Shown here: positions 1-64,000 of the stretch, in pieces
Layout of the letters: each line of letters opens with the position of its first letter
How positions within the stretch are numbered: position 1 is the stretch's first letter
Assembly: GCF_025717555.1 (NCBI RefSeq)
Contig: NZ_JAJIRP010000001.1
Coordinates: 558,001-622,000, forward strand
DNA: 64,000 bases
Reading direction: 5' to 3'
Origin: Paucibacter sp. B2R-40
GTDB taxonomy: Bacteria > Pseudomonadota > Gammaproteobacteria > Burkholderiales > Burkholderiaceae_C
The notes under the pieces: model-generated
Database searches by the model: none
What the model was told of the DNA's origin: nothing
Seen by the model: only the letters and a program-made list of their open reading frames with translations
Made by a program: the position numbers and the translations under genes

Positions 1-1
1 T

Positions 2-838
2 GACGGCGCCGCTGAAATTGGCGGTCAGTTCAATATGGCGCGGCAGATCCCGGGCAAGGAGGAGTTCGCCGAGACGCTGCGTTATTTCCGCCGCCGCATC
101 GAGATCACCGGCGTGCATTTGCATCTGCAAGAGCGCGTGGCGGCCGATACCTTGCTAGGTTTCGACGAGGTCTTGCTGGCGACCGGCGTGACACCGCGCG
201 ACCCGCGCATCAAAGGCCAGGCCGAGGGCGAAGCGCGGGGTCAGGTCTTGAGCTATATCGATGTCTTGCGGCACAAGAAGCCGGTCGGCCCGCGCGTGGC
301 CATCGTCGGCGCCGGCGGCATCGGCTTTGATGTGGCCGAATATCTGGCCGAGCAGGGCGCTGAAGCAGGTCATTCGCTGACCCTGAATCCGCCCGCCTGG
401 CGGCGTGAATGGGGGGTCGGCGACCCCAGCTTTGCGCGCGCCGGCCTGGTGACGCCGGAACCGGCCAGCTCAGCCCGCATCATCTCCTTGCTGCAGCGCA
501 AGCAGGGCAAGCCCGGTGCCGGTCTGGGCAAGACCACCGGCTGGATACACCGGGCGGCGTTGAAGATGAAGCAGGTCGAGATGCTGGCCGGAGTCAACTA
601 CGAAGAAATCACCGACGAGGGCCTGTGGATCAGCTATGACAAAGGCCGTGTTGATAAGCAGCTGATTGCCTGCGACAGCATCATCTTGTGTGCCGGCCAG
701 GAGCCCTTGCGCGAGCTCGAGGCACCTCTGCGTGCGGCAGGCGCACGCGTGCATTTGCTCGGCGGCGCCTTCGAGGCCGGCGAATTGGACGCCAAGCGTG
801 CAATATTGCAGGGAACCCAGCTTGGCTGCCTGCTGTAA
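2..838 (+). CDS. fadH: 2,4-dienoyl-CoA reductase (NADPH), C-terminal part
   Basis: This is the last roughly 278 codons of an old-yellow-enzyme-family 2,4-dienoyl-CoA reductase. The frame is open from base 2, so the start lies outside the window. What remains is the dinucleotide-binding half: DEVLLATG, then the Rossmann motif IVGAGGIGFDVAEYL, then SIILCAGQEP before the C-terminus. The N-terminal FMN barrel and the Fe-S cysteines would lie upstream and cannot be checked. In this family the enzyme removes the 2,4-diene formed when unsaturated fatty acids are beta-oxidised. No partner gene follows directly. Confidence is high for the family; function is taken from the visible half only. Confidence 0.85.
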   Translation, partial: DGAAEIGGQFNMARQIPGKEEFAETLRYFRRRIEITGVHLHLQERVAADTLLGFDEVLLATGVTPRDPRIKGQAEGEARGQVLSYIDVLRHKKPVGPRVAIVGAGGIGFDVAEYLAEQGAEAGHSLTLNPPAWRREWGVGDPSFARAGLVTPEPASSARIISLLQRKQGKPGAGLGKTTGWIHRAALKMKQVEMLAGVNYEEITDEGLWISYDKGRVDKQLIACDSIILCAGQEPLRELEAPLRAAGARVHLLGGAFEAGELDAKRAILQGTQLGCLL

Positions 839-1009
839 ACCCTAGCCGGGCTCAAGCTGGCCCCGACACTACCGAAACGACGAGAACGAGGGGACACCGG
901 TCGCAGCCAAGCGTGCGGGGGTGGACTTGGAAATCTACAAAAGCAGGGCACGGCAGGCCGGCTCACAAAGTCGACCTGTCTGGGCTTTAGCAAATAGTTT
1001 TGGTAGCCG

Positions 1010-3337
1010 ATGAACAACATCTTTCACCGCTTGATGAGGGCCGTGGCCGCTTGCGCTGCCTGCGCCGCGCTATGGGGCGGGGCACCGGTCAGGGCCGCTG
1101 GCGAGCATGCATCGGGGACTGTTGGCGTGGATCTGCGCGACCCGATGTTCTGGTTGATCGCCTTCAGCCTGCTCGGCGCCGTGGCCATGGGTCTGGTGCT
1201 GGCGCTGGTGCATTCGCAGCGCTTGCGCTTGCGCCAGCGTCGCAGTGAATTGCTGCGGGTGCGACGCGAGCGCAGCAAGCTCAGCGCGCTGCTCAATGCC
1301 ATTCCCGACCCGGTCTACTTCAAGGACGCGAACGGCGCCTACGAAGGCTGCAATCCGGCCTTCGAGCGTTGCACCGGCTTGCTGGAGGCGCAGCTGTTGG
1401 GTCGCCGTGATGATCAGGTAGAGCATCGTCCGGCCTGGAGTGACGCTTTGGCCGGGGCCGGCGGCGCAACTCAGCGCACGCTGGCCTGGGTGACGCAGCC
1501 GGACGGCGAACGCGCTTGCCTGGATGTGGCGCAAGCCCTGGTGTTCGACGAGGGCCTGTGCCTGGGCCAGATCGGCGTTGCTCGCGACGTCACCGCGCTG
1601 CGCGAGGTGACGACCAAGCTGCACCGGGCGGTGACCGTGTTCGAACATTGCGGCGAGGGCATCATGATGATGGACGCCGATCTGTTGATCCGCGACGTCA
1701 ACCCGGCGCTCAGCGCCATCACCGGCTATGCCTGCGATGAGTTGCTGGGCACCATGCCCAATTACCTCCAACTCGGCGAGCAAGGGGCCGAGCTCTTGAA
1801 AGAGTTGTGGGCCGATGTCGGCGCCAAGGGCAAATGGAGCGGCGAGTTGGTGGATCGTCACAAGGACGGCAGCTGCGTGCCGCTTTGGGTGACCATCGTC
1901 AGCGTGCCGGCGCCCGAGCACGGCGGCGAGCCGCATTACCTGGCGGTGCTGACCGACATTTCGCGCATCAAGCAGACCGAGGCCGAACTGCTGCATCAAA
2001 AGCTGCATGATCGCTTGACCGGCCTGCCCAACCTCGCCTTGTTGCGCGACCGGATCGAGCGTCAAGTCGGCCTAGCCCAGCGCGACCAGACTCGCGTGGC
2101 GGTGTTGTATGTGGATCTGGACGGCTTCCGTGAGGTCAATGACATCGCAGGCCATGCGGCGGGTGACGCGGTGCTGAAGGCCGCCGCCGCGCGTTTTGTC
2201 AATGTGGTGCGGGCCAGCGACTCGGTGGCCCGCGTTGGTGCGGATGAGTTCGTCATCGTGCTGTCCGGCCTGGTGGATGAAGAAACCGCCATGCGTCTGG
2301 GAGAGCGCCTGATCGACGCGATGCGCGAGCCTATCTTCGACGGCGCCAGCGATATCAGCAAACGCTTCAATCTGGGCGCCAGCATAGGGCTGGCGCTGTT
2401 CCCGACTGACGGCGTGACGGTGGACGATTTGCTGCGCAACTCCGAGGCGGCGATGGTGCGCGCCAAAGTTCATGCTCGCAACAGTGTGCAGGCTTACCGG
2501 CCGGAGCTGACGCAGGCGGTCAAGCAGCGCTTTGAGCTGACCCATGCGCTGCGCCATGCCAATGAAGCGGCGCAGTTCCGGCTCGAATATCAGCCGCAGG
2601 TGCGGTTGTCGGACGGGGCGCTGATCGGCGCCGAGGCGCTGTTGCGCTGGCGCCATCCGACCCGTGGGCCGATCTCGCCCCTGGAGTTCATCCCATTGGC
2701 CGAAGAAACCGGTTTGATCATCCCGATCGGCCGCTGGGTCTTGGAGACCGCTTGCGCGCAGGCCGCGCGCTGGCAAGGTGTGGCGGGCAAGCCGCAGCAA
2801 GTCGCGGTCAATGTGTCGGCACGGCAGTTGCGCCAGGCCGACTTCATTCAAACCGTAGATTTCATTCTGGCCGAGACCGGCTGCCCGGCCCATGCGTTGG
2901 AACTCGAAGTAACCGAAAGTCTGCTGCTCGAGGATGCCGAGGGCGCGATCGAACTGCTGGGTGCCTTGAAGTCGCGCGGCGTGCGGGTGGCGATTGACGA
3001 CTTTGGCACCGGGTATTCCTCGTTGTCTTATCTGCGCCGCATGCCGGTCAACACGCTGAAGATCGACCGCAGCTTTGTCTCCGAGCTGGGTCAGGACGCC
3101 AACGTCGCCGCGATTGCCCGCACCGTCATCGTGCTGGCGCGCAGCCTGCATCTGGATGTCTTGGCCGAGGGCGTGGAGACGGCCGAGCAGGCCGCCTGGT
3201 TGCAGCGCGAAGGTTGCGACTGGGCGCAAGGTTGGTATTACGGCCGACCGATGCCGGCCGAGGACTTCGTCGTTATTCCGCAGGTCTTGCCGGCGGGGCC
3301 GAAGTTGGCGGTGGTGAAGCGGCTGCAGCTGGCTTGA
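1010..3337 (+). CDS. Membrane PAS-PAS-GGDEF-EAL protein, probable c-di-GMP phosphodiesterase
   Basis: A 775-residue signalling protein. An export-like N-terminus (about 1-30) and a membrane helix (about 46-66) leave a very short periplasmic part. Two PAS domains follow (about 85-200 and 205-330), then GGDEF (about 330-490) and EAL (about 510-765). The GGDEF signature is degenerate (GADEF), so cyclase activity is doubtful. The EAL domain keeps its catalytic set: EALLRW, NVSARQL, EVTES, IDDFGTGYSS, LKIDRSF, AEGVET and the final AQGWYYGRP. It should therefore hydrolyse c-di-GMP, with the GGDEF domain perhaps acting as a GTP-binding regulator. The ATG at 1010 is preceded by a weak GGTAG. The 171-base leader holds no gene. 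PPK2 follows 38 bases later. Confidence 0.9.
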   Translation: MNNIFHRLMRAVAACAACAALWGGAPVRAAGEHASGTVGVDLRDPMFWLIAFSLLGAVAMGLVLALVHSQRLRLRQRRSELLRVRRERSKLSALLNAIPDPVYFKDANGAYEGCNPAFERCTGLLEAQLLGRRDDQVEHRPAWSDALAGAGGATQRTLAWVTQPDGERACLDVAQALVFDEGLCLGQIGVARDVTALREVTTKLHRAVTVFEHCGEGIMMMDADLLIRDVNPALSAITGYACDELLGTMPNYLQLGEQGAELLKELWADVGAKGKWSGELVDRHKDGSCVPLWVTIVSVPAPEHGGEPHYLAVLTDISRIKQTEAELLHQKLHDRLTGLPNLALLRDRIERQVGLAQRDQTRVAVLYVDLDGFREVNDIAGHAAGDAVLKAAAARFVNVVRASDSVARVGADEFVIVLSGLVDEETAMRLGERLIDAMREPIFDGASDISKRFNLGASIGLALFPTDGVTVDDLLRNSEAAMVRAKVHARNSVQAYRPELTQAVKQRFELTHALRHANEAAQFRLEYQPQVRLSDGALIGAEALLRWRHPTRGPISPLEFIPLAEETGLIIPIGRWVLETACAQAARWQGVAGKPQQVAVNVSARQLRQADFIQTVDFILAETGCPAHALELEVTESLLLEDAEGAIELLGALKSRGVRVAIDDFGTGYSSLSYLRRMPVNTLKIDRSFVSELGQDANVAAIARTVIVLARSLHLDVLAEGVETAEQAAWLQREGCDWAQGWYYGRPMPAEDFVVIPQVLPAGPKLAVVKRLQLA

Positions 3338-3375
3338 TTCATCATCTTGTCATGCGGCGCTGGCAGGCTGCTGAA

Positions 3376-4305
3376 ATGACGAGTAAAACACCCCAGCAAG
3401 AAGCCGCAGAACAAGCCGAGATGATGCAGCGCATGCAGGCCGATCTGATCGACAGCTATGACGAAGAGCTGGAGATGGAGATCGATGACCGCGCTTTTGA
3501 CGAGGGCGGCGGCGCCTTCAGCGCCGAGCAGCGGGCCCAGCGCCGCGCCTATTTCAAAGAGCTGTTCCGCTTGCAGGGCGAGTTGGTTAAGCTGCAGGAC
3601 TGGGTGGTGGCGACCAAGCACAAGGCGGTGATCATTTTTGAGGGCCGCGACGCGGCCGGCAAGGGCGGCGTCATCAAGCGCATCACCCAGCGCCTGAACC
3701 CGCGTGTTTGCCGCGTGGCGGCGCTGCCGGCGCCGAACGACCGCGAGCGCACGCAGTGGTACTTTCAGCGCTATATCTCGCACTTGCCTGCAGGCGGCGA
3801 GATCGTCCTGTTTGACCGCAGCTGGTACAACCGCGCCGGCGTCGAGCGGGTGATGGGCTTTTGCTCGGACGACGAGTACGAAGAGTTCTTCCGTTCGGTG
3901 CCCGAGTTCGAAAAGATGCTGGTGCGCGCCGGCATCCAGGTCATCAAATACTGGTTCTCGATCACCGACGAGGAGCAGCACACGCGCTTCCTCGGGCGCA
4001 TTCACGACCCGCTCAAGCAGTGGAAGCTGAGTCCTATGGATCTGGAGTCGCGCCGCCGCTGGGAGGATTACACCAAGGTCAAAGAGACCATGATGGAGCG
4101 CACCCATATCGAGGAAGCGCCTTGGTGGGTGGTGCAGGCGGTCGACAAAAAGAAGGCGCGGCTCAACTGCATGGCGCATCTGCTGGCGCAAATGCCCTAC
4201 CACGAGGTCGAACATGCGCCGGTCACGCTGCCGCCGCGTGAGCGCCATGAGGACTACGCGCGCCAGCCGGTACCGCCGGAAATGGTGGTTCCCGAGATTT
4301 ATTGA
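3376..4305 (+). CDS. ppk2: Polyphosphate kinase 2 (PPK2 family)
   Basis: A 309-residue PPK2-type kinase that transfers phosphate between polyphosphate and nucleoside di- or monophosphates in the cytosol. It shows the Walker A-like FEGRDAAGKGG, the lid-side KRITQRLNPR, the Walker B-like LFDRSWYNRAGVE and the family block SPMDLESRRRWEDYTK. The N-terminal 60 residues are acidic and helical (MMQRMQADLIDSYDEE). The ATG at 3376 is chosen because the frame upstream of it runs back into the preceding EAL gene. The spacing of 38 bases suggests co-transcription with that gene. Which nucleotide it prefers cannot be read from the sequence. Confidence 0.93.
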   Translation: MTSKTPQQEAAEQAEMMQRMQADLIDSYDEELEMEIDDRAFDEGGGAFSAEQRAQRRAYFKELFRLQGELVKLQDWVVATKHKAVIIFEGRDAAGKGGVIKRITQRLNPRVCRVAALPAPNDRERTQWYFQRYISHLPAGGEIVLFDRSWYNRAGVERVMGFCSDDEYEEFFRSVPEFEKMLVRAGIQVIKYWFSITDEEQHTRFLGRIHDPLKQWKLSPMDLESRRRWEDYTKVKETMMERTHIEEAPWWVVQAVDKKKARLNCMAHLLAQMPYHEVEHAPVTLPPRERHEDYARQPVPPEMVVPEIY

Positions 4306-4352
4306 ACGGAATGCGGCAAGCGCCTGTCATCTGCTGCCGCTAGCATGGTGGC

Positions 4353-5135
4353 ATGTCTTTGTTCAGCATGTCATCCGTTCCCAATGCCGTTCCTGCGTCG
4401 CCGTTTTGGCAGCTGCTGACCCGCCTCGGTGAAATTCAAATTCTGCTGCCCTTGGCGCTGCTGTGCGCGCTGTGGTTGTGGCGCCAGTCCGTGTCGAGTC
4501 AAACCCCGCAGCAGGCACGCTTGGCCGGTCGTTGGATGCTCTGCTTGGGGGCGGCCATCGCCCTGACCGCCGCCAGCAAACTGGCCTTTTTCGGCTGGGG
4601 TTGGGGTATCGCGGCTTGGGATTTCACCGGAATTTCAGGCCACGCGATGGCCTCTGCGGCAGTGCTGCCGCTCTTGGCTTGGTGTGCTTTTTTGGGTGCA
4701 TCGCCGCGGTTGCGCCGCCTCGGCGTGGCGCTCGGCTTTGCCCTGGCAGCTTTGATTGCCTACTCTAGACTCAAGGTGGGCGCACACTCACCTGCTGAGT
4801 CTATGGCCGGCTTTTTTGTGGGTGGACTGGCCAGTTTGCTGAGCCTGCAACTGCTGCCGCGCGAGCAGCCCTGTATTGCCCCGCCTGTCAATGCCCCGCC
4901 ACTATGGCTGCCGGTCGGCTTGCTGGCCGCCTTGCTCTTGATGCCGGTCGGCGCGCCGAAATCGCGCAGCCATGATTGGGTGATTCAACTCTCCTTGCGG
5001 ATGTCGGGTCGTACGCAGCCCTTTGTGCGGGGCGATCTGCACCGGCCGCAGCTTACTGCCGTCAGTGCCGAGTCACCGCGCCGCCCAGCACCCGTGCCCA
5101 AAGCTGCTGCACAGTGGGGTCCAACTCCTCGGTGA
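4353..5135 (+). CDS. PAP2-family membrane phosphatase
   Basis: A 260-residue multi-pass membrane protein with a type 2 phosphatidic acid phosphatase core. The visible motifs are ISGHAM, carrying the catalytic histidine region of the PSGH block, and SRLKVGAHSPAE, matching SRxxxxxHxxxD but with Glu in place of the final Asp. The usual first motif, KxxxxxxRP, is not evident. Hydrophobic segments lie at about 23-40, 60-80, 95-140 and 185-200. Members dephosphorylate lipid phosphates or undecaprenyl pyrophosphate; the substrate here is unknown. The proline-rich last 40 residues overlap a small reverse-strand gene. The start at 4353 lies 47 bases after PPK2. Confidence 0.75.
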   Translation: MSLFSMSSVPNAVPASPFWQLLTRLGEIQILLPLALLCALWLWRQSVSSQTPQQARLAGRWMLCLGAAIALTAASKLAFFGWGWGIAAWDFTGISGHAMASAAVLPLLAWCAFLGASPRLRRLGVALGFALAALIAYSRLKVGAHSPAESMAGFFVGGLASLLSLQLLPREQPCIAPPVNAPPLWLPVGLLAALLLMPVGAPKSRSHDWVIQLSLRMSGRTQPFVRGDLHRPQLTAVSAESPRRPAPVPKAAAQWGPTPR

Positions 5136-5280
5136 CGCTCAGGCCGTGGCTGAGCTCAAAACTGGAGTCAAAGTAGCCGCAAGCACCGCGGACCGGTTCG
5201 GGGTTCAGGAACACGAGGCAAGCTTGTTGATTCTCGCTTGAAGCGACGATTGCGATCGAGTTAGCGGCCTGGACTTGCAT
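5062..5280 (-). CDS. Small hypothetical protein, 72 residues
   Basis: I do not recognise this protein. It reads MQVQAANSIAIVASS at the start, has LVFLNPEPVRGACGYFD in the middle, and ends VLGGAVTRH. There is no signal peptide or membrane segment. A GGAG ribosome site sits seven bases before the ATG (reverse strand, ATG at 5280), and composition is protein-like throughout. That is why I prefer it to the longer upstream frame, which reads like non-coding sequence. It is convergent with the PAP2 gene and overlaps its last 74 bases, so one of the two may end differently than drawn. Confidence 0.45.
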   Translation of the reverse strand: MQVQAANSIAIVASSENQQACLVFLNPEPVRGACGYFDSSFELSHGLSVTEELDPTVQQLWARVLGGAVTRH

Positions 5281-5591
5281 TTTGGACTCCGTATCTGGGG
5301 AAGGGCGGGGGTAGCTGCTGATGCAGTGCAGCAATATTCGGCGTTGTGGGGGCCGATTCCCATCCAACTGAAGGAGGAATCCGGGTGATTCGAGGGGGGA
5401 TATGGGGGTGACGTATCCCCCAAAAGGGCGGTGCGCGGCCTTGGCCGGGCATGGCAATCGCTGCCTGTTTGAGCTCAATCCAAAGCCGGCAAAGTGACCA
5501 GGGTGGGAGCTTCAGCGCTATGGCCCACGATATTGCGGGTAGATCAACGCAGAACTTCAGTTTCGCAACTGATTGGCAGGCAAGGCCTCGT
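5281..5591. other. Intergenic stretch without a convincing gene
   Basis: About 310 bases between two small minus-strand reading frames. Open frames exist on both strands, but none has protein-like composition with a ribosome site. The stretch is less GC-rich than its surroundings. It may be the worn edge of the arsenic region that follows. Confidence 0.5.
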
Positions 5592-5864
5592 TCAATCCAT
5601 GGACTTGATGAGTGCCGCCAATCGAGCAATTTCTACAGGCTCCTCGGCTTGAAGCGCAAGGACTGCATAGCGCACCGCCAATACAACCTGCCCATCCATC
5701 ACCGTGATCGGCAACGAATCCTGACCGGAGCGCTCCACTTGCGCCCAGGCCGTTTGCTCAATCGATATCGGCCGATGCCGATGCCAGCCTGGCGTCAAAG
5801 TCTTGGCCGCACACACCGCTAATGCAGCACACTGCGGGGTTAGAAAAGTCTGAATTGCAGGTAT
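5592..5864 (-). CDS. Hypothetical protein with an apparent non-standard start
   Basis: An open frame of about 90 codons that I do not recognise. It reads PAIQTFLTPQCAALAV near the front and ends RLAALIKSMD; codon use looks coding for its whole length. There is no ATG. A strong AAGGAG (fwd 5871-5876, reverse strand) sits six bases before an ATA codon at 5864, and the protein-like sequence begins exactly there. The first conventional alternative is a GTG at 5816, which would give 74 residues and leave conserved-looking sequence untranslated. It may be a gene using ATA, a gene whose start codon has mutated, or a fragment. Confidence 0.35.
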   Translation of the reverse strand: MPAIQTFLTPQCAALAVCAAKTLTPGWHRHRPISIEQTAWAQVERSGQDSLPITVMDGQVVLAVRYAVLALQAEEPVEIARLAALIKSMD

Positions 5865-5946
5865 GTCGGACTCCTTGGTTTGAACCTGTCTTCAGATGGA
5901 TACAAGCTTGACGCGAAGTGCGGATCGCGACATACGCTGTATCAAC

Positions 5947-5966
5947 TATTCCAATGTTGTGGAATA
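5947..5966 (+). promoter_or_regulatory. ArsR operator palindrome
   Basis: A perfect 7-base inverted repeat, TATTCCA-ATGTTG-TGGAATA, lies just ahead of arsR. Arm and spacer sizes fit a dimeric ArsR/SmtB-family repressor. It swallows the upstream in-frame ATG at 5954, so the arsR start must be the ATG at 5975. Autorepression released by As(III) is the usual logic for this family. Confidence 0.7.
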
Positions 5967-5974
5967 ATTGTTTA

Positions 5975-6298
5975 ATGGAAGAGCAACAAATCATCCGCTC
6001 CCTCGCAGCTCTGGCGCAAACCCATCGGCTCAAGGTGTTTCGCCTGCTTGTCGTGGCGGGTCAACAGGGCTTGACGCCAGGCAGTCTCGCTGAAGCCTTG
6101 GAATTGCCGCCGGCAACCCTTTCCTTTCACCTGAAGGAATTGACCAATGCCGGCATGGTGACCCAGGAGCGCGTAAGCCGGAATATGGTCTATCGCGCTG
6201 CGTTTGAGCACATGAACGCCTTGCTGGCCTACCTCACGGACAACTGCTGCCAAGGGGAGGCATGCATGCCAGCCTCGGCAACGGTCTGTGCCTGCTGA
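5975..6298 (+). CDS. arsR: ArsR/SmtB-family arsenic-responsive repressor
   Basis: A 107-residue winged-helix repressor. The HTH spans about 33-60 (GSLAEALELPPATLSFHLKEL), followed by the wing GMVTQERVSRNMVYR. It has no cysteine in the HTH, unlike plasmid R773-type ArsR. Instead the C-terminus is cysteine-rich: C91-C92, C97, C105 and C107. This resembles the C-terminal CC...C As(III) site described for the Acidithiobacillus type, so metalloid sensing probably happens there. The palindrome at 5947-5966 is the likely operator. It is the first gene of the arsR-arsC-aqpS-arsH operon; arsC starts 152 bases later. Confidence 0.9.
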   Translation: MEEQQIIRSLAALAQTHRLKVFRLLVVAGQQGLTPGSLAEALELPPATLSFHLKELTNAGMVTQERVSRNMVYRAAFEHMNALLAYLTDNCCQGEACMPASATVCAC

Positions 6299-6450
6299 GT
6301 GTTGTCCACTTCCGAAAAGGATTGCCGTGCAGTGGCACTCGAGCGCCAGACCGGGCTGATGAACTTGCTACCCCTGACGACCCAGGTCAAGATGGCGCTG
6401 CAGTAGGCTGTGCGCGACATCGGCCAAGCCTGATTACCCGAGCTCCAACC

Positions 6451-6963
6451 ATGACGACCAACGTACTCATTCTCTGCACCCACAACTCCGCCCGCAGCGT
6501 CCTCAGTGAGGGCATGCTGAACCATTGGGCCAAGAAGCTTGGCAAAGACTTGCGCGCCTTCAGCGCCGGCAGCGCCCCGAGCGGCCGACTGAACCCCTTC
6601 GCTCTGCAAGCGCTGACCCATGCCGGCATCGACGTGTCCGGCTACCGCAGCAAAAGCTGGGACGAGTTCACGACGCCTGAAGCACCACCGCTGTCCATCG
6701 TCATCACGGTATGTGACAGCGCGGCTGCTGAAACCTGTCCGGTCTTCTTTGGTGGGAATGAGAGTGGGGCCCCGCCGGTCAAGGTGCATTGGGGCTACCC
6801 CGACCCGTCTAACGCCGAGGGTGGCGATGAAGGCAAGCGCCGCGCTTTCGAGTTGACGCGCCAGGCCATTGGCTATCGCATGCTGCAGCTTCTGCAGTTG
6901 CCGCTCGAATCGATGGGCAAGCAAGAGCTTCTCGCCGCGCTCAACGCCATTTCCGCCACCTGA
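6451..6963 (+). CDS. arsC: Arsenate reductase, low-molecular-weight phosphatase fold
   Basis: A 170-residue reductase that converts arsenate to arsenite. The P-loop is C9-THNSARS, the variant common in proteobacterial ArsC. Downstream C88 (TVCDS) and C96 (TCPVFF) complete a three-cysteine relay like that of the thioredoxin-coupled family. WGYPDPS and the C-terminal helix fit the family length. The ATG at 6451 is chosen because the sequence upstream does not align with ArsC and would overlap arsR. aqpS begins ten bases after its stop, so the two are probably co-transcribed. Confidence 0.93.
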   Translation: MTTNVLILCTHNSARSVLSEGMLNHWAKKLGKDLRAFSAGSAPSGRLNPFALQALTHAGIDVSGYRSKSWDEFTTPEAPPLSIVITVCDSAAAETCPVFFGGNESGAPPVKVHWGYPDPSNAEGGDEGKRRAFELTRQAIGYRMLQLLQLPLESMGKQELLAALNAISAT

Positions 6964-6973
6964 AGTGATCCCC

Positions 6974-7684
6974 ATGACTGTTGGAACTCCGCAGAAGTTG
7001 TTGGCCGAAGCCCTGGGCACGGCCTTGTTGCTGACCGTCGTGATTGGCTCAGGCATCATGGCCGAGCGCTTATCGGGCGGCAATGTGGCTATCGCCTTGC
7101 TGGCGAACACCCTTGCGACCGTGTGTGGCCTCTACATCCTGATTCAAGTATTCGGTCCGATCAGCGGCGCGCACTTCAATCCGGCCGTGTCTTTGGTGAT
7201 GGCCGCGCGCGGCGAGTTGCCCAAGGGTCTTCTTGCTCCCTATATCGCCATGCAGTTGCTTGGCGCCATGCTGGGTGCCTGGCTGGCACATGCGATGTTC
7301 GATATGAACATCCTGCAGTTCTCGACCAAGCTGCGCACGGGTAACGGCCAATGGATTGCCGAGGGTGTCGCCACTTTCGGCTTGCTGCTGGTCATTCTGC
7401 GTGCGCCGGCCGGCCGCGCATCGACCATGGTGGCGGCCTATATCGGTGCCGCCTACTGGTTCACGGCCTCGACCTCCTTCGCCAATCCGGCTGCCGTCTT
7501 TGGCCGCATGTTCAGCGACAGCTTTGCCGGTATCGCGCCAGCGAGCGCGCCAGGCTTTGTTTTCGCGCAACTGGTCGGGGCAGGCATTGCGGTGGGCGTC
7601 CACCACGTGCTGTCGCCCAAGGCGGCGAACGCCAAGGCCCATGAGTCTGCTGCGGGCACTTCGTCAAAGGCACGTCATGTCTGA
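6974..7684 (+). CDS. aqpS: Aquaglyceroporin-type arsenite channel (AqpS-like)
   Basis: A 236-residue six-helix MIP-family channel. The two half-helix motifs are visible: HFNPAVSL at about 70 and [16 protein letters not shown] at about 170. Sitting between arsC and arsH, it matches the AqpS arrangement known from Sinorhizobium, where arsenite made inside the cell leaves passively through the channel. No Acr3 or ArsB pump is present in the window, so this is the only visible exit route. The start at 6974 lies ten bases after arsC; its 3' end overlaps arsH by eight bases. Confidence 0.85.
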
Positions 7685-8408
7685 GCCACTGTTTCCAGAG
7701 GCCACGTTTCCGGCTCTCGACGCTGAGCTGTTTGACGTGCCCACGCAGGAGCGTCTGGCGAACCCCTCGCCTTCGCAGCAGCGGCCTCGCTTCCTGTTGC
7801 TCTATGGCTCTCTGCGCGAGCACTCCTACAGCCGCTTGCTGAGCTTTGAGGCCGCACGCCTGTTGGAAGCCATGGGTGGCGAGGTGCGCATCTTCGACCC
7901 CATGGACCTGCCTTTGCCGGACGGTGCGCCGGACAGCCATCCGAAGGTCCAGGAGTTGCGCCAGCTGGCCATCTGGGCCGAAGGCATGGTCTGGTGTTCG
8001 CCGGAGCGCCATGGCGCGATGACCGGCGTGATGAAGTCTCAGATCGACTGGATTCCACTGGCCTCCGGCGCCGTTCGGCCCACACAGGGCAAGACCTTGG
8101 CGCTGCTGCAGGTGTCGGGCGGCTCGCAGTCCTTCAATGCCGTGAACCAGATGCGCGTGCTGGGTCGCTGGATGCGCATGCTGACGATTCCAAATCAGTC
8201 ATCGGTGCCCAAGGCCTTCGCCGAGTTCACCGAAGAAGGCCGGATGAAGCCTTCCGCGTTCTATGACCGTGTCGTCGACGTCATGGAAGAGCTGTTCAAG
8301 TTCACGCTGCTCACGCGCGACCTCGGCCCTTACCTGGTCGACCGCTACAGCGAGCGCAAGGAAAGCGCCGAGGAACTGTCCAAGCGAGTGAACCAGCGCG
8401 CCATTTGA
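7677..8408 (+). CDS. arsH: ArsH, NADPH-dependent FMN oxidoreductase
   Basis: A 243-residue flavodoxin-like protein. The phosphate-binding loop is [14 protein letters not shown] (about 40-53). The ArsH-specific [20 protein letters not shown] follows at about 102-121, and [14 protein letters not shown] at about 145. Members oxidise organoarsenicals or act as NADPH:FMN/quinone reductases in arsenic-stressed cells. The ATG at 7677 lies inside the end of aqpS, an overlap of eight bases that implies translational coupling. It is the last gene of the arsenic operon; no clear terminator follows in the 186 bases before the next gene. Confidence 0.94.
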
Positions 8409-8594
8409 AGTGGAGCGGGGTTATGCCCGTCGAGGTCGGCGACAAGGATTCAATGCTGCAAGAGCGACTCACCGGCAAGCTGCCGTTCCGCACATCCGCT
8501 TTGAACAGACTTGGTCAGTGCTTCGCGCCAATGGGAAGGTCCGCATTGGGAAGGCCCGCAACGGGCACCATGCTGCTACCGAGTAGTCGACCTT

Positions 8595-9065
8595 TCAAAA
8601 CGGCAGCGCCGTCGTATTCTTGACCTCCTCCATCACCGCATAGGTGCGGGTCTCGCGCACGCCCGGCAAGGTCCAGATCACGCTGCCGATGAACTCGCGG
8701 TAGGCGCTCATGTCCGATACCCGCGTCTTGAGCAGATAGTCAAAACCGCCCGCCACCAGATGGCACTCCAATATTTCGGGCCGCGCCTGCACGGCGGCCT
8801 TGAAGTTATCCATCACGTCTTGTACCGTGCGGTCGAGCAGGATTTCGATGAAGACCAACATCGCGGCGCCGAGCTTTTCCGGGTTCAGCCTGGCCTCGTA
8901 GCCGAGGATGTAGTTGTCGCGGGTCAGACGTTTGACGCGCTCCAGCACGGCGGTCGGTGACAGGTGCACGGCTTCGGCCAATTTCAGGTTGGAGATGCGG
9001 CCATCGCTTTGCAGCACACGAAGAATGCGGGCGTCTATCTTGTCGAGCGGGGTTTCCGGGTTCAT
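8595..9065 (-). CDS. Lrp/AsnC-family regulator, probable activator of putA
   Basis: A 156-residue regulator. The N-terminal HTH (about 8-60) includes LDKIDARILRVLQSDGRISN and LSPTAVLERVKRL; the C-terminal RAM/AsnC ligand domain includes VMDNFKAAVQARPEILECHLVAGGFDYL split across two strands. I use the ATG at 9065 (MNPETPLDK), as family members begin close to the HTH. An earlier in-frame ATG at 9125 would add 20 unrelated residues. It is divergent from putA with about 105 bases between them, the usual place for a proline-responsive Lrp regulator. Regulation of putA is inferred from position. Confidence 0.88.
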   Translation of the reverse strand: MNPETPLDKIDARILRVLQSDGRISNLKLAEAVHLSPTAVLERVKRLTRDNYILGYEARLNPEKLGAAMLVFIEILLDRTVQDVMDNFKAAVQARPEILECHLVAGGFDYLLKTRVSDMSAYREFIGSVIWTLPGVRETRTYAVMEEVKNTTALPF

Positions 9066-9169
9066 GCTGTATTTTCCACTACTGAAGTGCGAATGATCTG
9101 AATTTAAAACATCTGATTCATTCATATAGTTCGGCTCTTCACTAGAAACAAGCCATCAAGGTTGCCGCC

Positions 9170-12100
9170 ATGTCCACATTCGCTCTGCCCCCCGAAGCCG
9201 CCCGTCTGCCCGACCCCTACCGCGAGGAGATCGCGGTCGTCCGGGCGCTGGCGCAAAGCATGGGCACTGGACTTGACTGGAGCAGCGTCCTGACGCTGGC
9301 CGGCCCTTGGGTGCAGCAGGTGCGCGCCAACCCGGCGCCGTTCTGGGCGATGGAGTCGCTGCTGCGCGAGTACCCGATCAGCAGTTCCGAGGGTTTGGCC
9401 TTGATGCGTTTGGCCGAGGCGCTGCTGCGGGTGCCCGATGCGCCAACCGCGATCGCCTTGACCGCCGACCAACTTGGCCGCGGTCAGTTCGATGGCAGCT
9501 CAGAAGGCCCGCACAAGATGTTCGCGGCGCTGTCGGCCTCGGCGATTTCGCTGTCGAAGAAGTTCTTGCCGGACGCCGAAGGCTCGGGCGGCCTGATGAC
9601 GCGGCTGGGCGCGCAGACCGTGGTCAGCGCCACCGTGCGGGCGATCCAGTTGCTCGGCCGTCAATTCGTGCTCGGCCGCAATATCAAGGAGGCAATGAGC
9701 GAAGCGGCCAGCGCACGCAAGGCCCAGCCACAGCTGAGTTTCTCGTATGACATGCTGGGCGAGGGCGCGCGCACCGAGGCTGACGCCCGCCGCTACCACG
9801 CCGCCTATGTGGGCGCGATCAAGGCGATCGCCAGTGGCGCGCGCGCCGATGCGCCCGAGCAGGCCGATGGCATTTCGATCAAATTGAGTGCGCTGTTCTC
9901 GCGCTATGAAGTGCTGCAGCGCGAGCGCGTGTTTGCCGAGCTGCTGCCGCGCGTGTGGGAGCTGATCACCTTGGCCGCTCAGGCCAATATCAATCTGACG
10001 ATAGACGCCGAAGAGGTCGAGCGCCTGGAGTTGTCGCTGGACGTGCTGGACACGCTGGCCGCCCGCATCGCCAGCACTTACCCGCAATGGCGCGGTTTCG
10101 GGCTGGCCGTGCAGGCCTATCAGACGCGTGCGCTGCAGGTGATTCACGAGGTCGCCGCGATCGCCCACAAGCATGGCCTGCGCTTCATGGTGCGCCTGGT
10201 CAAGGGCGCCTATTGGGACGGCGAGATCAAGCGAGCCCAGGAGCAGGGCTTGGCGGCCTACCCGGTGTTCACTCACAAGCAGCACACCGATGTGTCTTAC
10301 CTGGCCTGCGCTCAGGCGCTGATCGGCCACGCCGACGTGATCTACCCGCAGTTCGCCAGCCACAACGCCGGCACCATCGCCGCCATTGTGCTGATGGCGC
10401 GCAAGGCCAATGCGAAGTTCGAGATGCAGCGCCTGCACGGCATGGGCGAGGGCGTCTACCGCGAAGTGCTGCGCGACGGCAGCATCCCTTGCCGGGTCTA
10501 CGCGCCGGTCGGTGAGCACCGCGACCTCTTGGCCTACTTGGTGCGCCGCTTGCTGGAGAACGGCGCTAACTCGTCTTTTGTGCACCAGCTCGCCGACGTC
10601 AATGTGCAGGTGCCTGAGTTGCTCGGCTCGCCCTTGGAACAGGTGCAAATCAGTGGCGCCTTGCCGCTGCCGGGCGCGCTCTACTTCGATCGCCTCGGCC
10701 ATGGCCGCATCAATTCGACCGGCGCCGACCTGACCGACATCGCGCAGCGTCAGCCTTTGCTGCGCGCGCTGGAACAGTGCCAGGTCTTGCCGGTGGCTGA
10801 GGCCAGCCCAGCCTATCTGGCCTCGACGATGGCTGGCCTGCAAGCCGGCTTTGCGGGCTGGAACTCGACACCGGTGCAAGAGCGTGCGGCCGTGATGCGG
10901 CGTGCCGCTGCGGCACTGGACGCGCGCCTGCCCGAGTTCTGTGCATTGCTGGTCAAGGAAGCTTTCAAAACCCAGGGCGACTGCGTGGCCGAGGTGCGCG
11001 AGGCGGTGGACTTCCTGCGCTACTACGCCGACCAAGCCGAGAGCGACGGCCCGGCGATGCAAGGGCGCGGCGTGTTTGTCTGCATCAGCCCCTGGAACTT
11101 CCCGCTGGCGATCTTTGCCGGACAGGTGGTGGCAGCGCTTGTTGCCGGCAATACGGTGGCGGCCAAGCCGGCCGAGCAAACGCCGTTTGTGGCGCTGAAA
11201 TTTGTTGAATTGCTCTATGCCGCCGGTGTACCGCATGACGCCTTGCAATTGCTGCACGGCGCGGGTGAGACGGTCGGGGCCGGCCTGGTGGCGGCCGAGC
11301 AGACCGCCGGCGTTTGCTTCACCGGCTCCACCCAAGTGGCGCAAATCATCAACCGCACGCTGGCCGCCAAAGAGGGTCGGGTCGTGCCTTTGATTGCCGA
11401 AACCGGCGGGCTCAACGCCATGCTGGTTGATTCAACGGCCTTGCCCGAGCAGGTCATTGATGCCGTCGTGCAGTCGGCCTTCCGCTCGGCCGGTCAGCGC
11501 TGCTCGGCGCTGCGCTTGCTGTGCGTGCACGAGAGCATTGCCGACGGCGTGATCGAAATGCTCAGCGGCGCGCTGCAAGAGCTGTGGGTTGGCCAGCCGG
11601 CCGACTTGGCGACCGATGTGGGCCCGGTCATCGATGACGAGGCTTTCGACAACGTCGCCAAGAACATCGAACGCTTGAAGCGCGAGGCCAAGTTGATCGC
11701 CGAAGCGCCGGTGCACGAGAGCATGCCGCGCCTGATCCGCCCGATTGCGTTTGAGCTGAACAGCATCAGCGCCCTGCGCCAGGAGATTTTCGGCCCGGTC
11801 CTGCATGTGGTGCGCTGGGGCGGCGAGCCGGACGCGGTCATCGAGCAGATCAATGCGCTCGGCTATGGCCTGACGCTGGGGATTCAGACCCGCATCGACA
11901 GCCGCGCCTTGCGCCTGGCCCACAAGGCGCGCATCGGTAACGTCTATGTCAACCGCAACATCATCGGCGCGGTGGTCGGTGTGCAGCCCTTTGGCGGCGA
12001 AGGCATGTCGGGCACCGGCCCGAAGGCGGGCGGGCCCAACTACCTGTACCGCTTCTGTGCTGTAGCTGCGGTGGCTGAAGCCGCGCCGGTTGGTGTCGTC

Positions 12101-12781
12101 AATGCGGCCGCTGTGCCCGCCGTGCCGGTGGCCTCCGCCATTGCCGCTTTGGCAGCGGGTTACGAAGTTTGGAGCGAGCGGCCTTTGAGCGAGCGCGCCG
12201 CTTTGCTGGGCCGTGCGTTTGCTGGCCAAGCCGAGGCCGGCTTGGTCGGCGCTCGCCTGGTGCATGCCGAGCTGGCGCTGGCTGACAAATCGTTGCCCGG
12301 CCCGACCGGCGAGAGCAATGAGTTGCGTCAGCATGGCCGTGGTGTGTTGGCCCTGCAGGCCAGCGCAGCCACTTCGGATACTTTGGCGCTGGCCGTGGCC
12401 GCCGCTCTGGTGGCGGGCAATAGCGTGGCCTTGCTGGTGGATGGTGCCAGCGCGGCAAGGGCTGAGGCCTTGCAGACCAGCTTGCGTGCGGCCGGCCTGC
12501 CGACCGAGGCCTTGCTCTTGTTGCCCGGCGCAGCGCAGAGCCTGACGGCCTTGCTCGACGACGAGCGCCTGGCCGGCGTCTGCCTGCTCAGCGCTAACGC
12601 GGGCGCAGAGCGGGCCTTGCTGCGCCAGATGGCCGCCACCGAAGGCGCCATTCGGCCGCTGATCAGCCCACAGGAGTTGCTTGATGTGCGTCAGCAATAT
12701 CGCTTTAGCGCGGAGCAAACGCTGACTATCAACACGGCGGCCGCCGGCGGCAATGCGGCTTTGCTGGCCGGCATGCACTGA
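9170..12781 (+). CDS. putA: Bifunctional proline dehydrogenase / pyrroline-5-carboxylate dehydrogenase
   Basis: A 1203-residue PutA that oxidises proline to glutamate in two steps. The FAD barrel of proline dehydrogenase covers about 170-470 ([36 protein letters not shown]). The aldehyde dehydrogenase covers about 550-1000, with FTGSTQVA, general base E744 (AETGG) and nucleophile C778 (GQRCSA). A C-terminal ALDH-like domain of about 180 residues follows. There is no N-terminal ribbon-helix-helix, so it cannot repress its own gene the way E. coli PutA does. The divergent Lrp-type gene presumably does the regulating. A strong terminator lies 24 bases after the stop. Confidence 0.96.
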
Positions 12782-12804
12782 ACTCGCGGCTCGGCTGCAG
12801 TTTG

Positions 12805-12831
12805 AAAGGGCGCTTGGCGCCCTTTTTCTTT
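12805..12831 (+). terminator. Rho-independent terminator of putA
   Basis: A perfect 9-base stem, AAAGGGCGC / GCGCCCTTT, with a TTG loop and a T-rich tail (TTCTTTTT). It starts 24 bases after the putA stop codon. Confidence 0.9.
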
Positions 12832-12933
12832 TTACTTTGTATTAATTTGTCAGCTGGCAATCACAAGACCGGGCTGCGGCGTTAAATTCCGACTTTGTTT
12901 GGGTAGCTTGGGCCAAGCCCAAAAGGGGCGCTG

Positions 12934-15063
12934 ATGCCGAATCCAGATCAAGAATTGCCAGCAAGCTGGGCTGCCAACGCACTCCCTGCGACTGGCCCTT
13001 GGCTTGAGGCCTTGATTCAGCGTGCACCGGTCGGTATCGCAGTGATCGAAAGTGGCGGCCGATATCTGAGCGTCAACCCTGCCTACTGCGAGCTCTATGG
13101 CTACCGTGCGGCCGAGATGCTGGGCCAAAGCTTTCTGATGGTGTTTGCGGCCGAGCAAGGTGAACAGCTACTGCAGCGGCACCAGCGTTTTTTGACCGAG
13201 GGCGGCGAACTGAAGGGGGAATGGGACGTGCTGCGGCGGGACGGTACGCAGCTGCGCGTCCACTCTGAGTCGGTGGCTTTGCGCGGTGACGATGGTCGCA
13301 TGAGCCGCTTGGTCTATGTGATGGATATCACCTCAAGCAGCCAGCTCGAAAAAACCAAGGAGGCCTCGCGCCGGCAAGTTCTGTCGGTGCTGGACGCGCT
13401 GTCGGCCCATATCTGCGTGTTGGACGAGCGGGGTGTCATCGTCAAGGTGAACCGGGCTTGGCGAGAATTTGCCGTCGCCAACGGCGGTTCCCCTGAGTTG
13501 TGCGGTGAGGGCAGCGACTACCTGGCTTGTTGCGCACAGGCGCTGGCCAGCGGCGAGCCAGGTGCACAAGCGGGCGCCGACAGTTTCACGAGCAAACTCA
13601 GAGAGCTCATGGCGGGTGGGCTGGACAGCTTTCAAATGGAATACCCTTGCCCGTCGCCACAAGGGCAGCGTTGGTTCGTGGCGCGGGTTTCGCGCGCCTT
13701 GGATGCCGACCCGCCGCGCATCGTCATCGCACATGACAGCGTGACCGAGCTCAAGCAGGTGCAGGAGGCGCTGCGCCACCAAGAGGCCGAACTGCGAGAT
13801 TTGGCGGCATCTGTGCCCGGCGCCTTGTTTCGACTGCTGGTGCGTGCCTCGGGCGAGCTTGAATTTGTCTACTTCAGCCCTGGTGTGCAGGCCTTGCTCG
13901 GCCTGAGCCCGGCCCAAGCCTGCGGCAACGGCCGTGCCCTGCTGCGTCGCGTGGCGCCAGCGGATCGCGCGGGCTGCGAGGCTTCCTTGCGCAAGGCGAT
14001 CGCCGCCTGCCAAGCCTGGGAGCATGAGGTGGAGTTTGACGTGCCCGGCGCCGGCTCCAGATACTTGCATGTCAAGGCAAGGCCGAAGCCGGCGGGGCCC
14101 GGTGAATGCTTGCTGACGGGCGTCTTGACCGATATCTCGGCCCGTATGCAAGCCGAAGCGGCGCTCAGAGCCAGCACCGAATCCTTTCGCATCTTCTTTG
14201 AAACCGTGCCACATGGCGTGGTCTACCATGCGAGTACGGGGCGCATCACGGCCGCCAATCCAGCGGCTTGCGCCTTGCTGCGGCTCAGCCGCGATCAGTT
14301 GCTCGGCAAATCGCCTTTTGATTCGGCCTGGCACGCCATACACGAGGACGGCAGCGACTTCCCGGCCGAGCAACACCCCGCTATGGAAGCCTTGCGCACT
14401 GCCCAGCCGGTGCGGCAGGTGGTGATGGGCTTGTGTCTGCCGGAGGGCAATTTGATCTGGTTGCAAGTCAACGCCACGCCTTTGTTCAGGCATGGCCTAT
14501 TGAGCGAGGTTTACAGTAGTTTCGAAGACATCACCGAGCTGATTCGCACTCGTCAAGAACTGCACCGCCAAGCCAGCACTGACCACCTGACCGGGGCCGC
14601 CAATCGGCGTCATTTCATGGAGCGCCTGCAGGCCGAATATGGGCGTATCCAGCGCCGGCCAGAGTTGTGCAGCTGCGTCGTGACGCTGGATCTGGATCAT
14701 TTCAAAAAGATCAATGACAGCTTCGGCCATGCCGCAGGGGACGCCGTCTTGCGCCACGTGACCTTGTTGATGCGCCTGGGCACGCGCCCGCTCGATGTGG
14801 TGGGCCGCATTGGCGGCGAGGAGTTTGCGCTGTTATTGCCCGACACCAGTTGCGAAGACGCACAGGCCTTGGCCGAGCGGCTGCGCCAGCGCATCGAGCA
14901 GAACCCGGCCCAATACCGGCAGGCCATCATCCCGGTGACGGTCAGCATTGGCATCAGCGCAATGCTGAGCCAGGACGGCAGCGCGGAAGCAGCGCTGAGC
15001 CGGTCCGATCAGGCAATGTACGGCATCAAAGAGAATGGCCGCAACGGCGTCAGCGTGGGCTGA
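12934..15063 (+). CDS. Diguanylate cyclase with four PAS domains
   Basis: A 709-residue soluble protein with no membrane segment. Four PAS-like modules lie at about 22-140, 148-275, 285-405 and 415-535, each ending in a D(I/S)T/DIS-type element, followed by a GGDEF domain at about 545-705. The active site reads RIGGEEFALLLPD and the metal-binding strand DLDHFKKINDSFGHAAGD, so c-di-GMP synthesis is expected. A classic RxxD inhibitory site is not obvious. The PAS domains would sense an intracellular cue; no haem- or flavin-binding signature is clear. The start at 12934 follows the putA terminator. A small cytochrome c gene begins 50 bases downstream. Confidence 0.92.
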   Translation: MPNPDQELPASWAANALPATGPWLEALIQRAPVGIAVIESGGRYLSVNPAYCELYGYRAAEMLGQSFLMVFAAEQGEQLLQRHQRFLTEGGELKGEWDVLRRDGTQLRVHSESVALRGDDGRMSRLVYVMDITSSSQLEKTKEASRRQVLSVLDALSAHICVLDERGVIVKVNRAWREFAVANGGSPELCGEGSDYLACCAQALASGEPGAQAGADSFTSKLRELMAGGLDSFQMEYPCPSPQGQRWFVARVSRALDADPPRIVIAHDSVTELKQVQEALRHQEAELRDLAASVPGALFRLLVRASGELEFVYFSPGVQALLGLSPAQACGNGRALLRRVAPADRAGCEASLRKAIAACQAWEHEVEFDVPGAGSRYLHVKARPKPAGPGECLLTGVLTDISARMQAEAALRASTESFRIFFETVPHGVVYHASTGRITAANPAACALLRLSRDQLLGKSPFDSAWHAIHEDGSDFPAEQHPAMEALRTAQPVRQVVMGLCLPEGNLIWLQVNATPLFRHGLLSEVYSSFEDITELIRTRQELHRQASTDHLTGAANRRHFMERLQAEYGRIQRRPELCSCVVTLDLDHFKKINDSFGHAAGDAVLRHVTLLMRLGTRPLDVVGRIGGEEFALLLPDTSCEDAQALAERLRQRIEQNPAQYRQAIIPVTVSIGISAMLSQDGSAEAALSRSDQAMYGIKENGRNGVSVG

Positions 15064-15112
15064 ATTTGACCCCGCCTGTTGCACAATCAAGGCTAGCCCC
15101 CTGGAGATAGAG

Positions 15113-15595
15113 ATGCTCAATTTGAATCAAGCAACGCGCCGCATAACGTTCAATCGCCTGAGTCTGCTGGGCGTCATCGCCTGGGCGGCCATGCTGGCAC
15201 CGTCGGCCAGCTTCGGCATCGAAATATTGAACCAGCAAGGCGCAAAGGAAATTGCCGAGAATGCCAAGTTGCCCGGCTCGGTGTCGACCGGCTGGCGGGT
15301 CTTCCAGCAGCGCTGTGCCAGCTGCCACGGCTCGGCCGCAGAGGGCACAGACAAAGCGCCAGATTTGCTGCCTCGCGTGCGGCAAATGGGCGCGGAGCGC
15401 TTCTCCAACCTGGTGCTCAAACGCTATGACTGGAGCGCTACGCCGGCCGCCGCCAACAACCCCGCGCCCGCTGGTCAGGCCGTCATGCCCGCATGGCAGA
15501 GCAATCCGATGGTCAACGCCCATATCGTCGACCTATATGCTTATTTGAGCGCACGCTCCGAAGGCTCGCAAGGGCCGGGTCAACCAGCGCCCTGA
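15113..15595 (+). CDS. Exported class I c-type cytochrome
   Basis: A 160-residue periplasmic electron carrier. The N-terminal signal or anchor is at about 14-35 (RLSLLGVIAWAAMLAP). There is one haem site, C68-AS-C71-H72, and a probable methionine ligand in AVMPAWQS near 125. The fold length after the signal is that of a mono-haem class I cytochrome. GGAG precedes the ATG at 15113 by six bases. It follows a diguanylate cyclase by 50 bases and may be co-transcribed with it, though no functional link is evident. No oxidase or dehydrogenase partner is adjacent. Confidence 0.85.
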   Translation: MLNLNQATRRITFNRLSLLGVIAWAAMLAPSASFGIEILNQQGAKEIAENAKLPGSVSTGWRVFQQRCASCHGSAAEGTDKAPDLLPRVRQMGAERFSNLVLKRYDWSATPAAANNPAPAGQAVMPAWQSNPMVNAHIVDLYAYLSARSEGSQGPGQPAP

Positions 15596-15623
15596 TCGTT
15601 CGCACGCAAGTATGTAGAGCAGG

Positions 15624-15685
15624 CATGTAAAGCTTGCTTTACATGCTCCCGCATTTTCGGTAAAGTGGAAAGCACGCTTTACATG
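15624..15685 (+). promoter_or_regulatory. Palindromic operators for the membrane protein/HTH gene pair
   Basis: A perfect palindrome, CATGTAAAGC-TT-GCTTTACATG, occupies 15624-15645. A second copy with wider spacing follows: GTAAAG at 15660-15665 and GCTTTACATG at 15676-15685. All half-sites lie just upstream of a two-gene unit whose second gene encodes a small HTH protein, so autoregulation is the simplest reading. The second copy covers an upstream in-frame ATG at 15683, favouring the start at 15701. Confidence 0.65.
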
Positions 15686-15700
15686 AAAGGTGCGTGCGAG

Positions 15701-16081
15701 ATGAATTCCAAGCAATATTTGAAAGAGCTGGGGCTGGCGTTGTTGGCCTACACGGCGGTCTTGTCGGGGTCGATCATCTGGCTCGAGGGCCATCCGTCCT
15801 TGGCCTCGCCCTGGCGTGATCTGATCGCGCTCAGCCCAATGCTGCCGGGCGCTTTGATGGTCTGGGTGATTCTGCGCCAGTTGCGCCGGCTCGATGAGTT
15901 GCAGCAGCGGGTGCAGTTTGAGGCCCTGGCCCTGGCCTTCGCCGGCAGCGCCTTCATCACCTTCAGCTATGGCTTTCTCGAAGGCCTGGGCTATCCGCGC
16001 CTGAGCATGTTCGTGGTCTGGCCGCTGATGGCTGTGTTGTGGATGCTGGGTCTGGTCCTGGCGGCCAGGCGCTACAAATGA
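15701..16081 (+). CDS. Small four-helix membrane protein
   Basis: A 126-residue protein with four hydrophobic segments at about 12-28, 42-58, 78-98 and 101-121, joined by short loops. The loop LRQLRRLDELQQRVQFEA is amphipathic. I recognise no enzyme family. It is paired by a four-base overlap with an HTH gene, a common arrangement in which the regulator controls the pair through upstream operators. The ATG at 15701 is used because the alternative at 15683 lies inside a predicted operator half-site. The function is unknown. Confidence 0.75.
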   Translation: MNSKQYLKELGLALLAYTAVLSGSIIWLEGHPSLASPWRDLIALSPMLPGALMVWVILRQLRRLDELQQRVQFEALALAFAGSAFITFSYGFLEGLGYPRLSMFVVWPLMAVLWMLGLVLAARRYK

Positions 16082-16269
16082 AGAACCTCCTGCGCGAGCT
16101 ACGCGCCCAGCGCGGCTGGTCGCAGACGGAGCTGGGTGAGCGCCTGAAGGTGTCGCGGCAGACCATCAATGCGATCGAAAACGAGCGTTATGACCCTAGC
16201 CTGCCGTTGGCGTTCGAGATCGCCCGGGTATTTGAAATGCCGATAGAGGCGATCTTTTCAGCCGCTTGA
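16078..16269 (+). CDS. Xre/HTH_3-family small transcriptional regulator
   Basis: A 63-residue protein that is essentially one helix-turn-helix domain: LRELRAQRGWSQTELGERL, the recognition region VSRQTINAIENERY, then a short tail ending EAIFSAA. Its ATG overlaps the stop of the preceding membrane protein gene (ATGA), so translation is coupled. The palindromic TGTAAAGC repeats upstream of the pair are its probable binding sites. Family members of this size usually act as dimeric repressors of their own operon. Confidence 0.9.
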   Translation: MKNLLRELRAQRGWSQTELGERLKVSRQTINAIENERYDPSLPLAFEIARVFEMPIEAIFSAA

Positions 16270-16409
16270 ATGGATGGACACGGCTCGAGGGCGGCGGCAG
16301 TGCTGCGCAGCTTGATATCGAAGCAGCTCGACTGAGGGTTGACGCAAATCGAGCCTTTGTTCTCTGGAACTTTAGACAGGCGCCGTGCCGCCTCTGGTAA
16401 ATTGGCAGC

Positions 16410-17195
16410 GTGTGTTCATTGCCCCAACTTATCAGAGCTTTGCTCCGCCTGCCAATTGTCTGTGCAGCGATAGGGCTTGGCATGGCTTGTCACACAGCCG
16501 TGGCCACGGAATTCCGCGTCGATCTGATTCAGTTCGACCCCTGGGCCAAACCCAACCCTGACCTCGCGCAGGCCGCCAAAGAGCCCTATGTCGGCATCAT
16601 TGTCGATCTGCTCAGAGAGTTCGAGCGCCGCAGTGGCTTCAAAACGAGCAGAACCTTGACCCCCTATGCCCGGGTGGAGCGTGATTTGCAGGTCGGCGAG
16701 ACCGACTTTTCTATCATGGCCTGGGGCGATGCGCGCGCCTCATACGCTGTCCGAGGTACAGTCATCGTGCCGCTTGAGTTTGGCATTATTCCCCGCAGTG
16801 GCCTGGTGCTGAAGGACTATGCCGCTCTTCAGAAGGTGGTCATCGCGGTCCCGCGCGGCCTCAAGGTCGACCCGCGTTTCGATCAAGATGAGGGCATCAA
16901 GAAGGCACTCTTGCTGGACTACACCCAGGCGATCCGCATGACCATGGCCGACCGCGACGCCAAAGCGGTGGCGGGCTCTTTGTCCACATTGAGCCACATC
17001 ATTCGCAAGCTTGAGCTCGAGGCCGAGTTCGGCGATGCATTGGTGCTCAACACCACCCATCTGACCGTGGCATTTTCAAAGAAGTCGCCCTTGCTGGAAG
17101 CCCAGACCCAGGTCAACGCCGTCTTCAAATCCATCGTCGACGACGGCACGGCCAAGAAAATCTATGACCGCTGGATGTTCCCGCCGCGGCCCTGA
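16410..17195 (+). CDS. Periplasmic solute-binding protein, family 3 type
   Basis: A 261-residue exported protein. The signal peptide covers about 1-33 (LLRLPIVCAAIGLGMA, cut near VATEF). The mature part resembles amino-acid-type binding proteins: YVGIIVDLLREFERRSGF, then IPRSGLVLKDYAAL, and a C-terminal VNAVFKSIVDDGTAKKIYDRW. No permease, ATPase or sensor kinase gene is adjacent, so it is an orphan. It could feed a distant transporter or act as a sensor. The start is a GTG at 16410 without a strong ribosome site. The next gene starts 18 bases after its stop. Confidence 0.75.
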   Translation: MCSLPQLIRALLRLPIVCAAIGLGMACHTAVATEFRVDLIQFDPWAKPNPDLAQAAKEPYVGIIVDLLREFERRSGFKTSRTLTPYARVERDLQVGETDFSIMAWGDARASYAVRGTVIVPLEFGIIPRSGLVLKDYAALQKVVIAVPRGLKVDPRFDQDEGIKKALLLDYTQAIRMTMADRDAKAVAGSLSTLSHIIRKLELEAEFGDALVLNTTHLTVAFSKKSPLLEAQTQVNAVFKSIVDDGTAKKIYDRWMFPPRP

Positions 17196-17213
17196 TCTGC
17201 GACAAAATAAGTG

Positions 17214-18542
17214 ATGCCCAAAGAAATCTTGGCCCCTTTGCTTGGTCCTGCACGCCTGCTGGCGCTGGTCTTGCTGACTTTGCATCTCAGCGCCTGCCAA
17301 AGCCCGATACGGCTGATGCCTACCCCGGTGAGTTTCAGGACCGGTGCTGTCGATCCCTTTGCACAGGCTGGCGCCACCTTGCACGGCACCGAGGTGCCGG
17401 TGCTCTATGTCACCAACCGAGGCGCAGTGATAGAGAAGCCCGAGCCGATCCACACCATCTTGCCCAGTGAGCGTCTGCGCATGGGCGTGGCCCATGTGCG
17501 CATTGGCGATGAGGCGCTCGATTGGGAAACTTTGCACCGGCTCTCCACCAGCGATGACAGCGACGAGCGCCCCGTCGTGCAGCTGGAGTGGCTGGAACAA
17601 ATGGCGTCCTTGGGCGCAAAGCAATCTGTGGCCGACTCGGTCGACGCGCAAGCCTTCTTTGCGCTCTTGAACAAGGCCCTGGCGTCCAGCGAGAGCCAGG
17701 AACTGGTCATTTACGTGCACGGTTCCAACAACACTATGCCGCGCGCGGCGGCGCAGGCTGCGCAGCTGCGCCATTTCACAGGGCGGCGGGTGGTGGTGCT
17801 GTCGTTCTTGTGGCCCTCGGCGGGTTCCTTGCTGAAGTACTTCACCGATGTTGGCAACGCCAAGGCTTCGGTCGAGCCATTTGTTCGTCTGCTTGAACTG
17901 GTGGCCGAGCACTCTAAGGCATCAAGCATCGATGTCTTGGCCTATAGCGCCGGCGCACAGATCGTCAGCCCGGCCTTGGCGCAGTTGGGCCAGTCGGCGC
18001 GGCCGGGTGAATCGCGTGAACAGTTGCGTAAGCGCCTGCGTTTGAATCACATCTATTTCGCCGCAGCAGACATCGACACCCGCCGCTTCACCGATGAATT
18101 GAAACATTATGTGGATATGGTGCAGCGGGTCAGCAATGCCGGCAATCTGAACGACTCGGCCTTGCGCTTTTCTGCCTTGGTCAATCGTGCTTCACGTATC
18201 GGGCGCCTGGACCCGACCGAGCTCGACGCCGAACAGTCCAGCTTCTTGATCGATGCTTCGCGGGACTATGGCTTCGATCTGATCAAGGTTGACCCGAGCG
18301 CCATCCCCAAATTGCCGCAACGCTCCCATGCGTTCTGGTATGAAGACCCCTGGGTCAGCAGTGACCTGCTGGGCCTGCTCTTGCTCAATGCGGCGCCCGA
18401 TCAGCGCGGCCTGGAGTCGCAAAGCGGCCCGCGTGGCGCGCGCTACTGGACCTTTCCACCGGACTTCGATCTGCGCGTCAAACAATTGTTCAAGCCGGCC
18501 GTCGAGGCGCGTATCGAGCAGGAAGCCGGCCTGAGCAAATAG
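17214..18542 (+). CDS. Lipoprotein alpha/beta hydrolase (DUF900-like)
   Basis: A 442-residue predicted lipoprotein with lipobox LSAC at about 27. A typical DUF900 beginning (VPVLYVTNRG) leads into an alpha/beta-hydrolase core: YVHGSNNTM for the oxyanion region, VVVLSFLWPSAG, and the nucleophile elbow LAYSAGAQIV. The elbow is AxSxG rather than GxSxG. Substrate and role are unknown; members are envelope-located putative esterases. The ATG at 17214 is preferred to an in-frame GTG three bases earlier. It lies 18 bases after the binding-protein gene and may share its transcript. Confidence 0.78.
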   Translation: MPKEILAPLLGPARLLALVLLTLHLSACQSPIRLMPTPVSFRTGAVDPFAQAGATLHGTEVPVLYVTNRGAVIEKPEPIHTILPSERLRMGVAHVRIGDEALDWETLHRLSTSDDSDERPVVQLEWLEQMASLGAKQSVADSVDAQAFFALLNKALASSESQELVIYVHGSNNTMPRAAAQAAQLRHFTGRRVVVLSFLWPSAGSLLKYFTDVGNAKASVEPFVRLLELVAEHSKASSIDVLAYSAGAQIVSPALAQLGQSARPGESREQLRKRLRLNHIYFAAADIDTRRFTDELKHYVDMVQRVSNAGNLNDSALRFSALVNRASRIGRLDPTELDAEQSSFLIDASRDYGFDLIKVDPSAIPKLPQRSHAFWYEDPWVSSDLLGLLLLNAAPDQRGLESQSGPRGARYWTFPPDFDLRVKQLFKPAVEARIEQEAGLSK

Positions 18543-18561
18543 CGCTGCGAGGGCGGCGGAT

Positions 18562-18984
18562 CTATTCGATCATGCCGCGCGTCTGTGCACCTTCGGCGTT
18601 AGCGAATTTGGCCATCGCCGTCTTCATCGGCCGAAAGCCCAGCTTGGCGTAGAAGGGCTGCTTGCCAGGTGCTGCATAGAGCATCACATTGGCTGCGCCG
18701 GCTTGCTGGGCCAGCGAGTCCATGATGGCTTTGCCCAGGCCTTTGCCCTGATGTTCGGGCAGCAGGGCCAGGTCGTAAATGACCGTCCACAGGACCCGAT
18801 CAGTCAGCGCTCGGCCGGCTCCGATCAGGACACCGTCGACACGGGCAAAGCAGCACACTTGGCTGTTCCTGAAGCTTGTCTCAAGCAGCGCCGGATCTCG
18901 GCTGCCGAGCGGCGCGCGCTCGAATACATTTGCAAGCCAGTGCCAGTCAATACCGTCTAATTGCGGACTTAGCTGAAGTTTCAA
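18562..18984 (-). CDS. GNAT-family N-acetyltransferase
   Basis: A 140-residue acetyltransferase. The acetyl-CoA loop is EHQGKGLGKAIMD, and the C-terminal GKQPFYAKLGFRPMKT is the usual Gcn5-related ending. The start is a TTG at 18984 with AGGAG eight bases before it. That TTG overlaps the stop of the upstream gene (TTGA), so the two acetyltransferases are translationally coupled. A longer reading frame exists upstream but lies inside the neighbour. The substrate cannot be predicted. Confidence 0.8.
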   Translation of the reverse strand: MKLQLSPQLDGIDWHWLANVFERAPLGSRDPALLETSFRNSQVCCFARVDGVLIGAGRALTDRVLWTVIYDLALLPEHQGKGLGKAIMDSLAQQAGAANVMLYAAPGKQPFYAKLGFRPMKTAMAKFANAEGAQTRGMIE

Positions 18985-19595
18985 CGCTGCAACTCCTGTA
19001 GCCGCACTTTCACCGCCGGCCACTCGCTGTCGATGATGGAGAAGTAGACGGTGTCCCTGACGCGGCCGGTGTCGGTGACGATATGACGGCGAAAGATGCC
19101 CTCTTGCGTCGCCCCAATGCGCGCAATCGCCGCGCGCGATTTGTCATTCAAGAAGTCGGTCTTCAGCTCGACCCGGTGCGCGCCAAGCGTCTCGAAGGCG
19201 TGCGTCAGCAACAGCGTCTTGGCCTCGGTGTTGACGCAGCTGCGCTGCCAGGCGGGAGCCACCCAGGTCCAGCCAATCTCCAGGCGCCGGTCGCGCAGCG
19301 ATATATTGCCGAAACGGCTGCTGCCGACTACCGGGCCGCTTGCTTGATCCGGCCCGGCCAGCACCAGCGCGAATGGCAGTGCAAGGCCGCTCGCTTGATC
19401 CTTTAGCGCCGATTCGACATAGGCGCGCATGTCTGCGGCGGTGCGCACCTGGCTGGGCACCCAGCGCCACAACTCGGGCACCAGCCCGATGGTGCTCAGC
19501 GCATCGACATGGGCGAGGCTCAAGGGTTCTAAGCGCAGGCTCGGCCCTTGCAGGGTGACGGGCGCTACTTGCATCGGGGAGATAGTCATCATCAT
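18981..19595 (-). CDS. RimJ/RimL-like GNAT acetyltransferase
   Basis: A 204-residue acetyltransferase of the RimJ/RimL type: LRLEPLSLAHVDAL at the front, IGWTWVAPAWQRSCVNTEAK covering the acetyl-CoA site, and VELKTDFLNDKSRAAIARIG before the end. There are three consecutive ATG codons at 19595-19587 and another at 19574; none has a strong ribosome site, so the exact start is uncertain. It lies 34 bases after the PaiB-like gene and is coupled to the next GNAT by a TTGA overlap. The three genes read as one operon. Confidence 0.82.
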   Translation of the reverse strand: MMMTISPMQVAPVTLQGPSLRLEPLSLAHVDALSTIGLVPELWRWVPSQVRTAADMRAYVESALKDQASGLALPFALVLAGPDQASGPVVGSSRFGNISLRDRRLEIGWTWVAPAWQRSCVNTEAKTLLLTHAFETLGAHRVELKTDFLNDKSRAAIARIGATQEGIFRRHIVTDTGRVRDTVYFSIIDSEWPAVKVRLQELQR

Positions 19596-19629
19596 GGCGA
19601 AGTGTTCTTGGTCAATAGGAGCAGCTGAG

Positions 19630-20271
19630 TTAAAGACCCAAATGAGCCATCCAGGCGCCAATGTCTTGTTCGGCCGCTGAACCGGCCAGCATGGCGTCGC
19701 GGATACGGCCACGCTCGACGGCGCTGCGGTTCTGGCTGAGTTTGAACTTGCCCTCCCAACGCCGAATATGCAGGCGGAAGCCGACGATGGCGCCTAGCAT
19801 CTTGGCTTGAAAGTCGTCCGGCAAATCGCGCCACTGCGCCGCATAGCCGGGTTCATGTTGGGCGATCAGGCGCTTGAGCAAGGCGTCCTTGGCCTGTGCG
19901 TCATCGATCAGCTCCAACTCGCCGTAAACATGCACGGCTGCGTAATTCCATGTCGGCACGGCCAGTTGGCTGTCATAGTGGCGCGGCGACACATAGGCAC
20001 CCGGGCCGCTGAACACAGCCATCACGTCCTTGCCCTGCGCGTGCAGGCCGGCCAGCCAGCCCCAATGCGGATTGGCGCGCGCCATATGGCCTTCCAGCAA
20101 GATGTCGCAGCCGCTTCTTGCGGAGCTTTCATCCAGCAAATTCAAGGGCAGATGGCTGCCGAAACTCTGGCCGTCGGCGTCCGGGCCAATCAGCAAGGCC
20201 AAGGGGCAAAGCGTGATCATGCGGCCGATGTTTGCAAAGTCTTTGGAAGCGAAATGAGCGGGCATATACAT
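19630..20271 (-). CDS. FMN-binding negative regulator family protein (PaiB-like)
   Basis: A 213-residue split-barrel flavin-binding protein of the PaiB family. It begins MYMPAHFASKD, the typical family start, and contains GHMARANPHWGW and a conserved YVSPRHYDSQLAVPTWNYAAVHV stretch that would form the flavin pocket. In Bacillus, PaiB acts with a PaiA acetyltransferase. Here too an acetyltransferase follows directly. It is divergent from a MocR regulator with about 96 bases between the starts, which suggests that the regulator controls this operon. Confidence 0.88.
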   Translation of the reverse strand: MYMPAHFASKDFANIGRMITLCPLALLIGPDADGQSFGSHLPLNLLDESSARSGCDILLEGHMARANPHWGWLAGLHAQGKDVMAVFSGPGAYVSPRHYDSQLAVPTWNYAAVHVYGELELIDDAQAKDALLKRLIAQHEPGYAAQWRDLPDDFQAKMLGAIVGFRLHIRRWEGKFKLSQNRSAVERGRIRDAMLAGSAAEQDIGAWMAHLGL

Positions 20272-20367
20272 GGCGGGCTGTCCTGGCGGCAATCAAGAAG
20301 TTAAGCGGCAGGCGCAGAGCATATTCGCCCTTTTGGTACGATCAAAGATCCACTTTATGTGAATATC

Positions 20368-21972
20368 ATGGATCCAATCCAGCACGCCAGTTTGACACTG
20401 GACCCCGCCGGCATGAGCTTGCAGCCCGGCCAGGGATTGGCCCAGCAAATCCATGCGCAGTTGAAAGACAAGATCCTGCACGGCGCTTTGGCCGCGAGCG
20501 CACGCCTGCCCACTACGCGCGAGTTGGCGTTGGCGCTGCAGGTCTCGCGCAATACCGTGGTGCGCGCTTACGAGGCTTTGATCAGCGAAGGCTTCGTGGT
20601 CGGGCGTGCGGGGTCGGGCTGCTTTGTGGCGGAGATCGCCAAGCTGAGCCAGCCCGCAGCGGGCAAGCTGCCTTCGCCAGAGCGAGGGGCGGCGGCGCCG
20701 CACACCGATTTGTGGGCGCGCCTGCAGAGCTTCGAGCCTGCGCCGACCGTCGGCCTGCAGGCGCGTGCCTTCCGCCATGGCCTGCCGGCTCTGGATCTTT
20801 TTCCGCACGCCTTGTGGTCCCGTTTGCAAGCGCGCTTTTGGCGCGAGCAATCGCGGTCCGCCTTATGGCACCCGCACCCAAACTCGCAGTCGCAGTCGCA
20901 GTCGCAGTCGCAGTCGCAGCAGCGCAAGGCGGTGAGCCTGAGCTATGGCGAGCCGGCCGGCCTGCCGCGGCTGCGCGAGCTGATCGCTGCCTACCTGAGC
21001 CACTCGCGCGGCCTGCAATGCGGCGCCGATCAGGTGATCATCACGGCCGGCTCGCAGCAAGCGATCGCGATGGCCGCCCTTGCCCTGACGCAGCGCGGCG
21101 ACCGGGTCGGCATGGAGTCGCCCGGCTACCGCGCGGCGGCGGCGGCTTTGGGCTTGAGTGGTGCCAAGGTCGTGCCGGTGCCGCTCGATAGCCAAGGCCT
21201 GCGCACCGGCGCTTTGCAGGCCTTGGGGCGGCTGGCCATGGTCTACACCACGCCCTCGCATCAGTACCCGACCGGCGTGGCGATGAGCTTGCAGCGCCGT
21301 TTGGAATTGCTGGACTGGGCCGAACGCGAGCAGGCCTGGATCTTGGAGGATGACTACGACGGCGAATACCGCTTCAAGGGTGTGCCGCTGGCGCCGCTGG
21401 CCACATTGGCCGCGCAGGCCAGTGGCAACAATCGCCAGCGCACGCTCTACATCGGCAGCTTCTCCAAGCTCTTGTTCCCAGGCTTGCGCCTGGGCTACCT
21501 GGTGGCGCCCGCTGCCTGGCTGCCGACGCTGGCCAAGCTGCGCGGTGTGCTGGACCGGCAGTCATCGACTGCCGACCAGGTAGTGATGGCCGACTTTATG
21601 GCCGAGGGCCACTTTCTGCGCCATGTGCGGCGCATGCGGCGCGCCGCACTGGAGCGGCGTGACACGTTTTTAAGCGCCTGGGCGCAAGACTTGAGCCCGA
21701 GCTTGCCGGCCGAACTGCGTGCGTTGTCGCTGCAGCCCATTGATGCAGGCCTGCAGGCTTTTTGGCCCTTGCCTTCGCGGGCTTTGGAAGCTCGGCTGGT
21801 GGCTGCTGCGGCAGCGGTCGGCATCGAGCTGGGGGGCTTGTCCCTGGTCGGCGGATTGCCAGCGCATAGCCAAGAGGCCGGGCTGGTGTTTGGCTTCGCC
21901 TCAGTCCCGCCGGCCGAGATACGCCGGGCGCTCAAGCTGCTGGTACAGGCTTGGCGGCCGCTTTGGGGGTAA
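20368..21972 (+). CDS. MocR/PdxR-type regulator (GntR HTH fused to aminotransferase)
   Basis: A 534-residue regulator. The GntR winged helix spans about 20-90 (LKDKILHGALAASARLPTTRELA, split by a turn, then SRNTVVRAYEAL). The fold-type I aminotransferase-like domain spans about 130-530. PLP-site features are present: LEDDYDGEYRF with the aspartate, and YIGSFSKLLFPGLRLGY with the Schiff-base lysine. Between the two halves lies a Ser-Gln repeat encoded by six TCGCAG hexamers. It is divergent from the PaiB/GNAT operon, its probable target. The ATG at 20368 is chosen over an in-frame GTG nine bases earlier. Confidence 0.92.
   Translation: MDPIQHASLTLDPAGMSLQPGQGLAQQIHAQLKDKILHGALAASARLPTTRELALALQVSRNTVVRAYEALISEGFVVGRAGSGCFVAEIAKLSQPAAGKLPSPERGAAAPHTDLWARLQSFEPAPTVGLQARAFRHGLPALDLFPHALWSRLQARFWREQSRSALWHPHPNSQSQSQSQSQSQQRKAVSLSYGEPAGLPRLRELIAAYLSHSRGLQCGADQVIITAGSQQAIAMAALALTQRGDRVGMESPGYRAAAAALGLSGAKVVPVPLDSQGLRTGALQALGRLAMVYTTPSHQYPTGVAMSLQRRLELLDWAEREQAWILEDDYDGEYRFKGVPLAPLATLAAQASGNNRQRTLYIGSFSKLLFPGLRLGYLVAPAAWLPTLAKLRGVLDRQSSTADQVVMADFMAEGHFLRHVRRMRRAALERRDTFLSAWAQDLSPSLPAELRALSLQPIDAGLQAFWPLPSRALEARLVAAAAAVGIELGGLSLVGGLPAHSQEAGLVFGFASVPPAEIRRALKLLVQAWRPLWG
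20884..20919 (+). repeat. Six tandem TCGCAG hexamers inside the MocR gene
   Basis: Six perfect copies of TCGCAG encode (Ser-Gln)6 near the start of the aminotransferase domain. The unit is a multiple of three, so gain or loss of copies by slippage would keep the frame and change only the linker length. Confidence 0.95.
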
Positions 21973-21976
21973 AACT

Positions 21977-21998
21977 GGCCCGACCGCTCAGCCGGGCC
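21977..21998. terminator. Possible bidirectional hairpin between convergent genes
   Basis: GGCCCG / CGGGCC form a six-base stem around a ten-base loop between the ends of the MocR gene and the PEP-CTERM gene. It has no T-tract on either side, so termination is only suggested by position. Confidence 0.3.
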
Positions 21999-22020
21999 TC
22001 AGACTCAAGCCAGATTCAAC

Positions 22021-22674
22021 TCAAATCGACTTGCGACGACGCGCCAGTAAGCCCACTGCGCCCAGGCCGGCCAGCATCAAGGCATAGGTCGATGGCTCAG
22101 GTACGGCTGCGGCCAGATTCAAGTTGTTGATGGTCGGCCAAGCGGCGACACCCAGGAACACCCGCTCCACGGTCAGGGAGCTGATGGCGCTGTTGGAGAC
22201 AAAGCCCAGGAAAGAGGACTGCGTGGTGCTGGTCAAAGTCTGCTCGGTGACGCCGTCGGCATCGGTCAGCTTCAGCTTGATGGTCTGCCCAGCCAGGAAG
22301 GCGCCGGCAGCATTGCTGCCAAAGAACAGGCCGCCTACGCCGCGCACATCGGCGCCGAAATGGTCAAACACGATGATGCCGTTGGAAGCGTTGGCGCTCA
22401 GCCAGACATCACTGCCCGAGTTGGAGGGCCAGAAATCGGTACTCGTCGGGTGGTTGACGCTGGCTTGGTAGGCATGGCTGCCAGCGTTGCGATCCAAAGG
22501 ACCTTCGATCGGGCCGGAGGGGTCCAGGTCATCGAAACTGTCGGTGCCGATAGCGGTCGTGGCGGCAGTGAAGCTGGCCAGCGTGGCGTAGGTCGTCACG
22601 GTCGCCTGGGCTGCGCCAGCGATGCTCAACAGGGCGGCCAGGGCCAGTGGTTTGATCAGCAAGTTCTTGGTCAT
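22021..22674 (-). CDS. PEP-CTERM-sorted exported protein
   Basis: A 217-residue secreted protein of unknown function. The signal peptide is at 1-24 (LAALLSIAGAAQA). The middle is Ser/Thr/Asn-rich beta-type sequence, including VFDHFGADVRGVGGLFFG. The C-terminus is a textbook sorting tag: VPEPSTYALMLAGLGAVG followed by LLARRRKSI. Such tags are processed by exosortase in exopolysaccharide-producing Gram-negatives. A GGAG ribosome site lies before the ATG at 22674. The roughly 190 bases upstream hold no other gene. Confidence 0.9.
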   Translation of the reverse strand: MTKNLLIKPLALAALLSIAGAAQATVTTYATLASFTAATTAIGTDSFDDLDPSGPIEGPLDRNAGSHAYQASVNHPTSTDFWPSNSGSDVWLSANASNGIIVFDHFGADVRGVGGLFFGSNAAGAFLAGQTIKLKLTDADGVTEQTLTSTTQSSFLGFVSNSAISSLTVERVFLGVAAWPTINNLNLAAAVPEPSTYALMLAGLGAVGLLARRRKSI

Positions 22675-22863
22675 CTCGGGGTCACTCCTTTAGGTTTTTG
22701 TTTACCGCTTGAATTCAATGCTATGACTGAAAAGAGGCAACGCAATAATCCTTCCTCGCCACCTCTGCAGCAACTGGTGTATTCAATTAATGGCTAATGC
22801 CTAAAGGTCAACCCGATGAGTCTGGCGCGCTCTCGTTGACGCAGACCTGGGTAAACACCAGGC

Positions 22864-23427
22864 TCAAATCTTGCCCGTGAAAATCCGCCCCAGCCAGCCC
22901 AAGTACCAGTCCAGCAGGGCCTGCCAGCGACTCTTTGCTGCAGCCTTTGCTTCTGCCGCCGCTGCCGGCGACGCCAGTCCATAACGCGCTTGCAGCGCGG
23001 TGTTGAAGGCCGCAAAAAACTCGCCTGCCATCTTCTGTGCCGCCATATCGACCAGGCGCGAGCCGATCTGCGCGATCTTGCCGCCGACGCTGGCTTGCAC
23101 CTCGTAATGCAAGAGTGTCTGGGCGGCCCCTTGCGCCTCCAGGCGGACTTGGGCGCTGCCCTTGCCGTGGCCAGCTGCGCCGCCATGGCCTTCAAACGCG
23201 AGCTTGTAGCTGTTCGGCGGCTGCAGGTCGGTCAGTTTCAACTTGCCCTTGAACTTGGCCTTGACCGGGCCGATGGCGACGGTCATCAAGGCCTCGTATT
23301 CATGCTCAGCGATCAAACTCAAACTTTCACAGCCGCTGATGCTGGCCTTGAGCAGCTCGGCGTCATTGAGCGCGGCCCAGGCTTGGGTTTGCGAGACGGG
23401 CAGGGTTTCTTGGCCGGTCAGATTCAT
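22864..23427 (-). CDS. coxG: CoxG-like SRPBCC protein
   Basis: A 187-residue protein with a CoxG/SRPBCC fold at about 1-145 (SQTQAWAALNDAELLKASI, IGPVKAKFKGKLKL, LHYEVQASVGGKIAQIGSRL). A hydrophobic C-terminal segment after an Ala-rich linker (ALLDWYLGWLGRIFTG) could dock at the membrane. In cox operons CoxG is proposed to recruit the molybdenum hydroxylase to the membrane for electron transfer. It is the last gene of the six-gene operon and overlaps coxE by ATGA. Confidence 0.88.
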   Translation of the reverse strand: MNLTGQETLPVSQTQAWAALNDAELLKASISGCESLSLIAEHEYEALMTVAIGPVKAKFKGKLKLTDLQPPNSYKLAFEGHGGAAGHGKGSAQVRLEAQGAAQTLLHYEVQASVGGKIAQIGSRLVDMAAQKMAGEFFAAFNTALQARYGLASPAAAAEAKAAAKSRWQALLDWYLGWLGRIFTGKI

Positions 23428-24617
23428 GGTTTGGATTCACTTGTTGCCAGTAGGTTCATCAGCGCTTGCAGACTGGCCAGATTGTGGACCGGCAAATGCT
23501 GCGTCACCTCGGGCAGCAAGGCGCGCACGCCGGCCGCCTTGGGCTCAAAGCCCTCAAAGCGCAGCAGCGGGTTCAGCCAGAGCAGGCGCCTGCAACTCAG
23601 ACGCAGGCGTTGCGCCTCAAAGGCCAGGCGCTGGCAGGCGGGGTCATGCTCGCTGCCTTGCTCCAGCCCGTCGGTGATCAGCAGCACGGTGGTATTGCTG
23701 TTCAGCACGCGGCGCGCCCAGTGCTGGTTGAACTGCTGCAGACAGGCGCTGATGCGGGTGCCTCCCGACCAGTCTTGCACCCGCTGCGACACTGCGTTGA
23801 CCGCAAGATCGGGGTCGCGCTGTTTCATCAGGCGTGAAATTGGCGTCAGGCGAGTACCGAAAACGAAGCTGTCGACCTGGGTCGACTGCCGCTGGTGGTT
23901 GGCATTGGCAAGGCCATGGGCCAAATGCAAGAGCATGCGCGAATAGCGGCTCATCGAGCCCGAAATATCGGCCAGGATCAGCAGCGGCGCCAGGCGCTCG
24001 CGCGGCCGCTGCCGCAGCAGCGCGAGCGAGGCGCTACGTGCCTGCGCGCGCAGGCTGGCGCGCCAATCCAAGCGGCCGCTGGCTGCGGCCTGCCAGCGCC
24101 GTGTCGCGATGGGCGGTAGCAGCGCCCCGAACTGAGTCAACAGGCGCTTGGCCAGTAGCCATTCTTCGCTCGTCATGGTGTCAAAGTCACGCTGGCGCAG
24201 TTGTTCACGCTCGCTCCAGCTCAGAGGCGCGTCGATTTCGATCTGCTGCTCGGCATCGCGCCGGTTCTCGGCCGCGTCGGGTGCGTGAGGAAACAGCGCC
24301 TGCGCCAGCCGGCGGTTCTCGGGCAAGGCGGGTATGCCTGACTTGGCCTGCACCTGCGGCAACAGCATGCGCATCACCCGGCCGAGCAGATCGGGGTCGC
24401 GCCAGAAAATGTGGAAAGCCTGATCGAACAGCACGCGGTGTTCGGCACGGTCCAGCAAGCAGGCCGACAGGGTCGCGTGAAAGTCCTGGCGCGAGCTCAG
24501 GCCGGCCACTTCCAGCGCTTGCAAACTCAGCAGCACGCGGTCGCTGCCCACCGCCATGCCGGCCTCGCGCAAGACGCGGGCAAAGTGCATGACGTTGGCG
24601 GCCAGGTGATCAGACAC
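23424..24617 (-). CDS. coxE: CoxE-like von Willebrand A domain protein
   Basis: A 397-residue VWA-containing protein of the CoxE family. The N-terminal half is helical (FARVLREAGMAVGSDRVLLS). The metal-ion-dependent adhesion site is ILADISGSMSRYSRM at about 233, with LITDGLEQGSEHD later. CoxE works with the MoxR-type ATPase CoxD in assembling the active site of the hydroxylase. The start is a GTG at 24617, overlapping the end of coxD by eight bases. It ends in a four-base overlap with coxG. Confidence 0.9.
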   Translation of the reverse strand: MSDHLAANVMHFARVLREAGMAVGSDRVLLSLQALEVAGLSSRQDFHATLSACLLDRAEHRVLFDQAFHIFWRDPDLLGRVMRMLLPQVQAKSGIPALPENRRLAQALFPHAPDAAENRRDAEQQIEIDAPLSWSEREQLRQRDFDTMTSEEWLLAKRLLTQFGALLPPIATRRWQAAASGRLDWRASLRAQARSASLALLRQRPRERLAPLLILADISGSMSRYSRMLLHLAHGLANANHQRQSTQVDSFVFGTRLTPISRLMKQRDPDLAVNAVSQRVQDWSGGTRISACLQQFNQHWARRVLNSNTTVLLITDGLEQGSEHDPACQRLAFEAQRLRLSCRRLLWLNPLLRFEGFEPKAAGVRALLPEVTQHLPVHNLASLQALMNLLATSESKP

Positions 24618-25530
24618 GGCCGCTCATGACTTGGGCTTGCACCTGTTCCAACAGCTGCGCGGCCTCCGAGCCTTGCACCCGCACGATATCGTCCTGGTAT
24701 TTCAACAGCACGCCCAAGGTCGACTGCAGTGTCGCTGGGTCCAGCACCAGGGCATTCAGCTCCAGCAAGGCGCGCGACCACTCGAGGGTCTCGGCAAGGC
24801 CGGGCAGCTTGTAGAGATCCAGCCGCCGCAGGCCCTGGATGAAAGCGACGATCTGCTGCGCCAGCCGCTCCGGCACGCCGGGCAGGCGCAAACGCAGGAT
24901 CTCGAATTCACGCGCCGCGTCGGGGAAGTCCACCCAGTGATAGAGACAGCGCCGGCGCAGCGCGTCGTGAATCTCGCGTGTGCGGTTGGAGGTGATGATG
25001 ACAATGGGCGGCAGCAAAGCCTTGATCTCACCCAGCTCGGGGATGGTGATCTGGAACTCGCTCAAGACTTCGAGCAAATAGGCCTCAAACGCCTCATCCG
25101 CACGGTCCAATTCGTCGATCAGCAAGACCGGCGCGACCGCGTTGGCCGGATCAATCGCTTTGAACAGGGCGCGCGGAATCAAGAAACGCCGCGCGAACAG
25201 ATCCTCGCTCAGCGAGGCCTTCTGTACGGAGCCTTCGGCCAGCCGGATCTCCAGCATCTGGCGGGCGTAATTCCATTCGTAAGCGGCAGCGTTGAGGTCC
25301 AGGCCTTCATAGCATTGCAGCCGGATCAGGGGCCTGTCCAGCATCAAGGCCAGGGTCTTGGCGATCTCGGTCTTGCCGGTGCCCGGCTCGCCTTCCAGCA
25401 GCAACGGCCGCTGCAGGCGCAGCGCGAGAAAGGTGGCCGTGGCCAACTCGCGTTGCGCCACGTAGCCATGTGCCAGCAGCAGCGCCGCAGTGGCGTCTAT
25501 CGAGTCCGGCAGCGCTGGCGCCAGGCTCAC
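24610..25530 (-). CDS. coxD: CoxD-like MoxR-family AAA ATPase
   Basis: A 306-residue MoxR-type ATPase. Walker A is LLLEGEPGTGKTEIAK at about 33-48, Walker B VLLIDELDRAD at about 115, and sensor 1 IVIITSNRTRE at about 155. In the carboxydotroph Oligotropha, CoxD helps install the sulfur and copper of the Mo-Cu site. A form II enzyme may use it for molybdenum cofactor maturation. The start is a GTG at 25530 that overlaps the coxM stop (GTGA). The longer frame upstream is out-of-frame coxM sequence. Confidence 0.9.
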   Translation of the reverse strand: MSLAPALPDSIDATAALLLAHGYVAQRELATATFLALRLQRPLLLEGEPGTGKTEIAKTLALMLDRPLIRLQCYEGLDLNAAAYEWNYARQMLEIRLAEGSVQKASLSEDLFARRFLIPRALFKAIDPANAVAPVLLIDELDRADEAFEAYLLEVLSEFQITIPELGEIKALLPPIVIITSNRTREIHDALRRRCLYHWVDFPDAAREFEILRLRLPGVPERLAQQIVAFIQGLRRLDLYKLPGLAETLEWSRALLELNALVLDPATLQSTLGVLLKYQDDIVRVQGSEAAQLLEQVQAQVMSGRV

Positions 25531-26330
25531 GGGCAAGCGGCCACTGCGCGCCCTGCCAGCACCGGGATCAGCGCAGCCCGGTAGTCGGCCGAGCCGTGCA
25601 GATCGCTGTTGAGCTTGGCCGGGCTGATGCTGACAGCCATCGTCGCGCCCGGGCTCCACTTGGCGCTCAAGGCCGCCTCCAAGGCGGTGGCGCGGAACAC
25701 CCCGGCTCCTGCGCCGGTGACGGCCACGCGCACGCCGGTGGCGGTCTGGGCGACGAACACGCCGACCAGCGAGAAGCGCGAGGCCGGCTGTTTGAACTTC
25801 TGCCACGCTGCTTTGGCCGGCACCGGAAAACTGACCGAGGTGATGATCTCGCCTGGCTGCAAGGCCGTCTCAAACATGCCGAGGAAGAAATCATCGGCGG
25901 CGATGCTGCGCCGGTCGGTGTAAATCGTCGCGCCCAGGCCCAAGACTGCGGCCGGGTAGCAGGCGGCCGGGTCGTTATTGGCCAGGCTGCCGCCCAAGGT
26001 GCCACGGTTGCGCACCTGGCGGTCGCCGATGCGGCCGGCGAGATCGGCCAATGCGGGGATGGCTTGCTGGACTTCCTTGCTGGCGGCCACCGCCGCGTGC
26101 GTCGTCATCGCGCCGATCACGACATGGGCGCCCCTCACCTCATCATTCACGCGAATGCCTTTCAGATCGGCCAGCCCGCCCAGGTCGACCAAGGCCTCGG
26201 GCGCGGCCAGACCGAGCTTGATCGCGCCGAGCAAGGACTGACCCCCGGCGATCAGCTTGGCTTCGGCCGCCGCCGTCTTGCTGCTGGCATCCGCCAAGGA
26301 GCTGGCTTGGGTATAGGTGAAGCTTGTCAT
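25527..26330 (-). CDS. coxM: Cox-type FAD-binding medium subunit
   Basis: A 267-residue flavoprotein subunit of a molybdenum hydroxylase. FAD-binding motifs are AGGQSLLGAIKLG at about 27-39 and RNRGTLGGSLANNDPAA at about 110-126. A C-terminal CO-dehydrogenase flavoprotein domain follows. It passes electrons from the Fe-S subunit to the quinone pool or another acceptor. AGGAG lies eight bases before the ATG at 26330; an ATG six bases earlier is too close to that site. The gene is 19 bases after coxL. Confidence 0.93.
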   Translation of the reverse strand: MTSFTYTQASSLADASSKTAAAEAKLIAGGQSLLGAIKLGLAAPEALVDLGGLADLKGIRVNDEVRGAHVVIGAMTTHAAVAASKEVQQAIPALADLAGRIGDRQVRNRGTLGGSLANNDPAACYPAAVLGLGATIYTDRRSIAADDFFLGMFETALQPGEIITSVSFPVPAKAAWQKFKQPASRFSLVGVFVAQTATGVRVAVTGAGAGVFRATALEAALSAKWSPGATMAVSISPAKLNSDLHGSADYRAALIPVLAGRAVAACP

Positions 26331-26349
26331 GTGCATTCTCCTCAACAGT

Positions 26350-28704
26350 TCAGCGTGTCGCTTGAATGGCTTGCCAGACCGCATGCGGCGTGGCCGGCAT
26401 CGCAATGTCCTTGACGCCGATCGCGTCGCAGATCGCGTTGATGACGGCCGGCGGCGAGCCGATGGCACCTGCCTCGCCGCAGCCCTTGACGCCCAGCGGG
26501 TTGTGGGTGCAGGGTGTGCCTTTGGCGGTCTTGATCTGGAAGCTGGGCAGGTCATCGGCGCGCGGCATCGCGTAGTCCATATAGCTGCCGGTCAGCAACT
26601 GGCCGCTGTCCACGTCATAGATGCCATGCTCCAGCAGCGCCTGGCCTATGCCCTGGGCAATGCCGCCCTGCACCTGGCCTTCGACGATCATCGGGTTGAC
26701 GATATTGCCGAAGTCGTCCACCGCGCTGAAGCGGTCCACCCGCACATGGCCGGTCGCCGGGTCCACCTCGACCTCGCAGACATAGCTGCCGGCCGGGTAA
26801 GTGAAGTTGGTCGGGTCGTAAAACGCGTTCTCGTTCAGACCCGGCTCCAGCTTGTCGAGCGGGTAGTTGTGCGGCACATAAGCCGTCAGCGAAACGGCGG
26901 CAAAAGGCACGCTGCGGTCGGTGCCGGCGACCTTGAAGACACCATTCTCGAATTCGATGTCGGTGTCGGCCGCCTCCAGCAGGTGGGCGGCGATCTTCTT
27001 GCCCTTGGCGATCACCTTGTCCACCGCCTTGACGATGGCCGTGCCGCCGACCGACAGCGAGCGGCTGCCGTAAGTGCCCATGCCGAACAAGACCTTGCCG
27101 GTATCGCCATGCTGGATGTCCACGTCCTCGAACGGGATGCCCAACTTGTCGGCCACCACCTGCGCAAACGTCGTCTCGTGGCCCTGGCCATGCGAGTGGC
27201 TGCCGGTGAAGATGGTCACTTTGCCGGTCGGATGCACGCGCACCTCCCCGGCCTCGAACAGTCCGGCGCGCGCGCCCAAGGCGCCGGCAATATTCGACGG
27301 CGCCAGCCCGCAGGCCTCGATATAGGTCGAGTAACCGATGCCGCGCTTGAAGCCCCGGGCCTCGCTCTCGGCACGGCGGGCTGCAAAGCCGGCCACATCG
27401 GCCAATTCGATCACGCCGTTCAATGTCGCGTCATAGTCACCGATGTCATAGCTCAGGCCCACCGGCGTCGCATAGGGGAAGCTGCGGATGAAGTTGCGCC
27501 GGCGCAGTTCGGCCGGGTCGATCTTGAGTTCGCGCGCGGCCGTTTCGACCAGCCGCTCCACCACATAAGTGGCCTCGGGGCGGCCCGCGCCCCGGTAGGC
27601 ATCGACCGGCGCAGTGTTGGTGAACACGCCCGTGACCTCGGCATAAATGGCCGGCGTCATGTATTGGCCGGCCAGCAGCGTCGCGTACAAAATCGTCGGC
27701 ACGCTGCTGGCAAAGGTGGACAGGTAGGCCCCCAAATTGGCCGTGGTGTAGACCCGCATGGCGAGGAACTTGCCGTCCGCATCCAGGCCCAGTTCGGCCA
27801 CGGTCGCGTGGTCGCGGCCATGGGCGTCGGTCAGAAAGGATTCGCTGCGCTCGGCGGTCCATTTGATCGGCCGGCCGAGTTGGCGCGTGGCCCAGGTCAA
27901 GGCGGTCTCTTCACCGTAGAGAAAAATCTTGGAGCCGAAGCCGCCGCCCACATCGGGTGCCACCACGCGTACCTTGTGCTCGGGAATGCCGAGCACAAAG
28001 GCGCACATCAAGAGCCGCTCAACATGCGGGTTCTGGTTCGCGACATAGAGCGTCCAGCTTTCGTCGCCGGGGTTGTAGGACGCGTTTGCAGCACGTGGCT
28101 CAATTGCGTTAGGGATCAGCCGGTTGTTGCGGAACTCCAGTCGGGTGACGTGAGCGGCGCGTACAAAAGCTGCATCGGTGGCGGCTTTGTCGCCGCAGCC
28201 CCAGGTGTAGCAGACGTTGTCCGGCGCCTCCGTGTGCACGCTGCTGGCGAAGTCTTTGGCGCGCGCCGTTTCGACCACCGGCAGCAGCTCCTCGTAGTCG
28301 ACCTCGATCAGTTGCGCGGCAGCTTTCGCCTGCTCGTAAGTCTCGGCCACGACCAGCGCGACCTGGTCGCCGACATAACGCACCTTGCCATCGGCCAGCA
28401 CCGGGTGCTTGGGCTCCTTCATTGGGGAGCCATCCAGACTCTTGATCAGCCAGCCGCAAGGCAGGCCACCGACCGTGCGGAAATGCTCGCCGGTGTAGAC
28501 CGCCAGCACGCCCTCGGCTGCCGCCGCAGTGGCCGTGTCTATCGACTTGATCAGCGCATGGGCATAGGGTGAGCGCAAGAAATAGGCGTATGTCTGGCGC
28601 GGCAGCACGATGTCATCGGTGTACTGGCCACGCCCGGTCAGAAAGCGCGCGTCTTCGCGGCGGCGAATGCTTTGGCCAATCAAGCCGGGCTGTGCGGCGC
28701 TCAT
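26350..28704 (-). CDS. coxL: Molybdenum hydroxylase large subunit, form II CoxL-like
   Basis: A 784-residue xanthine-oxidase-family catalytic subunit. Molybdopterin-contact motifs include [33 protein letters not shown] and the catalytic glutamate in [13 protein letters not shown]. The active-site loop reads [12 protein letters not shown]. Genuine aerobic CO dehydrogenases (form I) carry AYxCSFR with the copper-binding cysteine, so this enzyme is form II and lacks that ligand. CO oxidation is unlikely, and the real substrate (an aldehyde, N-heterocycle or similar) is unknown. Its ATG overlaps the coxS stop (ATGA). Confidence 0.93.
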
Positions 28705-29183
28705 ACCTTCGCTCCCATGGCGACGGCGCCGGTTTGCACCGCCCGGACAATGTTCTGGTAGCCGGTGCAGCGGCAGAGATTGCCCTCCAGCGCCTCCCTG
28801 ACCTGAACTTCGGATTGGCAGCCATGGTGCGTCACCAAGTCCACCGCGCTCATCACCATGCCCGGCGTGCAGAAGCCGCACTGCAGGCCGTGACACTCCT
28901 TGAAGGCCGCTTGCATCGCGTGCAGCGTGCCGTCCGGCGCGGCCAGGCCTTCGATGGTGGTGACTTCGGTGCCGGCCGCTTGCACGGCCAGCATGGTGCA
29001 GCTCTTCACCGCACGACCGCTCACATGCACGGTGCAGGCGCCGCATTGGCCGGTGTCACAGCCAATATGCGTGCCGGTCAGGGCCAGGTCTTCGCGCAGC
29101 AATTGCGACAGCAGGCGATCGGGCGCGGTGCTGCGCGTGACCGACTTGCCGTTGACCTTGAGCGTAATCTTGTTTTGGCTCAT
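28701..29183 (-). CDS. coxS: Cox-type 2Fe-2S small subunit
   Basis: A 160-residue electron-transfer subunit. The plant-type 2Fe-2S cluster is at about 42-62 ([12 protein letters not shown] plus a later SC). The second, xanthine-oxidase-type cluster is CGFCTPGM and CRCTGY at about 102-140. It links the molybdenum site to the FAD subunit. GGAG sits eight bases before the ATG at 29183. This is the first gene of the operon, so its promoter must lie in the 212-base region shared with the divergent DUF2789 gene. Confidence 0.95.
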
Positions 29184-29395
29184 CTCTCGTCTCCTAGAGG
29201 GTGGCAGATGGGCTTGTTTGGCCCACTTCATCATCCCCCGGGCCGCGAGCTCGCGCCATCTACGGTTTACCCGCCTGTATGCCTATACATAGGCCGATCA
29301 GAGTTGCTTGCAATGTGCCGACTTGGCACAGCACATCGAGCGCGGATCATGCGACCATGCAGGCATCTGAGCAACACAACAAAGGGCAAAGCCGC

Positions 29396-29635
29396 ATGGA
29401 AAACTCACATCACCGCTTCAATGAGCTGTTCGCGCAACTGGGCTTGCCCAATGACGATCAGGGCATTCACGACTTCCTGACCCAGCACGCCCCGTTGGCG
29501 CCGGAGATTCGCCTGGGCGACGCGCCGTTCTGGAACGCCGCGCAGGCCGAGATGCTGCGCAAGGCTCGCCTTGATGATGCCGACTGGGCCGAGCTGGTGG
29601 ATCAGCTTGATGCGGCGCTGCGCTACCAGGTTTGA
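29396..29635 (+). CDS. DUF2789-family small protein
   Basis: A 79-residue acidic soluble protein: HRFNELFAQLGLPNDDQGI, APFWNAAQAEMLRKAR, ADWAELVDQLDAAL. The sequence pattern is that of DUF2789, whose function is unknown. It is divergent from the cox operon and lies 46 bases ahead of xdhC, so it may sit in the same transcript as this maturation factor. No catalytic residues stand out. Confidence 0.8.
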   Translation: MENSHHRFNELFAQLGLPNDDQGIHDFLTQHAPLAPEIRLGDAPFWNAAQAEMLRKARLDDADWAELVDQLDAALRYQV

Positions 29636-29681
29636 GCTGCCTGGTTTCAACTTGCCTTTTTCTCATCGTAGGATCCCGGTC

Positions 29682-30683
29682 ATGGATAACGTTGACTTGG
29701 ATGTGTTGCGCCAGCTTGCTGCTTGGTCAAAAGCGGGTCGGGGCGTGGTGCTGGGCACGATCACGCGCACCTGGGGTTCGGCGCCGCGCCCGGTCGGCTC
29801 GGTGGTGGCCGTGCGGGATGACGGGCAAATCGCCGGCTCGGTCTCGGGCGGCTGTATCGAGGATGACTTGATCGCCAAGGTGCGCGAGGGCGCGCTGAAT
29901 TTGACGGGCCCACGCTTGCAGCGCTGGGGTGTCGGTGCCGAAGAAGCCACCCGTTTTGGCCTGCCTTGCGGCGGCACCTTGGAGCTGATGCTGGAGCCAC
30001 TGACCGGCGACTCGATGATGGACGAGCTGCTGGCCCGGCTGGACCGGGGCGAGCGCGTCTGCCGCACGCTGGATCTGGCCAGCGGCGCGGTGATCTTGAG
30101 CCCGCCGCTGGCCGGCGCTGATCTATTGACCCTCACCGAGCAAACACTCGTCAGCCATCACGGCCCGCAGTGGCGCTTGCTCGTCATCGGTGCCGGTCAA
30201 ATGACGCGCTACCTGGCCAGCATGGCGCTGGGCCTGGACTATCAGGTCTTGATTTGCGACCCGCGTGAGGAATATGGGGACGGCTTTGACCTGGCCGGTG
30301 TGACGCTGACGCGCGAGATGCCCGACGATGTGGTGACCGCCTTCGCCCCCGATGGGCACAGCGCCGTGGTAGCGCTGACGCATGACCCCAAGCTCGACGA
30401 CCTGGCGCTGATGGAGGCGCTCAAAAGCCCGGCTTTTTATGTCGGTGCGATCGGCTCGCGCGTCAATCAAAACAAACGCAAGGCCCGCTTGGCCGAGCAT
30501 TTCGATCTGACACAGGAGCAGTTGGCGCGCCTGCATGGCCCGGTCGGCCTGCATATCGGCGCCCGCACGCCACCCGAGATTGCGCTGTCCATACTCGCCC
30601 ACATGACGGCGGAACGCTACGGTGTTAGCTTGAGCAGCTCACAGCTGCGCTCGGGCACAGAACAAGGCGGCTGTGCGGTCTGA
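29682..30683 (+). CDS. XdhC/CoxI-family molybdenum hydroxylase maturation factor
   Basis: A 333-residue two-domain protein. The N-terminal XdhC_CoxI domain has GSAPRPVGSVVAV and SGSVSGGCIEDDL. The C-terminal Rossmann domain begins LLVIGAGQMTRYLASMAL at about 166 and has VGAIGSRVNQNKRKARL later. XdhC binds molybdopterin and supports its sulfuration for xanthine-oxidase-family enzymes. Placed divergent to the cox operon, it almost certainly serves that enzyme. Its 3' end overlaps the next gene by 11 bases. Confidence 0.93.
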   Translation: MDNVDLDVLRQLAAWSKAGRGVVLGTITRTWGSAPRPVGSVVAVRDDGQIAGSVSGGCIEDDLIAKVREGALNLTGPRLQRWGVGAEEATRFGLPCGGTLELMLEPLTGDSMMDELLARLDRGERVCRTLDLASGAVILSPPLAGADLLTLTEQTLVSHHGPQWRLLVIGAGQMTRYLASMALGLDYQVLICDPREEYGDGFDLAGVTLTREMPDDVVTAFAPDGHSAVVALTHDPKLDDLALMEALKSPAFYVGAIGSRVNQNKRKARLAEHFDLTQEQLARLHGPVGLHIGARTPPEIALSILAHMTAERYGVSLSSSQLRSGTEQGGCAV

Positions 30684-31347
30684 ATTGCTGGCGGCGCTGC
30701 TGGCTCTGACTGGCCTGACGGCAGGCGCGGCCGAGTCGGTGCGTGAGCAAGAGATTGCCGAATGCCGGCCCGGTGAAATCGCCACCTGGGCCGATGGCCG
30801 CGACCGCCCGGCGTTGAGCAATCCGCTGTTGTTTGTCTATTGGAATTCCGGTGCACCGGCTTGGTTTTCGGACGAGAAGTTGATGCAAGTGCTGGAGCGC
30901 TCCAGCAAAGCCTGGGCCGGATGCGGTATTCCCAGCCGGGTCCTGGCCCTGGTCGGCAATGCCCCACTGCCACCCGGCGCGGTGGTGGTGCAGTGGAGCG
31001 AGGCCGGCAGCCGGGGCAATTTCGGCCTCGCGAACCTGGGCCAGCGCACTTTGGCGCTCAGCCCGGCCATGTTTCAGCTGCTGCGCACCCGCAACCCGAG
31101 CTATCCGGCCGAGCAGACCTTGCAGATGGTGGTTTCGCACGAAATGGGACATTTCTTCGGTTTGATGGCGCATTCTCGGCGCTGCGTTGACGTCACGTCT
31201 TATTACAACGATGGCAAGGGCGGCAGCTGCTTCGCCCGCGACCTCTCGCAGCTCAAGTCCGTGGTCGAATACCGCTCCATCCTGCCCACCGCTTGCGACA
31301 TCCAGCGCTGCCGCCTGGCCAATGGCTTGCCGGCCAAACCGCAATAG
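30673..31347 (+). CDS. Predicted exported zinc metallopeptidase with atypical metzincin-like motif
   Basis: A 224-residue secreted protein. The signal peptide is at 1-19 (LLAALLALTGLTAGA). Matrixin-like features follow: FVYWNSG, GCGIPSRVLAL, and a zinc motif at H156-E157-x-x-H160. It continues GLMAH, putting the third histidine one residue later than in HExxHxxGxxH. Several cysteines (CRPGE, RRCVD, GGSC, TACD, RCR) suggest disulfides. The GTG start at 30673 overlaps xdhC by 11 bases. Peptidase activity is inferred; the insertion makes it less certain. Confidence 0.7.
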   Translation: MRSELLAALLALTGLTAGAAESVREQEIAECRPGEIATWADGRDRPALSNPLLFVYWNSGAPAWFSDEKLMQVLERSSKAWAGCGIPSRVLALVGNAPLPPGAVVVQWSEAGSRGNFGLANLGQRTLALSPAMFQLLRTRNPSYPAEQTLQMVVSHEMGHFFGLMAHSRRCVDVTSYYNDGKGGSCFARDLSQLKSVVEYRSILPTACDIQRCRLANGLPAKPQ

Positions 31348-31402
31348 CGTTGTCGGTGAGCAAAATCACCCGTTCTTTTTTGTACTCTGGTGTTTCTCCA
31401 TC

Positions 31403-33817
31403 ATGAAGTTATTCAGTTCCGTGGCCAAGGCTGGCCTGGTTGCAGCGAGCTTGTGCTGCTCGGTGCTTGCGCTGGCCACAGTCCCCGACTATCTGGCCGG
31501 CAGGGCTCTGCTCGGCAAGGCCCAGCAAACGAGCAGCAATCAGGAGCGGGACCTGGTCTATCGCTGGCTGTTTGCCAGCGATGATCTGGCCGAGATCGAA
31601 CGGCGCACGCGCTTCGCGCTGGAGACCGCGTCTAAGCATCTGATGCTCCCTGCCGACTTGCAAGCGGCCGGCCGGCTGGCGCTGGAGCAGCGCAAGTTCG
31701 AGCGCGCGCTGAGCGCATTTGCGCAGGCGTTGTCGCACCCCAAGGCGCAGCCAAAGGACAAGGCCGCCGCCCTGATGGGCCTGAGCCAAGTCGCGCTGCA
31801 GCAGCGCGACTATGAAGGCGCGCTCAAAAAGGCGCAGGCCAGCGTCAAGCTGAAGCCGACAGCGGATGGCCTGATGGCACAGGCCGACGCCTTGATTCGC
31901 CTGGGCCGCACGGCCGAGGCCATTGCCGCAGCCGAGCGCGCGGTGGCGCTGGAGCCTCAGCATGAGATGGCGCATTACCTGCTCGGCAACGGCTATGCGC
32001 GCAAGAACTACAGCGAACTGGCCGCGCAGCAGCCGGCCGCGTTCGCGCAGGCGCAGCAGCTGACACGCCAGGCGTCCGACGCTTTTGTGGCCGGCGACTT
32101 CAAACGCGCTGCCGCGCTGAGCGAGCAAGCCCTGCGCCTGCTGCCGGGCTACGGCCGCGCCCATGCGGTGCTGGCCAAGGCACTGGAGTCGCAGCGTTTG
32201 ACTTTTGATGTGCACCGCGCTGAGGCCGAGGCGCGTTTCGCCGCCACGCCCATGCCTGTAGTCCCAGGCATTGAGCGTTATGTCCTGAACTGGGCCGAGC
32301 TGTCACCGCGCCATCAAAAGCGGGTAGCGCTGTCCATCGCTCCGTGGAAGGCCTATGTGCCGGTGTTGGTGGAGGGTGGCGCCACGCATTTCATCAAGCC
32401 GCTTTACATGCGCTTGTCGGAAACGCCGGGCGCACAGGCGCTGAAGGACCAGCGCATTGGCTATGACTCGCGCCTTTGGGATGATGTGCGAGGTGCCGGC
32501 GGCTACAACACGGTGACCGGGATCGAGGATGTGGAACGCTCGATCTTTGACCGCTACAACACCGTATTGCACGAGCTAACGCATCAAGTGCATGGTGTGA
32601 TGACGGGCGAGCAGACGCGCGAGATTCAAGCGCTGTATCGGCGCGCCAAGCTGCGCGACGACGCGACCAAGAACGGCTTTTTGTCGCGCTACGCCGGTGG
32701 CTCGGTGTGGGAATACTTCGCCGAGGGCGCCAACAGCCTGGAGACGCCGCGCCGCGACACTTTTGACAACCGCGAGATCGTGCGTGAGCGCCTGGTCGAA
32801 ATTGACCCAGAATTGCAGGCCCTGGTGGCCCGCTTCTTGAGCCAGCAAGACGTCAGCGCCAGCCTTCCGATCGCGCTGGTCAATGCCGGCAACCAAAGGC
32901 TTGAAGAGGGCGATGCCGCCAAGGCCTTGGCCTTGTATGCGCGCGCCGCGCAGGCGGCACCGCAGGATGCGGTGGTGCTGACGGCGCAATTGAGCGCACT
33001 CTCGATGAGCGGTGCCGAGCCTGCGGCCGTGCTGGCTCAGGCGGCGCAAGCGCAAGAGGCGCAGCCGCGCAGCGGGCCCTTGCGGGTGGCGGCAGCCGAC
33101 GCTTTATGGCATGCCGGCCAGAGCCTGGCGGCGGTGACGGACACGCTGGCCGCCAGCCGGACCGGCTTGGCGACCGATGAAGACCGCTACCTGCTGGACT
33201 TGGCGTTGGGCGACCACTACCGCAAGCTCGGTGACGGCCCGCGCGCGCTGGCCGCTTTTGATGCCGCGCTGCAATACCAGTCCGACAGCCCCGAGGGTTT
33301 ATGGGGCAGGGCTGCCGCGCTGGCCATGCTGGACGAGCGCTGGGACGAAGCGTTTGCCGTCTATGAGCAGGCCTTGCGCCTGCGCACCGGGGTGGTCGCA
33401 CTGCGTGCCGATCTGGTGCAAGACCTGCTGCGCGCCGGCCGCTTTGATGCCGCGGCCAAGCAGCTGACCGAGGCCTTGTTGTTGGATGCCGATGACCCGC
33501 GTTTGGCTGCGCTGGGCGCCTGGCTGACGCTGGAGGGTAAAAAGGACGCCGAGGCGGCCTTGCCGAAGGCCGGTGCAGCGTTGGAGAAAGCGCCTTGGAA
33601 TGATCTGGCCTTGATCGTCAAGGCTGCGGCCTTGAAGTCACTCGGCCGGCTTGAAGAGTCGCGCCAAGTGTTGGCACCGCTGCGCGAGCGTATGGCGAGC
33701 GGCGCGCCACCGCAGTGGTTGTACCTGGCCGACAAGTCGAGCTGGGTGTCGCTGCATGAGCTGCCGAATGTGGAACGGGGCTTGCTGAGGAGGTGGTTGG
33801 GCTCAGTGGGGCAATAG
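31403..33817 (+). CDS. Exported TPR protein with HExxH peptidase-like core
   Basis: An 804-residue protein with a signal peptide at 1-25. TPR-like helical repeats lie at about 60-270 (LALEQRKFERALSAFAQAL, ALEPQHEMAHYLLGNGYA). The central domain carries H390-E391-LT-H394 and, about 45 residues later, VWEYFAEGANSLE, a plausible gluzincin third-ligand glutamate. More TPRs cover about 490-790. This organisation resembles envelope metallopeptidases with TPR scaffolds. The partner or substrate is unknown. It starts 55 bases after another predicted metallopeptidase gene. The ATG at 31403 is preferred, being just ahead of the signal peptide. Confidence 0.75.
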   Translation: MKLFSSVAKAGLVAASLCCSVLALATVPDYLAGRALLGKAQQTSSNQERDLVYRWLFASDDLAEIERRTRFALETASKHLMLPADLQAAGRLALEQRKFERALSAFAQALSHPKAQPKDKAAALMGLSQVALQQRDYEGALKKAQASVKLKPTADGLMAQADALIRLGRTAEAIAAAERAVALEPQHEMAHYLLGNGYARKNYSELAAQQPAAFAQAQQLTRQASDAFVAGDFKRAAALSEQALRLLPGYGRAHAVLAKALESQRLTFDVHRAEAEARFAATPMPVVPGIERYVLNWAELSPRHQKRVALSIAPWKAYVPVLVEGGATHFIKPLYMRLSETPGAQALKDQRIGYDSRLWDDVRGAGGYNTVTGIEDVERSIFDRYNTVLHELTHQVHGVMTGEQTREIQALYRRAKLRDDATKNGFLSRYAGGSVWEYFAEGANSLETPRRDTFDNREIVRERLVEIDPELQALVARFLSQQDVSASLPIALVNAGNQRLEEGDAAKALALYARAAQAAPQDAVVLTAQLSALSMSGAEPAAVLAQAAQAQEAQPRSGPLRVAAADALWHAGQSLAAVTDTLAASRTGLATDEDRYLLDLALGDHYRKLGDGPRALAAFDAALQYQSDSPEGLWGRAAALAMLDERWDEAFAVYEQALRLRTGVVALRADLVQDLLRAGRFDAAAKQLTEALLLDADDPRLAALGAWLTLEGKKDAEAALPKAGAALEKAPWNDLALIVKAAALKSLGRLEESRQVLAPLRERMASGAPPQWLYLADKSSWVSLHELPNVERGLLRRWLGSVGQ

Positions 33818-33876
33818 GCATAGCGGTGCAGCGGCTATGAATCAGCCTGTCTTGAATTTGCGCTTGCGACCGCACT

Positions 33877-33894
33877 CCGGCCAGGTTTGGCCGG
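33877..33894. repeat. Short perfect hairpin
   Basis: CCGGCCA-GGTT-TGGCCGG, seven base pairs with a tetraloop, lies 60 bases after the TPR peptidase gene. It has no T-tract, so it could be a weak terminator or an operator. Confidence 0.35.
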
Positions 33895-33947
33895 TGCGCG
33901 CTAGAAAACTGGGCGCGAAAACTCGAATCTTTTAGACGCTATTGGCT

Positions 33948-34286
33948 ATGAATTTATCGGATCAATTCCACTTGAATACGCTGGATGTCGCCGGCACCTT
34001 GAGCTGGATATTCTTGCTGGGAATTTTCGTCAAGGTGGTCAGCACGGTAGTCGGCGTGAAGCACCGTGCCTCCCCGTTTTTACCACCCGGCATGGGGGAC
34101 TTGGTCTGGTGGCTCAGCAAACTCTCCGCACTGTTGGTCTGTATTTGTGCCTTTGCGCTCTCGTGGCTGGGCGACGATACGGGTGCAATGGCAATCTTCG
34201 GTGGGCTCTTTTTGCTAGCAGTGTCTCTGGTGTCGCTGTTTGCGATGAAGCGAATCAAGGGCGAGGGCCCCGGGCCAAGCCTATAG
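33948..34286 (+). CDS. Small membrane protein, unknown
   Basis: A 112-residue protein with three hydrophobic segments at about 16-36, 52-72 and 78-98, and a basic C-terminus (AMKRIKGEGPGPSL). I do not recognise a family. The ATG at 33948 is close to the first helix. Its last 32 bases overlap the end of the convergent binding-protein gene. Nothing nearby suggests a role. Confidence 0.6.
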   Translation: MNLSDQFHLNTLDVAGTLSWIFLLGIFVKVVSTVVGVKHRASPFLPPGMGDLVWWLSKLSALLVCICAFALSWLGDDTGAMAIFGGLFLLAVSLVSLFAMKRIKGEGPGPSL

Positions 34287-35085
34287 CCGGCTTTGTGCTC
34301 GCTGTGCGGCAGGCCGAGGCAGGCAGCCCATGGTGCTTGAGCAAGTCGGCAATACGACCCTTGCGGCAGAGATCGGTCAGGGCCGCATCAAAAGCCTGCC
34401 GGTCGTTGCGGCTGACGCGTTGCAAAGACAGACCAAAGCTGTAGCCAAAGCTCTTGGCCGTGCCGGCCGCTTGCAGGCCGCCGAAGCCCTCGCCGCGCAT
34501 CAGCAGCAAGGCCATGCTCTCGTTGAGCAAGACCAAGCCCTGCTCACCGTAGCGGCCGGCCAGCAGTTTGCGCAAGACGGTGGGGTTGTCGGGCTCCAGC
34601 ACCGTTTCTACATCCAGGCCCTGGGTCAGGTCGGCCAGAATCAAACTGGCGCCCGAGGGGCCGTACACGCCGACCTTATGGCCGACCAGCGAGTTCGGCC
34701 CTTGGTAGTTGAACTCTTGACCGGCGCGTGCGAAGAACATGTAGCGCGCATCAATCACAGGGGCCGAAATGTAGAAGAGCTTGCGCCGCGAGGGCAAATC
34801 TACAAAGGCCAGGATGCCATCGACCTCGCCACGCTCGGCGGATCGCAGCGCCCGCCGCCAAGGCAGCAACTCGACCTGACATTCGCGTTTGAGCTGCGCG
34901 CAGACCTCATGCAGCACCTCCACCATGGGCCCAGCGGCTTGGCCGCCTTGGGCATAGGTGTAAGGCGGGAAAGACTCGGTCACAAAACTTAGCGGCAGAG
35001 CGGCAGAAGTCGCACCGCAGATGCTCGGCCAAGCAAAGCTCATCGCCAGGCCCAAGCCAAGACTCACCAACATCTGACGCGCCAT
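34255..35085 (-). CDS. Periplasmic solute-binding protein, family 3 type
   Basis: A 276-residue exported protein. GGAGG precedes the ATG at 35085 by six bases; a longer frame upstream is unlikely to be used. The signal peptide covers about 1-25, ending near ICGATSA. The mature protein has FPPYTYAQGGQAAGPMVEVL, EVDGILAFVDLPSRRKLFY and VGHKVGVYGPSGASL, typical of amino-acid-type binding proteins. There is no adjacent transporter. It is the second such orphan in the window, but the two sequences are clearly different. Confidence 0.82.
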   Translation of the reverse strand: MARQMLVSLGLGLAMSFAWPSICGATSAALPLSFVTESFPPYTYAQGGQAAGPMVEVLHEVCAQLKRECQVELLPWRRALRSAERGEVDGILAFVDLPSRRKLFYISAPVIDARYMFFARAGQEFNYQGPNSLVGHKVGVYGPSGASLILADLTQGLDVETVLEPDNPTVLRKLLAGRYGEQGLVLLNESMALLLMRGEGFGGLQAAGTAKSFGYSFGLSLQRVSRNDRQAFDAALTDLCRKGRIADLLKHHGLPASACRTASTKPAIGLARGPRP

Positions 35086-35352
35086 CAAATCCCTCCAATG
35101 CCGACCAAACAGGCCTTTGTGCTGGGGAGGCAGAGCGTCCCGAGTAGCAGGCTGATCGCGCAGCATAGTCGATGCCCCGCCTAGGATCTGGCGCGCCCCC
35201 AAGGTACGAAGTGGTTACAGCAAGTGCATGCAATACTTGCGCGCTGCGGCGCTGTGAGCCCGCTGCCGAGCTCGGTTTGCGTTCGATCTGATCACGCAAT
35301 TTCCGCCGCCCGGCGCCACGCTGATCAATATCTCTTTTGTTAAGGACGCGCG

Positions 35353-36144
35353 ATGAAGGTTGTGATTTTGAAGAATGCCGCTGAGGTGGCTGCATATGGC
35401 GCGCAGATATTCATCAAAACCATTCACGCCAAGCCTGCGGCGGTCTTGGGGCTGGCCACCGGATCTACGCCGCTGGCCCTGTACAAGGAACTGATTGCCG
35501 CCCGCAAAGCTAACAAGGTGTCCTTCAAGCAGGTCAGCACCTTCAACTTGGACGAGTACCTGGGCCTGGCGGGCACGCATCCGCAAAGCTACCGTTACTT
35601 TATGAATCAACAGCTGTTTGATCATATTGATATCGACAAGGCCAACACCGCCGTGCCGGCCGGCGACGCCGCTAATCCGCTGGATGCTTGCGCCGCCTAT
35701 GAGGCCGCGATTTTCGCCAAGGGCGGCGTCGACGTTCAATTGCTCGGCATTGGTCGCAACGGCCATATCGGCTTCAATGAACCTTCATCATCATTGCGTT
35801 CACGCACCCGCGTGAAAACGCTGACGCGCGCCACCATCGAAGACAACGCGCGCTTTTTTGGCCCCGATGAGTTTCAACCGCATTTGTCGCTGACCATGGG
35901 TATTGGCACTATTCTGGAGTCCAAGAAAATCGTGCTTTTGGCGACCGGCGAGAGCAAGGCCGAAGCCATCAAGGCCACCGTGGAAGGTCCTTTGTCGGCA
36001 GCTTGCCCAGCTTCGGCGCTGCAGCTGCACGAGAATGTCATTGTGATCATTGATGAGGCGGCAGCAGGGAAACTCTCTGATATCGAATTCTTCAAACACA
36101 TCGAAGCCGAAAATCAGAAGATTCTCAATAAGTATTCCGCCTGA
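35353..36144 (+). CDS. nagB: Glucosamine-6-phosphate deaminase
   Basis: A 263-residue deaminase that converts glucosamine 6-phosphate to fructose 6-phosphate and ammonia, the last step of amino-sugar catabolism. Motifs seen are [16 protein letters not shown] (phosphate loop), [10 protein letters not shown] with the catalytic aspartate, and [14 protein letters not shown] with the catalytic histidine. AAGGA precedes the ATG. No nagA, kinase or transporter gene is in the window. A flavin reductase follows 27 bases later. GC content looks somewhat lower than in neighbouring genes, but I have not calculated it. Confidence 0.95.
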
Positions 36145-36171
36145 TATTGATTCCACTACCGGAGAATTGCG

Positions 36172-36723
36172 ATGACTCAAAGCACCAAAGTTCTGGCTCT
36201 GTGCGGCAGCTTGCGCGCCAAATCATCGAATAAGGGCTTGCTGCGCTTTGCGCAAGCGAATGCGCCCGAAGGCATGATTATTGAAATTGCCGATTTGTCG
36301 GCCATTCCTTTTTACAACTCGGACATCACCGAGGTGCCGGCGGCGGTCACGCAATTGCTGGCGCAGTTTGCCGCAGCTGATGCGTTCATTTTTGGCGGCC
36401 CCGAGTACAACTACTCGATCTCGCCGGTGCTGAAGAACGCCTTGGATTGGGCCTCGCGGGCGCCGAACAATGCCTTGCTGGGTGGCAAGGCCGCCGCCCT
36501 CATGGGCGCCGGCGGCGGCATGGGCACCTCGCGGGCGCAATACCATTTGCGCCAGGTCTGCGTGTTCATCGACGTGCATCCGCTGAACAAGCCCGAAGTC
36601 TTCGCAAATGCCTTCGCCGGTCAGTTTGACGCCGACGGCAACCTCACTGACGACAAAATCAAGGACGGCGTCAAGGCGCAGTTGGCTGCATTGGCAGCTT
36701 GGTCTTTGCAGCTGCGCAAGTAG
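36172..36723 (+). CDS. NADPH-dependent FMN reductase (flavodoxin-like)
   Basis: A 183-residue flavodoxin-fold reductase. The FMN phosphate loop is ALCGSLRAKSSNKGLL at about 9-24, and the family signature GGPEYNYSISPVLKNALDW is at about 80-98. Relatives reduce flavins, quinones, azo dyes or chromate; the physiological substrate cannot be read. GGAG precedes the ATG. The 27-base gap after nagB suggests a shared transcript, although the functions are not obviously linked. Confidence 0.88.
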   Translation: MTQSTKVLALCGSLRAKSSNKGLLRFAQANAPEGMIIEIADLSAIPFYNSDITEVPAAVTQLLAQFAAADAFIFGGPEYNYSISPVLKNALDWASRAPNNALLGGKAAALMGAGGGMGTSRAQYHLRQVCVFIDVHPLNKPEVFANAFAGQFDADGNLTDDKIKDGVKAQLAALAAWSLQLRK

Positions 36724-36941
36724 AGGACCTGAGCAGGCGCTTGGCCCCATAGACATTGATGGGCCGGCACTGGGCCTGAATCTCGGGCCGCCGCATGCGG
36801 GCAATCCGACTTTGTCGCAGCCTGTCACACCGACTTGCAGTCTGTCCTTGCTGGCTTGAGGCAGCCGCGCACCTGAACTACAGTGCGGCGACTCGGGCCA
36901 ATCGGTGGAATTGGCCCTTTTGCGATTCCAAGGTCCGCTGC

Positions 36942-37997
36942 ATGAACACTGCTTCTCTCCGCCGCCGTTTGGTCGGCGCCCTTGCCCTTGTCTTGACGCT
37001 CGGTTTATTCGGCGTTGTCGGTACGGCCAAGGCCGTAGCGCCGATTGACCAAGAGGGTTTTAGGCGCATAGGCGGCATCGATCAGTGGGTCACCCTTCAC
37101 GGCCAAGACAGCAGCAAACCGGTGCTGCTGTTCTTGCATGGTGGCCCCGGCAACCCGCTCAGCCCTTTTGCCAAGAACATCTACGGCAAATGGAGTCGCG
37201 ACTTCGTGCTGGTGCAATGGGATCAGCGCGGCGCCGGGCTCAGCTTTGGCAAAAACCCCGAGCAGGCACAAGACGTACTGACGCTGGAGCGCATGGTGGC
37301 CGATGGTCTTGAGCTGACGGAGCAGTTGCAGCAGCTATTCGGCCCGCGCAAGGTCTTGCTGATGGGCAGTTCCTGGGGCTCGGCGCTGGGCGTGCACATG
37401 GCCAAGCGCCGACCCGATTTGTTTGCCGCCTATGTGGGCACGGCGCAAATGGTCAGCGCACAGGCCAACGGTTTGGCCAGCTTCACGCAGACCTTGGCCT
37501 TGGCCGAGGCGGCTGGCGATGCAAGCACGGTCGCCGCGCTGAAAGCCATCGGCCCGCCGCCCCACCGCGACCCGCGCGCTTTCGGCGTGCTGCGCCGCGC
37601 CATTCGTGCTTACGAGGCCAAGGGCTGCACACCGGCGCCGCGCGATTGGTGGCAGGCCGAAGCCCGCTATCAGAGCGCCGAGGCCCAAGCGGCCACGGAA
37701 GAGGGCGAAGACTATTCTTTCTTGCAGTTCGTCGGTCTGGCCGGTGACGGCATGCTGTCCAAAATAAACTTGCCAGCGCTGGGTCCCGAGTACCGCATTC
37801 CCATGCATTTCATCCAAGGTGAGCAGGACCTGCTGACGCCGCTTGCGGTCACACAGGGCTTTGTGGACAGCATCCTGGCCCCCGAAAAATCACTCACCGT
37901 CGTGCCCTTGGCTGGCCACGACCCCAACCCAGCGCTGATTGAGGCGCAGCATCGCCTCCTGCTGCGTGCGGCGCAGCAGATGTCGAAAGAAAATTGA
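36942..37997 (+). CDS. Exported alpha/beta hydrolase, proline-iminopeptidase-like
   Basis: A 351-residue hydrolase with a signal peptide at about 1-31 (LVGALALVLTLGLFGVVG). The core shows FLHGGPGNPLSPF (oxyanion), VQWDQRGAGLSFGKN, the nucleophile elbow LMGSSWGSALG, an acid in GEQDLLTP and a late histidine in LAGHDPNP. HGGPG and DQRGAG are characteristic of the prolyl aminopeptidase branch. Export suggests a periplasmic or secreted role. The substrate is unknown. The ATG at 36942 starts just ahead of the signal peptide. Confidence 0.85.
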   Translation: MNTASLRRRLVGALALVLTLGLFGVVGTAKAVAPIDQEGFRRIGGIDQWVTLHGQDSSKPVLLFLHGGPGNPLSPFAKNIYGKWSRDFVLVQWDQRGAGLSFGKNPEQAQDVLTLERMVADGLELTEQLQQLFGPRKVLLMGSSWGSALGVHMAKRRPDLFAAYVGTAQMVSAQANGLASFTQTLALAEAAGDASTVAALKAIGPPPHRDPRAFGVLRRAIRAYEAKGCTPAPRDWWQAEARYQSAEAQAATEEGEDYSFLQFVGLAGDGMLSKINLPALGPEYRIPMHFIQGEQDLLTPLAVTQGFVDSILAPEKSLTVVPLAGHDPNPALIEAQHRLLLRAAQQMSKEN

Positions 37998-38027
37998 CGC
38001 GGCGCTGGCGCCAATTGGAATCTGCCC

Positions 38028-38531
38028 ATGGATTTTTCTGTCGCAATCGCTAGTCCTGATGAGCGCCCTGTCGTGCGCCACCTCTTGCAGCTCTACTTGC
38101 ACGACTTCTCCGCGTTCGACGGCGATGATGTGAATGAAGCCGGCCTGTACCACTACCCCTGGGTGGAGGAATATTGGCAGGCACCGAAGGCGGCATTTGT
38201 TTTCAAAGTGGCAGGCCGCTACGCGGGTTTTTGCCTCGTCGATGGGGCGCAAGCCGGCTTGTTGCTGCCGGGCAGCGAGCATGCGATTTGCGAGTTCTTT
38301 GTGCTGCGCAAATATCGAAAAAGCGGCTTGGGCCGATTCGCCGCCGCCGCCGTTTTCTCCTCGCGCGCCGGGCGCTGGGAAGTGGCCGAGCATGCCAACA
38401 ATCACGCAGCTCAGACGTTCTGGCGCCGCGTCATCGCTGACTTCAGCCGAGGCCAGTTCAGCGAGCAGCAGCTGAACAGCGATGACTGGCATGGCCCGGT
38501 GCAAAGCTTTGTCCAAGCCCCGACGGCCTAG
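38028..38531 (+). CDS. GNAT-family acetyltransferase
   Basis: A 167-residue Gcn5-related acetyltransferase: RPVVRHLLQLYLHDFSAFD at the front, CEFFVLRKYRKSGLGRFAA for the acetyl-CoA loop, and NNHAAQTFWRRVI near the end. It lies 30 bases after the hydrolase and 21 bases before another GNAT, suggesting a loosely packed operon. The acceptor is unknown. Confidence 0.85.
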   Translation: MDFSVAIASPDERPVVRHLLQLYLHDFSAFDGDDVNEAGLYHYPWVEEYWQAPKAAFVFKVAGRYAGFCLVDGAQAGLLLPGSEHAICEFFVLRKYRKSGLGRFAAAAVFSSRAGRWEVAEHANNHAAQTFWRRVIADFSRGQFSEQQLNSDDWHGPVQSFVQAPTA

Positions 38532-38552
38532 TGCGATGGAAGAAAGCCGAAC

Positions 38553-39074
38553 TTGAAGACACTCCAGACCGAACGCCTGCGCATTCGCCGCATGTCCGCC
38601 GCTGACGACGCGGCCTTTATGTTGAGCTTGCTGAATGACCCCAGCTGGCTGCGCTTTATTGGCGACCGGGGCGTGCGAAGCCTCGCAGACGCGCAAGCCT
38701 ATATCGAGAACGGCCCGGTCGAGATGTATGGCCGCTTGGGCTTTGGCTTTTGCATGGTTGAAAGCAAGCAGCCGGCTGGACAGCGTTTGGGCGTTTGCGG
38801 CTTGGCGCAGCGCGACTATCTGGACTACCCCGACATCGGTTTCGCCTTCTTGCTGCAGCACGCGGGGCAGGGCTATGCGTTTGAGGCTGCCGCAGAGGTC
38901 TTGCGCTACGCGCAAGCGGAGCTTGGTCTCAAAAACATTCTCGCAACGACGCGTGTTGACAATCTGCGCTCTCAAAAACTGCTGGAGAAGTTGGGCTTGC
39001 GCTTCGAGCGCCAGATCCCGCACCCGGACGGCAGCGAGCGCCAGCTGATGGTGTATGCGATCAGAGCCTTGTAA
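38553..39074 (+). CDS. RimJ/RimL-like GNAT acetyltransferase
   Basis: A 173-residue acetyltransferase: LQTERLRIRRMSAADDAAF at the front, GFAFLLQHAGQGYAFEAAAE for the acetyl-CoA site, and TTRVDNLRSQKLLEKLGLRF near the end. The start is a TTG at 38553, because the conserved TERLRIR begins four codons later. The first ATG lies beyond it. GGAAGAA stands about ten bases upstream. The substrate is unknown. Confidence 0.85.
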   Translation: MKTLQTERLRIRRMSAADDAAFMLSLLNDPSWLRFIGDRGVRSLADAQAYIENGPVEMYGRLGFGFCMVESKQPAGQRLGVCGLAQRDYLDYPDIGFAFLLQHAGQGYAFEAAAEVLRYAQAELGLKNILATTRVDNLRSQKLLEKLGLRFERQIPHPDGSERQLMVYAIRAL

Positions 39075-39142
39075 AACCCAAGCGAGCCTGCAGCCCAGCT
39101 CCCTAAAATGCCAAGCAGCCCAGTCACGCAGGAGCAAGGCGC

Positions 39143-39505
39143 ATGTCCAAAGCAGCAATCTCGGTTCGAATCTTCGGTTTTTACTTGCTGGGTTTGGGGG
39201 CCGTCCTGGTGGCGCTGCCCAATCTGCTGTTGAGCCTGTTTTTCATCCCGACGACCGACGAGGTGTGGATTCGGGTTGTCGGTGTCTTGGCTTTCAATAT
39301 CGGCGTGTACTACCTCTTTGCCGCCAAAGCCGAGGCGCTGTCGGCGTTCCGCGCCTCGGTGTTGACGCGCGGCGTGGTCTTTCTGGCCTTTTTGGACTTT
39401 GTCTTGCTGGGCCTTGCGCCGCCGATGCTGGTGGCCTTCGGTGTGGTCGATTTGGCCGGTGCCGTTTGGACCTGGCGCGCCATGCAACAGCGCACTGATC
39501 CCTGA
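39143..39505 (+). CDS. Small membrane protein, unknown
   Basis: A 120-residue protein with four hydrophobic segments at about 10-32, 42-60, 73-90 and 95-112 and few charged residues outside the loops. I recognise no family with confidence. It follows the GNAT gene by 68 bases. No motif suggests a substrate. Confidence 0.65.
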   Translation: MSKAAISVRIFGFYLLGLGAVLVALPNLLLSLFFIPTTDEVWIRVVGVLAFNIGVYYLFAAKAEALSAFRASVLTRGVVFLAFLDFVLLGLAPPMLVAFGVVDLAGAVWTWRAMQQRTDP

Positions 39506-39566
39506 GCGAAGCCCGCTCAGCATTCTGGGTCGCCCATAATGGGCGCTCAACTCAGGAGTTAGCCCC

Positions 39567-39953
39567 ATGGCAGGACCCGCCCGCGCCGGCGCATTGATTT
39601 ATGCCCATAGTCTGGACAAGCTCTCGTCCTTCTACCAGCAGGTGCTGGGCATGAGCTTGTTGCACGCCAATGCCGAAATTCATGTGATCGCCTCGCCTGA
39701 CTTTCAGCTGATCATCCATGCCTTGCCCGCGCATATCGCGGCCAGCTTCAGCATCGCGGCTCCGCCCGTACAGCGTGAGGAGCAGGCGATCAAGCTGTTC
39801 TTCAGCGTGGACAGTCTGGCGGCGGCCGCCGACCGGGCGCGTGCGCTTGGTGGCGACCTGTTCGGCCCGGTGTACGCGGGGCCGGGCTTCCAGATGCGCA
39901 ATGCCTACGACTTGGAAGGCAATGTGTTGCAGCTGCGGGAGTGGCTGGCCTGA
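39567..39953 (+). CDS. VOC/glyoxalase-family protein
   Basis: A 128-residue vicinal-oxygen-chelate fold protein in a single-subunit format: LIYAHSLDKLSSFYQQVLGM at the front, a middle VDSLAAAADRARALGGDL, and the closing GFQMRNAYDLEGNVLQLREW with the family's metal-ligand region. It could be a small dioxygenase, a resistance protein or a non-enzymatic ligand binder. AGGAG lies before the ATG at 39567. It is convergent with the DUF3034 gene. Confidence 0.85.
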   Translation: MAGPARAGALIYAHSLDKLSSFYQQVLGMSLLHANAEIHVIASPDFQLIIHALPAHIAASFSIAAPPVQREEQAIKLFFSVDSLAAAADRARALGGDLFGPVYAGPGFQMRNAYDLEGNVLQLREWLA

Positions 39954-39974
39954 GGCTTGCGGGAGCCCAGGCCA

Positions 39975-40850
39975 TCAAAACTGCGCCTGCAGCGACAGGT
40001 AGCTGCTGCGCTGCGCGGTCTTGTTGGCGATCTGGCCGAGGTCCAGATAGGCGGCCGTCAGATTCACGTTGGGGCTGAGCCACCAAGCCAGGAACAGGTC
40101 CATCGCGCGCGTCTCCGGCGCGGCGCTCAGCAAACTGGGCTTGCTGCGCCACTCGATACCGATGGCCACATTGTCACGTGGCAGCACGGCCAGGGACAAC
40201 TCCAGCTGTGGGCGCAAAGCATCGCCACGGTCGCCGCCGAAGCCCAGCAAACCCATTTGATTGGCGCGTGTGCCGCGCAGGGTCAAATGGGTGAGCAGGT
40301 TGTAGCCGCCGGCAGCGCCCAGCCACAGCTTGGTGGCTGCCACATAGGGCTCGGTGTCAGCGCCATGTTTGGCGCCCAGCAATGTCGGTATGGCCATGTC
40401 GTGATTGCGCTTGTGCTGCAGGCCGATGGCGACTTGCGGGTGCCAGCTGTCGGCGTCATAGACGGCGTCACCCATCACCCGCCACTTCAACCCGAACACG
40501 TCCAGGCCGAGGTTTTGGCCCGGCACGGTGTCAGACAGACCGAAGTGCCAGCGTGCCAGCGACAGCTCGACACTGTCATACAAGCCCAGCGCCAGACCTG
40601 CTGCGTCCAAGGTGTAGCCGCCGCGCGTGTGCACCCGGGTGGCAAAAGCCGATGCGCCGATCTGGTCGCGGCTGCCGCCGCCGGCGATCAGCGCCCAGGG
40701 CGTCAAGCCGCCACCGGCCGCGCCTTCGATTTGACTGACGCCGGAGCTGCCCAGCAGCCGCTCGCCGGCGCCGGCTGGGCCGGCCCAAAGCGCCGCCAGC
40801 AGCAGCAGAGGAAGGTGCGGGCGATTCAGGGGACGGAGCGTCGCAGGCAT
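39975..40850 (-). CDS. DUF3034-like predicted outer-membrane protein
   Basis: A 291-residue exported protein with a signal peptide at about 1-28. The mature start GVSQIEGAAGGGLTPWALI and repeated alternating strands (LSLARWHFGLSD, LALGLYDSVELS, LTAAYLDLGQIA) look like a small beta-barrel; it ends in Phe (YLSLQAQF), as many outer-membrane proteins do. I assign it to DUF3034 from the GGVSQIEGAAGGGL-type start. The function is unknown. It is divergent, by 135 bases, from the truncated haemoglobin-cupredoxin-GGDEF/EAL operon and may share regulation with it. Confidence 0.7.
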   Translation of the reverse strand: MPATLRPLNRPHLPLLLLAALWAGPAGAGERLLGSSGVSQIEGAAGGGLTPWALIAGGGSRDQIGASAFATRVHTRGGYTLDAAGLALGLYDSVELSLARWHFGLSDTVPGQNLGLDVFGLKWRVMGDAVYDADSWHPQVAIGLQHKRNHDMAIPTLLGAKHGADTEPYVAATKLWLGAAGGYNLLTHLTLRGTRANQMGLLGFGGDRGDALRPQLELSLAVLPRDNVAIGIEWRSKPSLLSAAPETRAMDLFLAWWLSPNVNLTAAYLDLGQIANKTAQRSSYLSLQAQF

Positions 40851-40985
40851 GGTGTCTCAAGTTGGGCCGGGTGAAGTCGATACAGTTCGCGATAGGCGAG
40901 CGAATGAATTCACCATATGTCTGATCCCGTCATCGGACTTTTACCGCGCGGCTGAAGCCCTGATTTTTGCAATTCCAAATCCCCC

Positions 40986-41426
40986 ATGCCAAGTGTCCGC
41001 CTTCTTCCGCTGTTTTGCCTGCTGCTGGTCTTGCTCGGCTGCGCCACGCCGACGACAGCGCCGCCACCGTCCGAAAGTCTGTACGAGCGCCTCGGCGGCC
41101 AGGCCGGGGTGTCCGAATTGATGGGCCGTACCTTGACGCTTGCGGCCGCCGACCCGCGCACCCGGCGCACTTTTGAGGGCATCAAACTGAAAGCCTTGCA
41201 GGAAAGTCTGACCGAACAAATTTGCGCGCTGGCCGGCGGCGGCTGCCGCTACCAGGGTGAGACCATGACCCGCGTGCACAAGGACTTGCGCATCAAGCCT
41301 TCGGAATTTGATGCCTTTGTCGAGATGCTGCGGCAGGAAATAGATCACAGCGGCATCGACAGCCGGGCGAAGAATGAGCTGTTGCGTCTGCTGGCGCCCA
41401 TGAAACAGGCTATCGTGAGCCCTTGA
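40986..41426 (+). CDS. Group 1 truncated haemoglobin lipoprotein
   Basis: A 146-residue predicted lipoprotein. The lipobox LVLLGC puts the acylated cysteine at residue 19, followed by a Pro/Thr linker. The globin part starts SLYERLGGQAGV and carries a likely proximal haem ligand, H98, in TMTRVHKDLRI. C80 and C87 in ICALAGGGCRY are an additional pair. Most truncated haemoglobins are cytosolic O2/NO proteins; one anchored in the envelope is unusual. It is the first gene of a three-gene operon: 33 bases separate it from the cupredoxin-like gene. The inner or outer membrane location cannot be told. Confidence 0.85.
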   Translation: MPSVRLLPLFCLLLVLLGCATPTTAPPPSESLYERLGGQAGVSELMGRTLTLAAADPRTRRTFEGIKLKALQESLTEQICALAGGGCRYQGETMTRVHKDLRIKPSEFDAFVEMLRQEIDHSGIDSRAKNELLRLLAPMKQAIVSP

Positions 41427-41459
41427 TGAGCTAAAGCCTGCTGGAATCGAGCCAAAACC

Positions 41460-42077
41460 ATGAACTTGAGATCCCTGCTCAGCCGATCGCACGCGCTGCT
41501 GCTGCCAGGCCTGTTGGCCTGCCCGGCCGCCTATGCGCTGCCCTGGACGGTGCAACTGAACAATGCGGCCGGCAAGCCGCTGGCGGGCGCGGCCGTCGCC
41601 GTCGAGTTGCTCGGCCGCGCCAGCAAGGCCGGCAGCGCAGTCAAGTCCGAGATGGCGCAGCGCGAACGGCAATTCCAACCCGCTTTGTTGATCGTGCAGA
41701 CCGGCACGGCGGTCAGTTTCCCTAACTTCGACGTGGTTCGGCATCATGTCTATTCTTTCTCACCGATCAAGGTCATCGACGTCAAGCTCTACTCCGGCAC
41801 GCCGAGCGAGCCCATCGTGTTCGACAAGCCCGGCGTAGCCACGCTGGGCTGCAATATTCACGACCGCATGAGCGCCCACATCGTCGTCGTCGACACGCCG
41901 CTGTTCGCCGTCACCGACGCCAGCGGCAGCGCTAGATTCGACTTGCCGGCCGGGGAGCACAGGCTCAAGCTCTGGCATCCCAGCCTGAAGGCGCAGACAT
42001 TGCAAAGCCAGGTGCTCGTCGTGCCGGCCCATCTGCCGGTCAGCGGCGCGCAGACCAGCCTGACTCTGAGCGAATGA
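41460..42077 (+). CDS. Cupredoxin-like periplasmic protein (methylamine-utilisation type)
   Basis: A 205-residue exported protein with a signal peptide at about 1-26. The cupredoxin-like domain has FPNFDVVRHHVYSF (H95/H96) and, 30 residues on, C131-NI-H134-DR-M137, which together could bind a type 1 copper. Proteins annotated as methylamine utilisation often look like this, without a proven role. A carboxypeptidase-regulatory-like beta sandwich precedes and follows it (LPAGEHRLKLWHPSL). Its stop overlaps the GGDEF/EAL gene (ATGA), so the two are made together. Confidence 0.82.
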   Translation: MNLRSLLSRSHALLLPGLLACPAAYALPWTVQLNNAAGKPLAGAAVAVELLGRASKAGSAVKSEMAQRERQFQPALLIVQTGTAVSFPNFDVVRHHVYSFSPIKVIDVKLYSGTPSEPIVFDKPGVATLGCNIHDRMSAHIVVVDTPLFAVTDASGSARFDLPAGEHRLKLWHPSLKAQTLQSQVLVVPAHLPVSGAQTSLTLSE

Positions 42078-44491
42078 GGGTCGCTGTGTCGCCGCCGGCT
42101 TTTCTGAACTTGCGCCGCCTTGAAGGGCGCATCGTGGCGCTCTTTCTGGCCCTGTTGCTGGTGGTGCAATTTGCCAGCTTTGCGGTCATCCGCTCGAGCA
42201 TCGCACGCAATGCCGACGCCTCGATTGAGGCGGAGCTGAAGACCGGTGAGCGGGTCTTCAGGCGTTTGCTGGCGCAACGTGCCGACAAGCTGCACGATGC
42301 GGCTGAACTGCTGGCCAAGGACTACGGCTTCATCAAGGCAGTGGGGCTGCCCTTGGCCGAGCAGGGCACGGTCGAGACCATCAAGGATGCGCTGGCCAAT
42401 CAGGGCGAGCGCATTGGTGCCAGCGTGGTGGCCTACTTTGACAACGAACAGACGCTGGTGACCGCGACCCGCGACGATGCCGCTCGCTTTGCGAGTTTGC
42501 TGAAGCAAAAACTCGGCGGAACCGAAGCCGCACAGCTGGCGCTGCTGGGCGGGCAGATCTATCAGGTCGCGCTTGCACCGGTCAAGACGCCCGCCCAGGT
42601 TGGTTGGATTTTGATGGGCTTTGTGCTTGAAAAATCGGCCTTGCAGGATTTGCAAACGCTGTCCGAATTGCAGGCCGTGATCGTGATGCAGGATGAGCGC
42701 GGCCAATGGCGAAGCTTGCTGAGTCTGCTGGAGCCGGCCGTGGCCGATCGCTTGGCAGGCCAGATCCCGCCTGGCGGCGGGCTGTTCCCGGCCGACTTGG
42801 GTGCCGATCATTTGCGCGGCCTGTGGGTGCCTTTGATGGTGCCGGAGCAGCAAAAGCAACAGCAACAACTGGGTGTCTTGCTGTTGCGCTCTTTCGACGC
42901 GGCAGTCGCCCCTTACCGCGAGTTGCAGCTGACCTTGTTGGCGCTGACCTTGATCGGGGTGGCGATATTTGCGCTGGGCTCGGTATTGATGGCGCGGCGC
43001 ATCAGTGGCCCGGTGAAGGCGCTGGCCTTGTCTGCCGATCGCCTGGGCCAGGGCGACTACAACACGCCGGTGCTGCGCCAATCCGGCGACGAGGTCGGTG
43101 ATCTGGCGGCGGCGTTTGAGCTGATGCGGCGCGGCATTCGTGAACGTGACGAGAACCTCAGTCAGCTCGCCTACAAAGACCAGTTGACGAATCTGCCCAA
43201 TCGCTTGGGCTTCAGCGAGCGTCTGGCGGAGCGCTTGAGCCAAAGCGGCGCGCCTTTTGCCTTGCTGCAACTCGGCCTGGACCGCTTCAAACATGTCAAT
43301 GATGTGCAGGGCCATGATTTCGGTGACCGGCTGTTATGCGCCGTGGTGCGACGCTTGAAGAACCTGCTCGGGACGCAGCCGCACAGCTTGGCGCGCCTGG
43401 GCGGCGATGAGTTTGTCTTGCTCTTGGAGCAGGCCGATGAGGCCGCTGCGCGCGCCGCCGCCGAGGCGATTCGCCTGGATTTCGAAACGGCGCTGTGTCT
43501 GGATGAGCAGACTGTCGACCTCAGCGCCGGTATCGGCATCGTGCTGGCGCCGGCCCATGGGAATGACGCGAAGCTGCTCTTGAGTCGCGCCGCGCTGGCC
43601 ATGGTGGCGGCAAAAAAACGTCAGTCCGGCAGTGCGCTGTATTCGCCCCAGTTGGATGCGGGCAGCCAGGAGTCGCTGTCCTTGCTGAGCGAGTTGCGCC
43701 GCGCTGTCGAGGGCGGGCAGCTGCGCTTGTATTTGCAGCCCAAGGTCGACCTGAAAACCGGCCGCGTCAGCAGCGCCGAAGCCTTGCTGCGCTGGCAGCA
43801 TCCCGAGCGCGGCCTGGTGCCGCCGATGCAGTTCATCCCCTTTGCCGAGCAGACCGGCTTCATCCGCGAGTTGACGCGCTGGGTGCTGGCCGAATCCGCG
43901 CGGGCTTGGGCCGCTTTGCAAGCGCAGAACCAGGCGCTGCGCATCAGCGTCAATCTGTCCACCCGCGACCTGATGGACCAGGACTTGCCGGCCAAGATTG
44001 CCGCGATGCTGCGCCAGCATGGTGCCAATACCGATTCGCTGTGTTTGGAGATTACCGAGAGCGCCATCATGGATGACCCGCAGCGCGCGCTGGAGACCCT
44101 GAACCAGTTGCACGAGATGGGCTTCAAGCTTTCCATCGACGACTTCGGCACCGGCTACTCCTCGCTGGCCTATCTGAAGGGTTTGCCAGTTGACGAGTTG
44201 AAGATCGACAAGAGCTTTGTGCTGGCGATGGAGGCCGATCTGGGCGACGCAAGAATTGTGCGCTCGACCATAGAGCTAGCTCACAATATGGGGCTGTCGG
44301 TGGTGGCCGAGGGCCTGGAAACCGGCAAGGCCTGGAAGCTGTTGGCCGAGTTGGGTTGCGATGAAGGTCAAGGTTATTTCATCGCCAAGCCGATGCCGCA
44401 GCAGCAGTTTTCGGCTTGGCTCAGCGCCTGGACGGCACCTGACCTCAGTCACGAGTCGGTGGAAACCATGCTGGGCGGTCTGAATATCTGA
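42074..44491 (+). CDS. Membrane sensor with HAMP, GGDEF and EAL domains
   Basis: An 805-residue protein. A transmembrane helix (about 20-42) and a second (about 280-308) bracket a roughly 240-residue periplasmic sensor. HAMP follows (about 310-365), then GGDEF (about 375-535, RLGGDEFVLLLE intact) and EAL (about 555-790). The EAL catalytic set is complete: AEALLRW, VNLSTRDL, LEITES, IDDFGTGYSS, LKIDKSF, AEGLET, GQGYFIAKP. It may be bifunctional. Because it is translationally coupled to a cupredoxin-like protein and co-transcribed with a haemoglobin lipoprotein, a periplasmic redox or gas cue is the likely input. Its stop codon directly abuts that of the convergent PEP-CTERM gene. Confidence 0.92.
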   Translation: MRVAVSPPAFLNLRRLEGRIVALFLALLLVVQFASFAVIRSSIARNADASIEAELKTGERVFRRLLAQRADKLHDAAELLAKDYGFIKAVGLPLAEQGTVETIKDALANQGERIGASVVAYFDNEQTLVTATRDDAARFASLLKQKLGGTEAAQLALLGGQIYQVALAPVKTPAQVGWILMGFVLEKSALQDLQTLSELQAVIVMQDERGQWRSLLSLLEPAVADRLAGQIPPGGGLFPADLGADHLRGLWVPLMVPEQQKQQQQLGVLLLRSFDAAVAPYRELQLTLLALTLIGVAIFALGSVLMARRISGPVKALALSADRLGQGDYNTPVLRQSGDEVGDLAAAFELMRRGIRERDENLSQLAYKDQLTNLPNRLGFSERLAERLSQSGAPFALLQLGLDRFKHVNDVQGHDFGDRLLCAVVRRLKNLLGTQPHSLARLGGDEFVLLLEQADEAAARAAAEAIRLDFETALCLDEQTVDLSAGIGIVLAPAHGNDAKLLLSRAALAMVAAKKRQSGSALYSPQLDAGSQESLSLLSELRRAVEGGQLRLYLQPKVDLKTGRVSSAEALLRWQHPERGLVPPMQFIPFAEQTGFIRELTRWVLAESARAWAALQAQNQALRISVNLSTRDLMDQDLPAKIAAMLRQHGANTDSLCLEITESAIMDDPQRALETLNQLHEMGFKLSIDDFGTGYSSLAYLKGLPVDELKIDKSFVLAMEADLGDARIVRSTIELAHNMGLSVVAEGLETGKAWKLLAELGCDEGQGYFIAKPMPQQQFSAWLSAWTAPDLSHESVETMLGGLNI

Positions 44492-45061
44492 TCAGCCGCG
44501 CAGCGTTGGGCCGACTGGTTTGCGCCGTGTCAGCGCGACGCCGAGCAGTGCCAGGCCGAGCAAGCCAAAACTCGAAGGCTCAGGCACCGCGAAGCTCAGG
44601 ACACCTGCCTCGGTGTAGTTGCCGGCCGTGTTCAGTGGTCGATCAAAGCTGATGAAGGACAGACCGTAGCCGCTGGCTCGGTTGAAGGCGCCGCTGCCGC
44701 TGAGAATCTGGTAATCGATCTCGAACTGGCCGTCGCCGTCCGCGTCGCTGCCGGTCAGCAGACCAGTGAGGGTAGAGGCAAGATCCTGGCTGCTGAACTG
44801 GAAGCTGCCGCTCAAGCTCGCGCCGCTGGCGTCAAGCTTGTAGAGCACGCTGGAGAGCAGCGACTCGCTGAGGTCGGAGCCGAAACCCGGCGTGAGACTG
44901 CCGGTCCAGCTGCCGGTGCCCTGTGCGGCATCGACAGGCTGGCTTGTGCCGGCGCCGTCAAAGAACAGGTTGATGGTCGTCGGGCCGGCTTGGGCGGCCA
45001 GCGGCAGTGCTGCGCTGAGGCCCAGCAAGAGTTGGCAGGCGGATTGAGTCAGAGTGGGCAT
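44492..45061 (-). CDS. PEP-CTERM-sorted exported protein
   Basis: A 189-residue secreted protein. The signal peptide is at about 1-26 (LLLGLSAALPLAAQA). The middle is Ser/Gly/Asp-rich and includes LLTGSDADGDGQFEIDY, which looks like a calcium-type loop. The sorting tag is VPEPSSFGLLGLALLGVA followed by LTRRK. GGAG lies before the ATG at 45061; the frame extends further upstream but into the regulatory region. The function is unknown. It is divergent from the DUF4331 gene. Confidence 0.88.
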   Translation of the reverse strand: MPTLTQSACQLLLGLSAALPLAAQAGPTTINLFFDGAGTSQPVDAAQGTGSWTGSLTPGFGSDLSESLLSSVLYKLDASGASLSGSFQFSSQDLASTLTGLLTGSDADGDGQFEIDYQILSGSGAFNRASGYGLSFISFDRPLNTAGNYTEAGVLSFAVPEPSSFGLLGLALLGVALTRRKPVGPTLRG

Positions 45062-45128
45062 GAAATTCTCCAGGGTTTGCTTGAGTTGAAGCGAAGTCGC
45101 GTCAAGCCATACGCCGCGATTGCGGCCT

Positions 45129-45164
45129 TGGATGCAAAAAATCATTTCTATTTCCTTGCATCCA
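45129..45164. promoter_or_regulatory. Nine-base inverted repeat in a divergent promoter region
   Basis: TGGATGCAA (45129-45137) and TTGCATCCA (45156-45164) are perfect inverted copies with an 18-base AT-rich spacer. They lie between the divergent PEP-CTERM and DUF4331 genes, so a regulator could act on both. An mRNA leader hairpin for the PEP-CTERM gene is the alternative. Confidence 0.45.
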
Positions 45165-45256
45165 GTTTCAGCGGTACCGCGTATTGACCTCCAGCGGCAT
45201 AGACCGCCTAACTCCGTGTTAATTCGCACAACCCCGCTCACCCTGGAGAACTATTC

Positions 45257-46792
45257 ATGCAAGCTCAGCGACTCCCCTTGGCACCTCTGGCTGCCGCAAT
45301 TCTTTTGGCCTGCACCGGCTTGACGCAAGCGTCCAGCCACCGCGAAGCGCCCTTCATCACCACCGCTCCGAAGGTGGACGGCACCGACTTCTATATGTTT
45401 CGCAGCTACGAAGAAGGCCGCAAAGACTATGTGACGCTGATCGCTAACTACCAGCCTTTGCAGGCTGCGTATGGCGGCCCTAACTATTTCGCGATGGACC
45501 CCAACGCGCTGTATGAGATCCACATCGACAACAACGGCGACGCCAAGGAAGACCTGAGCTTCCAATTTCGCTTCAACAACAGCTTGGCAGCAGGCGGCAA
45601 GGGTGTGGCCCTGCCGATCGGCGGCAAGAATATTCCTATCCCTTTGGTTCAGAAAGGGCAAGTCAGCGGCTTGGCTGATGGCAATTTGAACCTGGCAGAA
45701 ACCTTCGGCGTGAGCTTGGTTCGTGGCGACCGCCGCAGCGGCGTTGCGATGCCCTTGACCAATGCCCTGACTGGCAGTGCGAGCTTTGACAAGCCGGTCG
45801 ACAATATCGGCACCAAGACAATTCCTGACTATCCTGGCTATGCCGACCAGCATATCTACAGCGTCAATATGCCGGGTTGCGATAAGCCTGCCAAGCTTTT
45901 TGTGGGCCAACGCAAGGATGCGTTTGCAGTCAATTTGGGCGTTATCTTCGATCTCGTCCACGCCCCTGTCGACGTGATCACCAACCCGGCCTTGATCGGT
46001 GCGGCGCAAAACACCATTGATGATGCCAACGTCACGACCCTGGCCATCGAGGTGCACAAGAGTTGTTTGACCAATGGCGATGATGTGATCGGCGGCTGGA
46101 CCACCGCCAGCCTGCGTCAGTCGCGCGTATTGAATGCCACGCCGCCGTCGGGTCATCAAGCCAGCGAGAAGGTCGGCGGCAGCTGGGTGCAGGTGTCGCG
46201 CCTGGGCATGCCCCTGGTCAATGAGGTGGTGATTGGCCTGCCGGACAAGGACAAGTTCAACGCCTCATCACCCAAAGGGGACGGCCAGTTCATCGACTAT
46301 GTGACCCATCCCTCGTTGCCGGCCTTGCTCGAAATCGCCCTGGGTTTGCCCAATACGGCGCCGACCAATTTCCCGCGCTTTGACCTGGTCACGACCTTCC
46401 TGACTGGCATCAAGGGCGTCAACCAACCCAAGAATGTGGTCGGCTCGGAGATGCTGCGCTTGAACACGGCGATTGAACCGGTGCGCTTTGATCAACAAAA
46501 TCGCTTGGGCCTGGTCGGCAACATCTTGGCCGGTGGCACGGACAACGCCGGCTACCCCAATGGCCGTCGGCCCAAAGATGATGTGGTCGACATCTCGCTG
46601 GTGGCGGTGATGGGGGGTCTGTGTATGGCCAACGGCAATAACAACGCGCTGGGCTTCGGTGCGGACTGCAATCCGAGCAAGGTGCCGCTGGGTGCCACGG
46701 CCTTCAAGCTGCATGACGCGGTGGACCAGGCGGTCGTGCCCTTGCTGAGCAAGTTCCCTTATCTGTTCACGCCGATTGCCGGCAGCAAGTAA
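45257..46792 (+). CDS. DUF4331-family exported protein
   Basis: A 511-residue secreted protein. A signal peptide covers 1-25 and ends before SSHREAPFITTAPKVDGTDF, the hallmark start of DUF4331. Further family features are YEIHIDNNGDAKEDLSFQF, an acidic calcium-loop-like segment, and DDVVDISLVAVMGGLC near the end. Four cysteines in the C-terminal half may form disulfides. The biochemical role is unknown. GGAG precedes the ATG, and a strong terminator follows the stop, so it is transcribed alone. An ECF sigma/cupin pair lies 700 bases downstream. Confidence 0.9.
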   Translation: MQAQRLPLAPLAAAILLACTGLTQASSHREAPFITTAPKVDGTDFYMFRSYEEGRKDYVTLIANYQPLQAAYGGPNYFAMDPNALYEIHIDNNGDAKEDLSFQFRFNNSLAAGGKGVALPIGGKNIPIPLVQKGQVSGLADGNLNLAETFGVSLVRGDRRSGVAMPLTNALTGSASFDKPVDNIGTKTIPDYPGYADQHIYSVNMPGCDKPAKLFVGQRKDAFAVNLGVIFDLVHAPVDVITNPALIGAAQNTIDDANVTTLAIEVHKSCLTNGDDVIGGWTTASLRQSRVLNATPPSGHQASEKVGGSWVQVSRLGMPLVNEVVIGLPDKDKFNASSPKGDGQFIDYVTHPSLPALLEIALGLPNTAPTNFPRFDLVTTFLTGIKGVNQPKNVVGSEMLRLNTAIEPVRFDQQNRLGLVGNILAGGTDNAGYPNGRRPKDDVVDISLVAVMGGLCMANGNNNALGFGADCNPSKVPLGATAFKLHDAVDQAVVPLLSKFPYLFTPIAGSK

Positions 46793-46814
46793 ACCTGCAA
46801 GTCTGAACTGCAAG

Positions 46815-46853
46815 GGGCGCCGTGAGCCAATCGCTTGCGGCGCCCTTCTTTTT
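46815..46853 (+). terminator. Terminator of the DUF4331 gene
   Basis: GGGCGCCG (46815-46822) pairs with CGGCGCCC (46838-46845), followed by TTCTTTTTT. It begins 23 bases after the stop codon. Confidence 0.88.
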
Positions 46854-46925
46854 TGGTGGATCTGCCCGCTTGATCTTTAGAGTCGCTGACCTGATCCAAA
46901 CAGCCCGGTGCGGCGTATTCATTGC

Positions 46926-47492
46926 ATGCTTTCTCAACATCGACGATATTCCCCCAGCGCAGCGGCCCGCTTTGTCCTGATCAGTCGCTGGCGCATGACT
47001 TGCACCAGCCAGCCGGTCTGGGAGCTGCTGACGGATCTGGAGGGCTGGCCCAAGTGGTGGCCGCATGTGTGTCGGGTGCGCCTGCTGCAGCGTGCGCCGG
47101 TCGGCGAAGCGGGCACGCGTGCGGCGCTGACCTGGCGCAGCCCACTCGGTTATCGCTTCACCATTGATGTGCTCAATACCCGGCGGGAGCGTGCGGCAGA
47201 CGGCCATTGCGAGATCGAAGGCCAGTCCAGCGGTGATTTGCTGGGTCAGGGTTTGTGGGTCCTGGACCCGGTGCCTTGCTCTTCTGACGCTGTCGCGGCG
47301 CAGCAGGTTGATATCACTTACCGTTATGAAGTCGAGTTAGGCCGGCGCTGGATGCGCGTGGCCGCGCCGCTGCTGCGCCTCTTGTTCAAGTGGAGCCATT
47401 TCGCGGTGATGGAGGCAGGTGCGCGGGGCATGGCCGCGCAACTCAATTGCCGCAGCAGCAAACCCAAACATTGGACCGTGGTGCAAAGCTGA
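46926..47492 (+). CDS. SRPBCC-superfamily protein
   Basis: A 188-residue START/Bet v 1-like fold protein: MTCTSQPVWELLTDLEGWPKWW near the front, then LTWRSPLGYRFTIDVLN and a long C-terminal helix (RMRVAAPLLRLLFKWSHFAVMEAG). It would bind a hydrophobic ligand; no enzyme signature is evident. The ATG at 46926 is used, although the conserved part begins about 20 residues later. A sequence resembling the RpoE/ChrR-class promoter (TGATCC at 46892) lies just upstream. It is convergent with the ChrR-like gene. Confidence 0.72.
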   Translation: MLSQHRRYSPSAAARFVLISRWRMTCTSQPVWELLTDLEGWPKWWPHVCRVRLLQRAPVGEAGTRAALTWRSPLGYRFTIDVLNTRRERAADGHCEIEGQSSGDLLGQGLWVLDPVPCSSDAVAAQQVDITYRYEVELGRRWMRVAAPLLRLLFKWSHFAVMEAGARGMAAQLNCRSSKPKHWTVVQS

Positions 47493-47525
47493 GTTCACCG
47501 AACTTGGACTCAGCGCGCTGGCTGG

Positions 47526-48476
47526 TCAATAACCGGCTCGCATCTCCGGGTCGGCCGCAGCGGGATCGATTGCGCCACAGAAATACAGCAAGCAGCCGAC
47601 GTCCGAAAGAAGCCCCTCATGGCCGGTGCCGGCCGGGGCGAACTGGAACTCGCCCGCGCGCAGCAGCACATCACTCAGGAACAAATCACCTTCCAGCATC
47701 AGGCATTCTTCGCCCAGCTCATGCGGGTGCGCAGGCACTGTGGCCCCGGGCTGGAAGCGCACCAGCATCGAAATGCGCTCGCCCACCATATGCAGCGGCT
47801 TGATCTCCACGCCTTGGCGCAAAGGCTGCCAGCCCTGCGCGTCGGCGACGACCCGGTGTGAGGCTGCGGTTTGGCCGAACTCGTTGGCCGCCAAATCAGC
47901 CAAGTCATCCGATAGGCCGGCTTTGCTGCTGCGCCAGTAGAGCAGGGCGCCGGTCGTGGAACTCAAGCTTGAGTCGGCCGGCCAGGGATTGGCCAGACCG
48001 ATCAATTGGTAATCTTGAGCGGCCAAGGTCGGTGTGCCCAGCGCAGCTACATCCAGCCTCAACTCGCCGCTGAGAACCAGGATTTCATGCACGGCAGCGT
48101 CCGGGCCATGCAGGGCGCCCGCGCCCGCTCCCGGGGCCCAACGGGTACCAGGGGCCAATTGAATCAAGCTGCTCTGGCTGAGTTCGTCCTTGTGCTGGCC
48201 GCAGACCCGTACGCCTGGGGCCAGGTCTTGCCAGACGGCGTCGGCGAGGCGGCGAGTGGTCAAGCCCAAATTGGCGGCAGCGCTTTGCGCCGCACGCGCC
48301 AGCAGCCTTTGGCGCAGCGCGCCGGCCATCGTCGATGGGGGTTCGATGGGCGCAAATTCGACGGCCAGCGTCGGCAGCAGGCCCAGGCCTGCTGCGGGCG
48401 CCACGCCGGGCAAAGTGCGCGGCTCCAGGGCCAAGGCAGCAGTCAGATCGGAATGGGGTCGTGAGTTTTTGTTCAT
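47526..48476 (-). CDS. chrR: ChrR-like double-cupin protein, putative anti-sigma factor
   Basis: A 316-residue protein with two cupin-like domains (about 90-190 and 205-310). The second has PAHPHELGEECLMLEGDLF, a good metal-binding cupin signature. The ChrR family pairs with ECF sigma factors in singlet-oxygen responses. The N-terminal zinc anti-sigma domain with HxxxCxxC is absent here; residues 1-85 hold no cysteine. Whether it can sequester the sigma factor is therefore uncertain. It starts 18 bases after the sigma gene and is surely co-transcribed with it. Confidence 0.8.
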   Translation of the reverse strand: MNKNSRPHSDLTAALALEPRTLPGVAPAAGLGLLPTLAVEFAPIEPPSTMAGALRQRLLARAAQSAAANLGLTTRRLADAVWQDLAPGVRVCGQHKDELSQSSLIQLAPGTRWAPGAGAGALHGPDAAVHEILVLSGELRLDVAALGTPTLAAQDYQLIGLANPWPADSSLSSTTGALLYWRSSKAGLSDDLADLAANEFGQTAASHRVVADAQGWQPLRQGVEIKPLHMVGERISMLVRFQPGATVPAHPHELGEECLMLEGDLFLSDVLLRAGEFQFAPAGTGHEGLLSDVGCLLYFCGAIDPAAADPEMRAGY

Positions 48477-48494
48477 GTTAATGATTGCTGAGCA

Positions 48495-49316
48495 TCAAGC
48501 AGTGGACGTTTGCGGTCCCAAGCATTTGCGCAGGGCCAACATAGCGCGGCGCAGATGGGACTTGACCGTGCCCAAAGGCAGGTCGATTTGGCTGGCGATC
48601 TCTTCGTGGGTCAGCCCCTTGAAGAAGGCCAGCGCCACCAATTGCCGCGGCACGGCGTCCAGTTGTGCCAAAGCTTGGTGCAGCTGCTGATTGGTTTGCA
48701 CCGCTGCCAGCAGATCATGCGGATCGCCATGACCGCCATCGCAGCCGCCATCGCTGTGCTCGGCCAGTGCGTCCATCGCCTCGCCCAGCGCATCGGCCGA
48801 CACGGTGTTGGCCAAGACCCGGCGTCGCGCGCGCAAGGCGTCGAGGGCACGGCTGCGTGCAATCGTCAGCAGCCAAGCCAAGGCGCTGCCGCGCTGCGCA
48901 TCGAAGCGGGGCGCTTGGCGCCACACCTGCCAAAAGCAGTCTTCGGTGACTTCTTCGGCAATGGCAGGGTTGCGCACGATGCGCAGGGCCAGGCCATAGA
49001 CGCGTCCCACGCAGGCGCGGTAGAGCGAATCCAAAGCCGCTTCGTCCTGGTGCACGATGCGCGCCAGCCAGGCCTGCAAAGCCGGCTCGTCCGCGCTCGG
49101 CATGGCGCGCAGAGGCGCCAAGTCGGTGTCGGCATGCCCATCTTCCGACAAGGCATCACTGTCTTGCGCGTCGGTCAGCTCATCGATCTCAAAGGGCTCG
49201 ATGCCCACGGAGGCCGGCGGTTCAGCCGGGCCAGCGAAGTAAACCATTGCAGTTACCCGGCAAGGTGTTTCCCGGGGCGCTTTAGGCGCCAGCCGGGGCA
49301 AGGCGAAAAAGTCCAT
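48495..49316 (-). CDS. ECF-family RNA polymerase sigma factor
   Basis: A 273-residue sigma-70-family factor. Region 2 (about 95-165) includes DSLYRACVGRVYGLALRIV and CFWQVWRQAPRFD. Region 4 (about 215-265) includes LDAVPRQLVALAFFKG and LPLGTVKSHLRRAM. About 90 acidic residues precede region 2, longer than usual. The ATG at 49316 may therefore be too early; MVYFAGP at 49247 is the alternative. Its pairing with a ChrR-type cupin points to the RpoE/ChrR-like class that answers photo-oxidative or envelope redox stress. Confidence 0.9.
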   Translation of the reverse strand: MDFFALPRLAPKAPRETPCRVTAMVYFAGPAEPPASVGIEPFEIDELTDAQDSDALSEDGHADTDLAPLRAMPSADEPALQAWLARIVHQDEAALDSLYRACVGRVYGLALRIVRNPAIAEEVTEDCFWQVWRQAPRFDAQRGSALAWLLTIARSRALDALRARRRVLANTVSADALGEAMDALAEHSDGGCDGGHGDPHDLLAAVQTNQQLHQALAQLDAVPRQLVALAFFKGLTHEEIASQIDLPLGTVKSHLRRAMLALRKCLGPQTSTA

Positions 49317-49497
49317 TGCCACGCCATTGTGACGGCAAGTTGTGACGGCCGGGGCTGTGTTCGCCTGGGTCGAGCCGGTTTTGTCTGAGTTTTCATAGCG
49401 TGTCCAGTCGGAGATCTTGCCCGCCCAATCGAAACTTGGGCAAGGCGAAATGACTCTCCAAGCGGGTACGCCGACCGTTCTAATTTGGATGCAGCTT

Positions 49498-49517
49498 GGC
49501 GAAAATTATTTTTCGCC
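49498..49517. repeat. Short perfect hairpin between thioredoxin and sigma genes
   Basis: GGCGAAAA-TTAT-TTTTCGCC, eight base pairs with a four-base loop. It lies 27 bases after the end of the thioredoxin gene (minus strand) and might serve as its terminator, though the T-run is inside the stem. Confidence 0.4.
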
Positions 49518-49543
49518 GCTGCCCGCTACTTGCCATCAGGCCA

Positions 49544-51139
49544 TCAGGCTTTTTTGCCCGGCGCCTTCAGCAGACCCTCGCAAGTCGCGCGCTGCTTGTC
49601 GGCGGCGTCGACCTTGCCGCAGATGCCGTCCAACTGCGTCTTCAAGCGGGCGATGCTGGCGTCATGCTTGCCGTCGGCATTCCACTTGACCAGCGAGCCG
49701 CCGACTTTTTGCAGCGAGCGGGCGCTGCGTTCATAAAAAGAACCCTTGTCCTGCGCGGCTTCGCTGAACAGTTGCGCGGCAGTCTTCTCGATGCGGGCGG
49801 CGTCTTGCGGTGCCAACTCGGTCAGCGCGGCCATATAGCCCGAGCCCCATTGCAGGCGGGTGGCCGGGCCTTCGCTCTTGTTGTAGCTCTCTTCATACCA
49901 GCGCAGCGCTTCATCCTTGCGGCCCTGCTTCTTGGCATTGCCGCCGAGTTGGCTCATCAGGTAGTAGGGCGAGTGGCTCTTGGCGAGGCTGGTCTTGAGC
50001 AAGTCGTCGCTGTCTTTCCACTGGCCCGCCTGGCCCAGCAGATAGGCGGCCGAACTGATCACCGCTTGGCGCTCGTAGCCGTCGGTGATTTCGCGGTCGG
50101 CCTTGGCCGCGGCTTCCTTGACTTCTTTGACCAGGCTCGGGCTGAGCTTGGGGTGCAGCTCGGTCTTGGCCGTGTCCAGGCGCGCCAGGTCCAGGCGTGC
50201 ACCCAGGGCGCCGAGGCGGTCGGCACGTGACAAGCCGGTGTCGGCCTCCAGGCGTTTGAGCGCGACTTCGAACTCGCCCAGCAGCTTGGTTCGGGCTGCA
50301 CCGGCTTCGGGCGTGAGCGTCTTGACGATGTCGGCCGCGCCGTTGGTCAGCACATCCATCTGCGCACGCGCCTCGGCCGGGCTGGCCAGCACGCCGCGTA
50401 CCAGCTCTGCCAGTTTGGCGTCGGGCTTCAGGCCTTTGCCTTCGTCGTTCGCGCTCAAGGCCTTCAGCCACAGCCGCGTCGTCGTTTCGGCGTCAACGCC
50501 TTGCGAGGCCACAGCCAGTTGTGCCAGCAAGGCTGGCAGTTCGGCGGCGGGCACCAACTGCGACTCACCGGTTTCCCAGGAATAAAAGCCCAGCAAGCGC
50601 CATTCGTTGGCGCTCAGCTTCTTGCCGGCCTTGGCATCGGCCAGAACATCGCCGACGGGGCGGCCGCCGGCCAGACCCAGTTGCAAGACCTTGATCACCT
50701 GTGGTGCGTCGATCTCGCCCGGCAGGCGGGTGATCTCTCGGCCGTCGGCGCTGAACAGAATCATGGTCGGGTAGCCGCGCACCTTGAAGCGGGTGCCGAG
50801 CTTTTGCGCGCCGGGCGAGTCGCCGTCGATATGCACCGGCACGATGGCCTGGGTCTGCTCGATGAAGTCCTGGCGGTTGAACAGCGTCGCCTTCAGTTGA
50901 TTGCAGGGCGGGCACCATTTGGCGCCCCAGTACAGCAGCACCGGCTTCTTCTCGGCGCGGGCCTGGGCGAAGGCCTTTTCAATATCGGCGTCGGCGCTGG
51001 CCTCTTGCCAGGCGACGCTGGCGCTGGAGGCGGCCGTGGCCGCGGCCGCAAAAGCCTGGGGGGTTTGACAGAACAGGGCGGCCAGGCTGAGAGCGGCAGC
51101 GGCGGTGGCCGTGCGGGGAGTCGACAAGTTGAGCTTCAT
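49544..51139 (-). CDS. Periplasmic thioredoxin-domain protein
   Basis: A 531-residue exported protein with a signal peptide at about 1-31. The thioredoxin domain (about 42-150) has WGAKWCPPCNQLKATLF (active-site CPPC) and the cis-proline stretch GYPTMILFSADG. The remaining 380 residues are helical and repeat-like (SRADRLGALGARLDLARLD, DEALRWYEESYNKSEG), similar to TPR or Sel1 scaffolds. Two cysteines near the end (DGICGKV, ATCEG) may be disulfide-bonded. Reduction of envelope disulfides is likely. It lies upstream of the ECF sigma gene on the same strand, separated by 227 bases. Confidence 0.85.
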   Translation of the reverse strand: MKLNLSTPRTATAAAALSLAALFCQTPQAFAAAATAASSASVAWQEASADADIEKAFAQARAEKKPVLLYWGAKWCPPCNQLKATLFNRQDFIEQTQAIVPVHIDGDSPGAQKLGTRFKVRGYPTMILFSADGREITRLPGEIDAPQVIKVLQLGLAGGRPVGDVLADAKAGKKLSANEWRLLGFYSWETGESQLVPAAELPALLAQLAVASQGVDAETTTRLWLKALSANDEGKGLKPDAKLAELVRGVLASPAEARAQMDVLTNGAADIVKTLTPEAGAARTKLLGEFEVALKRLEADTGLSRADRLGALGARLDLARLDTAKTELHPKLSPSLVKEVKEAAAKADREITDGYERQAVISSAAYLLGQAGQWKDSDDLLKTSLAKSHSPYYLMSQLGGNAKKQGRKDEALRWYEESYNKSEGPATRLQWGSGYMAALTELAPQDAARIEKTAAQLFSEAAQDKGSFYERSARSLQKVGGSLVKWNADGKHDASIARLKTQLDGICGKVDAADKQRATCEGLLKAPGKKA

Positions 51140-51559
51140 GCGCGTGTCCAGATGGCCCGGGTCAGGCCACCGTGTTGAAAATGAGTGGTAGCGGCATTGT
51201 GCGGCCTGGCGCAGTGGCTCGATATACGGAGAACAACTGAGCTTATGTGGGGTGATGAGCTTCTCTGGATCTTGAGGGAGCGCCTGCGCTAAAGCCTCCT
51301 GACGTCAACCGGTCATTGCATGGTCGTATGCGCCCCGTCAAAGTGAAAGCCCGGTCAAGTTCGATCGGTATTGCGAGCCCCTGGCGCCGACCAAACCAGT
51401 CGAGAAATGGCTTGCACTGGGGTAAACATATGTCCAATACCCCTCAAGCAGGGGGGTAGGGCAAGATGACCCATAACTACACTTTCCCTCAGCTTGGCAT
51501 CGCTTGTCCATTTTTGAAAACAAGCTGAAGGTCCAAAGATATGGAAAAGGGATGAGACC
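51140..51559. other. Divergent intergenic region without a gene
   Basis: 420 bases between the thioredoxin gene (minus) and a PEP-CTERM gene (plus). No protein-like frame is seen. A five-base stem (CCCCT-CAAGC-AGGGG, 51440-51454) is the only local structure I can point to. Promoters for both genes must lie here. Confidence 0.5.
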
Positions 51560-52249
51560 ATGAAAAACTTGAACAAGACTTTGAGTGCCGCCGCAATGCT
51601 GGGGGCATTGGCCCTGGTGGCCGCCGCGGCGCAGGCCGGGCCGACGATGCTGACCAAGCTGGATGACAAGCAAGTCTTGGACAGCAGCACGAAACTGGTC
51701 TGGGTTTCTGATTGGAATCTGGCTGCATCGCGTGGCGACGATGCTGATGGCCTGATGATTTGGGCCGATGCCGTGGCATGGATCGCAAAGCTGAACGCAG
51801 CGAAGTACGCCGGCCACAATGATTGGCGCCTACCTAGCACCAGCTTCGCGGCTTCGTCGCCCTGCTCCGGCGCCGCCGGCTATCTTTACGGCTGCAAGAG
51901 CAGCGAAATGGGGCATCTGTTTTACGAGGTGCTGGGCGGCAAGGCGGGTGAAACTATTCTGGAGCAAGGCGGGGATAGCGACGTGGAAAAAGCCAATCTG
52001 GCTTTGTTCAAGAACGTCCAGAACGATACCTATTGGTCCGGGACGGAGTACACCTCAACTTTTGCCGCATGGTCATTCAATACCTACTTCGGCTGGCAGA
52101 ACCGCAGCGACAAGCTCAATGGCTTTCACGCCCTGGCTGTTCGCACTGCTGACGACGCCACGGCTGCCCTGCCAGAACCGCAAACATTGGGCCTGACCTT
52201 GCTTGCATTGGCTGGCGCCTTGCTGGTACGCCGGCGGCGGGCAATTTGA
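51560..52249 (+). CDS. DUF1566-like PEP-CTERM-sorted protein
   Basis: A 229-residue secreted protein with a signal peptide at about 1-26. The DUF1566/Lcl-type domain shows LDSSTKLVWVSDWNLAA, NAAKYAGHNDWRLPS and YWSGTEYTSTFAAWSFNT, the usual beta-rich lectin-like pattern. It ends in the sorting tag LPEPQTLGLTLLALAGAL followed by VRRRRAI. The function is unknown, but it should be handled by exosortase. A GGGATGA-type ribosome site precedes the ATG. Confidence 0.88.
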   Translation: MKNLNKTLSAAAMLGALALVAAAAQAGPTMLTKLDDKQVLDSSTKLVWVSDWNLAASRGDDADGLMIWADAVAWIAKLNAAKYAGHNDWRLPSTSFAASSPCSGAAGYLYGCKSSEMGHLFYEVLGGKAGETILEQGGDSDVEKANLALFKNVQNDTYWSGTEYTSTFAAWSFNTYFGWQNRSDKLNGFHALAVRTADDATAALPEPQTLGLTLLALAGALLVRRRRAI

Positions 52250-52322
52250 GGCATCGCCTGTTCCAGCCCTAGCGTCCCTGGGCCTTCGTGATCCACAAGC
52301 CCGCCTCAGCTGGCTTTTCCTC

Positions 52323-53120
52323 TCAGGCCATGATATTGGCCCCACCATCGATATAGACGGTGTTGCCCGAGATGTGGCGCGCATAGCGCGTGGCCATATA
52401 GGCGCAGGCGTAGCCGACGTCCATGATGTCCACCAGTTCGCCCAGCGGCGCGCGCTTTTCTGCCTCATGCAGCAAGGCCTCAAAGTCCTTCAGGCCCGAG
52501 GCGGCGCGGGTCTTCAACGGGCCGGGCGAGATCGCGTGCACACGGATGCCTTGGTGGCCCAACTCGAAGGCCAGGTAACGGCAGGCCGCTTCCAGCGCCG
52601 CCTTGACCGGGCCCATCACGTTGTAGTTCGGCACGACCTTGTTGGCGCCGTGATAGCTCATCGCGAACATCGAGCCGCCGTCCGTCATCAAGGGCGCGGC
52701 CAGCTTGGCCATGCGGATGAAGGAGTGGCAAGACACATCCATCGCCTTGCCAAAGCCCTCGGCCGAGCAGCTCAGCAGACCGCCTTGCAAGTCCTCCTTG
52801 GGTGCAAAAGCGATCGAATGCAGCACGATGTCGAGCTTGCCCCAGCGCGCTTCAATTTGCTCGAATGCGGCTTCCAGCTGACCCGGCTGGGTGACGTCCA
52901 GCGGCAGGCATAGCGGCGCCTCGATGGCACGCGCCAGCGGCTCGACATGTGGGCGCGCCTTCTCGTTCAGATAGGTCACAGCGACCTCGGCGCCCAGTTC
53001 CTTGAAGGCCTGGGCGCAACCCCAGGCGATCGAGGCCTCGTTGGCGATGCCAACGATCAAGGCCTTTTTGCCGGCCAGCGGCTGGTTGATGCCGGCCGGT
53101 TCATGCGTGCTGCTATTCAT
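52323..53120 (-). CDS. fabI: Enoyl-[acyl-carrier-protein] reductase (NADH), FabI type
   Basis: A 265-residue short-chain reductase: KKALIVGIANEASIAWG (NAD loop), LHSIAFAPKED, and the catalytic Y-x6-K region SYHGANKVVPNYNVMGPVKA with both tyrosines and the lysine. The C-terminus, ISGNTVYIDGGANIM, is typical. It normally reduces trans-2-enoyl-ACP in fatty acid synthesis. Here it is the last gene of a DUF3141-phosphotransacylase-acetate kinase operon, overlapping ackA by eight bases, so it may be a pathway-specific second copy. Confidence 0.94.
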   Translation of the reverse strand: MNSSTHEPAGINQPLAGKKALIVGIANEASIAWGCAQAFKELGAEVAVTYLNEKARPHVEPLARAIEAPLCLPLDVTQPGQLEAAFEQIEARWGKLDIVLHSIAFAPKEDLQGGLLSCSAEGFGKAMDVSCHSFIRMAKLAAPLMTDGGSMFAMSYHGANKVVPNYNVMGPVKAALEAACRYLAFELGHQGIRVHAISPGPLKTRAASGLKDFEALLHEAEKRAPLGELVDIMDVGYACAYMATRYARHISGNTVYIDGGANIMA

Positions 53121-54360
53121 CGATGCATTCCTCTTGGTGACTCAGCAGCGCCAAACAGTGGCGCGCGATGGTGAGCTCTTCATTGGTCGGGATGACCCAG
53201 GCAGCGCAACGGCTGCCTGTTGTGCTGATGCGCGGGCCACCGGCCAGATTGGCGGCTTCGTCCAGCTCGACGCCGAGCCAGGCGGCGGCGCGGCAGATGG
53301 CCGCGCGCACCGGTGCGCTGTGCTCGCCGATGCCGGCGGTGAAGACGATGGCGTCCAGCCCGCCCAGGGCGGCGGCCAGCGAGCCTAACTCCCGACTGAT
53401 GCGGTAGACAAACAACTCGATTGCCTCGACCGCACGCGGGTCATGGCTCTCGCTCAAGGCGCGCATATCGCTGGAAATGCCGGACACGCCGAGCAGGCCC
53501 GACTCCTTGTAGAGCAGGCGCTCCACCGCGCGTGCGTCCATCTTCAGCTCGTCCATCAAGTAGAGCAGCACGCCGGGGTCGAGACTGCCGCAGCGGCTGC
53601 CCATCATCAAGCCGTCCACAGCGGTGAAGCCCATCGAGCTGGCGATGCTCTTGCTGTTTTGCAGCGCGCACATGCTGGCGCCATTGCCCAGATGCAGCAC
53701 GACGGTCTTGCCGGCAGCAGCCCGTGCGTCATAGGCCGGCAACTCGCCGGCAATGTACTCATAGCTCAGGCCATGAAAACCATAACGCCGCACGCCCTTG
53801 GCGGTGATCGACTGCGGCAGCGCAAAGGCCTGCGAGACCGCCGGCGCCGTGCGGTGAAAGGCGGTGTCGAAGCAGGCCACTTGTGGCAGGCCAGGCAGGC
53901 GCTGCGCGATCAGGCGAATCGCCAACAGGTTGTGCGGTTGATGCAGCGGCGCCAGCGGCAACAGCGACTGCAAATAACTGAGCAGTTCAGGGGTGACGAG
54001 TTCCGGCGCGGCATGTGTGAGGCCACCATGCACGACCCGGTGACCGACGCCGATCAAACGCATGCCGCCCCCGTTATGCTCGCGCAGCCATTCGGTCAGG
54101 AAGTCGATCGCGCCGCTGTGCCCCAGGGGGCCCGGTGCAGGAGCGGGCGCCGGGCCGGGCCAACGCTGCTCACCGAGCAGCTCGCCAGCGGCGTTCTTGG
54201 CCCAGAAATGCGCGGCATGCCCCAGCTCCTCGATGGCGCCGCTGGCCAGCAGATGCAGTTGCTCGTCGGCATCGACCCGGTAGACGCTGAACTTCAGGCT
54301 TGAAGAGCCGGCGTTGAGTACCAGCAGCGCGTCGTGGCTGCTGCCGTGGGGCAGGCTCAT
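53113..54360 (-). CDS. ackA: Acetate/propionate kinase
   Basis: A 415-residue acetokinase interconverting acyl phosphate and ADP with carboxylate and ATP. Motifs are VLNAGSSSLKFSV, VGHRVVHGG, CFDTAFHRT, RYGFHGLSYEY, LHLGNGASM, FTAVDGLMMGSRCG and TAGIGEHSAPVR. A roughly 25-residue Ala/Pro/Gly insert follows EQRWPG near position 70. Its ATG at 54360 overlaps the phosphotransacylase stop (ATGA), and a frame extending further upstream lies inside that gene. Together the pair would convert acyl-CoA to the free acid with ATP gain. Confidence 0.95.
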   Translation of the reverse strand: MSLPHGSSHDALLVLNAGSSSLKFSVYRVDADEQLHLLASGAIEELGHAAHFWAKNAAGELLGEQRWPGPAPAPAPGPLGHSGAIDFLTEWLREHNGGGMRLIGVGHRVVHGGLTHAAPELVTPELLSYLQSLLPLAPLHQPHNLLAIRLIAQRLPGLPQVACFDTAFHRTAPAVSQAFALPQSITAKGVRRYGFHGLSYEYIAGELPAYDARAAAGKTVVLHLGNGASMCALQNSKSIASSMGFTAVDGLMMGSRCGSLDPGVLLYLMDELKMDARAVERLLYKESGLLGVSGISSDMRALSESHDPRAVEAIELFVYRISRELGSLAAALGGLDAIVFTAGIGEHSAPVRAAICRAAAWLGVELDEAANLAGGPRISTTGSRCAAWVIPTNEELTIARHCLALLSHQEECIDE

Positions 54361-55313
54361 GGCGTCACCTTGGCCTGCTCGGCTTGGATGGCCTTGTTGT
54401 GCCGCGCCAGCAGCACCGCCACCGCGCAGGAGGCCAGCCGGGTGAGCAGCGAATCGGCGCGGCTGGTCAGGATGATGGGCACGCGCGCGCCCAGCACGAT
54501 GCCAGCGGCGTCGGATTCGGCAAGAAAGGACAGGCTCTTGGCCAGCATATTGCCGGCGTCCAGATTCGGCACCACCAGGATGTCGGCATTGCCGGCGACC
54601 GGGCCGCCGATCTTCTTGATCGCAGCAGCCTCGGGGCTGATCGCGTTGTCCAGCGCCAAGGGGCCATCGAGCAGGCCGCCAGTGATCTGGCCGCGATCGG
54701 CCATCTTGCACAGCGCGGCCGCTTCGATGGTGGAGGGCACGTTCGGGTTGACGGTTTCCATCGCCGACAAAATCGCCACCTTGGGGCAGGCGATACCCAG
54801 CGCATGGGCCAGCTCGATCGCGTTTTGCACGATGTGCACCTTGTCCTGCAGCGTCGGCGCGATATTGATGGCCGCGTCGGTGATGAAGAGCGCGCTGGCG
54901 TGCCGCGGCACATCCATCACGAAGCAATGGCTGATGCGTCGCTCGGTGCGCAGGCCGCTGTCGCGCTTGACGACGGCGGCCATCAACTCGTCGGTATGCA
55001 GGCTGCCTTTCATCAGCAGCTCGGCGCGGCCCTCACGCAATAGAGCCACGGCCAGCTCGGCGGAAGCGTGGCTGAACGGTGCGTCGACAATTTCGTAAGG
55101 AGAGATGTCCAGATCGGCGGCGCGTGCGGCCGCCTCGATGCGCTCGCGTGGCCCGACCAGGATGGGCGTGATCAGCCCGAGCCGTGCCGCGTCGATCGCG
55201 CCGGCCAAGGAGGCCGCATCGACCGGATGGGCCACGGCGGTCAGCGCCGGCGGCAGGTCTTTGACGGCGGCAATCAGGCGCTCATACTTTTCTCCCGGCT
55301 TGAGTTCACTCAT
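54357..55313 (-). CDS. Phosphate acetyl/butyryltransferase family protein
   Basis: A 318-residue PTA_PTB-family enzyme: PILVGPRERIEAAARAADLD, ELLMKGSLHTDELMAAVV, and VVPNLDAGNMLAKSLSFLA near the end, in the order of the catalytic domain. It lacks the extra N-terminal domains of long Pta, and the size resembles phosphotransbutyrylase. It would make acyl phosphate from acyl-CoA for the adjacent kinase. Chain-length preference is unknown. It overlaps the DUF3141 gene by eight bases and ackA by four. Confidence 0.9.
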   Translation of the reverse strand: MSELKPGEKYERLIAAVKDLPPALTAVAHPVDAASLAGAIDAARLGLITPILVGPRERIEAAARAADLDISPYEIVDAPFSHASAELAVALLREGRAELLMKGSLHTDELMAAVVKRDSGLRTERRISHCFVMDVPRHASALFITDAAINIAPTLQDKVHIVQNAIELAHALGIACPKVAILSAMETVNPNVPSTIEAAALCKMADRGQITGGLLDGPLALDNAISPEAAAIKKIGGPVAGNADILVVPNLDAGNMLAKSLSFLAESDAAGIVLGARVPIILTSRADSLLTRLASCAVAVLLARHNKAIQAEQAKVTP

Positions 55314-57504
55314 GGTCCTGTGCTCCTGTGGCTGCGGCGCTCGCTGTCAAGGGCGCCAAGTTGAGTGCCAGTTCGATCTCGGCCAAGCGCTGCGCATGCG
55401 CCTCGCTCAGCGGTCCTTGGGCGTTGGCAATTCTTTGCACCAAGGCAAAGGCGCTGCGCGCTTGATTGGGCTCGGGCAGCAAGCGCGGCAGCGCGGCCAG
55501 CGCGCGCTTGCGGTCGAGCAGCAAAGCGCGCTGCTGGGTTTTGGCCGAGCGTTTCAGATCGGCCAGCGTCAGCGAGGTCTCGCCGGCGGCATGGGCTTCT
55601 TGCAGCAGCTGCTGCATCATGCGCAGCGGACGCTCGTCGATGCCGGAGCCGTCCGAGGCGATGTGAATCAACATGCGCATGCCTGCATCGAGCGCGCTGC
55701 CTTGCTCGATGCAGGCCGTGTCGGACAGCTGCGTATCGATGGGCTGGGCGGCACGCTCATGCTCGGGCTCAGCGCCCGGCAAAGCGGCTGCCAGCAGTGG
55801 CGAGTTGTAGATGCTCAGGAACAACTGCTCCTGCACGGCGTCGCGCGCGTCGCGGTAGCTGTTGAGCGTCTGCTCGATCCAGGCCGAACCGGCTTGCTCG
55901 GCCAGTACAAAGGGGTTGTCCGGGGCGACAGGTCGTCGCTGCTGACGCACGGCGTTCGCGACGGCCTTGACCGGCCACAACGCTGGGTTCTTGTCGGATA
56001 CCAACCAGCGCTCCATGCGCGCCGGGTTGAGCTTGCGCGCCAGCTTGGCGCTGGGCTCGTTGGCCACGGCCCGCACCACCGGCGAGAGAAATTTGTCGTA
56101 ATTGGCCTGGTTGATTTCGGCCACGCGACGCGCCACATCAAAGGCTTCTTCGTCCTCGCGGCCATCGTCCAGCGCCAAAATATCGCTGACCTCGCGCGGG
56201 TGGAAGGTCGACAAATAGCGCCCGTCGGTCAGTTCCAGATGGCTCATGCCGGGGGCCGTGTCTTCGATGGTCATTTCATACAAACCCGGCGGCAGCATGT
56301 CGATCAGGTCCAGCGCGGCGGCGATTTCGGTGGTTTCCTTTTTGGCCACGCCGGCGGACACAAAGATGCCTAGATGGCCGACCTTCTCATGCAGGCAGTA
56401 GACGATGGTCTGCTCATTGGCGCGGATCTCGCTGGCGTCGGCGTAGAGGTCGGCAATCCAGTTCAGCGCCTGCTGGGGCGGCGTGATGTTGTCGCCCCAG
56501 GACGCGAACACGATGATGGGTGCGCGGATCTTGCGCAGATCGATCTGCACCGCACCATCGGCTGTTTGCACGCCGCCGCGCGCGAGCCGGTTGCCGACGA
56601 ACAGGTTCTGCACGATCCAGTCCATCTCGGCCTTGTTCATCAGGTAATGCCCACCCCACCAGCGCTCGAAGTCCAGAAACCGCTCGCGTTCGGTGTCGAC
56701 CTGCGCGTACAGGTTGTAGAGCTTGCTCCAGTAGGTGTTGGCAGGGTTGAGCTTCTCGAAGTTGCTGACCAGATGCGCGCCGTCGAACTTGCCATTGCCA
56801 AGATCGCCGGTCAAGGAAGCCAGCCAAGAGCCGCCCATCAGCCCGCCCGAATAACGCATCGGGTGCTTGCCCTCGACGCCGGCCCAGTAAGACACCGGCG
56901 CGCCGGCCAGCAAAATCGGCCCGACCGCCTCGGGCTGCGCGGCCGCCAGCAACATCAAGGCCCAGCCGCCCTGGCAGTTGCCGATCACAAAGGGCTTGGC
57001 GTTCGCATCCGGGTGCAGTGCGCCCACATGTTCAAGAAACTTCAGCTCGGCGCGCGCCACCGCTTCGATGGTCTGACCCGGCATCGGCTCGGGGAAGAAG
57101 CTGAAAAAATAGCAAGGGTGGCCGGCCTGTAGCGCGATGCCGATCTCGCTGTCAGGCTTGAAGCCGCCGATGCCGGGGCCATGGCCGGCGCGCGGGTCAA
57201 TGACGACAAAAGGACGTTTGGCCGGGTCGGTCGGCATTTCGGGCGGCGGCGTGATGCGCACCAGCGCGTAGTTGGCGGGCAAGTCGAAGTCGCGTGCGTC
57301 CATGACCGTCTCAAAGTCAAACACCAGCACCGGCGGCTTGCCGGACTTGGCGTGCTCGGCGTAGACATTGCCGCGCTCGCGCAGCACATCCAGCGTCAGC
57401 ACCGACCGCTGACAAGCGTCAATCCAGTAAGTTAGCGCATGCTTCAAAGGCAGTTGCTCGGCCCAAGTCGGGGCCATGGCGGCGAAAAAGGTCTGATTGA
57501 ACAT
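55306..57504 (-). CDS. DUF3141 protein with PhaC-like alpha/beta-hydrolase core
   Basis: A 732-residue protein. A PHA-synthase-like hydrolase core (about 60-420) has the nucleophile elbow GNC177QGG, a cysteine lipase box like that of PhaC, an acid in SWGDNITPP and a histidine in EKVGHLGIF. The C-terminal 300 residues are helical and charged (RDAVQEQLFLSIYNSP, KRSAKTQQRALLLDRKRAL). AGGAG precedes the ATG at 57504. It is the first gene of an operon with phosphotransacylase, acetate kinase and FabI. A role in polyhydroxyalkanoate or acyl-CoA turnover is inferred from the elbow and the context. Confidence 0.88.
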   Translation of the reverse strand: MFNQTFFAAMAPTWAEQLPLKHALTYWIDACQRSVLTLDVLRERGNVYAEHAKSGKPPVLVFDFETVMDARDFDLPANYALVRITPPPEMPTDPAKRPFVVIDPRAGHGPGIGGFKPDSEIGIALQAGHPCYFFSFFPEPMPGQTIEAVARAELKFLEHVGALHPDANAKPFVIGNCQGGWALMLLAAAQPEAVGPILLAGAPVSYWAGVEGKHPMRYSGGLMGGSWLASLTGDLGNGKFDGAHLVSNFEKLNPANTYWSKLYNLYAQVDTERERFLDFERWWGGHYLMNKAEMDWIVQNLFVGNRLARGGVQTADGAVQIDLRKIRAPIIVFASWGDNITPPQQALNWIADLYADASEIRANEQTIVYCLHEKVGHLGIFVSAGVAKKETTEIAAALDLIDMLPPGLYEMTIEDTAPGMSHLELTDGRYLSTFHPREVSDILALDDGREDEEAFDVARRVAEINQANYDKFLSPVVRAVANEPSAKLARKLNPARMERWLVSDKNPALWPVKAVANAVRQQRRPVAPDNPFVLAEQAGSAWIEQTLNSYRDARDAVQEQLFLSIYNSPLLAAALPGAEPEHERAAQPIDTQLSDTACIEQGSALDAGMRMLIHIASDGSGIDERPLRMMQQLLQEAHAAGETSLTLADLKRSAKTQQRALLLDRKRALAALPRLLPEPNQARSAFALVQRIANAQGPLSEAHAQRLAEIELALNLAPLTASAAATGAQDHE

Positions 57505-57784
57505 CGGGACTCCTGTCTTGCGGCCAGCGGGAAATTTGAGATTTGTGCGTATTATTGTGCAGCGCAGCAAAGCAATCATCCAGCATTTTTGTTGCGTCCT
57601 TGTGTCGGCAGGCTGGTCTTGAATGCGTCATGGGGTGCGCGAGGATGCGACCGGCGTCGCCCCAAGGTAGCGGCAAACGCTACCGTCGGCAGCAGTTGCT
57701 GCGACTCACCAGACGGCCCCGCTACAAGCGCAGGGTCGACCCTAGGATGGCGCCATCTCCAGTTCGCAATGAGCCGCGCCCCAG

Positions 57785-58540
57785 ATGAAAACACGCCCAC
57801 AACGCCCCACCCAGATGAGCTGGGCCTCCTCTGCAGCGGCTTCAGCGGCCGCCGTTTTCTTGCTGAGCGCCTGCGGCAGCGTGGCGCCGATTGCCATGAC
57901 CGCACCACAAGGCTTCGAAGGGCAAAGCGAGAGCTGGGCAGCGGGCCATCGCAGCGCCGCCAGCGGCTTGTTCGCAGACGAATCGTTTGGTCTGGGCCCC
58001 TACCAAGTGGCCGAGGTCAGGCGCGATGTCTTGAGCAGCGACACCAGCTTCAGTCTCGGGCCGCTCAGCTGGGGCAAGACATCCACCGGCTTTTCCTATG
58101 TGCTGCAGGGCGGGGATGAGCGGCTGCTTGGGCGCTGCGAGCGCAAAGAGGGCGAAACCCGGCTGCCGCTATGGGGCAACCAGATCCCGCTGCAAGCCAG
58201 CTTCGGGCTGAAATGTGACTGCCAAGGGCAAGAATCGCACGCCGAACTGGAGATGGCCAGCGCTTCCAGTTGGCAAATCGAGGACGCCTGGTTGCCCGAG
58301 CGGATCAAGCTGACGATCAATGGCCAGAGCTTCAAGGCCAGCCCCTTTGACCACCGCGGCGAGACCATGAGCGATGGCCGCGCCTTTGTCGGTTTCCGCT
58401 TTGATGGGTCGGCAGGCCCGGCGGCCGCTGTGGGTCTGTTTTCGCCCGGTCAAGTGTGGCTGCACCAGACGCTGCCGGCTTCGCAAAGAGCCGCGATGAA
58501 CTGTGCGCTGGCGGGCCTGCTTCTTAACACAGGGCCATGA
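57785..58540 (+). CDS. Predicted lipoprotein, first of a tandem paralogous pair
   Basis: A 251-residue lipoprotein with lipobox LLSAC at about 30. It has no recognised domain. It shares a clear pattern with the next gene: (F)xGQS near the front, DESFGLGPYQV, GFSYVLQGG, LLGRCE, and VWLHQTLPASQRAAMNCALAG at the end. The paired cysteines KCDC in the middle align with CVC in the paralogue. It is probably an envelope protein of beta-sheet type. The two genes are 139 bases apart on the same strand. Confidence 0.75.
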   Translation: MKTRPQRPTQMSWASSAAASAAAVFLLSACGSVAPIAMTAPQGFEGQSESWAAGHRSAASGLFADESFGLGPYQVAEVRRDVLSSDTSFSLGPLSWGKTSTGFSYVLQGGDERLLGRCERKEGETRLPLWGNQIPLQASFGLKCDCQGQESHAELEMASASSWQIEDAWLPERIKLTINGQSFKASPFDHRGETMSDGRAFVGFRFDGSAGPAAAVGLFSPGQVWLHQTLPASQRAAMNCALAGLLLNTGP

Positions 58541-58679
58541 GCGGCCCAGTTTTTGCCCCCTGCGGCAGCGTTTTTCGATACTTCCCGCATGGGCGCTTGG
58601 TCTTCCAGTTGTGGCCGCTACAGTGCCCATCCGTGCCCACCCTTGCCCACCTATTGCCCCGCTTTTGTGAGTTCCCAAA

Positions 58680-59420
58680 ATGAAGAACACTGCCAAGCCC
58701 CACAAGCTGCTTGCTGCCGGCGCGCTGCTCGCTTTGTTGACGGCCTGCTCGACGACCGCACCCTTGGTCACGCCGCAAGACTTTGCCGGCCAGAGCCAAG
58801 TGCTGCCTGCGGCAAACCGCAGCCGCTTGACCGGTCTGCTGGTGGATGAGTCCTTCAATCTGGGCCCCTACCGCGTCACCGGCATCGAAGGCAAGTCGGG
58901 CAGCTCGGCCAGCTCGACCACCGTCAACGGTGTCAAGACGGAGAACAAACGCAGTGGCTTCAACTACCGTGTCGTGGGCGGGCCGACCGGCCAGACCGAG
59001 TTGCTGGGACGCTGCGAAAGCCGCTCTCAGGGGGTCAGCAAATCGGCCCATGGTGCCGACCAAGAGCAGGCACGCAGCCTGTTCAGCTGCGTGTGCAGAG
59101 GCAGCAATCAGCCCGAAGCGATGCTCAGCATCGCCGGCGATCAGTCGCGGCAGGGTCACAGCAGCTCGACCTCGCTGAGCTTGTCCATCAGCATAGACGG
59201 GCAGGCCTACCGGGTTGGGCGTTATGGCGAACAAGGCCGTTTGATCCCCGCCGATGAGCCTTTTTATGGCTACCGGGTGGACGGTCCGAAAGGCGCGGTG
59301 GCCGCGCTGGGTCTGAGCTTCCCCGGCACGGTCTGGCTGCATGAGCGCCTGCCTTCCGCGCAACAAGAACCTATGGTTTGCGCCTTGGCCGGCTTGATGC
59401 TGCACCGCGGGCCGCAATAA
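58680..59420 (+). CDS. Predicted lipoprotein, second of a tandem paralogous pair
   Basis: A 246-residue lipoprotein with lipobox LLTAC at about 23. The layout matches the preceding protein: FAGQSQ, DESFNLGPYRV, GFNYRVVGG, LLGRCES, CVCRG, and VWLHERLPSAQQEPMVCALAG. A Ser-rich insertion (SGSSASSTTVNG) lies after the first block. Divergence between the two is considerable, so the duplication is old. No function is known to me. It is convergent with the MFS gene, with 22 bases between the stops. Confidence 0.75.
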   Translation: MKNTAKPHKLLAAGALLALLTACSTTAPLVTPQDFAGQSQVLPAANRSRLTGLLVDESFNLGPYRVTGIEGKSGSSASSTTVNGVKTENKRSGFNYRVVGGPTGQTELLGRCESRSQGVSKSAHGADQEQARSLFSCVCRGSNQPEAMLSIAGDQSRQGHSSSTSLSLSISIDGQAYRVGRYGEQGRLIPADEPFYGYRVDGPKGAVAALGLSFPGTVWLHERLPSAQQEPMVCALAGLMLHRGPQ

Positions 59421-59442
59421 GTTCAGCGCTGCCCTTGGCTGG

Positions 59443-60654
59443 CTAGGCAGGCTTTGCCGCCGGGCGCCTCAAAAGCAAAGCCAGCAGCGTCAGCAGGCAC
59501 AAGCCGGCGCCGGCATAAAACGTCGCCTCGGCGCCCCAGCCGTCCCACAGCAGTCCGGCCAGCGCGCTGGCCAGCAACATGGCGACGCCGCTGAGCAGAT
59601 TGAAAAAACCATAGGCCGTGCCGCGCAAATGGGCCGGCGCGGTATCGGCCACCATGGTGGCCAGCAGGCCTTGGGTCAGTCCCATGTGCACGCCCCAGAG
59701 CAGCACGCCGCCGAGCAAGGCCGCTAGCTGCGTGCTGCTGGCCAGCAGCAAATCCGCCGCCAGCAAAACCAACAAGCCCAGACCCAAGAGCGCCTTGTGA
59801 CTGATGCGGTCCGCCAACTTGCCGAACGGATAGGCGCTGGCCGCATAGACCAGATTCATCGCCACCATCACCAAGGGGATCAGCGCCAAGGACAAGCCGC
59901 TCTGCTGCGCCCGCAGCACCAAGAACGCCTCGCTGAAGCGCGCCAGCGTGAACAAGCCACCGATCGCCACCACCCACCAATAAGCCGGCGTGAGCTGGCG
60001 CAGATTGGCCCGGCTGATCGGGTTGTGGCGCTTCTCGCTTGCGACGGCCTTGGGCTCGTGGACGCCAAAAGCCAGCAAGGCGACCGCCATCACACCGGGA
60101 ATCACCGCCACCCAGAACACCGCCCGAAAGTCATTCGCCCACAGCAGCATCAGGCCCACCGCCAACAGCGGCCCCAGCACCGCGCCGATCGAGTCCAGCG
60201 ACTGCCGCAAGCCAAAAGCGGCGCCGCGCAACGCCGGCGGCGCCAGATCTGCCACCAGCGCGTCGCGCGGCGCGCCGCGAATGCCTTTGCCGACCCGGTC
60301 GGTCAGCCTTGCCGCGACGATCCAGCCAACGCCACTGGCCAGCGCAAAGACGGGCTTGGTCGCCGCCCCCAGGCCGTAACCCAATAAGGCCAAGCCCTTG
60401 CGGCGCCCCAGATAGTCACTCAATACCCCTGAGAAGACCTTGACGATCAAGGCCGTGGCCTCGGCCGCACCCTCGATCAGCCCGACCGTGAAGGCCGAGG
60501 CACCCAGGCTGCCGACCATGAACAGCGGCAACAGGCTGTGGATCATCTCGGACGAGACATCCATCAAGAGGCTGACGAAGCCCAGCATCCAGATGGCGGC
60601 GGGCAGTTGCGCCCGCGCTGTCGTTTGTGAAGCCAGATCAGTCTTGTTCTGCAT
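59443..60654 (-). CDS. Major facilitator superfamily transporter
   Basis: A 403-residue 12-helix transporter. The helix 2-3 loop is VLSDYLGRRKGLALLG (a variant of GxLaDrxGrkxxl), and an ARLTDRVGKGIRGAPRDALV segment marks the family of putative efflux carriers annotated without known substrate. Helix-rich sequence runs the full length. It lies 29 bases after the hydrolase gene on the same strand and is probably last in a kinase-hydrolase-MFS operon. The substrate is unknown. Confidence 0.88.
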   Translation of the reverse strand: MQNKTDLASQTTARAQLPAAIWMLGFVSLLMDVSSEMIHSLLPLFMVGSLGASAFTVGLIEGAAEATALIVKVFSGVLSDYLGRRKGLALLGYGLGAATKPVFALASGVGWIVAARLTDRVGKGIRGAPRDALVADLAPPALRGAAFGLRQSLDSIGAVLGPLLAVGLMLLWANDFRAVFWVAVIPGVMAVALLAFGVHEPKAVASEKRHNPISRANLRQLTPAYWWVVAIGGLFTLARFSEAFLVLRAQQSGLSLALIPLVMVAMNLVYAASAYPFGKLADRISHKALLGLGLLVLLAADLLLASSTQLAALLGGVLLWGVHMGLTQGLLATMVADTAPAHLRGTAYGFFNLLSGVAMLLASALAGLLWDGWGAEATFYAGAGLCLLTLLALLLRRPAAKPA

Positions 60655-60683
60655 TTGTTTGTCCAGCTTAAGCGAGCGGCGCC

Positions 60684-61727
60684 TTAGCCAGCCACGCGGG
60701 GCTTGGCGAACGGAATCGAAAACTCGCATGGCCCCGGCAGCTCGCCCCGCAGCCATGCAGCGATGGCGTGGATCTGCGAGCGGTCCGACAGCAAAGGCGT
60801 GTGGCCGGTGGCGGGGATATGCGCTAGGCTCAGTTCTTGCAAGCGCTGCATGCGGCCTAGAGTGGCGGCCCGCAAGGCATCCGATTCCATGCCGTGCAGC
60901 AGCAACACAGGGCATTGCAGGCGGCGAAAGCTGTCCCATTGGTCCAGCGCTTGCGCGGCCTCGGTGCGGTAGGCTTGCATGGCGCGTGGGTCGACCCGGT
61001 AGATGCGGCCGTTGTTCTCGTCTGACCAGCGGGTCTGGTGCCAGGCCAGGAATTGGCGAACTTCATCACTGGCCGGGCCATCATTCTTTTGCGCCGCACC
61101 GACCCGCCGCATGATGTCCTCAGGCGAGCGAAAGACATAAAAGCGCGCCAAGGTCTCGGCGCGGTATTGGCGCCGCGCCCGCGGCATATGCGGCCCGACA
61201 TCATTGAGAATGAGCCGGCTGATCAGACCGGCATCGCGCGCTGCCAACTCCATCGCAACCGAGCCGCCCATCGAAGAACCAAGCAAGGCCAGCGGCCCAC
61301 CGCCCAGATGCGCAATCATCTGCCGCAACTGTTCGACATAAGTGGCGCGCCGGTACTCCTGCTCGTCGGCCAGCCAGCCGGAGCGGCCGCGCCCCAACCA
61401 GTCCATGCAGATCACACGCCAGGGCTGCTGTGGATCACGGGCGAGATCGGCGGCCAGAAAGCTGAAACGCATGGCGGTGTTGGCAACCCCGCCGCAGCAC
61501 AGCAGCACGGGAGCCTCGCGTGGGCCCCAGTCGGTGTAGAACACCGGCGTGCTGTACGGGCGGCGCAGCCGCCGCGGCACGCCGGACTGCAGCGTTAGGG
61601 GCTGCTGATAGTCAAAACTCCCAAGCCGATAGCAGCCGGCAAAGCGCTCGTCCAGCGCTCGCGCGGCCGAGGTCCATGTCTGCCAAGCTTGCAATTCTTG
61701 GCGACGCTCAGAGCTTTCAAGCCGCAT
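60684..61727 (-). CDS. Alpha/beta hydrolase
   Basis: A 347-residue hydrolase with no signal peptide. The core reads CMDWLGRGRSGWL, nucleophile elbow LLGSSMGGSVAME, acid in LLLHGMESDALRA and histidine in IPATGHTPLLS. The front (LQAWQTWTSAARALDERFAG) and CCGGVANTAMRF are unlike typical HGGPG enzymes. The ATG at 61727 is chosen because it overlaps the kinase stop by 11 bases, giving translational coupling. The substrate is unknown; esterase or lactonase activity is most likely. Confidence 0.85.
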   Translation of the reverse strand: MRLESSERRQELQAWQTWTSAARALDERFAGCYRLGSFDYQQPLTLQSGVPRRLRRPYSTPVFYTDWGPREAPVLLCCGGVANTAMRFSFLAADLARDPQQPWRVICMDWLGRGRSGWLADEQEYRRATYVEQLRQMIAHLGGGPLALLGSSMGGSVAMELAARDAGLISRLILNDVGPHMPRARRQYRAETLARFYVFRSPEDIMRRVGAAQKNDGPASDEVRQFLAWHQTRWSDENNGRIYRVDPRAMQAYRTEAAQALDQWDSFRRLQCPVLLLHGMESDALRAATLGRMQRLQELSLAHIPATGHTPLLSDRSQIHAIAAWLRGELPGPCEFSIPFAKPRVAG

Positions 61728-64000
61728 CGCCGCCCCCCGATTTCGGCTCTTGCTCGCGCTCACGTTCGCGTTGCCGCAGCACATCGATCATCACATTGAA
61801 GGTGCGTGCCAGCCGGCCAATTTCATCCTGCGACTTGACCGTCACGGTAGCGCGGTCGAAGTCGCCCTGCTGCAAGGCCTCGGCCGCCCGCGTCAGCGCA
61901 TGGATGGGCCGCACGATGCCGCGTGCAAACAGCAAGGCCAGGCCCAGAAACAGCAGCCCGATCAGCAGCACGCTGAGCGAGAGATGGACAAACAAGCGCT
62001 GCAGCGGCGCCTCGAAAAGCGCACGGTCTTCACTGACGACGACAGTCCAGTCATGTCCCTGCACTGGCGCAAAACCGGCAATCTCGGCGCGCTCACTGAG
62101 GCCTCGGCTCAGCTCCACATGGCCCATCGTGCGCCCGGCAATGGCCTTTGCCAGCAAGGGCATGTCCAGGCTTTCAATGCGGTCGCGCCGGAAGCGCTGG
62201 TCGGCCTGAATTTCGGCCAGCACGCCGGCGCTCAGCGGCTGCAGGCTGCGGTAAAGCAGCTCGGCGCGCGGGTGTTGGATCACGATGCCGTCGCCGTCTA
62301 TCAGCATGCCGACGCGGCGCTCGCCGTCTTGCACCTCGGCGAGGATGCGGCCGAAGCTGGCGGCGTGCAGGCGCAGCACCACCACACCGATGACCTCGCG
62401 GCTTTGATTGAACACCGGCTCGGCGTAGAACATGCCCGGCGCGCCCGCCGCCGCGCCAACCACGATGCCGGTCGCAAAAGGCTGGCCGCGCAGCGCCGAT
62501 TTGAAATACTCACGGAATGCAAAGTTTCGCCCCGTCAGCAGCGGCTCACTGGTGACGCGCACGTCGCCTTGCTTGTCCAAGACCATGATCAGATGAATGT
62601 CGCGGTTAGCCGCAGCCAACCGCCCCAGCTTGCGTGTCAGTGCTTGTTCTTGCTTGTCATCGGGTCTATTCAGAAAGCGCTCGAAATCCTCATCGGTGCC
62701 GAGCGAGCGGGCCAAATGCTGGCTATCGCCTATCAGCTGCGCCATGCGCCCCGCCGTGCTGCGCGCGAGCAACTCCAGATTGCGCAGCTCGCTGGCGGAG
62801 ACGGCGTCCAGACTGCTGTTCAGGTTGTAGAGGCCGGTGATCAACATCGGCGCCAAGGCCGTCACCACCATGGCCAGCGCAATTTTGACGGCCAGCGGCC
62901 AAGCGGCGGGGTTGAGCAGGCGCTGCAGGCCGCGCCGCAAGCGCAACAGTCCCTGACGCGGGCCTTGAACCAAGGCCTGCGCGGCCTCCTTGCCGCCCTG
63001 CAAGACTTCCCCGGAGCGCAAGGCATCGCGCAAGCTGAGCGAATGCAACTCGCCGGCAAACAGCCTGGCCTGCCATTCGGCCACATCGCGCGGCCGGCCG
63101 TTCGGGTCCGGCGTCAGCGCCCAGTCCACCGCCTGCAAAAAACTCTCGCTGAAACGCCCGCGCCCAAGCTCCTCGGCCGATGGCATCAAAGGCCGGCCGC
63201 CCTTCAACTGCACCTGCGCCTGCGCCTGGACCCAGCGCTGCTCGGCATCCGGCGGCCGCTTGCCGCTGATCATCCAGTACAGCGTGGCGCCCAGCGCGTA
63301 GATATCGGTCCAAGGGCCTTGCTCGCCGAGGCCATATTGCTCGATCGGCGCATAGCCGGGCGTGACCACCACCGCGTCCTGATCCTTGAGCGTCAACGTG
63401 CGGCCCGCCGAGCCGAAGTCCAGCAGCACCAGGCGGCCGTCCGCCTTGCGCAATTGCAGGTTGTCGGGTTTGATATCACGGTGCAAAAAGCCGGCCGCGT
63501 GCACCACCGAGAGCCCGTCCAGCAAGGGCAGCAGCAGCCGCGCCAATTTGCGTTCACCCAGCGTCTGGTGGCGCGGCCACCAACTCTTCAACGACTCGCC
63601 GCGCTCGTACTCCAGCACCATATAGGCGGTGTCATGGGCCTCGAAAAAGCGTGCCACGCGCACGATATTCGGATGGCGAAAACTCGCCAGCGTGCGCGCC
63701 TCGACCAGAAAACTCTCCAACCCCTGTTGATAGCGCTCTCGGTGCACGCTGGCATTCGGCGAGACATGGCGGGTCGAAGAACGAAAGGCAATCTCCTCGG
63801 GCAGGTATTCCTTGACGGCGGTGAGCGCGTCCAGATGCACATCGGTGGCCAGATAGGTGATGCCGAAGCCGCCCTGACCGAGCACCGCGTCGATGCGGTA
63901 CTCATGCAAGCGAAAGCCGATCGGCAAGGCAATCGCGTGCCCTTTCGGCAGCGGCGGCAATCTGGGCGGGGCCGATGGCAGGCCCGCAGCAGGCTGAGGC
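61717..64000 (-). CDS. Ser/Thr protein kinase with C-terminal Cache-HAMP sensor, 5' end cut
   Basis: At least 747 residues; the frame stays open to the window edge, so the start lies beyond it. Counting from the TTG at 63960, the kinase spans about 20-285: GQGGFG loop, K50, H160-R161-D162-IKPDN, D181-FG and GYAPIEQY. A membrane helix follows at about 353-375, then a double Cache-like periplasmic domain (about 385-640, with LLTGRNFAFREYFKSALRG), a second helix (about 666-690) and a HAMP domain to the end. No output domain follows HAMP. It is upstream of, and overlaps, the hydrolase gene. Confidence 0.9.
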   Translation of the reverse strand, partial: PQPAAGLPSAPPRLPPLPKGHAIALPIGFRLHEYRIDAVLGQGGFGITYLATDVHLDALTAVKEYLPEEIAFRSSTRHVSPNASVHRERYQQGLESFLVEARTLASFRHPNIVRVARFFEAHDTAYMVLEYERGESLKSWWPRHQTLGERKLARLLLPLLDGLSVVHAAGFLHRDIKPDNLQLRKADGRLVLLDFGSAGRTLTLKDQDAVVVTPGYAPIEQYGLGEQGPWTDIYALGATLYWMISGKRPPDAEQRWVQAQAQVQLKGGRPLMPSAEELGRGRFSESFLQAVDWALTPDPNGRPRDVAEWQARLFAGELHSLSLRDALRSGEVLQGGKEAAQALVQGPRQGLLRLRRGLQRLLNPAAWPLAVKIALAMVVTALAPMLITGLYNLNSSLDAVSASELRNLELLARSTAGRMAQLIGDSQHLARSLGTDEDFERFLNRPDDKQEQALTRKLGRLAAANRDIHLIMVLDKQGDVRVTSEPLLTGRNFAFREYFKSALRGQPFATGIVVGAAAGAPGMFYAEPVFNQSREVIGVVVLRLHAASFGRILAEVQDGERRVGMLIDGDGIVIQHPRAELLYRSLQPLSAGVLAEIQADQRFRRDRIESLDMPLLAKAIAGRTMGHVELSRGLSERAEIAGFAPVQGHDWTVVVSEDRALFEAPLQRLFVHLSLSVLLIGLLFLGLALLFARGIVRPIHALTRAAEALQQGDFDRATVTVKSQDEIGRLARTFNVMIDVLRQREREREQEPKSGGGDAA

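Follow-up and report, generated by a model that had tools for sequence, protein, structure and literature searches.

The question raised by this locus is whether four neighboring genes, encoding a DUF3034 protein, a truncated globin, a cupredoxin and a membrane receptor, constitute a signaling system of the cell envelope. In the window, that is, the whole stretch of 64,000 nucleotides that was analyzed, a preliminary description had placed the last three genes in one operon and the DUF3034 gene divergently from it. All open reading frames were found at the claimed places (Table 1), with gaps of 33 and −4 bases, the receptor start overlapping the cupredoxin stop by 4 bases. Because the genes are kept together, in several orders and in distantly related bacteria, the four-gene set looks like a real, undescribed cell-envelope sensing system, as judged from sequence. 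In line with the earlier statement that no characterized system of this composition is known, no description of the gene set was found in the open-access literature; passages of one article treat truncated haemoglobins in iron oxidizers without mention of the set (PMC3770913).

Table 1. Features of the locus, with positions counted from the first nucleotide of the window.
Feature	Position	Strand	Description and basis
DUF3034 (PF11231) protein	39975..40850	-	291 aa; predicted to form a 12-stranded beta-barrel channel in the outer membrane; Gly-rich N-terminal segment conserved (EGAAGGGLTPWA)
Divergent intergenic region, 135 bases	40851..40985		Putative promoters in both directions, from position
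Exported group-1 truncated globin, 146 aa	40986..41426	+	Bac_globin (Pfam), 3e-12; lipobox LLG-C
Globin haem ligand H98	41277-41279	+	Conserved in 118/119 rows
Globin Cys pair C80 / C87	41223-41225 / 41244-41246	+	Each in 118/119 rows
Globin apolar distal residues L50/L71/L75	within 40986..41426	+	Mapped on 3aq5/3aq7 and HbN
Exported amicyanin/pseudoazurin-like cupredoxin, 205 aa	41460..42077	+	Apparently inside a transthyretin/CarboxypepD_reg-like sandwich
Cupredoxin Cu ligands H95 / C131 / H134 / M137	41742-41744 / 41850-41852 / 41859-41861 / 41868-41870	+	Ligand conservation
Membrane receptor dCache_3-HAMP-GGDEF-EAL, 805 aa	42074..44491	+	Periplasmic dCache_3 sensor, degenerate GGDEF, intact EAL; Pfam and residue counts
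Receptor Gly401 at the GGDEF metal Asp position	43274-43276	+	Alignment

The DUF3034 protein, previously called barrel-like, matches profile PF11231 with 304.7 bits (curated Pfam cut-off 25), and its predicted model is a 12-stranded barrel. This fold is common to the outer-membrane channels FapF, KdgM and NanC, although identity to these amounts to only 8–12% and the Gly-rich N-terminal segment is DUF3034's own; the likeness to the amyloid transporter FapF (11% identity) is one of fold alone. A common barrel fold says nothing on the function of DUF3034 and does not argue for a transport role, in which DUF3034 would import or secrete a haem or copper compound or a peptide, with globin and cupredoxin as carriers and c-di-GMP as regulator. 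Moreover, any one gene for a transporter or secreted substrate recurs in at most about 10 of 134 loci, in a manner resembling local synteny, and we consider transport improbable.

The reading of the globin as a truncated-haemoglobin lipoprotein with haem ligand H98 is borne out by a Bac_globin score of 47.2 bits (Pfam cut-off 21), a lipobox read in the translation and the presence of H98 as proximal F8 His. HbN (1idr), a group-1 truncated haemoglobin, shares with it the fold family, the proximal His and Phe at CD1, but the globin of the locus is exported, carries a Cys pair and has hydrophobic residues at B10, E7 and E11, which in the window are L50, L71 and L75. These distal positions were mapped on 3aq5/3aq7 and HbN, then counted across about 120 rows. 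B10 is Leu, Met, Val or Ile in 116/120 rows (Tyr in one), E7 is Leu, Val, Ile or Phe in 118/119 and E11 is one of these same four residues in 119/119. Wild-type HbN has Tyr at B10 and Gln at E11; the polar distal network of HbN-type O2 binders (Tyr B10, Gln E7/E11) is absent here. Such an apolar pocket disfavors stable O2 binding, leaving NO, CO, redox or electron transfer, and the case for an O2-binding globin is weakened. Our reading of NO over O2 rests on which ligands haem in apolar pockets generally prefers. In the A2 profile, the HbN chain 2gl3, which aligns with Phe at B10 and Val at E11, scores slightly over 1idr (90.0 vs. 86.4 bits). The globin profile finds one to three matches per genome wherever it matches at all, and a single-sequence scan of viral contigs returned no relatives.

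For the cupredoxin, the CxxHxxM copper motif noted before (C131, H134, M137) is present together with H95, and the ligands are invariant in 94/94 rows. Both a cupredoxin fold and His/Cys/His/Met ligands are found, as in type-1 copper cupredoxins. Fold and ligands (His plus CxxHxxM) are common with amicyanin and pseudoazurin, but the cupredoxin of the locus appears to be embedded in a transthyretin-like sandwich and has a signaling receptor as its partner. The family is large, 7363 of 7999 scored candidates matching at E ≤ 0.001. Several of the listed relatives are labeled 'methylamine utilization protein' or plastocyanin. Despite the former name, no pointer to methylamine was found in the cupredoxin neighborhood; methylamine dehydrogenase (PF06433) had no match in the genome of the window, where the control also matched nowhere.

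The receptor scores 50.5 bits for dCache_3, 46.9 for HAMP, 111.6 for GGDEF and 257.1 for EAL. Its cyclase active site had been described as complete. The signature letters GGDEF do occur, but Gly401 occupies the position that we take, from PleD numbering, to be that of the metal-binding Asp, and an active diguanylate cyclase in the window was rejected on this ground. An alignment of the window with 63 open reading frames from 58 loci, 64 rows in all, shows Asp at the metal position of the D-x-D-x-F-K-x3-N motif in 17 rows, Gly in 34, Asn in 10 and Ser in 3, and only 16/64 rows combine a metal Asp with a usable GGDEF/GGEEF-type signature. By contrast, the complete EAL active site claimed earlier stands: the catalytic residues E, N, E, D, D, K, E and Q are present in the window and in 62/62 complete rows. 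With EAL intact and GGDEF mostly degenerate, the output is probably c-di-GMP breakdown by a phosphodiesterase rather than two-way control. The nearest solved GGDEF-EAL structure is the 'Motility regulator' 4rnh, which has Asp at the metal position when aligned with the receptor, followed by others including DosP. Identity with DosP was rejected (324 bits against an equivalog cut-off of 857; no PAS match), as was a LapD-type receptor (intact EAL; 150 bits with the LapD model, cut-off 1020). In the dCache periplasmic domain, no His, Cys or Met by which it could read metal directly is invariant: 46/63 rows have His at position 110, where the window has Gln, and 54/63 have Met181. There are 24 EAL genes in the genome of the window.

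As a check set beforehand, the four families were sought as neighbors elsewhere. The proposal withstands this check: sets turn up again among Betaproteobacteria and Gammaproteobacteria; named genomes with the set include Pseudomonas, Methylophilus, Methylovorus and Aquabacterium. At 80 named loci, the globin is present in 79, the cupredoxin in 68 and a GGDEF/EAL protein in 51. Complete sets among 115 DUF3034 rows (D, DUF3034; g, globin; c, cupredoxin; E, receptor) are arranged as D<g>c>E> (28), c>E>D>g> (32), D>g>c>E> (2) and E<c<D>g> (2), giving at least four orders; two more orders seen in single rows are probably artifacts of ORF calling. A version with DUF3034, globin and cupredoxin occurs at two alphaproteobacterial loci (L133, L137).

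The set consists of two modules, DUF3034 with the globin and the cupredoxin with the dCache-HAMP-GGDEF-EAL receptor. Of the 72 DUF3034 copies found across 200 family genomes, 71 lie within 2 kb of this globin, and 71/73 high-scoring globins adjoin DUF3034 compared with 0/29 low-scoring ones; at class level, 4 of 16 DUF3034 genomes are without such a globin. Where the cupredoxin lies off the cluster, the same type of receptor gene adjoins it in 17 of the 20 loci examined (of 84). Both modules could be unrelated and clustered merely through one common stress regulon, which would fit their frequent separation within one genome, the cupredoxin being more than 5 kb away or absent for 36/72 DUF3034 copies in the family, and the sigma factors found beside some sets. 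We regard this as very improbable, as the modules are joined in several distinct orders and co-occur also when unlinked: a cupredoxin is encoded elsewhere in 27/35 DUF3034 genomes lacking one within 5 kb, compared with 32/129 genomes without DUF3034 (Fisher p 4e-8, with shared ancestry not fully corrected).

c-di-GMP is the commonest signaling partner of the set and not the sole one. At the 34 loci without a GGDEF/EAL gene, an ECF sigma factor adjoins 11, and most of the other 23 have no identified signaling partner. A Ser/Thr kinase, a histidine kinase and an MCP adjoin the set in one case each, and some of the loci that lack the GGDEF/EAL gene have a kinase, MCP or ECF sigma neighbor. At six loci a sensor-like membrane protein is retained in which no output domain was recognized. 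RskA-type anti-sigma genes were found in 10/15 loci of one examined subset and a ChrR cupin in L110; ECF and anti-sigma genes surfaced as a minority partner in the table of neighbor clusters. An all-against-all ORF comparison yielded no fifth conserved gene, the largest extra neighbor cluster reaching 13/134 loci; two clusters attain this size, one of them resembling shadow ORFs.

Given the ECF sigma factors, a stress regulon fits as well as a sensor. Envelope redox or detoxification chemistry (NO, peroxide, singlet oxygen) would make globin and cupredoxin electron-transfer partners and DUF3034 the entry channel, the receptor or ECF factor tuning expression or behavior. The sigma, RskA-type and ChrR genes, the resemblance of the cupredoxin to electron carriers and the loci lacking a receptor all agree with this proposal. 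Nevertheless, we consider it rather unlikely. An apolar distal pocket without Tyr or Gln is expected, from what is known of HbN, to make a poor NO-dioxygenase, the tightest genetic link of the cupredoxin is to the receptor and not to an oxidoreductase, and, among the 30 largest neighbor clusters, none recognizable by eye as a redox enzyme extends beyond 7 of 134 loci.

No regulator site common to the set was found in the 37 intergenic stretches scanned, and the divergent region of the window, with up to two mismatches allowed, has neither an FNR/DNR-like site nor a sigma-54-like one. Elsewhere, FNR/DNR-like sites with up to two mismatches occur in L063, L069, L078, L079, L081 and L082 (one mismatch in L069 and L082), and sigma-54-like sites in several of the 37 stretches. 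As an own source of NO, copper nitrite reductase had no match in the genome of the window; a cytochrome d1-like match is weak and single (22.9 bits, or 36.9 with in-frame neighbors; cut-off 25.5).

The reading that we prefer, to which we give about an even chance, is an envelope sensory system of two co-selected modules that mainly feeds a c-di-GMP phosphodiesterase in response to a presumed signal. The conserved haem and copper ligands and the export signals, the latter judged by eye, fit an envelope haem/copper sensor. This part of the route to c-di-GMP envisaged in the preliminary description is retained, while the cyclase side of the output is dropped and O2 becomes a less likely ligand of the globin. 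One module would comprise the exported type-1 copper protein and an inner-membrane receptor with degenerate GGDEF, the other the exported apolar-pocket globin and the 12-stranded outer-membrane channel. Through the DUF3034 channel, either a small solute or some compound that is redox-active or reacts with haem or copper would enter the periplasm, where the globin haem would bind it or shift in redox state; among gases, the apolar pocket would make NO the likeliest. The cupredoxin may then dock on the dCache domain, passing on ligand or redox state, and HAMP would switch the EAL phosphodiesterase, lowering or raising c-di-GMP as the signal in the envelope changes. We infer that haem or copper state controls the receptor enzyme; cofactor occupancy, signal, protein contacts and direction of control are all parts of this proposal. 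More tentatively, and with some doubt, DUF3034, globin and cupredoxin might together be a portable sensor head of the envelope, built of channel, haem and copper, that reads NO or redox state and has been plugged into differing outputs in evolution: mostly dCache-GGDEF-EAL, but also ECF sigma/anti-sigma pairs and, singly, a Ser/Thr kinase, a chemotaxis receptor and a histidine kinase.

Known systems resemble the proposed one in part. DosP, of the E. coli oxygen-sensing DosP/DosC system, is a single cytoplasmic protein with a haem-PAS domain. Its GGDEF-EAL phosphodiesterase output is homologous and a haem protein is the proposed sensor in both, whereas the haem protein of the locus is separate, exported and a globin, with a copper protein added. 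YfiBNR (TpbB) and similar systems likewise combine a periplasmic partner, an outer-membrane component and a membrane c-di-GMP receptor, and the TpbB GGDEF domain is a weak match to our receptor. The partners at the locus, however, are globin, cupredoxin and barrel instead of YfiR and YfiB, and the output is an intact EAL. H-NOX and NosP, with a partner cyclase or phosphodiesterase, link haem-based NO sensing in an apolar pocket to c-di-GMP, as proposed here, but are cytoplasmic, have a different haem fold and lack a copper protein or porin; none of the four locus proteins matches the H-NOX family in Pfam.

The locus thus offers a candidate route by which envelope state (NO, redox or copper) may be passed to c-di-GMP by way of two extracytoplasmic metal cofactors. 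A context is also provided for DUF3034, for a globin subfamily marked by export, a Cys pair and an apolar pocket, and for a large cupredoxin family. The sensor head, if true, would be a haem-plus-copper sensory apparatus located outside the cytoplasm.

The four genes lie in the window where the preliminary description had placed them; the globin-cupredoxin and cupredoxin-receptor gaps measure 33 and −4 bases. Pfam assigns their products to DUF3034 (PF11231), Bac_globin, a CarboxypepD_reg-like protein (for the cupredoxin gene; 27 bits, under the cut-off of 32.3) and dCache_3-HAMP-GGDEF-EAL, the receptor. Roseateles and Paucibacter are among the named close relatives of the cupredoxin and globin of this 5.6-Mb genome. 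A gene for a PEP-CTERM sorted protein is convergent with the receptor gene.

Features of the window and of three comparison loci
Feature	Source	Position	Strand
DUF3034	window	39975-40850	-
Globin	window	40986-41426	+
Cupredoxin	window	41460-42077	+
Receptor	window	42074-44491	+
PEP-CTERM sorted protein	window	44492-45067	-
DUF4331 protein	window	45257-46792	
START-like protein	window	within 45257-49322	
ChrR-type cupin	window	47526-48476	opposite to DUF4331 and START-like genes
ECF sigma factor	window	48495-49322	opposite to DUF4331 and START-like genes
Secreted-repeat protein	L110	6959-7513	
Secreted-repeat protein	L098	7354-7902	
Secreted-repeat protein	L092	7301-7720	

In the class census (genomes G###), DUF3034 was present in 16 of 276 genomes: ten had the globin adjoining it, in G102 some 10 kb of a single contig separated the two, G024, G139, G229 and G237 lacked such a globin, and in G185 the match stops at the contig end. 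The family census, covering 200 genomes with a completeness of 90% or more, yielded 72 DUF3034 copies across 71 genomes, with a globin within 2 kb of 71/72 and a cupredoxin within 5 kb of 36/72 (135 cupredoxin rows less the 15 weakest); 71 of 73 high-scoring globins adjoined DUF3034, versus 0 of 29 weaker ones. Among the named loci (L###), the top 80 of the 560 DUF3034 sites that were confirmed, 79 carried the globin, 68 the cupredoxin and 51 a GGDEF/EAL gene (61, 55 and 43 for the 62 loci whose two flanks each extend 4.5 kb or more). Co-occurrence and a fixed order were the genome check suggested in the preliminary description. Co-occurrence is evident in these loci; in a quick tree built from 115 DUF3034 rows, complete sets show four arrangements (32, 28, 2 and 2 rows) needing at least three changes, with 27 changes for all labels together. 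Two further single-row orders are probably ORF-calling artefacts. A divergent DUF3034 subfamily with a EGAAGGGIVPWALLA-like N-terminus (L028, L029, L030, L031) occurs in genomes without the set's globin, so PF11231 is wider than the globin-linked system. For DUF3034, a predicted 12-stranded outer-membrane barrel, and its neighbours, a transport module is a rival reading.

The set is read as two modules, DUF3034 with the globin and the cupredoxin with the receptor. The cupredoxin was found in 63/71 genomes with DUF3034 versus 32/129 without (Fisher test, p 3e-19; by genus, 49/54 versus 20/72, p 3e-13). Of the DUF3034 genomes lacking one within 5 kb, 27/35 had a cupredoxin, versus the same 32/129 (p 4e-8); the set of genomes with a DUF3034-linked cupredoxin was rechecked. 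Twenty of the 84 cupredoxins not near DUF3034, hand-picked from 19 genomes, were fetched; a dCache-HAMP-GGDEF-EAL gene adjoins 17, and three lower-scoring ones (L160-L162) have no adjoining GGDEF/EAL gene. In L027, L035, L047 and L055 the cupredoxin is of another type, which carries additional residues behind its first copper His. This second type shows no link to GGDEF/EAL (L027, L163, L164, L166) and adjoins an ECF sigma/RskA pair in several loci. Two more GGDEF-EAL-profile genes stand in tandem about 2 kb past DUF3034 in L065, L066, L067, L121 and L175.

The proposed copper motif CxxHxxM (C131, H134, M137) is, together with H95, invariant in 94 aligned cupredoxin rows, and the proposed haem ligand H98, like C80 and C87, is kept in 118/119 globin rows. 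Mapped on Tetrahymena and HbN globins, the distal positions B10, E7 and E11 are L50, L71 and L75; B10 is Leu/Met/Val/Ile in 116/120 rows (otherwise two Ser, one Tyr and one His), and Leu/Val/Ile/Phe occupies E7 in 118/119 and E11 in 119/119. The A2 profile scored HbN chain 2gl3, aligned with Phe at B10 and Val at E11, at 90.0 bits, slightly above 1idr (86.4 bits). From these residues the haem pocket would be apolar, hydrogen-bond stabilisation of O2 would not be expected, and NO or redox roles would be left for the globin; a redox or detoxification module is a rival reading. The label 'lipoprotein' suits the window's globin but cannot be extended to all of its family, since a lipobox-like motif occurs in 55/108 globins. 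Judged by eye, most of the 25 sequences listed from the 53 others start like a signal peptide or carry an upstream Cys that the pattern does not cover, and the globins thus look exported.

Receptor rows numbered 64: the window's own plus 63 ORFs from 58 loci. The EAL site is complete, as proposed, in all 62 rows spanning it. The cyclase site, also described as complete, is not: the window has Gly at the GGDEF metal-Asp position, the Asp is kept in 17 of 64 rows, and the combination is usable in 16. D83, A89 and P173 of the periplasmic domain occur in 63/63 rows; no invariant His, Cys or Met was found there among these rows, the nearest being His at 110 (46/63) and Met181 (54/63).

Other transducers accompany the same envelope genes. 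In L022 the dCache-HAMP part is retained and GGDEF-EAL is replaced by a Ser/Thr kinase, and DUF3034-globin-cupredoxin is followed by a histidine kinase with another sensor in L137 and by an MCP in L133; these are single cases, leads and not trends. No output domain was seen in the sensor-like membrane protein of L089, L092, L094, L116, L117 and L130 (Pfam on four of six). An ECF sigma factor adjoins 11/34 loci without a GGDEF/EAL gene versus 1/56 with one (p 6e-5; 90/110 loci with enough flank, L018, whose receptor is in pieces, scored as without). RskA-type anti-sigma genes occur in 10 of a group of 15 loci, and a ChrR cupin adjoins the sigma factor in L110 (Pfam) and L098 (by eye). A secreted-repeat protein is encoded directly upstream of DUF3034 in L110, L098 and L092 (Aquimonas, Arenimonas, Lysobacter); Pfam assigns the L110 copy to Lipoprotein_15, and the other two look alike by eye. 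A profile seeded by an ECF gene adjoining a DUF3034-globin set, perhaps a general ECF one, gives the window's ECF sigma factor 183 bits; that this factor is a regulator shared with such sets is only a possibility. Shared regulation only is a further rival reading for the set.

The best single reading is a putative haem/copper envelope sensor with phosphodiesterase output, its signal, cofactors and contacts being putative; it keeps the proposed sensor idea but drops the cyclase output and moves away from a classical O2 globin. Periplasm-controlled c-di-GMP receptors are a known kind, and our open-access full-text literature search found no description of the four-gene set; the preliminary description likewise named no characterised system of this composition. 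The recurrence of one set of envelope genes alongside different transducers suggests that these genes take part in sensing and are not a peculiarity of c-di-GMP.
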